DNA from: a virus
Direction: 5' to 3' (one strand)
IMG/VR virus record: IMGVR_UViG_3300048914_000221
Span: 1 to 33,434 of that record
Length of the DNA stretch: 33,434 nucleotides
Shown piece after piece: positions 1-33,434 of the stretch. The number at the start of each line of letters is the position of its first letter. The first letter of the stretch is position 1. The notes under the pieces are model-generated. The model was given only the letters and a program-made list of their open reading frames with translations, made no database searches and was not told the origin of the DNA. A program made the position numbers and the translations under genes.

Positions 1-1
1 G

Positions 2-130
2 CCCATGACCCGACCGGGCATCGGCCAAGGGCGCGACAAGAACTCCCCAGAGCGAATGGCCAGACGAAAGGCCGCCCTCGTTCGCGCCGCCGATCGGCGC
101 CGGGCACTGGCAGCGGGAGAGATCACCTGA
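2..130 (+). CDS. 3' end of an unknown late gene (partial)
   Basis: An open frame enters from the left edge and stops with TGA at 128-130, 26 bases before the tape measure gene. The visible end is very basic, rich in Arg, Ala and Lys. ATG codons at 5 and 56 are in frame, so a small complete protein of 41 or 24 residues is possible, but there is no clear ribosome binding site inside the window. Just upstream of a tape measure gene one expects the tail assembly chaperones, often made by programmed frameshifting. This could be the end of such a product. That is inferred from position only. Confidence 0.45.
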   Translation, partial: PMTRPGIGQGRDKNSPERMARRKAALVRAADRRRALAAGEIT

Positions 131-156
131 CCGACAACTGAACACGGGGGTGCCCT

Positions 157-3100
157 ATGCCCAACGTCGGCTATGCCACCCTGCAGGTCATCCCCTCGGT
201 GAGGGGCATCTCGTCGGAACTGCGCAGCCAGCTCATCGGCCCCGCAGCCGACGCGGGCAACGAGGCGGGCGAGGAGGCCGGCGGCGGGCTCAAGGACAAG
301 CTCCTCGTCGGCGCGGCCGCCGCCGGTGCGGCCGCAGGCGCCCTGCTCGTGGCGGGCATCAGCGAGGCGATGGACCAGGCGAACATTGCCTCCACGCTGA
401 AGGGCCAGCTCGGTGCGACGGCCAGCGACGCCGCCCGCTACGGGAAGATCGCCGGACAGCTGTACGCGAAGGGCATCACCGAGGACGTCGCCGCTGGCGC
501 CGAGGCGGTCCGGGCCGTCGTGTCGGGCGGGCTCGCCCCACCGGACGCGACGAACAAGCAGCTCAAGTCCATTGCCGCGCAGATGTCAGACGTCGCCACG
601 ACGTTCGGCACGGACATGAGCCTGCAGTCGCAGGCCATCTCCGCCCAGCTGAAGAACGGCCTGGCGCCCAACGCGGAAGCGGCGCTCGACGTCGTCACCA
701 CCGGGTTCCAGAAGCTGGGCCCGAACGCCGAAGATCTTTTGGAGACTTTCCAGGAGTACCCGGTCCAGCTCAAGAAGCTCGGACTCGACAGCAAGACCGC
801 GCTCGGCCTGTTCTCGCAGGGTCTCAAGGGCGGTGCCCGCGACACGGACATCGTCGCGGACTCCCTCAAGGAGTTCTCGATCCGGTCGATCGACATGTCG
901 CAGTCCAGCCAGGACGCCTACAAGCTGCTGGGGCTGAGCGCGACGGACATGTCGTCGCAGATCGCCAAGGGCGGCAAGGGCGCGACGGCCGGACTACAGA
1001 CAGTCCTGGACAAGCTCCGTGGAATGAAGGACCCGGTCAAACAGCAGGCGGCTGCGGTCGGACTGTTCGGCACCCAGGCCGAGGAGCTCGGTACGAGCCT
1101 CTTCAAGTTGGACCCGTCCAAGGCCGTCCAGTCCATGGGGGTCGTGTCCGGGTCGGCCAAGCAGCTCGGCAAGGATCTCCACAGCGGGCCTGCCCACGAA
1201 GTCACCGTCTTTCAGCGAAGTCTCAAGCAGGCCTTCGTCAACGTCCTCGGCGGCCAGGTCCTGCCCGTCCTCGCGCGCGCCGGCGGGTTCGCCAACAGGG
1301 TGCTCCTGCCGCCGCTCAAGGCCATTGCGGCCACAGCAGCGTCGCTCCTCATGCCCGCGCTGATGGGCCTGTGGAGCGCCGGCACCAGCGTGGTCAACTG
1401 GCTGCGCGACATGGGCACCTGGCTGATCCCCATCGGCATCGCTGTCGTCGGGTTCACCGCGGCGATCCTCGCCCAGCAGATCGCCACGGCTGCGACCACT
1501 GCGGTGTTCTCGATCTACCGCGGCGCGATCCTGGCGTGGACCGCCGTGCAGCGCGGAGCCACCATCGCGCAGATCGCGTTCAACGCGGTCATGAACGCGA
1601 ACCCTGTGATCCTGGTGATCACGGCGATCCTCGCCCTGGGCGCCGCACTCATCGTGGCGTACCAGCGCAGCGAGACGTTCCGGTCGATCGTGCAGGCTGC
1701 CTGGGCGGGTATCCAGACGGCGGCCATGTTCGTCTGGAACTCGGTCCTCAAGCCAGCGTTCGCCGGGCTGATGGCCGGGCTGTCGGCCCTGGGTGCGGCG
1801 TTCACGTGGCTCTGGGCGTCGGTGATCAAGCCGACGTTCAACTTCATCGTGGTCGCCGGCAAGGTGTTGGCCGTCGTCCTGGCCCTCACAGTTTTCCTGC
1901 CGATCACGCTCGGCGTCCTGGCCCTCGCCTACATCTTCCCCTGGCTGTGGACGCACGCGATCAAACCGGCTTTCGATTGGATCGCTGCCGGTGCCGTGCT
2001 CCTGTGGTCCGGGCTGAAGGTGGCCTTCGGGTACATCGTCGGCGGCTTCAAGGCGGTCGGCGCGGGAGCAATGTGGCTGTACGACGCGGCGATCGCTCCG
2101 GTCGTCGACCTCGTGCTGGCCGGGCTGCGCCTGCTCTGGGCCGGGGCGAAGCTGATCTTCGGGTTCTTCGTCGGCGGGCTGAAGGCTGTCGGCGCCGGGG
2201 CCAAGTCGCTGTGGACCGCAGCCGTCGCACCAGCCATGCACGGCATCCAGTCGGTGATCTCCACCGTCTACAACTCGGGGATCAAGCCCGCCCTCAACGC
2301 GCTGAAGACGGCGATCGGTCAGGTTGGCAAGGCGTTCGGTACGGCGAAGGACGCCATCAAGCTGGCCTGGGACAAGGTCAAGGCGATCGCGAAGGCGCCC
2401 GTCCAGTTCATCATCGACACCGTCTACAACAAGGGCATCGTCGGTGTCTGGAACAAGGTCGCGGGCGCGTTCGGTGCGCCGAAGTTGAACAAGTTCAAGT
2501 TCGCCACCGGCGGCCCCGTGTTCGGCGCGGGGACCGAGACGAGCGACGACGTCCCCGCGTGGCTCAGCAAGAACGAGCACGTGTGGACGGCACGCGAGGT
2601 GAAGGGCGCGGGCGGTCACGGCGCGGTCATGGCCCTGCGCAACTGGGCGGCGGCCGGCGGCCGCGGCGCGCTGCCCGGGTTCAAGGACGGTGGCGGTCTG
2701 TTCGGGTGGATCGGCAGTGCCGGGTCCACTGTGGCGGGGTGGGGCTCCAAGGCCTGGGACAAGGTGAAGGAAGGGGCGTCCTGGCTGAAGGACACTCTGG
2801 CCGCATCGGCGAAGGCCGGTGTCAACGCCGTCGTTCGGCCGCTGTTGAGGAGCATTCCGGGCCTGGGGTCGGGGATCGGCGACATGATCGCCAAGATCCC
2901 GAACAGCATGATCGACTCCCTGTTCGGCTACGCCAAGGAGGCAGACGACAAGGGCGCCAGCGACAGCTTCGGCGGGGGCAAGATCCCGTCCGGCCAGCAC
3001 GCCGCGATCATCAAGCGGGCCCTGTCGGCCGCTGGTGTGCCGCCGCCCGGCACACTCGCGCAGTGGCTGTCCGGCCTCAACACTCTGATCACGCGTGAGT

Positions 3101-4521
3101 CCGGCTGGAACGCCTCGGCGGTCAACCGGACCGACAGCAACGCCCGAGCCGGCCACCCCAGCCAGGGCCTGGCGCAGACGATCCCCGGAACGTTCAACGC
3201 CTACGTTCCGGCGTCACTCAAGAGCCGCGGAATTCTGGACCCGGTGGCGAACGTTGCCGCGGCGATCCGTTACATCGTCGCCCGGTACGGCAACATCACC
3301 AGCGTTCAGCAGGCCAACGCTTCCAAGAGCCCGAAGGGCTACGCAGGCGGTGGCCGGCCGCGTGCGGGCGAGACATTCTGGGTCGGCGAGAACGGCCCCG
3401 AGCTCATGCGGCTCGGGCCGGGCGGGGCCACGGTGTGGGACTCAGCGACGTCGATGGCGATGGCGTCCGGACTCGGCGCAATGCGCGGTTTCGCGAAGGG
3501 CACCAGCAACGCGAAGACTCGTGCGGCGGCCCGCAAGCAGGTACCGGGTGACCTCAGCTCGGTGCACAAGGTTCTGACGGCGAGCGCGGCGGACATCAGG
3601 AAGGCGTTCGACGAGCTCACCAAGGACCTCAAGGCGGCGGGCGGTTCAGCCAAGGGGCTGGCGGACTCCAGCAAGAAGGCGTCCGCGAAGCTGCAGTCGT
3701 TGGCGAAGCAGCGGGACTCGGTGGACAGCAGGCTCGAGGCGGCCAAGACCGCGGCAGCCGATCAGAAGAAGTCGGCCGCGGACTTCCTGGGGCTGTCGAA
3801 TCTGCAGGACTCCGGATCGGTCGCTGACCTGATCATGGGCATGGAGCAGCGGCAGTCCACGCTGAAGGCCTTCCAGGGCACCATCTCCGGGCTGTCCAAG
3901 AAGGGCCTGAACCAGGACCTCATCAGCCAGTTGGTGGCGATGGGCCCGGAGAGCACGCTCGCCACCCTGGTCACGGGGGCGAACAAAGCCCAGCTCGCCC
4001 AGCTCAACAGCCTCGCCAAGTCGGGCGCCAAGTTGACCACCAGCTACGGAAACACCATGGCGGACGCCATGTTCGACGCCGGGGCGAACGCGTCGAAGGG
4101 CTTCCTCACCGGACTCAAGAGCCAGGAGAAGGAGCTCCAGGCGCAGATGAACAAGCTGGGCGACGGCCTGGTCGCGAGCATCAAGAAGAAGCTCAAGATC
4201 AAGTCGCCGTCCCGGGTCACCCAGTGGGTCGGCGAGATGACCGGCGCCGGTGTCGGCGTGGGCCTGGACAACATGGCTGCCAGCGTGGCGGCTTCGGCTG
4301 CGCGCGTCGCCGACGCCGCGGTGCCGGAGGTCCCCGCCGTGTCGCCCGCCTCGTACACCGCCGCAGGCGTCGCGGGTGGGGCTCTCGCCTCCGGTACCCG
4401 GCTGCGCCTGGTCCTCGAGGACGGCCGCGAGCTCGGCGCCTACGTCGAGGAGAAGGCAGACGCGCGTGTCGACGCCGGCCTCACGGCCGTGCGGCGCAAG
4501 GTCCGCTCCGGCACCAAGTAG
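157..4521 (+). CDS. Tape measure protein with embedded lytic transglycosylase domain
   Basis: A 1454-residue protein that sets tail length and lies inside the tail tube. A G-run just upstream supports ATG 157. Residues about 370-720 are very hydrophobic and hold 44-residue imperfect repeats (VGG-x-KAVGAGA at about 628 and 672). Two glycine-rich tape measure motifs follow, one near 785-810 (GGPVFGAGTETSDD) and one near 1065-1090 (GENGPELMRLGPGG). Between them is a lysozyme-like SLT domain with the probable catalytic Glu981 in TRESGWN and the downstream PSQGLAQTIPGTF motif; it would open peptidoglycan during DNA entry. The C-terminal third is helical and ends near a KIKSPSRV motif common in tape measures. 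At about 1.5 angstrom per residue the tail would be roughly 200 nm. Minor tail genes follow, as expected. Confidence 0.95.
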   Translation: MPNVGYATLQVIPSVRGISSELRSQLIGPAADAGNEAGEEAGGGLKDKLLVGAAAAGAAAGALLVAGISEAMDQANIASTLKGQLGATASDAARYGKIAGQLYAKGITEDVAAGAEAVRAVVSGGLAPPDATNKQLKSIAAQMSDVATTFGTDMSLQSQAISAQLKNGLAPNAEAALDVVTTGFQKLGPNAEDLLETFQEYPVQLKKLGLDSKTALGLFSQGLKGGARDTDIVADSLKEFSIRSIDMSQSSQDAYKLLGLSATDMSSQIAKGGKGATAGLQTVLDKLRGMKDPVKQQAAAVGLFGTQAEELGTSLFKLDPSKAVQSMGVVSGSAKQLGKDLHSGPAHEVTVFQRSLKQAFVNVLGGQVLPVLARAGGFANRVLLPPLKAIAATAASLLMPALMGLWSAGTSVVNWLRDMGTWLIPIGIAVVGFTAAILAQQIATAATTAVFSIYRGAILAWTAVQRGATIAQIAFNAVMNANPVILVITAILALGAALIVAYQRSETFRSIVQAAWAGIQTAAMFVWNSVLKPAFAGLMAGLSALGAAFTWLWASVIKPTFNFIVVAGKVLAVVLALTVFLPITLGVLALAYIFPWLWTHAIKPAFDWIAAGAVLLWSGLKVAFGYIVGGFKAVGAGAMWLYDAAIAPVVDLVLAGLRLLWAGAKLIFGFFVGGLKAVGAGAKSLWTAAVAPAMHGIQSVISTVYNSGIKPALNALKTAIGQVGKAFGTAKDAIKLAWDKVKAIAKAPVQFIIDTVYNKGIVGVWNKVAGAFGAPKLNKFKFATGGPVFGAGTETSDDVPAWLSKNEHVWTAREVKGAGGHGAVMALRNWAAAGGRGALPGFKDGGGLFGWIGSAGSTVAGWGSKAWDKVKEGASWLKDTLAASAKAGVNAVVRPLLRSIPGLGSGIGDMIAKIPNSMIDSLFGYAKEADDKGASDSFGGGKIPSGQHAAIIKRALSAAGVPPPGTLAQWLSGLNTLITRESGWNASAVNRTDSNARAGHPSQGLAQTIPGTFNAYVPASLKSRGILDPVANVAAAIRYIVARYGNITSVQQANASKSPKGYAGGGRPRAGETFWVGENGPELMRLGPGGATVWDSATSMAMASGLGAMRGFAKGTSNAKTRAAARKQVPGDLSSVHKVLTASAADIRKAFDELTKDLKAAGGSAKGLADSSKKASAKLQSLAKQRDSVDSRLEAAKTAAADQKKSAADFLGLSNLQDSGSVADLIMGMEQRQSTLKAFQGTISGLSKKGLNQDLISQLVAMGPESTLATLVTGANKAQLAQLNSLAKSGAKLTTSYGNTMADAMFDAGANASKGFLTGLKSQEKELQAQMNKLGDGLVASIKKKLKIKSPSRVTQWVGEMTGAGVGVGLDNMAASVAASAARVADAAVPEVPAVSPASYTAAGVAGGALASGTRLRLVLEDGRELGAYVEEKADARVDAGLTAVRRKVRSGTK

Positions 4522-4537
4522 AGAAGGGAGCAGCGGG

Positions 4538-5416
4538 ATGCCGATGATCGTGGACCCGTCCGCGCCGCACATCACCCCGCCCACCCCGGCCGTCAGCCCG
4601 GACGGATGGCTGACGGCCAGCGTCGATACGACGTATGCGGGTGTGTTGTTGGGCGTCGACTATCGGCAGGACGCGCCCTATGCGGACGCGGCCGACGTCC
4701 GCAAGGTGCGGATCATGCGCACCGACCCGGGTGCCGTTCCGGTGCCGGTGCGGTCGGCGGACACCGCTTGGGCGATTGAGGGCGTAGGCGCCGCGTATGA
4801 CCACGAGGCGCCGCTCGGGGTGGCCGTCGTCTACACGGCGACGCCGATTCTCGTGGACGGGAGCGAGGGGCCGTCGTCGTCGGTGTCGGTCACGGTCGAC
4901 GAGCCGGAGGCTCCGGCCGACGTGTGGATCAAGAGCCTCGACGAGCCTGGGCTGTCCGCCCGGGTCACGGTCACTTCGTGGCCGCAGCTGCAGTGGTCGT
5001 CCCGGATCGACACCGCGGACGTGGCCGGGTCCCGGTACGCGGCGACGGCGCAGGATGTATACGCGTCCGCCGCGTCGGAGATCAGCATCGACGCGGAGAA
5101 CTCTCAGATCGAGGTCCTCCGCGAGCTGCTAACCACGCCCGGGGTGCGGCTGCTACAGACCCGCGGCGCCGCGAGGCGGCCCGACCAGTTCGTTCTCTTC
5201 GCCTCACCGGCCGAGGCGGTCGACACCACCCCGGACGAGGCACGGACGTTCACCGCGTCGGTCCAGGAGGTGGCTCGGCCGGACACCGCCGGACAGCCGA
5301 TGCGGATGCCGGGATGGTCGTATGACGCCCTCGCCGCCAACTACGCCACCTGGGACGCGGTCGCGTCGACGTTCGCGTCCTACCAGCAGCTCGCGACGAA
5401 TGGCGTCCTCGGATGA
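4538..5416 (+). CDS. Minor tail protein (distal-tail position)
   Basis: A 292-residue protein starting at ATG 4538, with a GAAGGGAG ribosome binding site about ten bases upstream. The open frame extends further left inside the tape measure gene, but that part is a shadow. The protein looks beta-rich and soluble. It has a segment resembling a fibronectin-like module (residues about 60-125, ending PSSSVSVTVDEPEAPADVW), followed by a long beta region. No catalytic motif is visible. Being first after the tape measure fits a distal tail or tail-tip protein. It shares four bases (ATGA) with the next gene, which implies translational coupling. The exact role is inferred from order. Confidence 0.8.
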   Translation: MPMIVDPSAPHITPPTPAVSPDGWLTASVDTTYAGVLLGVDYRQDAPYADAADVRKVRIMRTDPGAVPVPVRSADTAWAIEGVGAAYDHEAPLGVAVVYTATPILVDGSEGPSSSVSVTVDEPEAPADVWIKSLDEPGLSARVTVTSWPQLQWSSRIDTADVAGSRYAATAQDVYASAASEISIDAENSQIEVLRELLTTPGVRLLQTRGAARRPDQFVLFASPAEAVDTTPDEARTFTASVQEVARPDTAGQPMRMPGWSYDALAANYATWDAVASTFASYQQLATNGVLG

Positions 5417-6573
5417 TGCCGATCGCTCCGGCGTTGCTGGCCGCGCTGCCGCAGGCGATCGGCCGCCCGTATTACGCCGAGTGGTCCAACGACGGCGGGA
5501 CGACCTGGTCGCGGTGCGGGCTCGTCGCCGGATCCGCGTCGATCACGGCGGACCGTACCGCGGAGACCCGGTACACCGGCCAGGCCGATGTGATCGGCGT
5601 GGCCGAGGGACGCGACGGCATCAACAGCGTCGCGACGAACGTCCGGCTCTGGCAGGGCGTCAAGCTCCCCCGCCAGGATCCGGTGTGGTTCGCGGCCGGC
5701 CGCTACACCGTCACCCGCACCAAGGCGACGAAGACGGGCGGAATCGGCCTCGAGCTCGACGGGCTCGAGGGCGACCTCCGGGCCGCCTCTTTCCCGGTGG
5801 CACGCGCGGTCGGGCCCGGGCTCGCGCGCACGCTCGTGCCGTCGCTGGTCGCCGAGGCGCTGCCCGGCGTCCCTGTGGCCTGGCGCCCCGGGGTGGACCC
5901 GGACACGCAGATCCCGCAGATCGCCGCGTCCGAGGACCGGTGGGCGGTGCTGTCCGCCGGCAGTGACTCCACCGGCGCGGCCACCGGGATCGCGGCCGCG
6001 CTGGCGGGCGAGATCTGGGTGGCTGCCCGCGGCATCGTCACCGTGGGCCCGATGCCCACGCTGGCTGACCCGGTCGTGTGGTCCATCGCCCGCGGCGTGG
6101 GCGGCGCCCTCGTACAGCCCGACAAGGAGCAGAGCCGCGAAGGCCTCGCGAACGTATGGGTGGTGACGGGCGACGGCGGCGACGGAAGCCCGGCGATCGG
6201 GCCCGTGTTCGCCTGGGACGACGACCCGAACAGCATCACCTATGCGGGCCCGGACCCGATCGGTGACCCGGGGGCACCGCAGCGGCTCGGACTCACTGGG
6301 GTCCGGCTGCGGGTCCAGCGCCACTCCTCGTCGCTCATCACCGACGACGGCCAGGCACGACGCATCGCCCGCGCCAAGCTTGCCGACAGCCTGGGCGTGC
6401 AGTCGAGTCTGTCGCTCGCCACCGTGTGCAATCCGGCGCTCGAGCCGGGCGACGTCGTGGCTGTCGAGGTTGATCCCGCGGTGTGGGAGCGGCACATCAT
6501 CGACTCCCTGAGTTACACGCTCGGTTCGGCCTCCATGTCCTGCAAGACCCGCACCACGTCGAGGAGGCTGTGA
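5413..6573 (+). CDS. Minor tail / baseplate hub-like protein (DUF5047-like)
   Basis: A 386-residue protein whose ATG overlaps the preceding TGA. The N-terminal 120 residues (AEWSNDGGTTW, then GSASITADRTAETRYTGQA, then NVRLWQGVKLP) match the layout I know for actinophage DUF5047 tail proteins: a receptor-side beta module followed by a hub-like domain. The C-terminal part (PALEPGDVVAVEVDP, then HIIDSLSYTL) resembles the end of baseplate hub or tail-associated proteins that place a final beta domain on the tail tip. No peptidase or lysozyme motif is visible. It overlaps the next gene by one base (TGATG). The family assignment is from memory and moderately sure. Confidence 0.75.
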   Translation: MMPIAPALLAALPQAIGRPYYAEWSNDGGTTWSRCGLVAGSASITADRTAETRYTGQADVIGVAEGRDGINSVATNVRLWQGVKLPRQDPVWFAAGRYTVTRTKATKTGGIGLELDGLEGDLRAASFPVARAVGPGLARTLVPSLVAEALPGVPVAWRPGVDPDTQIPQIAASEDRWAVLSAGSDSTGAATGIAAALAGEIWVAARGIVTVGPMPTLADPVVWSIARGVGGALVQPDKEQSREGLANVWVVTGDGGDGSPAIGPVFAWDDDPNSITYAGPDPIGDPGAPQRLGLTGVRLRVQRHSSSLITDDGQARRIARAKLADSLGVQSSLSLATVCNPALEPGDVVAVEVDPAVWERHIIDSLSYTLGSASMSCKTRTTSRRL

Positions 6574-7499
6574 TGGCCGATGCCGCCGAGCTCCTCGGCG
6601 CCGAGCTCCTGGCCGCGACCAGCACGAGTGGCGACGTTGTCTCCCTGATGGTCGCCGACGTCACCGAGTCCGGCCGCGTCAACTTGGACCTGGGCACGGG
6701 CGACCTCCTGCTGGACGTGGCCTGCCCCGACTCCTACCGCGACCGTGCGGCCGGCGACTGGGTCGCCGTCCGGATGTCCGCCAAACCCGTCGTGCTGTGG
6801 CGCCTGGGCGACGATCCTGCCGAGACCGACACCGCCCGCGTTCAGGCGGCAGCCGAGCAGGCATTCCAGGACTTGCAGGTGGTGCGCGCCGCCACCTACG
6901 GCACGGGCGCCCCGGCGGGCAGCGGCTGGCAGTCGGCCTCCGCCGTCTATATGCGCAAGGTCGACGGAAAGATCGAGGTCTACTTCCAGGTCGCGTCCGT
7001 CGCCGATCCGTCGCCTGGTACGCCCGCTGTTCCTACGCCGAAGCCGACCACCGTGTCGCCGACGGACGCTGGTTCGTGGCGTGGCGGCCGCCCGGACGAG
7101 TACGCGTCCTCGCCCGTGCAGGGCGACTGGACCGGCCGCGGCAACCGCAGGGGCGCCTGGTTCTACGGCTCAGCGATCCAGAACGCCTGCACTGGCAAGA
7201 CCGTCGCGTCGATGAAAGTCGCGTTCGCCCGCAAGTCGGGCGCCGGCGTCAACGCCAAGAGGCCGATGCATCTCTACCTGCACAGCCACAGCAGCCCCCC
7301 GTCCGGCCAGCTCAACTTGGGCGACGGGCCCGAGGACCTGCTCCGGCTCTCCGCGGGGGCGAAGGGCTCGGCAACGCTCCCGGCGAGCTGGCGCACAGCC
7401 CTCGCATCCGGCTCGGCCAAGGGACTGGCGATCTACGCCTCCGGCTCGAGCGACTACATGGCCGTCACCGGCGGACAGATCACGATCACGTTCTCCTAG
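6573..7499 (+). CDS. Minor tail protein
   Basis: A 308-residue protein starting at ATG 6573 in a TGATG overlap with the upstream stop; GAGGAGG at 6561-6567 is its ribosome binding site. The N-terminal 80 residues (VADVTESGRVNLDLGTGDLLLDVACPDSYRDRAAGDWVAV is the region) look like a small OB-type beta barrel. A helical linker rich in Ala and Gln follows, then a Gly/Ser/Thr-rich beta domain with a Pro-Thr hinge at about 150-165. This two-part form suits a tail-tip or fibre-base protein. No enzyme motif is seen. It belongs to a tightly packed run of tail genes from 4538 to 8139. Confidence 0.75.
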   Translation: MADAAELLGAELLAATSTSGDVVSLMVADVTESGRVNLDLGTGDLLLDVACPDSYRDRAAGDWVAVRMSAKPVVLWRLGDDPAETDTARVQAAAEQAFQDLQVVRAATYGTGAPAGSGWQSASAVYMRKVDGKIEVYFQVASVADPSPGTPAVPTPKPTTVSPTDAGSWRGGRPDEYASSPVQGDWTGRGNRRGAWFYGSAIQNACTGKTVASMKVAFARKSGAGVNAKRPMHLYLHSHSSPPSGQLNLGDGPEDLLRLSAGAKGSATLPASWRTALASGSAKGLAIYASGSSDYMAVTGGQITITFS

Positions 7500-7506
7500 G
7501 AGCCCC

Positions 7507-8139
7507 ATGGCGACCTTCGGATACGCCCAACTCCCCGTGCCCGGCGGAGGCGACGGCCCCACAGCACCGGGCGACCTCGCGGAGCTTGCCGAGGCCATCG
7601 ACCCTCACCTCTGGCAGCACGTCGACGACGTCGCAGACCGCGACACCCTTCTCTCCGCCGCACCCGCCCAGACCGTCGCCGTCGCCCTCGACGGCACCAC
7701 ATGGGTGAAGGTCTCCTCGGTCTCGGACACCTGGATCACGGTGTGGGAGCCGGTGGCCGACTGGGAGCCCATCACCCTGGCCTCCGGATACGAGGCCGGA
7801 CAGACCACACCCGAGGCCCGCATCGACCGTGGCCGCGCCTACCTCCGCGGCCGAATCCAGCGGACCGACAGCGGCCTCATCACCACCTCCGGCGTGAAGC
7901 TGGGCACCGTCCCGACCGACTACATTCCCGCCCAGATCTGCTCGTTCGCGGGCGGGGCCAGCCTCACCGGCGACGCCATGACCGGCGTGGGCCGCGTCGA
8001 AGTGTTCTCCCCTGACCAGGACGCCAACGCCCTCGGCGCGCGCGGTTCCCTCATCTGGTACTCGCAGGACGGCACCCAGGACTCCGGCACGGGCGGCGTC
8101 GCCTGGGTCGACATCTCCGGCTCCTACTGGCTCGACTGA
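7507..8139 (+). CDS. Tail or fibre-associated protein, unknown
   Basis: A 210-residue protein. ATG 7507 follows an AGGAG site that overlaps the stop of the previous gene. The first 40 residues (GYAQLPVPGGGDGPTAPGDL and onward) are a Pro/Gly-rich start typical of short actinophage fibre subunits. The rest is beta-rich, ending in aromatic, Gly-rich strands (GVAWVDISGSYWLD). No known catalytic motif is visible. It sits directly before the tailspike, so it may be a fibre or an adaptor. I do not recognise a named family. Confidence 0.65.
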   Translation: MATFGYAQLPVPGGGDGPTAPGDLAELAEAIDPHLWQHVDDVADRDTLLSAAPAQTVAVALDGTTWVKVSSVSDTWITVWEPVADWEPITLASGYEAGQTTPEARIDRGRAYLRGRIQRTDSGLITTSGVKLGTVPTDYIPAQICSFAGGASLTGDAMTGVGRVEVFSPDQDANALGARGSLIWYSQDGTQDSGTGGVAWVDISGSYWLD

Positions 8140-8155
8140 AGGGAGCGGACACCTT

Positions 8156-10711
8156 ATGACGCTGTACACCTTCGGCGGGACTCCGGCTGACGTCCTCACC
8201 GACGACGCCGGCAACGTCGTCCCCGACTACCCGATCCTCGTCAAAGTGGCTGGCACCGGCGCCACGGTCACCGCCCTGTTCGAGGCGGACGGCACCACCC
8301 CCATCGCCACCCTTCGCACCAATGACGCCGACTCGAGCGCACCCGGCGCCGTGCGGACGTTCAAGGCAGCGGACGTCACCGAGATCGATTACGAGTACCT
8401 GGACGCGAGCAGCAGTCCGGTGCGCTGGTACCAGGCCGCGCGCGAGATCGCCTCGAGCGCGCTGCAGACCGCGCAGTCGGCCCTCGACGCCGTCGACGGG
8501 AAGCTCGACCTGGCCACGGGCGATGAGCAGGACGTGGCGGGCCCGGTCACCTTCCATGAACCGGTCACGTTCGAGGGGGACATCACGGCTCCGAACCTGC
8601 CCGACCTGCCCTCGGCCCGCTGGTTCATGGTCACCGGCGCGGTCGGCAACGGCAGTACCGACGACCGCGCCGTCATCCAGGCGCAACTCGACGCTGCACA
8701 CACGGCCGGCGGCGGAACGGTTTTCCTGCCCCCTGGGCGTACATACGGTGTCAGCACGTTCCTCGTGATCTACGACAACACCACGCTGTGGGCCTACGGC
8801 GCGACGTTGAAAGCGATCGGCACGAGCGCGGGCCTCCTGCGCAACTTCACGGGCAGCGAGACGTTCTCGGGCTACGCCGGCCACTCCCACATCCAGGTCC
8901 TCGGTGGCACCTGGGACGGCAACGCGGCCGACGCCGGCGTGGGCACGGTGACCAGCGAGACGGACATCATCAACTTCGTGCACTGCTCGGACATCACCGT
9001 GCGGGACGCCACGGTCCAGAACTGCAGCACGGCGCACGCGCTGGAGTTCAACAGCACCGACGGCGGCCGCGCCCTGAACTGCCGCTTCCTCGGCTTCAAG
9101 GACAACTCGGTCGGCTCCGTGCGCCAGTTCTCCGAGGCCGTCCAGATCGACATGGCCAAGAGCGGCAGCTCGTCCATCGGTTCCTTCGACAACACGGCCA
9201 GCAGGAACATCCTGGTGCAGGGCTGCTACTTCGGCCCGTCGAGCAGGCTCGGCGCCTACGGCCGCGCGGTCGGCTCCCACACCCTGGCCGCCGGAGTCAC
9301 CTACGACAACATCCGCGTCCTCGACAACAGGATCGACTCCACCCTGCAGGAGGGCATCCAGGCCTACGGCTGGAAGCGCGCGGTCATCTCCCGCAACGTG
9401 ATCACGGGCACCGGCTACTCGGGGATCCTGGCCACCCTCACGGACCCGGCGACCACGTCGGTGGCGCCTTACCAGTTGGACATCTCCGACAACATCATCG
9501 ACGGGTGCGGCACGGACTCCGCGATCCGCGTCATCGCCTACGCCGCGTACAAGTACCCGGGCGTGAACATCGCCGACAACACGGTCCGCTCCATCACCGG
9601 CAACGGCATTCACTGCGAGCACTGCCAGGCCCCGAACATCACCGGCAACAAGGTCGACAGCACCACGTCCACGGGCATCTACGCCCACTACAGCGACAGC
9701 GCGACCTTGTCCGGCAACACGCTCCGCTCGATCGGCTCCAACGCGCTCAACGTATCCGGGTCCGTCGGAGCGAACGTCACCGGGAACACCGTGGACACGA
9801 CCAGCAGCAACTTCGGGGCGTTCATCGGCCAGGGCGCGGACGGCACGACGAACTCCACGGACGCAGTCGTCACCGGCAACCAGATCGTGTCACCGGCATC
9901 GTCGGGAATCCGCCTATCGACCAACGCCACCGGCTGCCTGGTCACCGGGAACAAGGTCCGCAAGGGCGGCGGCGCGGCCACCAGCGCCCTGTCCATGGCC
10001 GCCTCGGCGACCGGCTGCACGGTTCTCGGCAACGACTTCTCCGGCAACAGCTGGTCGGCGTCCACCGCCATGAGCGTGTCCACCTCCGTCCCGGTCACCG
10101 GCCCGGGCGGCATGCAGGCCCTGCCCGGCTCCAACACCGTCGACACCGACCTCTCGCCGCTGCCCTCTCTCGAGGCGGCGATGCGGCCCTCCGGCCGGTA
10201 CGAGACGACCAGCCGCCTGCGGCTCGGAACGTCCTCCACGCCGACCAGCGGCACTCTGTACTTGGTCCCCATCTGGCTCCCCAAGGGCCTGGTCATCAGC
10301 AACATCAGCTTCGCGTCCGGCAGCACCGCCGCAACCACGCCGACCAACTGGTGGTTCACCCTGCACAACAGCTCGAAGGTGGCCCTGGCCCGCACCGCTG
10401 ACCAGACCACGACGGCGTGGGCGGCGAACACCGTGATGACCAAGGCCATCGCCCAGACGACCGCGGGCTCCGCGTCGAGCTACACCACCACCTACGCGGG
10501 CCTGCACTACCTCGGCGTCATGATCAAAGCGACGACGAACCCGACCCTGATCAGCGAGGGTTCCATGCCCGACGTCGTCGCCAGCCCGAGCCCGGGCCTC
10601 GGCGGCACCGACGCGGGCCTGTCCACCCCGCCCACCGTCACCGCCGGTGCGTTCACCGCCGGCGCCTTCGGTACGGGCTCCGGGATCCTCGCCTACGGCT
10701 ACGTCACCTGA
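8156..10711 (+). CDS. Tailspike with pectate-lyase-like beta-helix domain
   Basis: An 851-residue protein starting at ATG 8156 after a GAAGGGAG site. Residues 1-140 form a likely attachment module (beta strands, then an Ala-rich helix). From about residue 155 there is a Pectate_lyase_3-type entry motif (GAVGNGSTDDRAVIQAQLDAA and GGGTVFLPPG are its parts), followed by a long right-handed beta-helix with many NxI/NTV-type turns (for example NRIDSTLQEGIQAYG, NVITGTGYSGI). The C-terminal 170 residues (from about YETTSRLRLGT) form a separate beta module seen on other actinophage spikes. Such proteins bind and often cleave surface polysaccharide. Depolymerase activity is inferred; catalytic acids cannot be named safely by eye. 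Confidence 0.88.
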   Translation: MTLYTFGGTPADVLTDDAGNVVPDYPILVKVAGTGATVTALFEADGTTPIATLRTNDADSSAPGAVRTFKAADVTEIDYEYLDASSSPVRWYQAAREIASSALQTAQSALDAVDGKLDLATGDEQDVAGPVTFHEPVTFEGDITAPNLPDLPSARWFMVTGAVGNGSTDDRAVIQAQLDAAHTAGGGTVFLPPGRTYGVSTFLVIYDNTTLWAYGATLKAIGTSAGLLRNFTGSETFSGYAGHSHIQVLGGTWDGNAADAGVGTVTSETDIINFVHCSDITVRDATVQNCSTAHALEFNSTDGGRALNCRFLGFKDNSVGSVRQFSEAVQIDMAKSGSSSIGSFDNTASRNILVQGCYFGPSSRLGAYGRAVGSHTLAAGVTYDNIRVLDNRIDSTLQEGIQAYGWKRAVISRNVITGTGYSGILATLTDPATTSVAPYQLDISDNIIDGCGTDSAIRVIAYAAYKYPGVNIADNTVRSITGNGIHCEHCQAPNITGNKVDSTTSTGIYAHYSDSATLSGNTLRSIGSNALNVSGSVGANVTGNTVDTTSSNFGAFIGQGADGTTNSTDAVVTGNQIVSPASSGIRLSTNATGCLVTGNKVRKGGGAATSALSMAASATGCTVLGNDFSGNSWSASTAMSVSTSVPVTGPGGMQALPGSNTVDTDLSPLPSLEAAMRPSGRYETTSRLRLGTSSTPTSGTLYLVPIWLPKGLVISNISFASGSTAATTPTNWWFTLHNSSKVALARTADQTTTAWAANTVMTKAIAQTTAGSASSYTTTYAGLHYLGVMIKATTNPTLISEGSMPDVVASPSPGLGGTDAGLSTPPTVTAGAFTAGAFGTGSGILAYGYVT

Positions 10712-10727
10712 CAGCCCGTCCACCCAC

Positions 10728-10756
10728 GCCCCGACCCATCCGGCCGGGGCCTTTCT
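10728..10756 (+). terminator. Possible terminator after the tailspike gene
   Basis: A six-pair stem (GCCCCG at 10728-10733 with CGGGGC at 10745-10750) and an 11-base loop, followed by CTTTCT. It lies between the tailspike stop and the endolysin start, so it may lower read-through into lysis genes. The stem is short, so this is only moderately likely. Confidence 0.4.
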
Positions 10757-10775
10757 CATGTCTGGAGGCAGCACG

Positions 10776-11615
10776 TTGAAGCTCGTCACCCGTGCCCAGC
10801 TCGGTTGGCCGGCCTCGGCCGCGCCGATACAGACGTCCACCAAGGGCGTGAAGGTCCACTACGAGGGGACCGCAGTGAGCACGAAGCTGCTCACGGATCA
10901 CGCCGCCTGTCTCGCCGAATGGCAGGCCATCCGTAAGAGCCACCTGGCGAACAAGGTCGAGAACTACTCCGACATCGCCTACAACTACGGCGCCTGCCTC
11001 CACGGCTACCTCCTCGAAGGCCGCGGCATCGGCCGCCGAACCGGCGCCAACGGCAACCAGCCGCTGAACATCGCGCACTACGCCATCGTCGGCCTGGTCG
11101 GCAGCGAGGGCCTGACCGAGCCGAACGACCTGATGCTCGGCGCAATCCGCGATGGCATCGAGCTGCTCCGCCAGCACGGTGCAGGCGACGAGATCAAGGG
11201 ACACCGCGACGGCTACGCCACGGCCTGCCCCGGCGGTCCGCTCTACGCCTGGGTCCAGAAGGGTGCACCCCGCCCGGCCGGATCGGTTACCGATCCCGGA
11301 ACACCCACCCCGGCGAAGCCGAAGGTCAGCCTCTCGCACGTCGTCTACGCGGCGCGCCATGATCCGGCCGCGGCGCAGGGACACACCACGTACAAGGCGG
11401 AAGTCCTGATCGTCGAGAAGGCACTGAAGGCTGAAGGATTCCTCTCCGCCCAGTACGTCGACGGCTCCTTCGGCTCGCTGACCGTCGGCGCCTACGCCCG
11501 CTGGCAGCGCTCGGCGGCCGGCGGCAACTACGTCGGCGACGCCGCCGACGGGATCCCCGGGTCCGCATCCCTCAAGCGCCTCGGCGCCAAGCACGGCTTC
11601 ACCGTCACCGACTAA
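10776..11615 (+). CDS. Endolysin: N-acetylmuramoyl-L-alanine amidase with C-terminal wall-binding domain
   Basis: A 279-residue lysin when started at TTG 10776. I prefer TTG because GGAGG at 10764-10768 is spaced seven bases before it; an in-frame ATG at 10758 lies upstream of that site. Residues 25-160 are a PGRP/amidase_2 domain. Probable zinc ligands are His28 (KVHYEG), His143 (KGHRD) and Cys151 (TACPGG), with Tyr69 in SDIAYNYG nearby. It would cut the bond between MurNAc and L-Ala of peptidoglycan. A Pro/Thr linker (165-182) leads to a 95-residue C-terminal domain resembling the peptidoglycan-binding type (YVDGSFGSLTVGAYARWQ). Holin-like genes follow directly. Confidence 0.93.
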   Translation: MKLVTRAQLGWPASAAPIQTSTKGVKVHYEGTAVSTKLLTDHAACLAEWQAIRKSHLANKVENYSDIAYNYGACLHGYLLEGRGIGRRTGANGNQPLNIAHYAIVGLVGSEGLTEPNDLMLGAIRDGIELLRQHGAGDEIKGHRDGYATACPGGPLYAWVQKGAPRPAGSVTDPGTPTPAKPKVSLSHVVYAARHDPAAAQGHTTYKAEVLIVEKALKAEGFLSAQYVDGSFGSLTVGAYARWQRSAAGGNYVGDAADGIPGSASLKRLGAKHGFTVTD

Positions 11616-11635
11616 CCGGAAGAATCGAGACCATC

Positions 11636-12001
11636 ATGAAGATCCTCGGCAGAGAGCCCGCTGTGGTTCTCGGCGTCGTGTCCGGCGCCCTGTCCCTGCT
11701 CGTCACCTTCGGGGTCGGCCTGTCCTCGGAGCAGGCGGGTGCGATCGTCGCCGTCATCTCCGCCGTGTTCGCCGCGATCACCGCGTGGGTGACCCGGCCC
11801 ATCGTGCCGTCCGCGTTCACGGGCCTCGTCGCCGCAGCCGTCGCGCTCCTCGCGGCCTTCCATTTCGACGTCGCACCCGAGACCGTCGGTTCCCTGAACG
11901 CCCTCGTTCTCGCCCTGCTCGTATTCATCACCCGCGGGCAGGTCTCCCCGTCGAAGCCCGACGCCCCCGCTTCGGCAGGCACTAGCCCGGCAGGCGTGTA
12001 G
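11636..12001 (+). CDS. Putative holin
   Basis: A 121-residue membrane protein with a GGAAG site upstream of ATG 11636. It has three likely transmembrane segments, at about residues 9-29, 34-54 and 60-78, and a shorter fourth hydrophobic stretch near 85-98. The polar Pro/Ser/Ala-rich tail is 20 residues long. Size, topology and position right after the endolysin fit a holin that lets the lysin reach the wall. Its stop is directly followed by the next GTG start. The alternative is a non-pore membrane protein of the same cassette. Confidence 0.75.
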   Translation: MKILGREPAVVLGVVSGALSLLVTFGVGLSSEQAGAIVAVISAVFAAITAWVTRPIVPSAFTGLVAAAVALLAAFHFDVAPETVGSLNALVLALLVFITRGQVSPSKPDAPASAGTSPAGV

Positions 12002-12427
12002 GTGCCGCGCCGGGTGGTCCGGCGGCTGGGCAGGCTGCTCGGCCGCCGCGGCGCATTCCTGCTGCCCTACGGAACCGTGTGGGCGCTGTACGGGTACGCG
12101 CAGATCGTGTCCCCGCAGCCCGACCAGCGCGGTCTGACCCTGGCTACGCAGGTCATGCCGCTGCACGTGTGGGGCTGGCTGTGGATTGCCGCCGGGATTA
12201 CGGGTGCCATCTCTGCCTGGCTGCCGCAGGGCGCCGACTGGGCGGGGTTTCTGGCACTGCCGCTGATCGTGCTGCCGTGGATGCTGTCCTACCTGACGGC
12301 CTGGATCCAGGGCGACTTCCCGAGGGGGTGGGTGTCCGCCGCAGTGTGGGCTGCGATAGCCGTTCCCGTCCTGGTGGTGGCGGGATGGCGCGAGCCGCCC
12401 CGCGTGAAGAGAGTGCGAGTCGAGTGA
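12002..12427 (+). CDS. Membrane protein of the lysis cassette, unknown
   Basis: A 141-residue protein starting with GTG 12002 directly after the TAG of the holin-like gene. No good ribosome binding site is visible, so translation is probably coupled. A basic N-terminus (RRVVRRLGRLLGRRG) is followed by four likely membrane segments, about residues 18-38, 55-73, 80-98 and 108-127, and a basic C-terminus. It could be a second holin, an antiholin or a host-exclusion protein; sequence alone does not decide. Its TGA overlaps the next ATG by one base. Confidence 0.65.
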   Translation: MPRRVVRRLGRLLGRRGAFLLPYGTVWALYGYAQIVSPQPDQRGLTLATQVMPLHVWGWLWIAAGITGAISAWLPQGADWAGFLALPLIVLPWMLSYLTAWIQGDFPRGWVSAAVWAAIAVPVLVVAGWREPPRVKRVRVE

Positions 12428-12780
12428 TGGGCGTAGACACCTGGATTCAGGCGGGTATGGCGGTGGTCGGGTCGGCGGGCGCGATCGTGTCCGCCCGATC
12501 GGCGCGCAGGACGAAGCGGCAGGAGAAGCGCGACGACTTCACCGAGATCAAGACGGCGCTCAATGAGCGAATCGACGATCTCAAGGAAGACATCGCTGGC
12601 CAGCAAGTCCAGATCACAGGCCAGCAGGAGCAGATCACCGGGCAGGGTGCGGCGATCTCCTGGCTGGTCGTCGACCGCCGCGGCCTCGTCAGCACGATCC
12701 GCAGCGCTGGGCTCAAGCCGCCGCCAGCGCGCCCGATCCCCGATCGGGCCAAGCCGTACCTCGACAGCATCGACGTGTAG
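12427..12780 (+). CDS. Membrane-anchored coiled-coil protein of the lysis region
   Basis: A 117-residue protein starting at ATG 12427 in a TGATG overlap. A weak N-terminal hydrophobic segment (residues 5-23) is followed by a basic patch and a helical coiled coil. Residues about 58-78 contain an exact heptad pattern (GQQVQIT, GQQEQIT, GQGAAIS), encoded by 21-bp tandem units. The C-terminus is Pro-rich. The form, one anchor plus an extended helix, recalls DUF2746-type phage proteins and membrane partners of holins. Function is unproven; it may be a lysis accessory or a structural linker. Confidence 0.65.
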   Translation: MGVDTWIQAGMAVVGSAGAIVSARSARRTKRQEKRDDFTEIKTALNERIDDLKEDIAGQQVQITGQQEQITGQGAAISWLVVDRRGLVSTIRSAGLKPPPARPIPDRAKPYLDSIDV

Positions 12781-12795
12781 GAACAGGAGATACCG

Positions 12796-13242
12796 ATGGC
12801 CGACTTCGTCTTCAACGTCGCCCTGGGCAAGCTGGCGTACTACGCCTCTCTGCCCGGCGCGAACGACGCCTTGGTCGTGGTGCCGCTGGAGACCAGCGGG
12901 CTGGAGACCGATGCCGTCCTGCGCGACAAGGACGACCTCGCCGCCGTGGTCGCCGGCACCACGAACGAACAGGCGACCGTCGGCCGTAAGACCCTCGCGT
13001 CCGTCACCGTCACCGTCGACGACACCAACGACAGGGTCGCGCTCGACGCGGCCGACGTCGTCTGGACCACACCGACCGGCAACGCGATCAGCGCCTTCGT
13101 TATCGGCTACGTGCCCGACACGACCAGCCCGAGCGACTCGACCGTGATCCCGCTGACCAAGCACGGACTGACGTGGTCGCCAGACGGTAACGCGTTCACG
13201 CTCGGGATCGCCGACTTCTTCCGGGCCAACTCCTCCGCGTAG
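12796..13242 (+). CDS. Phage surface or fibre-associated protein, unknown
   Basis: A 148-residue soluble protein. ATG 12796 has AGGAGA about eight bases upstream. It is beta-rich, with a repeated Thr/Val pattern (LASVTVTVDDTNDRVALDAADV) and an aromatic C-terminus. I do not recognise a characterised family, although similar short proteins lie beyond the lysis genes of other Streptomyces phages. Location between the lysis cassette and a repeat-bearing fibre gene suggests a decoration or fibre part. The next gene starts two bases after its stop. Confidence 0.65.
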   Translation: MADFVFNVALGKLAYYASLPGANDALVVVPLETSGLETDAVLRDKDDLAAVVAGTTNEQATVGRKTLASVTVTVDDTNDRVALDAADVVWTTPTGNAISAFVIGYVPDTTSPSDSTVIPLTKHGLTWSPDGNAFTLGIADFFRANSSA

Positions 13243-13244
13243 CC

Positions 13245-14219
13245 GTGACGAACTTCAGCGACAGCTTCGACCGCACCAACTCCACCGACCTGGGCGCCTC
13301 GTGGGTGGAGGTCTCAGGCGACTGGTCGATCGCCGCCAACCAGCTCAGCCCCGGGGCGGCAGGCGGCACGATCATCCTGCGCGCGGCTGGTGCGATGGCT
13401 GGCGCCGACCACTACGTCCAGACCACGATCGCCGCCACCACAGCGGCCAGCCACGGCATCTGGGGCAGAGGCAACTCGAACATCAGCCAGGGCTACTTGC
13501 TCCGCAACGACGGCTCCGGCTGGGACCTCTTCGCCGTCGTCGGCGGCAGCTTCACGGTCATCGGTTCCTACGCCGTAGCCGCCGCGCCTGGTGACGTGGT
13601 CAAGCTCGAGATGATCGGCTCCTCGATCAAGGGCTACATCAACGGGGTCACTCGCATCAGCGTCACGGACACCGCCGTCACAACGGGCACGAGCGTCGGC
13701 TTCCGGTCTGAGTCCTCCGGTGCCATCAAGTTCGACGACTTCTCTGCGGCGGACATCTCCGCCGGCGCGACCCTCGGTATCGCGGCCGAAGTGGACGCCG
13801 CCCAGCCGATGGCCGGGGCCAAAGCGGCCACGCTCGGCACGGCCGCGGAGGTGTCCACCGCGCAGCCCCTGGCCGGCGCCAAGTTCGCGACGCTCACCTC
13901 GGCCGGCGAGCTGGACACAGCGCAGCCGCTCACCGGAGGGAAGACGGCGACCCTCGGCCTTGCGACGGCGGTTGAGACCGCGCAGCCGCTCACCGGGTCT
14001 GTCACCGCAGTGCTCGGCACGGCGACCGCGGTTGAGACGGCGATGCCGCTCACCGGCAGCAAGACCGCCGTCCTCAGCACCGCGCACGAGGTCGACACGG
14101 CGCGCCCGCTCACCGTGCCGTCCACCATCGTGCCCAGCCCGGAACGGACGTACCAGATCCCCGCCGAGGAGCGGCGCCTCACCGTGGCCGCCGAGAACCG
14201 CACCATGATCGTGAGGTAG
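13245..14219 (+). CDS. Fibre or surface protein: concanavalin-like domain plus six 20-residue repeats
   Basis: A 324-residue protein starting with GTG 13245, two bases after the previous stop, so probably translationally coupled. Residues 1-170 resemble a concanavalin A/LamG-like beta-sandwich (DSFDRTNSTDLGASW at the start, GDVVKLEMIGSSIKGYINGV later), a fold that often binds sugars. Residues 175-294 are six consecutive 20-residue units of the type ATLG-TA-EV-TAQPL-G-K. A short C-terminal segment ending NRTMIVR is well ordered and may attach to a partner. Sugar binding on the virion surface is inferred. Confidence 0.75.
   Translation: MTNFSDSFDRTNSTDLGASWVEVSGDWSIAANQLSPGAAGGTIILRAAGAMAGADHYVQTTIAATTAASHGIWGRGNSNISQGYLLRNDGSGWDLFAVVGGSFTVIGSYAVAAAPGDVVKLEMIGSSIKGYINGVTRISVTDTAVTTGTSVGFRSESSGAIKFDDFSAADISAGATLGIAAEVDAAQPMAGAKAATLGTAAEVSTAQPLAGAKFATLTSAGELDTAQPLTGGKTATLGLATAVETAQPLTGSVTAVLGTATAVETAMPLTGSKTAVLSTAHEVDTARPLTVPSTIVPSPERTYQIPAEERRLTVAAENRTMIVR
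13767..14126 (+). repeat. Six 60-bp tandem coding repeats
   Basis: Six in-frame units of 60 bases encode the ATLG...AQPL...K repeats. Units differ at many synonymous and some amino-acid positions, so the array is old rather than a recent slip. The conserved core is A-Q-P-L in the middle of each unit. Confidence 0.9.
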
Positions 14220-14224
14220 GCCGC

Positions 14225-14503
14225 ATGTCCGACCGGTACATCAAAGACCCGAGCGCGCTACTGGAGTACACCTGGGACTGGGCGCTGTGGCTGGCCGACG
14301 GCGACGACACGATCGGCTCGGCGACGGTCACCGTCCCTGATGGGCTGACGGCTGTCGGGGCGCCCGCGGTTGGCGACGCTGCCGTCACCCAGCGAATCTC
14401 CGGCGGGACGGTCGGCGAGACGTACACGGCGGTCTGTCAGATCACGACGGTCGGCGGGCTGATCGATGAACGGTCGATCTACCTCACCATCCGCAACCAG
14501 TGA
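14225..14503 (+). CDS. Fibre-tail adaptor-like protein
   Basis: A 92-residue protein starting at ATG 14225. It opens with KDPSALLEYTWDWALWLADGDD and continues as a small Ig-like beta domain (SATVTVPDGL, ISGGTVGETYTAVCQITT, RSIYLTIRNQ). This arrangement is the one I know from proteins named phage fiber-tail adaptor. It would link a fibre or spike to the particle. It lies just after the repeat fibre gene, which supports this. The name is from memory without a search. Confidence 0.65.
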   Translation: MSDRYIKDPSALLEYTWDWALWLADGDDTIGSATVTVPDGLTAVGAPAVGDAAVTQRISGGTVGETYTAVCQITTVGGLIDERSIYLTIRNQ

Positions 14504-14514
14504 GGAGAAGCCCA

Positions 14515-14598
14515 GTGGACGATGATCCCCCTCCGCCGTTCTGGTTGTCGCCGCGCCCGTTCCTCGAACCCGACTGGCCGGACGACGACGAAGACTGA
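14515..14598 (+). CDS. Tiny acidic proline-rich protein (27 residues)
   Basis: GTG 14515 follows GAGGAG at 14502-14507, itself overlapping the upstream stop. The product is 27 residues, with a DDDPPPPFWLSP start and a WPDDDED end. A strong hairpin begins four bases after its stop. A good ribosome binding site, tight spacing and a highly biased composition argue that it is translated. The function is unknown; similar proline-aromatic-acidic peptides occur at the end of late operons in related phages, by my recollection. Confidence 0.55.
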   Translation: MDDDPPPPFWLSPRPFLEPDWPDDDED

Positions 14599-14602
14599 CG
14601 AC

Positions 14603-14639
14603 GCCCCCGCTCTGCTGCCAACTGGCAGCGGGCGGGGGC
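14603..14639. terminator. Strong bidirectional terminator closing the late operon
   Basis: GCCCCCGC at 14603-14610 pairs with GCGGGGGC at 14632-14639. An inner CTGCTGCC/GGCAGCGG-type stem closes on a short loop. It lies between the last late gene (+) and a leftward gene ending at 14651, so it can end transcription from both sides. As usual in GC-rich phages there is no long T-run. Confidence 0.8.
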
Positions 14640-14650
14640 GCTTCGCCGTG

Positions 14651-14938
14651 TCAGAACGGGGCGTCGCCGTTGCCGACGATGTTGTAGAAGAAGGGGGAGC
14701 CGGGGGTGCGAGGACTGTCGTTCGTCTGCGTGCGGATGAATGCGCCCTCAGTGCCGTCCGGCAGCCGCAGCCGGTAGCCGTCAGCCTTGTTCTTCAGGTC
14801 ACCCCAGTGCTCCCCAGGGATCGTGAGTCTGCCGAACCAGGACTCCAGCCTGTCCTGCCGACTGCGCAGGTCTGCTCCGACGGTGAACTCTGCACCCTCG
14901 TCCGTGATCAGGACGGCGGGCCCTTGGTAGATCGCCAT
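14651..14938 (-). CDS. Hypothetical protein, conserved type in actinophages
   Basis: A 95-residue protein on the minus strand with ATG at 14938. It begins MAIYQGPAVLITDEGAEF and ends IVGNGDAPF, with a central RLRLPDGTEGAFI strand. I recognise this pattern (small beta protein, N-terminal YxGPA, C-terminal GNGxAPF) from Streptomyces genomes, but no function is known to me. No ribosome binding site precedes the ATG. A TAGCGT hexamer ends six bases before it, so a leaderless message is likely. It is divergent from the serine recombinase gene across a 156-base gap. Confidence 0.75.
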   Translation of the reverse strand: MAIYQGPAVLITDEGAEFTVGADLRSRQDRLESWFGRLTIPGEHWGDLKNKADGYRLRLPDGTEGAFIRTQTNDSPRTPGSPFFYNIVGNGDAPF

Positions 14939-14944
14939 GACTGG

Positions 14945-14950
14945 ACGCTA
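14945..14950 (-). promoter_or_regulatory. Candidate -10 for a leaderless transcript
   Basis: On the minus strand TAGCGT is followed by six bases and then ATG at 14938. This places transcription start on or next to the start codon. No Shine-Dalgarno motif is present. A TTGACA occurs further upstream but is spaced too closely to be a normal -35 for this hexamer. Confidence 0.4.
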
Positions 14951-14983
14951 TCCACCGTGTCAAATTCTCGGCGTCCGCAAACG

Positions 14984-15003
14984 ACCGTCTGTCGACAGAC
15001 GGT
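14984..15003. promoter_or_regulatory. Perfect 20-bp palindrome between divergent genes
   Basis: The half-site ACCGTCTGTC is followed directly by its exact reverse complement. With one unpaired base the symmetry extends to an outer ACG/CGT. It lies in the control region shared by the leftward 14938 gene and the serine recombinase. It could be the recombinase operator, a crossover or accessory site, or the site of another dimeric regulator. Confidence 0.75.
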
Positions 15004-15082
15004 ACGTCAACTCCGTTACTGCAGGACGAGAGTGACGAAAACCCGTGTCCTCAACTATGACGCACAAAGGGATAGCAATCGC

Positions 15083-15088
15083 TACACT
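15083..15088 (+). promoter_or_regulatory. Candidate -10 for leaderless recombinase transcript
   Basis: TACACT ends six bases before ATG 15095 and there is no ribosome binding site in between. This spacing predicts transcription starting at the ATG. It mirrors the arrangement of the divergent gene at 14938. Confidence 0.4.
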
Positions 15089-15094
15089 TACGGT

Positions 15095-15670
15095 ATGAGG
15101 ATCGGATACGGCCGGGTCTCCACCCGCGACCAGAACCCAGACGCACAGAAGGACGCCCTCGCTGCCGCAGACTGCGACCACGTGTTCGTCGACAAGGCAT
15201 CCGGCAAGCTCGCCTCCCGCCCCGAACTCGACAAGGCGCTCATCGCCGCACGCGAGGGCGACGAGTTCGTCGTCACTAAGCTCGACCGGCTCGGCCGCTC
15301 CCTGAAGAACCTCATCGAGCTGTCCGAGCAGCTCCAGGAGAAGGGCGTCAGCCTCGTCGTGCTCGATCAGAAGATCGACACCAGTACGCCGGCTGGCCGG
15401 ATGTTCTTCCACATCCTCGGCGCCATCGCCGAGTTCGAGCGCGCACTCACCGTGGAACGCACCCACGACGGACTGGCTGCCGCTCGCGCCCGCGGCCGGG
15501 TCGGCGGCAGGAAGCAGGCCCTCAAGCCCCGCCAAGTCCAGCTCGCGCAGGAGATGTACGACGAGCTCGGCGACGACGGCAAGCGCAAGCACACCGTGCA
15601 GGGCATCGCCGACGAACTCGGCGTCGCCCGCACCACCATCTACCGATACCTCGAGAGGGAGGAGAAGTGA
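15095..15670 (+). CDS. Serine recombinase (resolvase/invertase family)
   Basis: A 191-residue protein of normal resolvase size. The N-terminal catalytic domain has YGRVST with nucleophile Ser9 and Arg7, and the KLDRLGRS motif with Arg65 and Arg68. The long helix follows (AEFERALTVERTHDGL, about 112-127), then GRVGGR and a C-terminal helix-turn-helix (HTVQGIADELGVARTTIYRYL, about 166-186, described by its ends). It would cut and rejoin DNA through a 5' phosphoserine link, for dimer resolution or inversion. ATG 15095 was chosen because the upstream open frame has no start signals. This is a second recombinase beside the tyrosine integrase at 19197-20576. Confidence 0.93.
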   Translation: MRIGYGRVSTRDQNPDAQKDALAAADCDHVFVDKASGKLASRPELDKALIAAREGDEFVVTKLDRLGRSLKNLIELSEQLQEKGVSLVVLDQKIDTSTPAGRMFFHILGAIAEFERALTVERTHDGLAAARARGRVGGRKQALKPRQVQLAQEMYDELGDDGKRKHTVQGIADELGVARTTIYRYLEREEK

Positions 15671-15672
15671 CC

Positions 15673-15864
15673 ATGCCTCGGATCTGGCTGTACGGAATGG
15701 TGATCCCCGGCATCCTGGGGCTGGCGTCCATGGCGGCGATCGTGCTGCCTGGTGACGGTGACGACCTCACCTACGTGCAACTCCTCAGCGGGTGCGCCGC
15801 CATGATCGCGGTCTGCGTTGCGGGCGGCTACGTCGGCGGACGTGTTGCTGGCCGTCGAATGTGA
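15673..15864 (+). CDS. Small membrane protein with two transmembrane segments
   Basis: A 63-residue protein. ATG 15673 is preferred over GTG 15667 because GGGAGGAG at 15657-15664 is well spaced only from the ATG. Hydrophobic segments at about residues 4-26 and 38-57 flank an acidic loop (GDGDD). The C-terminus is basic (GGRVAGRRM). It is cotranscribed with the recombinase and followed by a strong hairpin. Role unknown; size and topology suit a membrane-level lysogen trait such as exclusion, but that is only inference. Confidence 0.65.
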   Translation: MPRIWLYGMVIPGILGLASMAAIVLPGDGDDLTYVQLLSGCAAMIAVCVAGGYVGGRVAGRRM

Positions 15865-15883
15865 CGCTCGCGCCCTGCAGCGC

Positions 15884-15916
15884 GATGCCCCCGCCTGGGA
15901 AAGTGGCGGGGGCATC
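15884..15916. terminator. Strong terminator after recombinase operon
   Basis: A perfect 12-pair stem (GATGCCCCCGCC with GGCGGGGGCATC) with a nine-base loop, 19 bases after the stop of the small membrane protein. It separates this unit from the next gene. Confidence 0.85.
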
Positions 15917-15978
15917 GCCGCGTCAGGGTATCTGCCGTACCCCTCGACGCGCCGCCTCGCGAGGGGCACGATGCTCCG

Positions 15979-16164
15979 ATGGATCTCTCGTTCAGCACGT
16001 TCCTCAAGCTCACCACGCCCGGCCCACAGCACCGCTGCCCCAGTTGCGAGACCTGGTCGCTGCGCCGCTACAGCGAGACCGGCAACCCGGAAGACGAGAA
16101 GGTGATCTGCACCAACCGGCGGTGCAGCGACTCGCCGTTCTTCCGGGCCGACGATCAGGTCTAG
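15979..16164 (+). CDS. Small zinc-ribbon-like protein
   Basis: A 61-residue protein with CPSC at residues 20-23 and CTNRRC at 44-49, a pattern that could bind one zinc ion. It is otherwise polar, with several aromatic residues. The ribosome binding site for ATG 15979 is poor (GAGGGG about 12 bases upstream). It stands alone between a terminator and a leftward gene. Zinc binding is inferred from the Cys pairs; the function is unknown. Confidence 0.55.
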   Translation: MDLSFSTFLKLTTPGPQHRCPSCETWSLRRYSETGNPEDEKVICTNRRCSDSPFFRADDQV

Positions 16165-16194
16165 CCTCTGCGCCTGCGAGGAGTTTCCTCCGCC

Positions 16195-16368
16195 TCAGCC
16201 CCTCGGCTGTGCCAGCTCGCCCGGCTTCGTCTCGACGACCTCGACCTCGGTGCACCCGTCGGCCTCCAGCCGCTGCTTCCGGTGTTCGGCGCTGGCCTTG
16301 TCGTAGCTGACGGCGGCTGCGCGCGGGGTGCCGTCGGGGTCGGCCCAGGTGAGGCTGTAGTTCTTCAT
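16195..16368 (-). CDS. Small hypothetical protein (57 residues)
   Basis: A minus-strand frame from ATG 16368 to TGA 16195. The product begins MKNYSLTWADPDGTPRAAAV and ends KPGELAQPRG, with an acidic-basic helix in the middle. Third codon positions are strongly G/C, as in real genes here, and the Trp/Tyr-containing beta-hairpin start looks like a folded protein. A GAGAAT hexamer ends six bases before the ATG and there is no clear ribosome binding site, so it may be leaderless. It is divergent from the gene starting at 16407. Confidence 0.6.
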   Translation of the reverse strand: MKNYSLTWADPDGTPRAAAVSYDKASAEHRKQRLEADGCTEVEVVETKPGELAQPRG

Positions 16369-16406
16369 GCGGGCATTCTCGCTGCCGGGTCGGGATGATG
16401 GTGTCC

Positions 16407-16604
16407 ATGACTGCCGACCGCTATCACCTGCTCCTGACCCTCGACGGCCGGCCCGCGATGCAGGGCTGGTGGTCGAGGGAGACGACGGCCCGCGGCCGTC
16501 ACGAAGCCTGGAAGCGTGAGCGCGGCAAGATGCCCGGCGTGCGCATCACCCTCGTCGACGAGGAGACTGGCCGGACGTTGACGGAGTGGCCCAAGGCGCC
16601 GTAG
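16407..16604 (+). CDS. Small hypothetical protein of Streptomyces type
   Basis: A 65-residue protein, start ATG 16407. The pattern YHLLLTLDGRPAMQGWW, a helical middle, and a C-terminal VDEETGRTLTEWP is one I have seen in small Streptomyces proteins of unknown role. An in-frame ATG at 16395 would add four residues; 16407 is preferred because a GATGAT hexamer ends seven bases before it, as for other leaderless genes here. A hairpin at 16681-16716 separates it from the convergent gene. Confidence 0.65.
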   Translation: MTADRYHLLLTLDGRPAMQGWWSRETTARGRHEAWKRERGKMPGVRITLVDEETGRTLTEWPKAP

Positions 16605-16680
16605 CCCGCCTCGTTGTCGGTGGCGCCGGATACGCTGATCGCACAAGCACCCGCGACTATCAAGTCGGGGATGCTGCTGA

Positions 16681-16716
16681 AGCCCCGCCCCGGCGTGATG
16701 CACCGGGAGCGGGGCT
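16681..16716. terminator. Bidirectional terminator between convergent genes
   Basis: AGCCCCGC at 16681-16688 pairs with GCGGGGCT at 16709-16716, with further pairing inside (CCGG/CCGG). It lies between the + gene ending at 16604 and the leftward gene ending at 16726. The 75 bases before it (16605-16680) hold no gene I can support. Confidence 0.75.
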
Positions 16717-16725
16717 CGCTGCTGT

Positions 16726-16932
16726 CTAGGCCGCCTCGGCTGCCGGGTGTCGGACGATCCGCTTGAGCCCCATCTCGACGTCGTACCGCGGTACCCCGGC
16801 CTGCTCGGCGAACGCGACGACCGCCTCCTGCACGGCCCGCGCCGTGTCCACGGTCAGCGTGCCGTCCTGGATCTGTGCCCAGGCGGAACGTTCCAGCTCG
16901 ATCAGATCGTCGGGAAATTCGATGGTTGCCAC
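16726..16932 (-). CDS. Small helical hypothetical protein
   Basis: A 68-residue, mostly helical protein (MATIEFPDDLIELERSAWAQ at the start) with the mix of charged and hydrophobic residues of a folded domain. It ends in an Ala/Glu-rich tail. A TAAGAT hexamer on the minus strand (16939-16944) is a good -10 and would give a leader of roughly eight bases. No named family is recognised. It is similar in form to short antitoxin-like or regulatory proteins, but no toxin partner is adjacent. Confidence 0.65.
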   Translation of the reverse strand: MATIEFPDDLIELERSAWAQIQDGTLTVDTARAVQEAVVAFAEQAGVPRYDVEMGLKRIVRHPAAEAA

Positions 16933-16938
16933 CGCAGG

Positions 16939-16944
16939 ATCTTA
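16939..16944 (-). promoter_or_regulatory. Candidate -10 (TAAGAT) for the 16932 gene
   Basis: TAAGAT on the minus strand lies six bases further from the ATG than in the leaderless units, so only a very short leader would be made. No matching -35 is evident. Confidence 0.35.
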
Positions 16945-16970
16945 CGACGGGCCAGCCTGGGGCCTTGCCG

Positions 16971-17171
16971 TCAGGCGTCGTGTTCACACCGCTTCTCGGC
17001 GCGCTCACGAGCTTTGGGTGGCGTGCTGCGAACCGAAGCGAAAAGGGCTCGCAGGTAGATGATCTGCTCCTCCCTGAGGCGTGGTGCGGCAGCGGCGCTG
17101 CGCCGCGATTCCTCTACAACGGCCGGCCCGAACCGCTCCTCGGCGCACTGCATGCAGAAGTAGTGAGACAT
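16971..17171 (-). CDS. Small Cys-containing hypothetical protein
   Basis: A 66-residue frame with ATG at 17171. It starts MSHYFCMQCAEERFG, giving a CxxC pair close to the N-terminus, and has one further Cys near the C-terminus (EKRCEHDA). The centre is a basic helix (REEQIIYLRALFASVRS). The ribosome binding site is weak. Metal binding through Cys6 and Cys9 with later His/Cys is possible. It lies between two other leftward small genes, 37 bases from each. Confidence 0.5.
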   Translation of the reverse strand: MSHYFCMQCAEERFGPAVVEESRRSAAAAPRLREEQIIYLRALFASVRSTPPKARERAEKRCEHDA

Positions 17172-17207
17172 ACCCCGTGAACGAGGGGCGATCTGCCACG
17201 TAACCCG

Positions 17208-17396
17208 TCACGCCGCTTCGACGATGTCCCCGCGCTCCGCCGCGACCGCCACCGTCCACTCATCCCGCAGCACCTCGTAGCGTTGCCGCGTCTCCCCGTA
17301 CAGCCAGCCGCCGGCCCGCACGACCAGGGCGCGGATCTCCTCATTCACCACGGCCGACGGCCGCACAGAGACCCGAGCCGGGGGAGTGGGGGACAT
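17208..17396 (-). CDS. Small hypothetical protein
   Basis: A 62-residue protein with ATG at 17396. It starts with a Pro/Ser-rich arm (MSPTPPARVSVRPS) followed by a helical segment (NEEIRALVVRAGGWLYGETRQ). On the minus strand TAGGCT ends seven bases before the ATG and no ribosome binding site is present, so leaderless translation is likely. It follows the GntR-like gene in the same direction after a 33-base gap. No function is recognised. Confidence 0.6.
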   Translation of the reverse strand: MSPTPPARVSVRPSAVVNEEIRALVVRAGGWLYGETRQRYEVLRDEWTVAVAAERGDIVEAA

Positions 17397-17403
17397 GGAT
17401 CAA

Positions 17404-17409
17404 AGCCTA
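17404..17409 (-). promoter_or_regulatory. Candidate -10 (TAGGCT) for a leaderless transcript
   Basis: On the minus strand TAGGCT is followed by seven bases and ATG 17396. It fits the TANNNT consensus and the spacing seen for the genes at 14938 and 15095. Confidence 0.4.
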
Positions 17410-17429
17410 GCCGCCGGGTCGGACAGCGG

Positions 17430-17672
17430 TCAGCCCTCGGACGTCGGCCGGCTGACGAACGAGCCGAGGCCCGGCTCCGTGTAGATGAGGTCCTCGGCCC
17501 GAAGTCCGGCGTGCACCTTCTGCGCCGTCGCCTGAGCGATCCCGAACTCGGTCGCCAGCTGGACGACGGAGGGGACGCGGGTGCGGGGCGGGTACGTGCC
17601 ATCGGCGATCCGCTCCCGGATCACATCCGCCACCTGCCGCCACCTGGGCACATCCGGCTCCCACTCGATCAT
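17430..17672 (-). CDS. GntR-family winged-helix regulator
   Basis: An 80-residue protein made of little more than a GntR DNA-binding domain: WRQVADVIRERIADGTYPPRTR, then VPSVVQLATEFGIAQATAQK (helix-turn-helix), then the wing (EDLIYTEPGLGSFV). There is no ligand-binding domain. The start at ATG 17672 gives the normal GntR N-terminus; the longer frame upstream has an unusual composition and crosses the control region. A perfect palindrome lies 57 bases upstream, so autoregulation and control of the divergent 17803 gene are likely. Comparable single-domain GntR proteins occur in Streptomyces mobile elements. Confidence 0.85.
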   Translation of the reverse strand: MIEWEPDVPRWRQVADVIRERIADGTYPPRTRVPSVVQLATEFGIAQATAQKVHAGLRAEDLIYTEPGLGSFVSRPTSEG

Positions 17673-17728
17673 GCAGTCAACGTGACACGCCATCCCATGC
17701 CACGCGAGCGATAGCACACGTAGCAACC

Positions 17729-17742
17729 CATAGCATGCTATG
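17729..17742. promoter_or_regulatory. Perfect 14-bp palindrome, candidate GntR operator
   Basis: CATAGCATGCTATG is fully self-complementary. A related ATAGCA half-site and a TAGCA lie just left (17710-17725), so more than one dimer could bind. The site sits between the divergent GntR gene and the 17803 gene. Confidence 0.7.
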
Positions 17743-17802
17743 TCTAAGCTGGTGAAACAGCCCCGCACACAGCCGGGGAAACAACCGTGGAGCGGAGCAG
17801 CC

Positions 17803-18033
17803 GTGGACGAGCCTAGAGACCAGCCACCCCCCGCCGTAACCCGCCCGCCCGTCATAGTCTCCGGCGCCCGCCTCAGCCCGTTACAGGAGGCGTGGAGCGA
17901 CTACGTCGACCACACCACCCGCTGCGACGACTGTCGGCACATCGGCCGCGCCCGGTGCGAGACGTCCGAGACGCTGTACCGCGCGTACCGAGCCCACGAG
18001 GGCGGCGTGCAGCCGAAGGTGAACGCAGACTGA
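17803..18033 (+). CDS. Small Cys-rich hypothetical protein
   Basis: A 76-residue protein. GTG 17803 is chosen because GGAGCGGAG lies 5-13 bases upstream; the frame also has an ATG at 17740, but that ATG overlaps the palindrome and lacks a ribosome binding site. The product starts with a Pro-rich arm and continues WSDYVDHTTRCDDCRHIGRARCETSE (described by its ends), with three Cys in a CxxC-x6-C pattern suited to metal binding. It is divergent from the GntR regulator and probably controlled by it. No function is known to me. Confidence 0.65.
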   Translation: MDEPRDQPPPAVTRPPVIVSGARLSPLQEAWSDYVDHTTRCDDCRHIGRARCETSETLYRAYRAHEGGVQPKVNAD

Positions 18034-18153
18034 ACACCGGTTCAGGTGTCGAGTAAGCGACAGTTAACCGATCCGTCGCGAAAGTCCTGGCCAGAGGCTC
18101 AGCGGGCCGTGATCAGATGCATGAAGCGTGTGGCGAAATCGTGTAGATAAATG

Positions 18154-18186
18154 CACCCGGCACTCTTCCCAAGGGGCATCCGGGTG
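18154..18186. terminator. Bidirectional terminator between convergent genes
   Basis: CACCCGG at 18154-18160 pairs with CCGGGTG at 18180-18186 and is followed by TTGTT. It lies between the + gene ending at 18033 and the leftward XRE gene ending at 18233. The rest of this 200-base gap shows no gene. Confidence 0.65.
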
Positions 18187-18232
18187 TTGTTGACTCAGGG
18201 TCAATCAGCTTACGTTCCGCTTACAGAGCCAG

Positions 18233-18469
18233 TCAGTGGAGGAGGTCGGCGATGCGCACACCTAAGACGCGGGCGATCCGCAGCAGCGTGTTGAGCGACG
18301 GGTTAGCGATGCCGCTCTCGATCTGCTGGTAGTAGGCCCGGTTGAGTGGGACTGCCAGGAAGACCTTCTCCTGGGTGAGGTCGGCGTCCATGCGGGCGTT
18401 GCGGATGGACCTGCCGATGCGCTGCCGCTCCGCGCGGAGGGCGTCGTCGTCTGGCGGGTCGGGGTGCAC
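18233..18469 (-). CDS. XRE-family DNA-binding protein
   Basis: A 78-residue protein with a complete helix-turn-helix: IGRSIRNARMDADLTQEKVF, then NRAYYQQIESGIANPSLNTL and LLRIARVLGVRIADLL. The start GTG 18469 is the best I can offer: it gives the compact HPDPPDDDALRAERQRIG beginning, but no good ribosome binding site precedes it. The open frame continues far upstream, opposite the gene at 18707. A near-perfect palindrome at 18601-18622 lies in the divergent control region and could be its target. It may regulate lysogeny genes or the neighbouring small gene. Confidence 0.75.
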   Translation of the reverse strand: MHPDPPDDDALRAERQRIGRSIRNARMDADLTQEKVFLAVPLNRAYYQQIESGIANPSLNTLLRIARVLGVRIADLLH

Positions 18470-18600
18470 TCGACAAACGCTCAACCCAGAACGATCATGA
18501 GTCAGCCTGGTGATACCAGGCTTTCTGTGATCTTGATCCCTTAGCCCTGCGATGTGGCCGATGCCGCGGGGCTCCAGGTAGTGTCCTGAAATCGAATACA

Positions 18601-18622
18601 TGTTCGCTCGATCGAGTGAACA
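18601..18622. promoter_or_regulatory. 22-bp near-perfect palindrome, candidate XRE operator
   Basis: The half-site TGTTCGCTCGA is mirrored across the centre with a single mismatched position per arm. It sits between the divergent XRE gene and the 18707 gene, about 85 bases before the latter. Confidence 0.65.
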
Positions 18623-18706
18623 ACCCGCCTCGTCTGCATCCGGTTGAACAGGTCGGGCAGCAGCGAAACACCCCACCACCCCCACCTGAGTGCAGCAGGA
18701 GACGGC

Positions 18707-18946
18707 ATGGACCGACAGCAGATCCTCGACCTCTACGAGTGGGCGGCAGGCATCTGCTTCCGGCACCCCGATCAGGGCGAGGTCGCGACCGCCCACGTAA
18801 AGACCGTGCATCCGCGTGCCGGCCACGACGAGGAACTGCGCGCCTGCAAGGCATGCATCCTGCAGATGGAGCAGGAGCGCTGGGCGGCAGCGAGCAGCGA
18901 CGGCATCGAGTACACGCCCGGCCGGGTCGGCGAAGCGCTGCCATAG
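18707..18946 (+). CDS. Conserved-type small hypothetical protein
   Basis: A 79-residue protein. ATG 18707 follows AGGAGA at 18697-18702. The sequence (DRQQILDLYEWAAGICFRHP, then TAHVKTVHPRAG, then LRACKACILQMEQER, ending YTPGRVGEALP) is of a type I recall next to XRE regulators in Streptomyces. It has three Cys and several His that might bind metal. No function is known. It is the last gene before the attachment region. Confidence 0.7.
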   Translation: MDRQQILDLYEWAAGICFRHPDQGEVATAHVKTVHPRAGHDEELRACKACILQMEQERWAAASSDGIEYTPGRVGEALP

Positions 18947-18980
18947 CTGCACTTCAGGAGCCCACTCCACCCCTCATTCG

Positions 18981-18998
18981 TGGGGGGAATCTGGGGAG
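18981..18998 (+). repeat. 18-bp direct repeat, left arm of attP
   Basis: TGGGGGGAATCTGGGGAG occurs here and again, identical, at 19223-19240. The two copies flank the rnpB-like core at similar distances. This is the arrangement of arm-type sites bound by the N-terminal domain of tyrosine integrases. Confidence 0.7.
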
Positions 18999-19038
18999 TA
19001 GAGACGCTCGGGGGGTGCCCGGGGAGAGCCAGTTCTTA

Positions 19039-19078
19039 AACTCAAAGGCACCCCCGGGTACTCGCGGGAACTCAAAGG
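19039..19078 (+). repeat. Two 10-bp direct repeats in the left attP arm
   Basis: AACTCAAAGG occurs at 19039-19048 and 19069-19078, 30 bases apart (about three helical turns). These may be further integrase or excisionase binding sites. Confidence 0.5.
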
Positions 19079-19112
19079 AAGTCCAGGTCAGAGGGACTCC
19101 AGAGCTGAAAGC

Positions 19113-19168
19113 CCAGGCCGCGAGGCGACCGGGCGACAGAACCCGGCGTACAGCCCGACTCGTCTGCC
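19113..19168 (+). other. attP core: 3'-end fragment of the host RNase P RNA gene (rnpB)
   Basis: The + strand reads through the highly conserved end of bacterial RNase P RNA: GACAGAACCCGG, then GTACAGCCCGACTCGTCTGCC-type sequence, preceded by CGCGAGG and CGACCGGGC segments that pair in that RNA. Only the last 50-odd bases of the gene are present and no 5' part is nearby, so it is not a working gene. A phage that integrates into the 3' end of rnpB must carry this fragment to restore the host RNA. The integrase gene starts 29 bases further right on the opposite strand. The identity is from memory of actinobacterial rnpB. Confidence 0.82.
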
Positions 19169-19175
19169 ACCTAAT

Positions 19176-19189
19176 CCGCTGACCAGCGG
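19176..19189. other. Short perfect hairpin next to the attP core
   Basis: CCGCTG and CAGCGG with two bases between lie between the rnpB fragment and the integrase stop. It could end rnpB transcription in the lysogen or be part of the integrase core site. Confidence 0.35.
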
Positions 19190-19196
19190 AAAGACC

Positions 19197-20576
19197 TCAG
19201 ATCACTTGATCCAAAGTGACACTGGGGGGAATCTGGGGAGAATCGGAAGCAAAAGAGATCGCGGGAAGCTCCTGGGGGGAAACACCACCCCCGGCCTGGC
19301 CCATCCATGAGCCCAGCGCAGCCAGCGCCCGCTTCCCGGACTTCGGCATGAAGTGCACGTAAGTCCTCAGCGTGAACGCCGGATCCGAGTGACCGAGCCA
19401 CGCAGCCAGCTGAGTGATTGTCTCACCCGCAGCCAGCACCACGCTAGCGAACGTATGCCGCAGCACGTGGAAGCCGTCCTCCCGCGGCATCTTCCAGCTC
19501 ACCCGCCGCCACGGCTTCTTCCCCGCGCCCTGCACGTACTCGACCTCCGGTGCAGGGATGACGCCGGCGCGGGCCAGCGCGGGCTTCCACTGTTTGTCGT
19601 CGAAGGTGACCCGGTTGACCGCTCCGCCGCTCACACCGTTCGTTCTCGGAGTGGTCACAAGGAGACGTACTGTCCGCAAGGGCCGCTTCTCCCACTCCAG
19701 GCTGGGGCGGTCCGGGTCGACCCACGGCAGCGTGACCTCGACGGTCGGGAAGACGTTGGCGTACTCCTTGACGGCCCGCGCCAACTCTGGCGGGCAGGGC
19801 GCCGTCCGCAGCTTGTTGCCCTTCGGAGGGGCGAACGCGAGACGGCTGTTGATCCGCACGATCTGCCGCGTCACATTGATCTCGTCACCGGCGATGTCAT
19901 CGGGCGAGAACCCGAGGCACTCTCCCTGCCGCATGCCCGAGCCGGCGGAGAGGTCCACGAGGATTGCATAGCGGGCATCCAGCGCGCTCCGGACCGCGGC
20001 CACGGTCTCCCTCGGCCAGGCCTTCGCCTTGGACGGCGGCGACGCGGGCGGCGACAGATCCTCGTCCCGGAAGGGATTCTCCGGGATCCGCTTCGCCTTG
20101 TGCGCCGCCTGCATGATCGACGAGAAGTGCCGCCACGTCGTGCGCACCGTGTTCACGTCGATGTCCTGCTCGACCCGGGTCAACCACGCCTTGATCTCGT
20201 CCGGACCGATCCGGTTCAGGGGCAGGGCGCCGGCGTGCGGCAGGATGTGCAGGAAGACGCGCGGCTTCATCGACTGCTTGGTGCCGGGCGGCTTGCGCAG
20301 GTTGGGCCACCAGGTCTTCTCGACGTACTCCCGCAGCGTCATGTCGCCGTTGCGTGGGTCGTAGAACTGGCCGCGGCTCGTGTCCGTCTGGGCTTTCGCC
20401 AGCCACTCCTCGGCGCTCCCGGGGCCCTTCTGGTTCTTAAAGGAGCGGTCCCGCACGCCGGGGATACCAGCGACCCGCCAGCGCTTGCCCGTTCCCCAGC
20501 GTTCGGTCCGGCGCCGCTTCCCCGTCGTCGGATCAGGCTTCTTCGTCAGCCAGCGATCCTCGATGTAACCGGCCAC
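19197..20576 (-). CDS. int: Tyrosine integrase
   Basis: A 459-residue site-specific recombinase. GTG 20576 has a GAGGGGGT site upstream. Residues 1-60 are a basic arm-binding region (Lys/Arg-rich), about 75-165 the core-binding helical domain, and 185-415 the catalytic domain. Catalytic residues are Arg216 (SGMRQGECLG), a Lys near 252-255, His370-x-x-Arg373 (HVLRHTF), His396 (WLGHSD) and Tyr406 (TLRTYVHF). It would join attP to the host rnpB 3' end through a 3' phosphotyrosine link. Its last codons contain one 18-bp arm repeat. It is downstream of, and may be cotranscribed with, the 20598-21041 gene. Confidence 0.97.
   Translation of the reverse strand: MAGYIEDRWLTKKPDPTTGKRRRTERWGTGKRWRVAGIPGVRDRSFKNQKGPGSAEEWLAKAQTDTSRGQFYDPRNGDMTLREYVEKTWWPNLRKPPGTKQSMKPRVFLHILPHAGALPLNRIGPDEIKAWLTRVEQDIDVNTVRTTWRHFSSIMQAAHKAKRIPENPFRDEDLSPPASPPSKAKAWPRETVAAVRSALDARYAILVDLSAGSGMRQGECLGFSPDDIAGDEINVTRQIVRINSRLAFAPPKGNKLRTAPCPPELARAVKEYANVFPTVEVTLPWVDPDRPSLEWEKRPLRTVRLLVTTPRTNGVSGGAVNRVTFDDKQWKPALARAGVIPAPEVEYVQGAGKKPWRRVSWKMPREDGFHVLRHTFASVVLAAGETITQLAAWLGHSDPAFTLRTYVHFMPKSGKRALAALGSWMGQAGGGVSPQELPAISFASDSPQIPPSVTLDQVI
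19223..19240 (+). repeat. 18-bp direct repeat, right arm of attP, inside the integrase 3' end
   Basis: Identical to 18981-18998. On the opposite strand it encodes the integrase residues around SPQIPPS, so the sequence serves both as coding DNA and probably as an arm site. Confidence 0.7.
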
Positions 20577-20597
20577 GTGGGACCCCCTCTTACTCGT

Positions 20598-21041
20598 TCA
20601 GGCTGCGTTCGCCTCGGGGGAGTCCATCGTGACGATCCCCCCGTGCCACAGCTGGAACCACTGTCCCCCAGCGAGAAGCTCCACGATGGACCGGTTGAGC
20701 ATTCCGATGAACATGCCCGTCGACGTGAGGGGGTGGACGTGCAGTGCGACGTGCCCCTTGTGCTCACGGATCTCGACCGGGGCTTCCAGGGTGGGCGGGG
20801 ACAGTTCGAACGTGACACGCAGAGGGCTGCCGGGCGAGGCCGCCGAAACGACCTCGCCTTCCCAGAGCTGGTACCACTGCGCGGTGGTGACGAAGTCCAG
20901 GAGCGTCTCATTGAGCGAGGGGATGAAGTCGACGGGCTCCAGGCCCCGGGCGACTCGGATCTCGACGAGCCCTCTGCCTTCTCTCCAGTCGGAGAGGATT
21001 CCGGGGGCCAGGTTGGCGGTCTTGTACACAACACGCAGCAT
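20598..21041 (-). CDS. Hypothetical protein upstream of integrase
   Basis: A 147-residue protein with ATG at 21041 and a GGGAGGG ribosome binding site. The longer open frame to 21134 has no start signals. The protein contains two similar halves: LNETLLDFVTTAQWYQLWEGEVV and LNRSIVELLAGGQWFQLWHGGIV share the pattern LN-x5-L-x(5)-QW-QLW-G-IV, about 80 residues apart. This points to an internal duplication. No catalytic motif is seen. It lies 22 bases before the integrase in the same direction, so a link to integration or lysogeny is possible but unproven. Confidence 0.75.
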   Translation of the reverse strand: MLRVVYKTANLAPGILSDWREGRGLVEIRVARGLEPVDFIPSLNETLLDFVTTAQWYQLWEGEVVSAASPGSPLRVTFELSPPTLEAPVEIREHKGHVALHVHPLTSTGMFIGMLNRSIVELLAGGQWFQLWHGGIVTMDSPEANAA

Positions 21042-21199
21042 GAAGCGCCCTCCCGTTAGAGCGGTGCGCTCGTGACGCAATGGCCTGAAGCGCACGGTTG
21101 TGGAAGGGTACGACCAGTGAGTGTCTGACCACAATCCGTTGAAGGAATGTCTACTTAAGGACTTCGGCGATCAATGCCAGTCTGGTAGCGACGGATCTG

Positions 21200-21634
21200 C
21201 TAACGGTCCTCGCGCCGCGCGCGCTCGTCTGCTTCGATCATCGCCCGCCAGCGCCGCAGCTCGGATTCGGGCATGCCCGCCAAGTGGCCCACGATGATGC
21301 GGACTTCATTGCCGTAGCCGGCCAGCTCGGTCGCCTCGTACTCCAGCCACTGCTCGGCCGCCGCTTCCTTGATGGCACGCAGTGACCTGCCCGTCCCTGC
21401 CGCCAGGGCTTTCATCTGGGCCGGGGTCGGCGGATTGGTGGGGGGGTTCTTCACGAGCTTCTGGAGCGACTGCTTGTAGTAGCGCACGCCGGATTCCGTG
21501 TCGACGGCGCGGTCTGCCATCTCCTGGTAGGAGAGGCCGGCGTCCTTCGCTTCCTGGATGAGCTTGGACAGTGCGCCGATGGTGGGGGGTTCCGTAGCCG
21601 TGCCGTGGTCCGGGGCATTGGCCGGAACCGTCAT
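21200..21634 (-). CDS. Helix-turn-helix protein, candidate immunity repressor
   Basis: A 144-residue protein. ATG 21634 is preceded by a GAGGACGAGG stretch. Residues 20-95 form a helix-turn-helix module (ALSKLIQEAKDAGLSYQEMA, an extended insertion RYYKQSLQKLVKNPPT, then PAQMKALAAGTGRSLRAIKE). I know this form from Streptomyces phage-type regulators. The C-terminal 50 residues are helical (WLEYEATEL to the end) and may dimerise. It is divergent from a Cro-like gene, with operator-like sites between them, so it is the best candidate for the repressor that keeps the lysogen silent. A conventional LexA-type cleavage domain is absent. Confidence 0.75.
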   Translation of the reverse strand: MTVPANAPDHGTATEPPTIGALSKLIQEAKDAGLSYQEMADRAVDTESGVRYYKQSLQKLVKNPPTNPPTPAQMKALAAGTGRSLRAIKEAAAEQWLEYEATELAGYGNEVRIIVGHLAGMPESELRRWRAMIEADERARREDR

Positions 21635-21734
21635 GTCCTCGTCCTCTCGTGGCACTTCAACACCGATTGTCTCTGTGTGTGTGGGGTAGCGCCGGAAAAA
21701 TAGCAGGTCAGTCCCTACAACCATCTTGGATCTG

Positions 21735-21747
21735 GGACGGATCGTCC
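21735..21747. promoter_or_regulatory. Operator-like site 1 (GGACG-GAT-CGTCC)
   Basis: A perfect inverted repeat of five bases with a three-base centre, in the divergent region between the repressor and Cro-like genes. Two other sites share the form KGACG-N3-SGTCC. Confidence 0.55.
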
Positions 21748-21811
21748 ATGGATCAATGCTATCCGGCCACAACTTTTGCCGAAACTCGGGATCCGGTCGT
21801 CATTGAGTCGT

Positions 21812-21824
21812 TGACGAACGGTCC
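21812..21824. promoter_or_regulatory. Operator-like site 2 (TGACG-AAC-GGTCC)
   Basis: Closely matches site 1 in its half-sites and overlaps a TTGACG that could be a -35 element for the rightward genes. A 38-bp segment around it (21801-21838) is repeated imperfectly at 22112-22149. Confidence 0.55.
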
Positions 21825-21882
21825 TTCATGGTGTTGACTCAAGGGCAGTGAAAGGCACCTCTGCAACGGGGGAGATCCATAC

Positions 21883-22125
21883 ATGGTGCGCTATGCCCTA
21901 CGGGACCTGGACTACTTCAAAAAAACGATGAAACACCCAGGTCGCGGCACCTCTTTCGAGCCGGAGGAGCTGGCAAAAAAGGTCGGCATTTCCCGGTCGC
22001 AGATGTACCGGATCCTGTCCGGTCAGGTAGTCGACCTGCCCGTCAATGAAGCGCACGCCGTTGCGGAGGCTCTTGGAGTCGCCGTACTGGTCCTCTTCAT
22101 GCCCCCCGCGTCACCGACTCAATGA
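21883..22125 (+). CDS. Cro-like XRE DNA-binding protein
   Basis: An 80-residue protein. ATG 21883 follows GGGGGAG at about ten bases. The helix-turn-helix lies at residues 27-46 (PEELAKKVGISRSQMYRILS), followed by EAHAVAEALGVAVLVLF. Size, single-domain form and divergence from the repressor candidate fit a Cro-type protein that turns off lysogeny functions early in infection. Its stop codon is part of the third operator-like site. It heads the rightward early genes. Confidence 0.8.
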   Translation: MVRYALRDLDYFKKTMKHPGRGTSFEPEELAKKVGISRSQMYRILSGQVVDLPVNEAHAVAEALGVAVLVLFMPPASPTQ

Positions 22126-22135
22126 CGAACCGTCC
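22123..22135. promoter_or_regulatory. Operator-like site 3 (TGACG-AAC-CGTCC), overlapping the cro-like stop
   Basis: Matches site 1 at nine of ten half-site bases and begins with the TGA of the Cro-like gene. TAGGTT at 22141-22146 could be a -10, which would put a second rightward promoter, for the excisionase-like gene, under the same control. Confidence 0.5.
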
Positions 22136-22168
22136 CTCAGTAGGTTCACCCCCACAGAAAGGAAAGAC

Positions 22169-22411
22169 ATGCCCCGGCTCGCAAAGATCCCCACGCCGGC
22201 CCCGCCCGGCTTCGTCTGGATCCAGGAGCTCTCCCGCATGACGGGACTGAGCGTGAAGACGCTCTACAACTACCGCTACCTCGGCAAGGGCCCGCAGCCT
22301 GTTCCCATCGGACGGAAGCTCGCCTACCGCCTGGCCGAAGCCAAGGCCTACGCCGCCGAGTTGCACTCGCCCGAGTCGTTCGACGACGAGCCGGCCCGCG
22401 CCGCCGCTTAA
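22169..22411 (+). CDS. Excisionase-like small HTH protein
   Basis: An 80-residue protein starting at ATG 22169 after AAAGGA. Residues 15-50 contain a MerR/HTH_17-like module: FVWIQELSRMTGLSVKTLYNY, then RYLGKGPQPVPIGRKLAY. This is the usual form of actinophage excisionases and other small DNA-bending proteins. It would help the integrase in excision by bending the attP arms. It follows the Cro-like gene and is separated from the integrase by the switch, an order seen in other temperate actinophages. Another small regulator is possible. Confidence 0.75.
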   Translation: MPRLAKIPTPAPPGFVWIQELSRMTGLSVKTLYNYRYLGKGPQPVPIGRKLAYRLAEAKAYAAELHSPESFDDEPARAAA

Positions 22412-22418
22412 CGGCCAA

Positions 22419-22458
22419 AGCCCCAACCGCCGGTCTCTGACCACCGACAGCCGGGGCT
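22419..22458 (+). terminator. Weak hairpin after the excisionase-like gene
   Basis: AGCCCC at 22419-22424 can pair with GGGGCT at 22453-22458 and inner bases also pair partly. The stem is interrupted and there is no T-run, so it is a weak terminator at best. Confidence 0.3.
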
Positions 22459-22516
22459 CCGCGGCCAAGAGCCGCACAGATCCACCCACACGTCACGTAG
22501 AGAACAGGAGTGGACC

Positions 22517-23323
22517 TTGTCCACATCGTCGCACGAGGTCGTGAAACTCGATCTCACCACCGGCTCCATCCACACCGTGCTGGTCGACGGCCAGCCGCAG
22601 ATCGTCCTGAAGCCCGTCATCGAAGAGCTGGGCTTGGACTACTCGACCCAGCTGACCAAGCTGCGGCAGCGTTCTTGGGCAACCGTGGGGCAGAGCCCCA
22701 TGGTTGCGGAGGACGGCAAGACGCGCTTGATGGCTGTCGTCCCGGTCCGCACCTTCCTGATGCTCCTGGCCACGGTCAACGAGAACCGCGTCGCCGAGGC
22801 TCACCGCCCGACGCTGGTCGCTTTCCAGAACGAGACCGCGGACGCGATCGAGGCGTACTGGACGCAGGGCGGCGCGATCAACCCGCGGGCCACCGACGAC
22901 CAGTTGGACTCGCTGATCGCGAGGGCGAAGCAGCAGGCCGAGGTCCTGTCGATCCTGGCGCCGATCGTCTCGCCCGAGTGGCTGGAGACGAAGGGGCGCC
23001 TCGTCGCAGCCCGCGCCCTCGGCGAGGAGCCGGAGATCGACCCGCTCGACATCCCGCTGTATGTCCCGGACTTCCTCAAGGACAAGGGCCTGAAGCGGAA
23101 GCAGATCGAGTCGGTGCAGTCCTGGTTCGGCCGCCGCGCGGCCGGCATCTACATGGCGCAGTCCGGTGAGGAGATCGGCACCAGGCAGTCGGATCTGCCG
23201 AACGGTTCGGTGCGCGAGACCAAGGCGTGGACCGAGCGGCATCGGCCGGTGTTCGAGGAGACGTGGGACCGCTACTACGCGGACCAGTACCCCACCCAGC
23301 TGGGTCTCGGGGAGGCGTCATGA
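22517..23323 (+). CDS. Antirepressor (P22 AR N-terminal domain type)
   Basis: A 268-residue protein. TTG 22517 is the likely start: CAGGAG at 22505-22510 is spaced six bases before it and it gives a normal family N-terminus. Residues about 10-130 match the phage antirepressor N-domain (VLVDGQPQIVLKPVIEELGL, later LMAVVPVRTFLMLLATVNEN and RVAEAHRPTLVAFQNETADA). The C-terminal half is helical and basic (DFLKDKGLKRKQIESVQSWF), probably a DNA- or repressor-binding part. It would oppose the repressor or sense host state during the switch to lytic growth. It is followed by an ATGA overlap. Confidence 0.88.
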   Translation: MSTSSHEVVKLDLTTGSIHTVLVDGQPQIVLKPVIEELGLDYSTQLTKLRQRSWATVGQSPMVAEDGKTRLMAVVPVRTFLMLLATVNENRVAEAHRPTLVAFQNETADAIEAYWTQGGAINPRATDDQLDSLIARAKQQAEVLSILAPIVSPEWLETKGRLVAARALGEEPEIDPLDIPLYVPDFLKDKGLKRKQIESVQSWFGRRAAGIYMAQSGEEIGTRQSDLPNGSVRETKAWTERHRPVFEETWDRYYADQYPTQLGLGEAS

Positions 23324-23592
23324 ACTTCGAGCCCTTGGACGAGTTCGACCGTCTCACCACCCAGGTCCGGTTGGTGTCCCCGCTGCAGACGCTGTTCGCG
23401 GATGCGGAGGAAACCCTGCTGGCGACGCACCCGGAGGGCTTCGAGGTCGAGGACATCGGCCGCCGAGCCTGGGCGCTGCTGCCGGAGGGTGAGCGGGAGC
23501 GGGCGTTCGACGAGTTGCTCTACACGTACTGGGAGGCCGTCGCCTCCGACCGCGAGACGTGGGCCCGCTATGAGGCGGGAGACGCGCGATGA
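23320..23592 (+). CDS. Hypothetical protein
   Basis: A 90-residue acidic, helical protein with ATG in the ATGA overlap with the antirepressor stop. It holds a regular helix pattern (LQTLFADAEETLLATHPEGF, then EDIGRRAWALLPEGERERAF). No known motif. The next gene again starts in an ATGA overlap, so the three are probably translated together. Confidence 0.75.
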   Translation: MNFEPLDEFDRLTTQVRLVSPLQTLFADAEETLLATHPEGFEVEDIGRRAWALLPEGERERAFDELLYTYWEAVASDRETWARYEAGDAR

Positions 23593-24353
23593 GCGACTAC
23601 TCCGAGATCGCCGCCCGCTTCGCCCGCGACACGGCCGGCCACAAGTTGATCGTCCTTCACGACGACGGCGTCTATCGGCACCTCGTCTTCCGCGAGCCGT
23701 CCCACGGCTACTACTGGTACGAGCTGATCACCACGCCGGGGCAGCTCGTGTTCTCCGGCGACGGCAACAGCTACGTCTTCCGCCGCACCACGGACATGTT
23801 CCAGTTCTTCCGCTCCGGGATCTGGCGGGACGGCACGCACAACATCAACCCCGGCTACTGGTCGGAGAAGCTGACCAGCGGGCGCGAGGCCGCCACCTCC
23901 TACAGCACGGAGCTGTTCGAGGAGGAAGTCGCCAAGACGCTCGCCGACGTCGAGGGCGACTACCCCGGAATCGCCGCCGCCTGGACGGAGCACGTCGAGG
24001 CGGAGTTCAACACCGAGTACGAGGAAGAGGCCCGTCGAGCCGTCGCCGAGTTCCAATTTGGTGAGGCGCACCTGGCCAAGTGCGGTGAGTGCGACTGGGA
24101 GTTCGAAGACGAGTCCTACACGGCCGTCGTCGTGAAGGCCCGCAGCCACTATCGGGAGGCTGGCGACAAGCACTCCGCGCCGATTCGCGACCTGACGTTC
24201 ACCTTCTCCGACATGGACGAGGTGCAGTTCCAGGACTTCGACTGGTGGTTCCTGTGGGCTTGCCACGCGATCCTCGCCGGGATCGCTCGTCAGGACCGGC
24301 TCCGCTACTACGGGCTGGAGAAGCTCGCCGCTCCGAAGGCGGTGGCCTCATGA
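23589..24353 (+). CDS. Hypothetical protein with one CxxC
   Basis: A 254-residue acidic soluble protein starting at ATG 23589 (ATGA overlap). The N-terminal half has beta strands rich in Tyr and Phe (RHLVFREPSHGYYWYELITT, then SYVFRRTTDMFQFFRSGIW). The middle is a helical acidic stretch, and residues around 163-168 carry CGEC. The C-terminal third is aromatic (FDWWFLWACHAILAG). I do not recognise the family. It is in the early operon with short overlapping genes on both sides. Confidence 0.75.
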   Translation: MSDYSEIAARFARDTAGHKLIVLHDDGVYRHLVFREPSHGYYWYELITTPGQLVFSGDGNSYVFRRTTDMFQFFRSGIWRDGTHNINPGYWSEKLTSGREAATSYSTELFEEEVAKTLADVEGDYPGIAAAWTEHVEAEFNTEYEEEARRAVAEFQFGEAHLAKCGECDWEFEDESYTAVVVKARSHYREAGDKHSAPIRDLTFTFSDMDEVQFQDFDWWFLWACHAILAGIARQDRLRYYGLEKLAAPKAVAS

Positions 24354-24637
24354 CCGCCTACGACGAGAAGCTCGCCGCCGCGATCGCCAAGGCTGGCGTC
24401 CCACTGTCGGCGGACTTGGTTTCCCCGCAGGCGACGCTCCGCGAGCGGATGACCGCCCTCGTCGCCAAGCAGCGGAAGGCCGCGGAGGTGGCCCTTCTGC
24501 GGCAGGAGCTGGAGGCGAAGCCCCACCAGCCGGCCCCGGCCGGGGAGCTCGCCGAGTACCGGCATCTCCTCTACGACGCCGACCCGGACGCGACCGTCCC
24601 CGCCTTCCCCTACCCGACCACGCAGGAGACGACGTGA
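24350..24637 (+). CDS. Hypothetical protein
   Basis: A 95-residue protein; ATG 24350 lies in an ATGA overlap. It begins MTAYDEKLAAAIAKAGVPLS and has a helical centre with a possible coiled coil (RERMTALVAKQRKAAEVALL). The C-terminus is Pro-rich. No function recognised. The similar TAYD start of the 25309 gene suggests related translation starts rather than homology. Confidence 0.7.
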   Translation: MTAYDEKLAAAIAKAGVPLSADLVSPQATLRERMTALVAKQRKAAEVALLRQELEAKPHQPAPAGELAEYRHLLYDADPDATVPAFPYPTTQETT

Positions 24638-24849
24638 ACGAGCTCGACATGGACCCGGGTCTTGCCGCAGTCCTGGAGGCCGTGCGTGAAGCCCACGCCT
24701 CGGTCTGGCCTGCCGTCGTACTCGGCAAGCAGGTCGACGCGGAGGACGCGATCCAGCTGGCAAGCAGGGTGCACGCCCTGCTCGGCGCGATCGACGCCCG
24801 CCTTCCTCAGCCCGAGCAGCCGGCCGCAGCCCTCAAGGCGGTGGCGTGA
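24634..24849 (+). CDS. Small helical hypothetical protein
   Basis: A 71-residue, almost fully helical protein (ELDMDPGLAAVLEAVREAHA and onward). GTG 24634 overlaps the upstream stop and has AGGAG five bases before it. No named domain. It overlaps the following gene by one base at 24849. Confidence 0.7.
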   Translation: MNELDMDPGLAAVLEAVREAHASVWPAVVLGKQVDAEDAIQLASRVHALLGAIDARLPQPEQPAAALKAVA

Positions 24850-25151
24850 TGGTGACGCTGTCCGTGACCCGCTCCCGTGTCGCCGCCGTCCTCCGGGGAG
24901 CTGCCGACCTGCTGGAGGCGGAGGGCTGGGACCCGCGCATAAACCCAATCGTCACAGCCATCGACCGAGCCGCCGGCTTCATCCCCGGCCGCAGCTCGGC
25001 AGACGCGGAGCAGGCCACGCTCGAAGCCTGGGACGCCATCGCCGAACACCTCGGCGGACAGGTCGTCCTGGAGTGGGAGAGGGACCCCAACCGCTCGCAG
25101 GGCCAGGTACTCCACGCCATCCGCAGCGCCGCCAAGGCGATGACGTCGTGA
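24849..25151 (+). CDS. Hypothetical protein (DUF6197-like)
   Basis: A 100-residue protein. ATG 24849 is preferred to GTG 24846 because AAGGCGG is better spaced from it. The layout (RVAAVLRGAADLLEAEGWDP, an AIDRAAGF centre, then EATLEAWDAIAEHLG-type helices and a final LHAIRSAAKAM helix) recalls the DUF6197 family common in Streptomyces and its phages. Its function is unknown. It is part of the overlapping run of short genes in the early operon. Confidence 0.7.
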   Translation: MVTLSVTRSRVAAVLRGAADLLEAEGWDPRINPIVTAIDRAAGFIPGRSSADAEQATLEAWDAIAEHLGGQVVLEWERDPNRSQGQVLHAIRSAAKAMTS

Positions 25152-25312
25152 CCGCCCCGCTGCCGACGTCCCGCATGTCGCCGATCGCCGGTCTCACCAA
25201 CGCCCTCCACCGCCTCTACATCCGCCGGGCAGCCGCCCGCATCACCGAGCTGCGGACCGAACGCGCCGCACTCATCGACCAGCAGCAGCACCTGAAAGGA
25301 GGCCGGCCGTGA
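25148..25312 (+). CDS. Small basic protein (54 residues)
   Basis: GTG 25148 lies in a GTGA overlap with the preceding stop. The 54-residue product is basic and helical (LTNALHRLYIRRAAARITEL, then RTERAALIDQQQHLKGG) and may form a short coiled coil or bind nucleic acid. It ends in an overlap with the next GTG, with AAGGAGG inside its last codons. Confidence 0.6.
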   Translation: MTAPLPTSRMSPIAGLTNALHRLYIRRAAARITELRTERAALIDQQQHLKGGRP

Positions 25313-25494
25313 CCGCCTACGACGCCTACCTGACCGCGCAGGCCCTCGCCGACAACGGCCGCCACGACTCCGACGCGGTCACCACCGCCGACATGGACGC
25401 CGCCGCCGACCAGTCCGGCGCCCGCCTGCCCGCCAACACCGACGACCGGCACACGGTTCGCCTCGCCCTCGACACCCTCGGGGAGCGGCGATGA
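25309..25494 (+). CDS. Small acidic protein (61 residues)
   Basis: GTG 25309 follows a strong AAGGAGG site and overlaps the stop of the gene before. The product is acidic and helical (AYDAYLTAQALADNGRHDSD, then TADMDAAADQSGARL). No known motif. It overlaps the next ATG by four bases. Confidence 0.65.
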   Translation: MTAYDAYLTAQALADNGRHDSDAVTTADMDAAADQSGARLPANTDDRHTVRLALDTLGERR

Positions 25495-25967
25495 CCATCA
25501 GCAGCCTGATCCCCGGCCTGAAGGGCAGCGGCAGCCGCCGCGCCGTCGACAAGGTCGACGAGCTGCGCGCCGAGAACAGCCGGCTCCTCGACCGGCAGTT
25601 CGCCGCCGACGACTTCTTTGCCGTCCTCATGAACGACGTCGTCGCGACCAACGCCGCACTGGAGCAGGAGCAGCAGCTCCGCGGGGAAGCCGAAGAGGCT
25701 GCCGCGCAGATGCGGATGGAACGAGACGGCTGGATCGAGGAGGCCGAGCGCCTCGCCGCCGAACTGGCCCCGCACAGGGCCGCCGAGGCCAACGCGAACC
25801 GGGTCGACGTGCCCCCGTTGGTCCGCGACACCGACGACCCGGCCGACCAGGCGACCACCCCGATCGACGTCCGCCCCCTGTGGGTGGCGCTCGGCATCGG
25901 ACCGACCATCGCCGTCACCAACCCCGGCCACGTCCCGGTCCCGACCGCCGACGAGCCGGCCACCTGA
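25491..25967 (+). CDS. Coiled-coil hypothetical protein
   Basis: A 158-residue protein with ATG 25491 in an ATGA overlap. Residues about 20-100 form a strong coiled coil (VDKVDELRAENSRLLDRQFA, later EQEQQLRGEAEEAAAQMRME). The last 50 residues are Pro/Thr/Asp-rich and extended. It ends the first run of overlapping early genes and is followed by a perfect hairpin. The function is unknown. Confidence 0.75.
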   Translation: MTISSLIPGLKGSGSRRAVDKVDELRAENSRLLDRQFAADDFFAVLMNDVVATNAALEQEQQLRGEAEEAAAQMRMERDGWIEEAERLAAELAPHRAAEANANRVDVPPLVRDTDDPADQATTPIDVRPLWVALGIGPTIAVTNPGHVPVPTADEPAT

Positions 25968-25971
25968 GCTC

Positions 25972-26005
25972 CCGGCCGCCCGGCCGAAGAGGTTCGGGCG
26001 GCCGG
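25972..26005 (+). terminator. Perfect 11-pair hairpin before the HNH gene
   Basis: CCGGCCGCCCG at 25972-25982 pairs with CGGGCGGCCGG at 25995-26005. It begins four bases after a stop codon and precedes the inserted endonuclease gene. It could reduce read-through in the early operon. Confidence 0.65.
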
Positions 26006-26042
26006 TGAAAGCAGAAACCCCGAGCAATGGAAGGAGAGATGT

Positions 26043-26705
26043 ATGCAGGCGTGGCACTGCGAAGACTGCAGGCGCGAGGTAATCGGCAAGATCCGCCGGG
26101 GCCGCTGCCAGCCCTGCTATCGAAAGCACCTAGTCGACGCCCGCGAAAATGGCTCGGCTGAATCGGCGCCGCCCCGGAAGTACCGACCGAGGCGTGCTGT
26201 CAGAAGCTCGACTACCGCCGCTGAACGCGTCTTCCGGCGCACGATTCCTGGGTGGGGTGGGTGCGTTCTGTATGCGGGCGCCGTAAACGGTGACGGATAT
26301 GGACTGGCCAAGAGGGGCGACCGCCTCATGGGCGCTCACCGGCTGGTCTACCTGGAGCTTGTCGGCGAAGTGCCCAGCGGCTACATGCTCGATCACCTCT
26401 GCCATTCGAGCGACGCAAGCTGCCCGGGTGGGTCGACCTGCCTACATCGGCGCTGCGTGAATCCGAACCACCTTGAGCCAGTGACGCCAGCCGAGAACAA
26501 CATGCGTGGCCGAAGCCGGAGCGCCGAGAACTTCCTCAAGACGGAGTGCATGCACGGCCACCCGTTCACGCCAGAAAACACGGTCCTGCAAAAGGCCCTC
26601 CGGATCGACGGCTTACCTCGTCGCCGGTGCCGCGAATGCCGCCGAGCCGCACGCCAGAGATGGGTTCGGCGACAAGCGGAGCGGCGACTCACATCCGCTC
26701 AATAG
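26043..26705 (+). CDS. HNH endonuclease, probably a mobile (homing-type) gene
   Basis: A 220-residue protein starting at ATG 26043 after AAGGAGAG. The N-terminus has CxxC pairs at Cys6/Cys9 and Cys22/Cys25. The HNH core is GAHRLVYLELVGEVPSGYML then DHLC, with His99, Asp117-His118 and Asn140/Asn142-His143 (CVNPNHLEPVTPAENN). A C-terminal zinc-ribbon-like part has Cys169 and Cys196/Cys199 (RRRCRECRR). It would nick or cut double-stranded DNA. Codon use is visibly less GC-rich at third positions than in neighbours, and it stands alone between two perfect hairpins, both signs of recent arrival. It is not the terminase-linked HNH of packaging, because no terminase is nearby. Confidence 0.9.
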   Translation: MQAWHCEDCRREVIGKIRRGRCQPCYRKHLVDARENGSAESAPPRKYRPRRAVRSSTTAAERVFRRTIPGWGGCVLYAGAVNGDGYGLAKRGDRLMGAHRLVYLELVGEVPSGYMLDHLCHSSDASCPGGSTCLHRRCVNPNHLEPVTPAENNMRGRSRSAENFLKTECMHGHPFTPENTVLQKALRIDGLPRRRCRECRRAARQRWVRRQAERRLTSAQ

Positions 26706-26710
26706 CAAAC

Positions 26711-26735
26711 GCCCCGCCGGGCGTATCGGCGGGGC
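26711..26735 (+). terminator. Hairpin after the HNH gene
   Basis: GCCCCGCCG at 26711-26719 pairs perfectly with CGGCGGGGC at 26727-26735, six bases after the HNH stop. A seven-base loop closes it. Confidence 0.7.
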
Positions 26736-26761
26736 ATCCAACTCGAATCATAGGAGTTCCG

Positions 26762-27100
26762 ATGAGCGCTTCCACCCACGAGGTGAAGTTCGCCAACACC
26801 GCCGCACCCGTCCTCGTCCAGGCCATCGAGCCGGTGCCCGGACTGCGCGTGTACGAGGAGCCGGAGGAGCTCCGCCACCCCGCCGGCGACGGCTACCAGT
26901 GGCGGCTCGGCCACCACTCCGGGCTCGCCATGGCCGCCTTCGCCGACAAGGACGACGCCATCAACGCCGCCCACCAGGTCGCGGACTTCGCCGACTGGAC
27001 CCGCCCTGCCGAAGACCTCCGCACCGACCCGGACTTCGACCTGGCCGGCTACTGCGACCGGCTCATGGAGATGACCGGCGGCCTACTCATCAGCGCCTGA
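26762..27100 (+). CDS. Hypothetical protein
   Basis: A 112-residue acidic protein; ATG 26762 has AGGAG at 26752-26756. It looks like a small alpha/beta fold (PGLRVYEEPEELRHPAGDGY, then WRLGHHSGLAMAAFADKDDA and helical WTRPAEDLRTDP). This type occurs in Streptomyces mobile DNA in my memory, without a function. A hairpin follows. Confidence 0.7.
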   Translation: MSASTHEVKFANTAAPVLVQAIEPVPGLRVYEEPEELRHPAGDGYQWRLGHHSGLAMAAFADKDDAINAAHQVADFADWTRPAEDLRTDPDFDLAGYCDRLMEMTGGLLISA

Positions 27101-27160
27101 ACCAGCCCGCAGACCGCGGCGTTGAGCGTGCCTTCCCCCCAGCGCTCCGCCGCAGCCGAG

Positions 27161-27196
27161 GCCTCCGCCCCGACACCCCCCTGACGGGGCGGAGGC
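27161..27196 (+). terminator. Perfect 11-pair hairpin
   Basis: GCCTCCGCCCC at 27161-27171 pairs with GGGGCGGAGGC at 27186-27196. It lies in the 127-base gap between the 26762 and 27228 genes. The gap shows no further gene. Confidence 0.7.
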
Positions 27197-27227
27197 TTCG
27201 GCGCCCCTTACCCATCTGGAGCACCTC

Positions 27228-27467
27228 ATGTACCTCACCCGCACCTTCGGCCGCTGGCAACTGGAGCTGTACCAGCGGGCGATCCACCTCACCCGACAGC
27301 CGAAGTCCGACCCGGACTGCAGCTCCTGCAAGGGGACCGGCGGCCACGGCTACATCACCGACGGCGACTGCGGCGACTGGGAGGACTGCCACTGCCTCAA
27401 CCAGCTCCGCACCTGGCGACTGCCCCTCTGGCCCGGCCGCACAACCACCGAGGAGTACCCGTTCTGA
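27228..27467 (+). CDS. Small Cys-rich protein with CxxC-x-GTGG motif
   Basis: A 79-residue protein with ATG 27228 after CTGGAG. Residues about 31-55 carry CSSCKGTGGHGY, then CGDWEDCHC. The CxxCxGxG pattern resembles one half of a DnaJ-type zinc site and is common in short actinophage proteins. A metal-binding role is likely; the partner is unknown. Its stop overlaps the next ATG by one base (TGATG). Confidence 0.7.
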   Translation: MYLTRTFGRWQLELYQRAIHLTRQPKSDPDCSSCKGTGGHGYITDGDCGDWEDCHCLNQLRTWRLPLWPGRTTTEEYPF

Positions 27468-27586
27468 TGACCAGCAACCAGCCACTGCGCTGCACCCGCT
27501 GCGGTGACGAGGACGGACCGTTCATCCCCGAAGCCGGCCTGTGCGAGGACTGCGAGCGCCTCGTCCCCGGGGACGGTGCCGCATGA
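27467..27586 (+). CDS. Zinc-ribbon miniprotein (39 residues)
   Basis: ATG 27467 overlaps the preceding stop and its own stop overlaps the next ATG. The product has CTRCGDEDG (Cys9, Cys12) and CEDC (Cys26, Cys29), a complete four-Cys zinc ribbon in 39 residues. Tight coupling on both sides argues that it is real. It sits directly before the RecE-like gene, so it might act with DNA processing, but that is only inference. Confidence 0.7.
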   Translation: MTSNQPLRCTRCGDEDGPFIPEAGLCEDCERLVPGDGAA

Positions 27587-28476
27587 CCGCCGCGGTGGAG
27601 GTCGAGGCGCCGGCAGCGGTGGCCGTCACGGAGCCCGGCATCTACCCGGACATGCCGATCGACGTCTACCACGGCGACCCGGTACCTGGCGGAAGCCTCT
27701 CCTCGTCCGGCGCCCGCAAGCTCCTCGACCCGAGCTGCCCCGCGATCTACAAGTGGGAGCGCGACAACCCGCAGCCCCACAAGCGGGAGTTCGACATCGG
27801 CCACGCCGCCCACCTCCTCGTCCTGGGAGAGGGCCCGGAACTGGAGGTCATCGACTTCCCTGACTGGAAGAAGGTCGCCGCCCGGGAGCTCCGAGACCTG
27901 GCCTACGACGAAGGCAAGGTTCCGCTCCTGACCAAGGAGCACGAGCAGGTACAGGCGATGGCCGAGGCCATCCGCCAACACCCAACGGCGGGCCGCCTGT
28001 TCGACCCCGAAGCCGGGACCGCCGAGCAGTCCCTGTTCTGGCACGACCCCCAGTTCAAGGTGTGGCGCCGGGCCCGCCCGGACTGGATGCCGCACCGCGG
28101 CGACGGCCGGCTCGTCGTCGTCGACTACAAAACGTGCCGGGCCGCCGACCCGGGCGCCCTCCAGCGAGCCGTGTACGAGCACGGCTACCACGCGCAGGCC
28201 GCCTGGTACCTCGACGCCGTCAAGGCCTTCGCTCTCCACAGCGACCAGGAACCCGCGTTCGTCTTCGTCTTCCAGACCAAGACCGCCCCGTACCTGGTGC
28301 ACCTGGTCGAGCTCGACTTCCCGGCCCTCACCCTCGGCGCGGCCCGCAACGAGCGAGCCCTTCGCACCTACGCCGAGTGCCAGCGCACCGGCGTCTGGCC
28401 CGGCTTCAACGACCGCATCACCTACCTGCCGCTCCCGCCCTGGGCGGAGAAGCGCGACCAAGAGGAGTACCTGTGA
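27583..28476 (+). CDS. RecE-like exonuclease (PD-(D/E)XK, DUF3799 type)
   Basis: A 297-residue nuclease starting at ATG 27583 (ATGA overlap). Motifs in order: GHAAH at 73-77, AEQSLFW with Glu148, RPDW with Asp167, VVVDYKT with Asp181 and Lys183, and HAQAAWYLDA. These are the signature of RecE/phage exonucleases with the PD-(D/E)XK core, which resect 5' ends of double-stranded DNA. The single-strand-annealing partner is encoded next with a four-base overlap. Together they would give a two-gene recombination system used in replication and repair. The length is close to that of other actinophage RecE-like proteins. Confidence 0.9.
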   Translation: MTAAVEVEAPAAVAVTEPGIYPDMPIDVYHGDPVPGGSLSSSGARKLLDPSCPAIYKWERDNPQPHKREFDIGHAAHLLVLGEGPELEVIDFPDWKKVAARELRDLAYDEGKVPLLTKEHEQVQAMAEAIRQHPTAGRLFDPEAGTAEQSLFWHDPQFKVWRRARPDWMPHRGDGRLVVVDYKTCRAADPGALQRAVYEHGYHAQAAWYLDAVKAFALHSDQEPAFVFVFQTKTAPYLVHLVELDFPALTLGAARNERALRTYAECQRTGVWPGFNDRITYLPLPPWAEKRDQEEYL

Positions 28477-29303
28477 ACCAGCCCGTCCACCTCCCGTCCA
28501 ACAACGCCCCGGCCCGGGTCGGGCAGGGCACCGCGGTCGAGCAGTCCCGCGCCGCCGCCGAGGTGCAGGCTGCGGTCGTCGTCGCCCAGCAGTGCCCCCG
28601 CAACATCCAGCAGGCCGTCGCCCAGATGCGCGAGTCCTGCAACCAGATGTTCCTCGCCGAGCGCGCCTTCTACCGGTACCCGAAGGGCGGCCAGACCATC
28701 ACCGGCGCGTCCGTCCACCTCGCCCGGGAACTGGCCCGCTGCTGGGGCAACGTCCAGTACGGCCTCGTCGAGATGCGCCGCGACGACGACTACGGCCAGT
28801 CCGAGATGCAGGCCTTCGCCTGGGACGTGCAGACCAACTCCCGCAACAGCTCGACGTTCATCGTCCCTCACCGCCGCGACACGAAGAACGGCCCCCAGGC
28901 CGTCACCGACATGCGCGACATCTACGAGCTGAACACGAACAACGGCGCCCGCCGCGTCCGTGAGGCGATCTTCGCGATCCTGCCGCCCTGGTTCGTCGAG
29001 GAAGCCAAGGAGCTGTGCAACCGGACCCTGCGCGACGGCGGCGGCAAGCCGCTGGCTCAGCGGGTCGCCGACGCCATTAAGGCCTTCGAGGGCATCGGCA
29101 TCACTGCGGACCGGATCGAGGCCCGCTTCGAGCGCGGCTCGGAGAAGTGGACCGAGCACGACGTCGCCCAACTGCTGGTGATCTTCAAGTCGATTCAGCG
29201 CGGCGAGGTCACCGCCGAGGACGAGTTCCCCGCACCCCGCGTCAGCGCCGACGAGCTGATCGGCGGTGCCAGCAAGAAGCCGGCCACCGAGGCCACCGCC
29301 TAA
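28473..29303 (+). CDS. RecT-like single-strand annealing protein
   Basis: A 276-residue protein; GTG 28473 follows AGAGGAG and overlaps the RecE-like stop. It contains QQCPRNIQQAVAQMRESCNQ, FYRYPKGGQTITGASVHLAR, then WGNVQYGLVEM and VPHRRDTKNG-type segments, and a helical C-terminal half. I know this pattern as the usual partner of RecE-like nucleases in actinophages. It would coat single-stranded DNA and anneal it. Assignment to RecT rather than another annealing family is from gene pairing and memory of motifs, so the exact family is uncertain. Confidence 0.72.
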   Translation: MNQPVHLPSNNAPARVGQGTAVEQSRAAAEVQAAVVVAQQCPRNIQQAVAQMRESCNQMFLAERAFYRYPKGGQTITGASVHLARELARCWGNVQYGLVEMRRDDDYGQSEMQAFAWDVQTNSRNSSTFIVPHRRDTKNGPQAVTDMRDIYELNTNNGARRVREAIFAILPPWFVEEAKELCNRTLRDGGGKPLAQRVADAIKAFEGIGITADRIEARFERGSEKWTEHDVAQLLVIFKSIQRGEVTAEDEFPAPRVSADELIGGASKKPATEATA

Positions 29304-29316
29304 CACCACCCCGATC

Positions 29317-29351
29317 GGGAGCCGCCGCGGCCCGAACCTGCGGCGGCTCCC
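29317..29351 (+). terminator. Perfect 12-pair hairpin after the recombination genes
   Basis: GGGAGCCGCCGC at 29317-29328 pairs with GCGGCGGCTCCC at 29340-29351. It lies between the RecT-like stop and the next ribosome binding site and may attenuate or protect transcripts. Confidence 0.65.
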
Positions 29352-29370
29352 AGGACCAGGAGACCACGTC

Positions 29371-29757
29371 ATGACCGTCACGCCCAGCCAGGCCCGCACC
29401 CGGGCACTCGCCGAGGTCGCCGCCCTCTACTCCACCGTCACCGACTGGGACACCGCGGTCTACGACCAGGTCGTCCTCCACCTCGCCGACACCGGCCAGC
29501 CCATCGGCATGAACCAGATCCGCACGATCGTCCCCGAAGGCGCGGCCCGTAGCGCCGGCCTGTACTTCCACCAGTTGGTCGGCCACGACGCCCTCCACCC
29601 CGCCGAGCCCGCCCTCCTCATCAAGATCGACGAAGAGGTGTCGATCAACCCGAAGGCCCGCGGCAAGAAGGTCAACGTCTACCGACTCACCCGCGCCGGA
29701 CGGAAGTTCATCGAGGACCGGCAGGCCGCCCGCATCGAGCAGCGGAGCGCCGCGTGA
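29371..29757 (+). CDS. Possible winged-helix hypothetical protein
   Basis: A 128-residue protein. ATG 29371 follows AGGAG at 29358-29362. The C-terminal half (NVYRLTRAGRKFIEDRQAAR) looks like the wing and last helix of a winged-helix domain; the N-terminal part has a helix and a short beta stretch. A DNA-binding role is possible. It overlaps the next ATG by one base. Confidence 0.65.
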   Translation: MTVTPSQARTRALAEVAALYSTVTDWDTAVYDQVVLHLADTGQPIGMNQIRTIVPEGAARSAGLYFHQLVGHDALHPAEPALLIKIDEEVSINPKARGKKVNVYRLTRAGRKFIEDRQAARIEQRSAA

Positions 29758-29885
29758 TGGCCCGCTTGGAGGGCGTCCCCCTCGGCCGCCTGTACCTCGC
29801 CCTGATCGCCGCAGGAGCCGTCGCAGGCGCCCTGTACGCGGCGGCCAGCCTCGCCGTCGAGCACGTCACCGGGAGGCGGACGTGA
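29757..29885 (+). CDS. Single-pass membrane miniprotein (42 residues)
   Basis: ATG 29757 lies in a TGATG overlap. The product has one likely transmembrane helix (about residues 12-35, YLALIAAGAVAGALYAAASL) and a basic C-terminus (TGRRT). It overlaps the next GTG start. It is short but tightly fitted to both neighbours. Function unknown. Confidence 0.6.
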   Translation: MARLEGVPLGRLYLALIAAGAVAGALYAAASLAVEHVTGRRT

Positions 29886-30049
29886 GCCCCATCGCCGACT
29901 GGGTCATCAACCAGGCCATCGTCTTCGCCCCCGGCCTGCTCCTCGCCCTCGCCCTCCGCCAGATGTGGCGGGCCCTCGCAGCCGCCAGCCGGCGCATCGA
30001 CCACATCCTCGCCGAACACGCCCGCGACATGCGGAAGGAGACGCCGTGA
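29882..30049 (+). CDS. Small membrane-anchored protein (55 residues)
   Basis: GTG 29882 follows GGGAGG and overlaps the stop before it. One hydrophobic segment (about residues 8-27) is followed by a basic, amphipathic helix (RQMWRALAAASRRIDHILAE). It overlaps the next GTG by four bases. Together with the preceding gene it forms a pair of small membrane proteins inside a DNA-metabolism operon. Function unknown. Confidence 0.6.
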   Translation: MSPIADWVINQAIVFAPGLLLALALRQMWRALAAASRRIDHILAEHARDMRKETP

Positions 30050-30885
30050 CCGCCGACTCACAGCCGCACGGAGAGCGCCGCTGCTACCTCCGCGGGTGCC
30101 GGCGCCCCGAATGCGTCGAAGCGAACCGCAGGTACTGCAAGCAGTACCGCGTCGCCACCATCCGCCAGCCCATCCGCGTCGACGCCACACCCGTCAAACA
30201 GCGCATCGAGGAATGGTCCGGCCAGGGCTACAGCCACGTACAGATCGCGCAAGCCGTCGGAGGCAACAGCGGCGACATCACCAAACTCCTCAGCGGGCAA
30301 CCCACCGTCGCCCCCAAGGTCGCCGTCCGATACCTCAACTCGCGCGGACCCCGCGGTATCCCCTTCCACGCCACCACCGACAGCACCGGAACCGTCCGCC
30401 GCGGCCGGGCACTCCACGCCATCGGATACCCGCTCTACGAGATCGCCGACGGCCTTCCCGTGAACACCGCGTACCTCGGCCGCATCCTCGACGGCCGGTA
30501 CCCCACCATTCGCGTCGCCATCGCTGAAGCCATGACCGCCCGGTACCGGCAGCTGCGATGGAAGCCCGGCACATCCCACTTCGCAGTCCACAGCGCCGCC
30601 CGCCGCGGCTGGCACGGACCGTTCGCCTGGGACGGCAACATCGACGACCCGGACGCCCAGCCCGAGACGCTGCCCACCTACGCGCCACTCGCCGCCAACG
30701 GCCGCGACTCGATGCGCAAAGCCGAGATCGAACACCTCTACCTGCTCGGCGAATCCATCCCCTCGATCGCCAAGCAGCTCGGCGCCAACGAGAAGTACAC
30801 CAGCGACCAACTCGCCGCCGTCCTCCGCGAACGCGCCGCGAAGACGCTCGCCAGCCGCTCCGACTCCGAAAGGGCAGCAGCCTGA
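30046..30885 (+). CDS. Actinophage HTH/zinc-motif DNA-binding-like protein
   Basis: A 279-residue protein. GTG 30046 follows GGAAGGAG. The N-terminus has HGERRCYLRGCRRPECVEAN, then RRYCKQY, a Cys-rich module frequent in actinophage and Streptomyces proteins. Three segments resemble helix-turn-helix repeats: YSHVQIAQAVGGNSGDITKL (about 62-81), YPLYEIADGLPVNTAYLGRI (about 128-148) and ESIPSIAKQLGANEKYTSDQ (about 240-260). So it may bind DNA through several similar modules. It overlaps the methyltransferase start by one base, which may link it to modification or early control. Confidence 0.7.
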   Translation: MTADSQPHGERRCYLRGCRRPECVEANRRYCKQYRVATIRQPIRVDATPVKQRIEEWSGQGYSHVQIAQAVGGNSGDITKLLSGQPTVAPKVAVRYLNSRGPRGIPFHATTDSTGTVRRGRALHAIGYPLYEIADGLPVNTAYLGRILDGRYPTIRVAIAEAMTARYRQLRWKPGTSHFAVHSAARRGWHGPFAWDGNIDDPDAQPETLPTYAPLAANGRDSMRKAEIEHLYLLGESIPSIAKQLGANEKYTSDQLAAVLRERAAKTLASRSDSERAAA

Positions 30886-32600
30886 TGTCCATCGCGTCCA
30901 AAAAGAAGGCCCGGACCGCCACGCACCGACCGGCTGTCAAGCGCCGCCGTTTCCGCCACGACGAGTACACCGCGGTCGACCTGTTCTCCGGCTTCGGCGG
31001 ACTCACCGAGGGGATCAGGCGCGCCGGGTTCACGACGATCATGGCGGCGAACCACAACGAGTACAAGGTCCAGGTCCACGAGGCGAATCATTCTTACGCC
31101 GAGCACTGGATCGCCGACCTGGTCGACCCTGAGGCGGCCGACTACCACTCCGCCCGTGACCTCCCCGCCGCCGACATCCTGGTTGCCGGCGTGAGCTGCG
31201 TGAACCACTCGCCCGCGAACACGCTCAAGGCCTACGCGCAGGGTCTGACCCTGTTCGGGATGGACGACCCCGACTACGAGGCGCGGGTCACCCGGTCCGA
31301 GCGGGACCGTGCCACCGCGAACTGCGTCCTGCACTACGCGCAGACCCACCGACCGCGGATGATCCTCGTCGAATGCACGACTGAGCTGCAGTCGTGGGGG
31401 CCACTCCGCCCCGGCAGCAAGAAGATCGGCGACGGCAGTACCTACCGGTGGTGGCTCAAGCAGTTCGACCTGCTCGACTACAACCACAAGGTTCTTTTCC
31501 TCAACAGCCAGTTCTTCGGCGTCCCGCAGTCCCGCAACCGCGGCTACTGGGTGTTCGTCCACAAGTCGCTGCCAATGCCGGACCTCGAGCACCGCCCCGC
31601 GTCCAGGTGCCACCACTGCGACAAGGACATCGAAGCGGTCTGGACGTGGCGCACCGGCATCCCGCCCACCGGGAAGGTCGCCTACGGCGAGCAGTACGAG
31701 TACCGCTGCCCGTCGTGCCGTACCCGCGTCGAGCCTCCGGCCACCCCGTCCATCGCCGCGCTCGACCTCACGGATCTCGGCACCCGCATCGGCGACCGGC
31801 CCGTCAAGACGTTCAAGGACGGCCACCGCGGCCCATTCGCCGCATCCACGACCGCCCGTATCGACCGGTGCCGCAAAAAGTTCGCCGACTTCCCCGCGAT
31901 TCTCATGCCGGCCAAGGGCGTGCACGGATCCGAACGGCTGCTGCTGCAGCCACTGGCGACGCAGACCAGCCAGCAGGAGGCAGCTCTCCTGTCGACCGGG
32001 CACGGCCTGTGGGACGAGTCGGCGCTCGCACTCGCCGTCGACAACTATCAAGGCGCGCCCCGCGGACTAGGCGAGCCGCTGCCCACCCAGCTCGCCTCCG
32101 AGACCCTCGCTGTCGTTTCATCCGGCGTCATCCCGTACCGCAAGAACACCGTGCCCGCCGTGTACAGCGAGCCGATGTCCACGTTCACCGCCGAACAGAT
32201 CCCCGGACTGCTCACCGCAGCCGGCTGGTTCAAGCAGAACGGAACCAGCCCCGGACACGGGACGGCACCGCACCCGGTCACCGACCCGCTGGGCACCCTC
32301 ACTGCCCACGACACGACGGCGCTCCTCACCGCGAACTGGGGTCCCGCACTGTCACAGGTGCCGTTCGACGAGTGCTTCTACCGAATGATGGCCGCCCACG
32401 AGATCGGCCGCGGCTGCGGCTTCGACGTGGACTTCCGCGACTACTCCGGAACCTTCCGCGTGTGGGGCACCGCGCGCGACCAGGTCGACGGCTTTGGGAA
32501 CGCCGTCAGCCCGCAGGTTGGCACCTGGATCGGCGAACGACTCCGCGCCGTCCTCCACAGCTACCAAGACCGCGGCCCCGAGCTCGCCGCAGCCGCCTAG
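30885..32600 (+). CDS. Cytosine-C5 DNA methyltransferase-like protein with zinc-ribbon insertion
   Basis: A 571-residue protein starting at ATG 30885, overlapping the upstream stop by one base. Motif I is DLFSGFGG (32-39). The motif IV position reads AGVSCVNHSP, with Cys105 kept but the usual Pro-Cys-Gln replaced by Ser-Cys-Val. Motif VI is VECTTEL (Glu163), motif VIII is QSRNRG (215-220) and motif X is GNAVSPQVG (538-546). A four-Cys zinc ribbon (242, 245, 275, 278) is inserted after motif VIII in the recognition region. It likely modifies cytosine, perhaps to block host restriction. The altered motif IV could mean an unusual reaction or base. It ends at a terminator. Confidence 0.85.
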   Translation: MSIASKKKARTATHRPAVKRRRFRHDEYTAVDLFSGFGGLTEGIRRAGFTTIMAANHNEYKVQVHEANHSYAEHWIADLVDPEAADYHSARDLPAADILVAGVSCVNHSPANTLKAYAQGLTLFGMDDPDYEARVTRSERDRATANCVLHYAQTHRPRMILVECTTELQSWGPLRPGSKKIGDGSTYRWWLKQFDLLDYNHKVLFLNSQFFGVPQSRNRGYWVFVHKSLPMPDLEHRPASRCHHCDKDIEAVWTWRTGIPPTGKVAYGEQYEYRCPSCRTRVEPPATPSIAALDLTDLGTRIGDRPVKTFKDGHRGPFAASTTARIDRCRKKFADFPAILMPAKGVHGSERLLLQPLATQTSQQEAALLSTGHGLWDESALALAVDNYQGAPRGLGEPLPTQLASETLAVVSSGVIPYRKNTVPAVYSEPMSTFTAEQIPGLLTAAGWFKQNGTSPGHGTAPHPVTDPLGTLTAHDTTALLTANWGPALSQVPFDECFYRMMAAHEIGRGCGFDVDFRDYSGTFRVWGTARDQVDGFGNAVSPQVGTWIGERLRAVLHSYQDRGPELAAAA

Positions 32601-32615
32601 CCCACAACGCGACGA

Positions 32616-32637
32616 AGCCCCGCCGGAAGGCGGGGCT
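32616..32637. terminator. Strong bidirectional terminator after the methyltransferase
   Basis: AGCCCCGCC and GGCGGGGCT form a perfect nine-pair stem closed by GGAA. It separates the early operon from a leftward gene ending at 32665. Confidence 0.85.
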
Positions 32638-32664
32638 GGGAGGAGAGGAGGGGACGTGAAGCAG

Positions 32665-32865
32665 CTAGGACTTGACGGCGGGCGCGATCTTCGCGACCCA
32701 CTCGCGGGTGAAGCCGGTCAGCTTCGCCATGTGGGAAGGGCCTTTGCCGCCGGCTCGGCCTTCGACCAGCAGTGCACGCAGCTCTGCGTCGGCGTCGTTG
32801 AAGGCCTTCTCGGCGCGGGTCCGCTTTCTCGCGGCGGCCTGAATCCTCTCGTCCAGCTCGTCCAT
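32665..32865 (-). CDS. Small HTH-like hypothetical protein
   Basis: A 66-residue protein with ATG at 32865. An N-terminal charged helix (DELDERIQAAARKRTRAEKA, then FNDADAELRALL) looks like a coiled coil. The C-terminal HMAKLTGFTREWVAKIAPAV resembles the recognition part of a small helix-turn-helix. It could bind DNA as a dimer. It is divergent from the initiator-like gene at 33047, with repeats between them, so it may control replication genes. Two further in-frame ATG codons lie upstream, but without better signals. Confidence 0.65.
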   Translation of the reverse strand: MDELDERIQAAARKRTRAEKAFNDADAELRALLVEGRAGGKGPSHMAKLTGFTREWVAKIAPAVKS

Positions 32866-32908
32866 GTTGCACATAGTGCCATGGCGATGCGCGGTCACGC
32901 TACGCGAC

Positions 32909-32944
32909 CGCGAGTATCGCTCGCGAACGGTGGCCGCGAACGGT
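32909..32944. promoter_or_regulatory. Inverted and direct repeats in the replication control region
   Basis: CGCGAG (32909-32914) and CTCGCG (32920-32925) form an inverted repeat. CGCGAACGGT occurs at 32922-32931 and again at 32935-32944. The second copy runs into TATTCT (32944-32949), a good -10 for rightward transcription. The set looks like an operator cluster for the 32865 protein or another regulator. Confidence 0.5.
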
Positions 32945-32950
32945 ATTCTC

Positions 32951-32995
32951 ATCTCTGGAGTCGAGAGATCGCTGAACGCGGGCCTCCCTGAGGCC
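32951..32995 (+). promoter_or_regulatory. Two small hairpins in the leader of the initiator-like gene
   Basis: ATCTCT/AGAGAT (32951-32969) and GGCCTC/GAGGCC (32981-32995) could form in the 5' leader if transcription starts near 32956. They may be part of a control element, but the stems are short. Confidence 0.35.
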
Positions 32996-33046
32996 TGGTT
33001 CCGAGCGCCCAAAACACCTCAGCATCTCCGCCGAAAGAGAGTCCTC

Positions 33047-33434
33047 ATGCCCAGCAGGTTCGAGTTCGAGCGAGCAGTGAAGGCGAGCAGCCTGCCGCCG
33101 CTGTCGCGCTTGCTGGCGCTGACGATCGCGACGTTCGCCAACTCAGACACGGGCGTCATCCCGGCGCGGTATCAGCCGTCCCTGTCGACGCTCCTGGCGG
33201 CGACAGGGATGTCGAAGGGGTCACTCCTCGCCCACCGCAAAACGCTGGACGAGGGGAAGTGGGTCACCTTCACGTCTCCGAGCCAGGAAGACCAGGTCCG
33301 CAAGAAGGCCCGCAATGTCTACAAATTGCACGTTCCGGCTGGGTCAGCTCCTGACCTAGCTACTGGGTCACCTGATGACCCAGACGAAACGGACACTGGG
33401 TCAGTGGCTGACCTAGAGCTAGGTCAGGAGATGA
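33047..33434 (+). CDS. Replication initiator-like protein (partial, 3' end beyond window)
   Basis: 129 residues are visible before the window ends. ATG 33047 has a GAGAG stretch upstream. The N-terminal 100 residues form a winged-helix-like DNA-binding domain (LPPLSRLLALTIATFANSDT, then QPSLSTLLAATGMSKGSLLA and a KKARNVYKLHVP wing end), like the N-domains of phage O/RepA-type initiators. It is followed by an acidic, low-complexity linker (PDDPDETDTGSV) whose DNA is made of palindromic repeats. This is the same layout as lambda O, in which the origin lies in the gene's middle. No helicase motif is visible yet; that part would lie beyond the edge. Confidence 0.72.
   Translation, partial: MPSRFEFERAVKASSLPPLSRLLALTIATFANSDTGVIPARYQPSLSTLLAATGMSKGSLLAHRKTLDEGKWVTFTSPSQEDQVRKKARNVYKLHVPAGSAPDLATGSPDDPDETDTGSVADLELGQEM
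33340..33434 (+). repeat. Palindromic iterons, candidate replication origin
   Basis: Four 19-bp units of the form TGGGTCA-N5-TGACCYA start at 33340, 33364, 33397 and 33420. The second is a perfect inverted repeat. The fourth starts TAGGTCA and is cut by the window edge. Starts are 24, 33 and 23 bases apart. They lie inside the initiator-like gene, in the part coding for a weakly constrained linker, so they are best read as binding sites of the initiator itself. Confidence 0.75.

Follow-up and report, generated by a model that had tools for sequence, protein, structure and literature searches.

The 3' end of the RNase P RNA gene rnpB as the probable attachment site of a temperate Streptomyces phage

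Williams is said to have described, in 2002, prophages lying in the tmRNA gene ssrA. In actinomycetes, prophages and AICEs integrate at the 3' ends of tRNA genes (PMC3218068; PMC10654092 for Mycobacterium), and tRNA and tmRNA genes are the RNA targets given in surveys (PMC10654092, PMC3218068). The TIGER/Islander survey of genomic islands, which maps integrative elements precisely, mostly tyrosine-integrase ones, places 33.8% of the sites in tRNA/tmRNA genes, 43.4% in coding and 22.8% in intergenic sequence, and rnpB, the gene for RNase P RNA, is not a named site class (PMC12424338). Elements in rnpB may be counted there as intergenic. In the literature searched, the coverage of which is incomplete so that a prior description is possible, we found no report of rnpB as attB. 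Here we analysed a virus record of 33,434 bases (hereafter the window), in which a short rnpB fragment most likely represents the attP of a temperate Streptomyces phage, with a tyrosine integrase that would use the rnpB 3' end as attB, a reading to which we assign a probability of about 95%. As in the tRNA-end prophages and AICEs, a tyrosine integrase gene adjoins attP, and a structural RNA gene offers its 3' end as attB and is restored by the copy of that end which the element carries. Unlike those elements, the target is a ribozyme gene of ~400 nt whose two ends are joined by helix P1, so that one helix would be built from two genomes. The ssrA prophages likewise take a non-tRNA structural RNA gene as attB and restore its 3' end, the RNA gene being a different one. 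Gene-restoring integration at a structural RNA 3' end is a known mode, and the ribozyme gene as target is what appears to differ.

The rnpB fragment ends 28 bp from the integrase stop at 19197 (Table 1), and its last part reads GACAGAACCCGGCGTACAGCCCGACTCGTCTGCC (19135–19168, + strand). To delimit it, the exact match was extended against 47 complete host rnpB copies. A base-by-base comparison revealed 52 nt (19117–19168) identical to the complete rnpB ends of five Streptomyces genomes, and one further Streptomyces genome gave an exact rnpB-end match of 53 nt (maximal, 19117–19169). The block most commonly shared by the window and the other hosts spans 33 nt (19136–19168), and the core common to most relatives and hosts is only ~30–33 bp. 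The Rfam model RF00010 (RNaseP_bact_a) matches 19121–19166 (24 bits; E = 2.9e-5 when 1.4 kb was searched); its gathering score of 100 bits is out of reach for a short fragment. In that match, 19121–19131 were aligned to the model start, as if the phage also carried the 5' strand of P1; we rejected this candidate, as these bases equal the host sequence directly upstream of the core. The earlier note had proposed an rnpB 3'-end fragment beside the integrase stop with no other part of the gene present, and had named an uninterrupted match of about 40 bases or more as support. The 52-nt identity and the RF00010 match bear out the fragment, and a search of the whole record found only this piece of rnpB. 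Neither tRNA nor tmRNA genes were found in the 33,434 bases.

Table 1. Features at and around the putative attP in the window
Feature	Position	Strand	Basis or remark
Left arm-type repeat TGGGGGGAATCTGGGGAG	18981..18998	+	probable integrase arm site
Imperfect direct repeats in left arm	19039-19057 and 19069-19087	+	may be additional protein-binding sites
rnpB 3'-end fragment, maximal exact identity	19117..19168	+	host rnpB extension; RF00010 match
Putative attP core ACAGAACCCGGCGTACAGCCCGACTCGTCTGCC	19136..19168	+	shared by almost all relatives and hosts
3' strand of rnpB helix P1	19153..19168 (16 bases)	+	covaries with 5' strand in 47/47 rnpB copies
Small hairpin TCCGCT-GACC-AGCGGA after core	19175..19190	+	
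Tyrosine integrase gene, 459 aa, GTG start	19197..20576	-	convergent with rnpB fragment
Right arm-type repeat, identical to left	19223..19240	+	within integrase coding region (C-terminal SPQI)

The fragment has phage tail genes on its left and the integrase gene and more genes of phage type on its right; it thus appears to be an attP inside phage sequence. IMG/VR virus contigs are often prophages, and a related metagenomic contig (L005, integrase 82% identical) does terminate in host rnpB (34.7 bits, truncated where the contig stops). Given phage genes on both sides, however, and an rnpB match of only 52 nt, it is very unlikely that the window is a prophage end (attL or attR) with the fragment as part of a host gene.

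The integrase contains a Phage_integrase domain (PF00589, E 3.3e-10) with the conserved H-x-x-R, LGH and Tyr of tyrosine recombinases, and a central domain (PF22022, E 8.6e-6). His370, Arg373, Gly395, His396 and Tyr406 are invariant across 12 aligned relatives. Integrase relatives that adjoin the same fragment are 58%–100% identical, and twenty distinct virus contigs, with integrases 66%–100% identical, carry the same core 7–101 bp from the integrase stop. Of the cultured-phage tyrosine integrases that align over most of their length, that of Streptomyces phage mu1/6 (DQ372923) is one of the most similar, at only 27% identity over 82%. A search of cultured phages and plasmids gave no att-type match to the rnpB fragment in the collection of cultured phages. 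Two candidates, MT836823 (L219) and MT835553 (L220), were rejected because each contains a whole rnpB and resembles bacterial DNA deposited as phage; both are labelled Bacteriophage sp. from human faeces, and MT836823 reads like a bacterial chromosome. Separately, the window encodes a serine recombinase after the tail genes (14522–15670, + strand; Resolvase PF00239, DNA invertase PHROG), which could be a tail-fibre switch.

The stretch singled out by the earlier note, 18981–19240, is bounded by the outer edges of two identical 18-bp repeats. Of 23 relatives, 21 have the right-hand AATCTGGGG, with up to one mismatch, beginning exactly 93 bp downstream of the first base of CAGAACCC. The left-hand AATCTGGGG, perfect or with one mismatch, is less constant: 12 of the 23 have it, 146–168 bp to the left of the core. 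It cannot be expected in lysogens, where host DNA occupies that side. The integrase stop falls 7–41 bp past the core in most relatives, and the right repeat is thus coding, usually as an SPQI motif with the isoleucine codon ATT, a codon rare elsewhere in these integrase genes (28/380). In four relatives (L010, L052, L054 and L087) the stop lies 74–92 bp past the core and the repeat is outside the coding region. The spacing of +93 is kept whether the repeat is inside or outside the integrase reading frame, and such constancy with a floating frame points to a constraint at the DNA level. By analogy with the lambda-type attP organisation, the repeats are putative arm-type integrase sites, flanking the core at constrained distances as in a bipartite lambda-type attP.

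Many relatives bring a hairpin after the core, which is weak in the window and stronger in several relatives (strong in L006, L008, L029, L030, L054 and L059), in some followed by T-runs. After the core of the window, no terminator-like match with a T-run was found. A phage-supplied terminator as a general rule was not retained, being only partly supported, with weak hairpins in the window and several close relatives. We also observed an inverted pair, CAGGTCAG left of the core (~19085–19092) and CTGACC(T/A)G right of it (~19180–19186), which recurs in many relatives and in the sequence after host rnpB genes.

Alternatively, the fragment might be host DNA captured for its RNA, as a decoy or regulator of RNase P, with integration at rnpB secondary. 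A small RNA could be read from the fragment, which folds somewhat better than shuffled sequence (z = -2.15), but the window has no more of the gene than the P1 3' strand and neighbouring bases, relatives show no sequence conservation to the left of the core, and the arm spacing fits an attP. We therefore regard an RNA function of this kind as highly improbable beside an attP.

Six Streptomyces loci came up when bacterial genomes were searched with the integrase profile, and the proposal in the earlier note that lysogens would carry this integrase beside rnpB holds for the relatives. Complete rnpB is followed by the core and a relative's integrase gene in S. litmocidini (L029), Streptomyces sp. 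adm13 (L030) and Streptomyces sp. ISL-11 (L034), and S. wuyuanensis (L031) has the core with the upstream bases masked as N. The full rnpB genes adjoining relative integrases in chromosomes score 287–298 bits with RF00010, and the attL copies in L059, L071, L072, L073 and L142 score 278–298 bits over model positions 1–367, a full-length class A fold. A pattern search found a second copy of the rnpB end in adm13 (same contig, 6.5 kb apart) and in S. wuyuanensis (56 kb). Complete rnpB at one end and a 3' fragment at the other are seen in G001, G002, G089, G171, G235, G271, G376 and others, and the attR fragments of G001, G002 and G003 differ in their left and right flanks. The unoccupied site is represented by G279, in which the single, complete rnpB (289 bits) is followed by a gene 89% identical to the one after attR in lysogen G003; likewise, the attR flank of G379, whose two copies are 5.2 kb apart, is 80.7% identical over 321 bp to the flank of rnpB in G173, both comparisons being between species. 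The glycosyltransferase gene after attR in G001 and G002 was rejected as an empty-site marker, because it lies away from rnpB where both positions are listed. attL, attR and the unoccupied site were thus seen in relatives and other elements; no lysogen of exactly the window's phage was found in the genomes searched, the nearest chromosomal relative being G003 (S. wuyuanensis), with an integrase 78% identical and the adjoining rnpB masked as N. A chance or convergent resemblance to rnpB, with the real attP elsewhere, would accord with an Rfam score far under the gathering score, but it is opposed by 52 contiguous identical bases, by a placement conserved in many phages and by relatives' lysogens whose attL and attR are joined at this sequence; we consider it the least probable alternative, with almost no weight. 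As a separate observation, the element between the two rnpB cores of G002 (L030:4867-11402) is 6.5 kb long, too small for a full tailed phage, and core copies 5–6 kb apart also occur in G271 and G379; these 5–6.5-kb elements are possibly satellites or remnants.

Of 393 Streptomyces species genomes, sampled evenly, 298 contain an exact 31-nt rnpB-end pattern, and 17 of these hold two or more copies, a count that misses diverged fragments since the pattern is exact. In the majority of these 17 genomes, a complete rnpB coexists with a fragment that has unrelated sequence to its left. Related elements appear to occupy the same rnpB site in several percent of Streptomyces genomes. Extra copies lie far from rnpB in G071, G184, G198 and G217, and hence not every extra copy need be a simple prophage end. 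In G184 and G071 (L149, L163, L164), rnpB 3' fragments are megabases from the complete gene, two of them 50 kb apart. G173 carries two complete, inverted rnpB copies 3.3 kb apart (C29:642655 and 645990), either a duplication or an assembly artefact.

From the fragment, the paired repeats, attL, attR, the unoccupied site and the P1 type match described below, each read directly from sequence, we propose a putative model for integration at rnpB. The integrase would bind the two arms (18981–18998 and 19223–19240) and the core starting at 19136, and exchange strands with the same sequence in host rnpB, the crossover presumably falling at some point within the shared block. At attL, the host rnpB body would be joined to the phage 3' end, yielding a complete gene tail-to-tail with the integrase gene; at attR, the displaced host 3' end would lie at the far end of the prophage. 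The ribozyme of the lysogen would be a hybrid, with the body and the P1 5' strand from the host and the P1 3' strand from the phage, and it probably functions normally. Since such a P1 pairs a host 5' strand with a phage 3' strand, the P1 types must be compatible.

Three P1 strand pairings, GGCAGACGAGCCGGGC with CCCG...TCTG, GGCGGACGAGCCGGCC with GCCG...TCCG and GGCAGACGAGCCGGCC with GCCG...TCTG, account for the 47 rnpB copies without exception. The phages carry the same three types (C/T in the window, G/T in L012 and L018, G/C in L087), and the P1 3' strand of the window would pair with the host-encoded 5' strand in a lysogen. Its predicted duplex energy is -30.2 kcal/mol with the matching host type, against -24.2 and -24.9 kcal/mol with the other two. 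Overall, matching types are predicted at about -30 kcal/mol and five of the six mixed ones at -21 to -26; the sixth, with wobble pairs, reaches -29.5 kcal/mol. We tabulated by hand both ends of 14 lysogens (G001, G002, G003, G078, G089, G143, G151, G171, G189, G235, G254, G271, G376 and G379), and in all of them the two ends share the same C or G type (nine C, five G), an agreement with a probability of 1/2002 under random pairing with those totals. That the match of phage and host type reflects compatibility is suggestive only, as the elements are related and lineages may simply co-occur. In G115 and G151, the displaced host end is the copy on the integrase side. Its P1 strand carries a substitution, and another copy remains intact, as would follow if the displaced end had become dispensable. 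It is conceivable, though on balance doubtful, that P1 compatibility filters integration, that phage P1 types evolve to match their hosts, and that repeated rounds of integration and excision swap P1 strands and the hairpins downstream of them between the two, making rnpB an actively exchanged, prophage-modulated gene in Streptomyces.

A quick, midpoint-rooted tree of 70 integrases, with several long branches, places rnpB-type integrases at the base and through most of a 44-member clade (support 99). In a subgroup or sister clade, the 3' end carried is that of a protein-coding gene, assigned to rhamnogalacturonan lyase family 11 (PF21348, E 2.8e-227); the gene fragment lies downstream of the integrase in L019, L021–L024 and L027, and in L083 and L084 it adjoins the long host gene. 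The start of the lyase fragment (CAGAACACCGCCTACAA) agrees with the rnpB core (CAGAACCCGGCGTACAG) in 13 of 17 positions, a match reached by 79 of 20,000 shuffles of the lyase fragment. Both groups have their left arm at about -157, and the right arm shifts from +93 to about +185. Our reading is that the integrase target may have changed by way of a similar core; tentatively, with this quick midpoint-rooted tree as its basis, rnpB would be the ancestral target. A second rnpB-using clade (L088, L089, L091–L095) has the integrase gene on the opposite side of the core, reading toward it. On present sequences, at least two integrase clades use rnpB, which recurs as a target in Streptomyces. The integrases of L096–L106, ~46% identical to that of the window, adjoin the 3' end of another gene, presumably a murA homologue, recognised by eye with L104 translated. 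More distant members stand at other gene ends.

In summary, the structural RNA genes that serve as phage attachment sites form a short list, to which an essential ribozyme gene would be added, and recurrence in Streptomyces makes the rnpB site no curiosity. Prophage searches that rely on tRNA and tmRNA genes would miss elements at rnpB. The hybrid P1 helix offers a direct test of whether RNA structure limits phage integration sites. Furthermore, rnpB and protein-gene targets with a recognisable common core make this integrase family useful for studying shifts in integrase specificity and for making Streptomyces integration vectors.

Follow-up and report, generated by a model that had tools for sequence, protein, structure and literature searches.

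Iterons inside the initiator gene of an actinobacterial phage: a probable replication origin whose half-sites co-vary with one residue of the recognition helix

The DNA analysed here, called the window below, was a complete IMG/VR virus record, 33,434 bases long. An anti-repressor Ant-like gene was present at positions 22517–23323 (+ strand; PHROG 524, E 3e-27), which fits a temperate phage. An exonuclease VIII-like gene (27541–28476, +; PHROG 412, E 6e-98) was followed by a PHROG 3657 gene of unknown function (28458–29303, +), and the two look like a phage recombination pair. A DNA methyltransferase gene (30810–32600, +; PHROG 116, E 2e-43) lay a short way upstream of the putative initiator gene; in Streptomyces phage Raleigh, an annotated DNA methylase is also found just upstream of the counterpart gene. 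A small HTH protein (32665–33012, −; PHROG 686) was encoded immediately before the initiator gene, on the opposite strand, a place occupied in the relative L008 by a Phd/YefM-type antitoxin gene (9556–9855, −). The window ended within the initiator gene, where the following features were located:

33047–33434, + strand: 5′ part of the initiator gene, 129 codons, cut by the window edge (relatives L004–L007, 91–92% identical; PHROG 270/391, replication initiation)
33047–33337, + strand: winged-helix DNA-binding domain, codons 1–97 (AlphaFold2 model, pLDDT mostly >90; PDB winged-helix matches)
33215–33253, + strand: recognition helix, codons 57–69 (helix H57–69 in the AlphaFold2 model; HTH position)
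33218–33220, + strand: codon 58 (Gly), the sole N-terminal position separating putative origins of GGTCA type from those of GGTCG type (protein alignment, tree)
33339–33359, no strand: iteron 1, CTGGGTCAGCTCCTGACCTAG (pattern match in the window)
33363–33383, no strand: iteron 2, CTGGGTCACCTGATGACCCAG, with perfect arms (pattern match in the window)
33396–33416, no strand: iteron 3, CTGGGTCAGTGGCTGACCTAG (pattern match in the window)
33419–33434, no strand: first 16 bases of iteron 4, CTAGGTCAGGAGATGA, the rest cut off by the window edge (complete counterpart at L006 10373)

The preliminary description had reported four palindromic 19-mers in about 95 bases. Three exact matches to TGGGTCA-N5-TGACCYA were indeed found (33340–33358, 33364–33382 and 33397–33415), with none elsewhere in the window, but the fourth unit was cut by the edge, and in relatives the right arm of the corresponding unit is imperfect. 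The units are palindromic as described; their conserved length is, however, 21 bp, with the consensus CTRGGTCA-N5-TGACCYAG. The three complete units of the window, in the last 95 bases of the cut gene, were of the form CTGGGTCA-N5-TGACCYAG, and the spacings between iterons were irregular. The left part of iteron 4 read CTAGGTCA-GGAGA-TGA from position 33419 and was in another codon frame (ELGQEM) than iterons 1–3. When up to three mismatches were allowed, the count in the window was unremarkable by itself (6 found versus 3.8 expected), so that the evidence for an array lies in the exactness of the units, their clustering and the relatives. With palindromes defined by 8-bp arms, a 5-bp spacer and at most one mismatch, the window gene held four, compared to 0.48 ± 0.64 in 1000 synonymous-codon shuffles, none of which reached four.

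The complete protein, 261 amino acids long, was read in L004, L006 and L007, which are 91–92% identical to the window over the shared part. Five units were present in close relatives, at gene positions 293, 317, 350, 373 and 395, in agreement with the earlier expectation that the array runs on beyond the window edge. The window contig past position 33434 should carry iteron 5, TGACCACAAGAGT and the helicase gene described below. The AlphaFold2 model of L006, made from an alignment of 24 sequences, consisted of a confident winged helix (residues 1–100), a disordered linker (103–156) and a small helical C-terminal domain (161–227). The L006 iterons occupied codons 98–139, most of which were covered by the linker. 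The protein matched PHROG 391 (“replication initiation O-like”, E 2e-5 to 2e-8) and PHROG 270 (“replication initiation”, E 5e-8 to 1e-5), with low scores of 20–35 bits. The domains and these matches bear out the view that the complete protein is initiator-like. A match to Pfam HTH_36 was below the cut-off. No close relative of the window protein was found among 50,697 annotated phages, and its relatives gave partial, module-wise matches there. The PDB sequence search returned chance-like matches, mostly to artificial alpha-rep proteins, and Foldseek against the PDB gave no match at E ≤0.001, the top ones being general winged-helix regulators. No Rfam match was found in the gene region of L006.

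In the relatives, the next gene started directly after the initiator gene. It encoded a DnaB-like helicase in the clade of the window and in the GGTCG clades, whereas members with GGGCA iterons could have there a gene for a DnaC-like helicase loader (E 2.5e-35 in L029) or one of an unnamed family. The helicase and the loader were each seen singly, the former adjoining the initiator in some members and the latter in others; the helicase loader anticipated to the right was thus found in some relatives, and a helicase in others.

The palindromes were conserved as DNA. In 28 genes, 113 palindromes were observed compared to 23.0 ± 4.7 in synonymous-codon shuffles, an approximately fivefold excess (maximum of 1000 shuffles, 41). 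The shuffling was done within each gene, preserving both the peptide and the codon usage. Single genes held units in more than one codon frame, the same DNA being read as GSAPDL, LGQEM, LGRE or ARAGDAL. The palindromes persisted in relatives at 40–55% identity, in different reading frames and with symmetric changes of the half-sites; loss of the palindromes with retention of the peptide, raised at the outset as a ground for rejection, was not what was found. From these comparisons, it is the DNA of the array rather than the peptide on which selection acts.

The array was also confined to the gene. Ten viral records and two entire Streptomyces genomes (8.3 and 9.3 Mb) had the motif CTRGGTCR-N5-YGACCYAG at the initiator gene and at no other place; an eleventh record (L011), belonging to the GGGCA class, had no match, as expected. 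When 2.9 million viral contigs were scanned blind for the last iteron and the junction that follows it, 19 matches were obtained, 16 of which were in the initiator gene, the other three being chance matches in unrelated genes, without full arms. L014 had the same N-terminal domain, yet an array was found neither in nor near its gene.

At 40–60% identity, the two arms changed symmetrically, which defined three classes of half-sites: CTRGGTCA|TGACCYAG (GGTCA class), CTRGGTCG|CGACCYAG (GGTCG class) and CTAGGGCA|TGCCCTAG (GGGCA class). The arms in L034 were GTAGGGCA. At the corresponding place, more distant relatives carried GGGGCA (L094), GGGCTCA (L096), GGGGTCA (L040), AGGCGCA (L052) and GTACTCCG (L095). 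In the last of these, eight AGTACTC-type palindromes were seen on both strands at gene positions 366–447, within the linker, representing another iteron class.

Among 100 N-terminal positions, position 58 was the only one that separated the GGTCA from the GGTCG proteins, with Gly in 9 of 9 and Ser in 11 of 11, respectively. In the L006 model, the recognition helix begins one residue before it. On a tree of the GGTCR clade built without column 58, at least three switches were counted, at which residue 58 and the half-site class changed together. In the sister pair L023/L028, the iterons were at the same five positions and every half-site was switched. In the sister pair L049/L050, prophages of one small bacterial genus with N-terminal domains 85% identical, the iterons were again at the same positions, all twelve half-sites were switched (CTAGGTCA- and CTAGGTCG-type 21-mers) and the DNA between iterons was nearly identical. 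Since a sign test on independent pairs had only two or three pairs to draw on and significance was out of reach, the rule rests on the exclusivity of the residue and on the sister pairs; further genomes, added by order and by genus, brought no new switches. These observations support the initiator's own N-terminal domain as the likely reader of the iterons. We consider it reasonably probable that the base at the inner end of every half-site, A or G, is set in these actinobacterial phage initiators by whether residue 58 is Gly or Ser, and that the protein and all 10–12 half-sites, encoded in the same few hundred bases, were switched together several times. The switch of the half-sites may have occurred by recombination.

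The DNA to the right of the array was read in relatives. The junction GACCACAAGAGT was fixed after the last unit in 16 of 17 GGTCR-type genes, with GACCACAAGAAT in L051. It was translated as DHKS in L004, L006, L022 and L048, as TTRV in the other GGTCR-class genes and as TTRI in L051. The AT content of the 60 nucleotides past the array was 0.41, compared to 0.29 expected from the same peptides and the codon usage of the neighbouring genes, and the serine codon AGT was used 41 times out of 114 in this segment versus 9 out of 388. The 50-bp segment at the junction stood at a median of the 0.3rd percentile of duplex stability within its locus. The AT-rich stretch predicted to the right of the iterons thus exists in relatives as AT-shifted, unusually unstable DNA, although the bias is mild (41% AT). 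In several members, a second AT-shifted stretch immediately preceded the first iteron. Runs of AGTAGTTCC, which encode poly-serine through a codon seldom used in these genomes, followed the last iteron in L026 (4468–4500), and also in L034 and L037. They resemble the trinucleotide elements of some bacterial origins and are perhaps part of an unwinding element, but a DnaA-trio-like reading of the AGTAGT runs is speculation. The change of GC skew suggested for this point was seen neither in the window nor in four larger records, where no turn occurred at the array; the skew says little for a mostly integrated phage with one-way genes.

The C-terminal modules and the downstream genes varied independently of the iteron class, whereas the N-terminal domain and the iterons never separated among array-bearing members. 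This is as expected if the N-terminal domain and the iterons make up one unit and the C-terminal domain with the helicase or loader another, as we infer. The isolated Streptomyces phages Ignacio, AxeJC and Raleigh carried a related C-terminal module joined to a different N-terminal domain, with different palindromes in the linker; their gene is annotated as a hypothetical protein or “mucin-2”, and no origin is annotated. In Streptomyces phage Chymera (L043, about 3850–4010), the gene after a short HTH gene contained an array of repeated GGGGGACAGTGCCCC palindromes, which may be an origin of this kind whose HTH domain is encoded by a gene of its own.

The array, its position in the linker, the relatives and the gene order agree with the initial proposal of replication origin iterons embedded in the initiator gene, which can be upheld as an inference. 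Very probably, the right-hand edge of the window falls within the replication origin of a temperate, Streptomyces-type phage of actinobacteria, and this origin lies in the gene of its own initiator, in the stretch coding for the flexible linker between the winged helix and the helical C-terminus. A linker peptide that happens to be repetitive (GSxxDL) might also give rise to such repeats by chance, the DNA itself having no role, and the units of one frame do encode similar peptides across relatives (GSAPDLA, GSADDLA). The palindromes vanish, however, when the codons of the same peptide are shuffled, other frames give different peptides from the same DNA, the junction is kept as DNA though its frame differs, and the arms change symmetrically; the peptide reading is refuted by these results and has practically no chance of being right.

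Two explanations that grant the DNA a function were weighed against an origin. The palindromes could be operators through which the initiator or another regulator controls transcription of the replication operon, with the origin elsewhere. Winged-helix proteins of similar fold are mostly transcription regulators, and palindromic sites suit a dimeric regulator. An operator is nevertheless very unlikely. The array begins approximately 290 bp inside the coding sequence and has as many as six units; at its end are a conserved junction and a weak duplex, the rest of the genome is free of it, and genes for a helicase or a loader come next. The half-site, moreover, tracks the recognition helix of the initiator itself. 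Repeated palindromes are also found at partition (centromere-like), packaging and incompatibility sites. That the array is such a site rather than an origin is extremely improbable: the adjoining gene encodes a DnaB-like helicase or a DnaC-like loader instead of a partition or packaging function, and the class of the sites follows the recognition helix of the initiator.

An initiator of the lambda O/SPP1 gp38 kind that carries its own origin is the best reading of the system. In lambda, the origin lies in the middle of the O gene and comprises inverted-repeat iterons, each bound by O as a dimer, and an AT-rich stretch (PMC7466680, PMC6022878, PMC3349717). The lambda O and Stx-phage origins have at least four iterons, and the protein binds DNA with its N-terminal part and its partner with the C-terminal part, a flexible linker joining the two (PMC7466680, PMC3349717, PMC6022878). 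As in lambda, the iterons described here are inverted repeats located inside the initiator gene between the parts coding for the DNA-binding and C-terminal domains, and an AT-shifted stretch, milder than that of lambda and read in relatives, lies beside the array, the weak duplex being in the same place as the lambda AT-rich tract (PMC3349717, PMC7466680). The proteins are related in sequence through PHROG 391/270, weakly in bits. The iterons differ from those of lambda in length (21 bp with a 5-bp spacer versus 18 bp) and in sequence, the next gene encodes a DnaB-like helicase or a DnaC-like loader and not P, and at least three half-site classes exist within one protein family. The early comparison with lambda O, same place and different iteron sequence, holds on both counts. 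Functionally, the system would resemble lambda O, yet its iteron sequence and next gene set it apart from lambda-type replicons.

In SPP1, the origin oriL, with direct repeats and an AT-rich element, is within gene 38, and the phage encodes the loader gp39 and the DnaB-type helicase gp40 (PMC6316719). What the two have in common is repeats inside the initiator gene; the array described here is palindromic, and SPP1 has a second distant origin, oriR, whereas no second array was found in the records and genomes scanned. The Streptomyces theta plasmid pWTY27 also has an actinobacterial initiator, RepA, with repeats and inverted repeats, but its iterons are noncoding and next to repAB (PMC3583192), while those of the phage family are inside the gene and of another sequence. 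Fold matches were obtained to 4pt7 (“initiator”), 4pql and 5kbj (“Rep-DNA complex”), which we take to be RepA_N-type winged-helix RepA structures, with Z of 7.5–8.1, values that are likewise seen among unrelated winged helices; in sequence, the initiator matched none of these chains, and a Pfam search gave no hit to RepA_N. RepA_N plasmids, too, carry their iterons inside rep, in the part that separates the N-terminal from the C-terminal domain.

We propose the following sequence of events. A dimer of the initiator's N-terminal domain would bind each 21-bp palindrome, with one winged helix per CTRGGTCA half-site, and four to six bound palindromes would form a nucleoprotein complex. This complex would open the weaker, AT-shifted duplex to the right of the last iteron, that is the junction GACCACAAGAGT and approximately 60 bp beyond. 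Recruitment of the replicative helicase by the C-terminal domain would follow. In the close relatives of the window, this would be the DnaB-like phage protein encoded by the very next gene; in other relatives, a DnaC-like loader would be brought in instead.

The principle of an origin inside its initiator gene is already known, and type-specific pairs of O protein and origin are known among lambdoid phages. In the literature covered, mostly outside subscription journals, no description was found of the initiator family, of its iterons or of the apparent specificity residue; the residue-58 rule is the part that may be new. Putative origins are thereby assigned to a group of prophages of actinobacteria that have no described origin in the literature covered, and a DNA signature, the last iteron followed by ACAAGAGT, allows such putative origins to be located without a protein search. 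It is an old question how the specificity of an initiator can shift in step with that of an origin made of many sites, as every site must change at once. The L049/L050 pair, with one and the same base exchanged in all twelve half-sites and a single recognition-helix residue exchanged alongside, is a ready natural experiment: as the sites and one residue change together, the matching of the initiator protein to the sites of its putative origin is directly testable.
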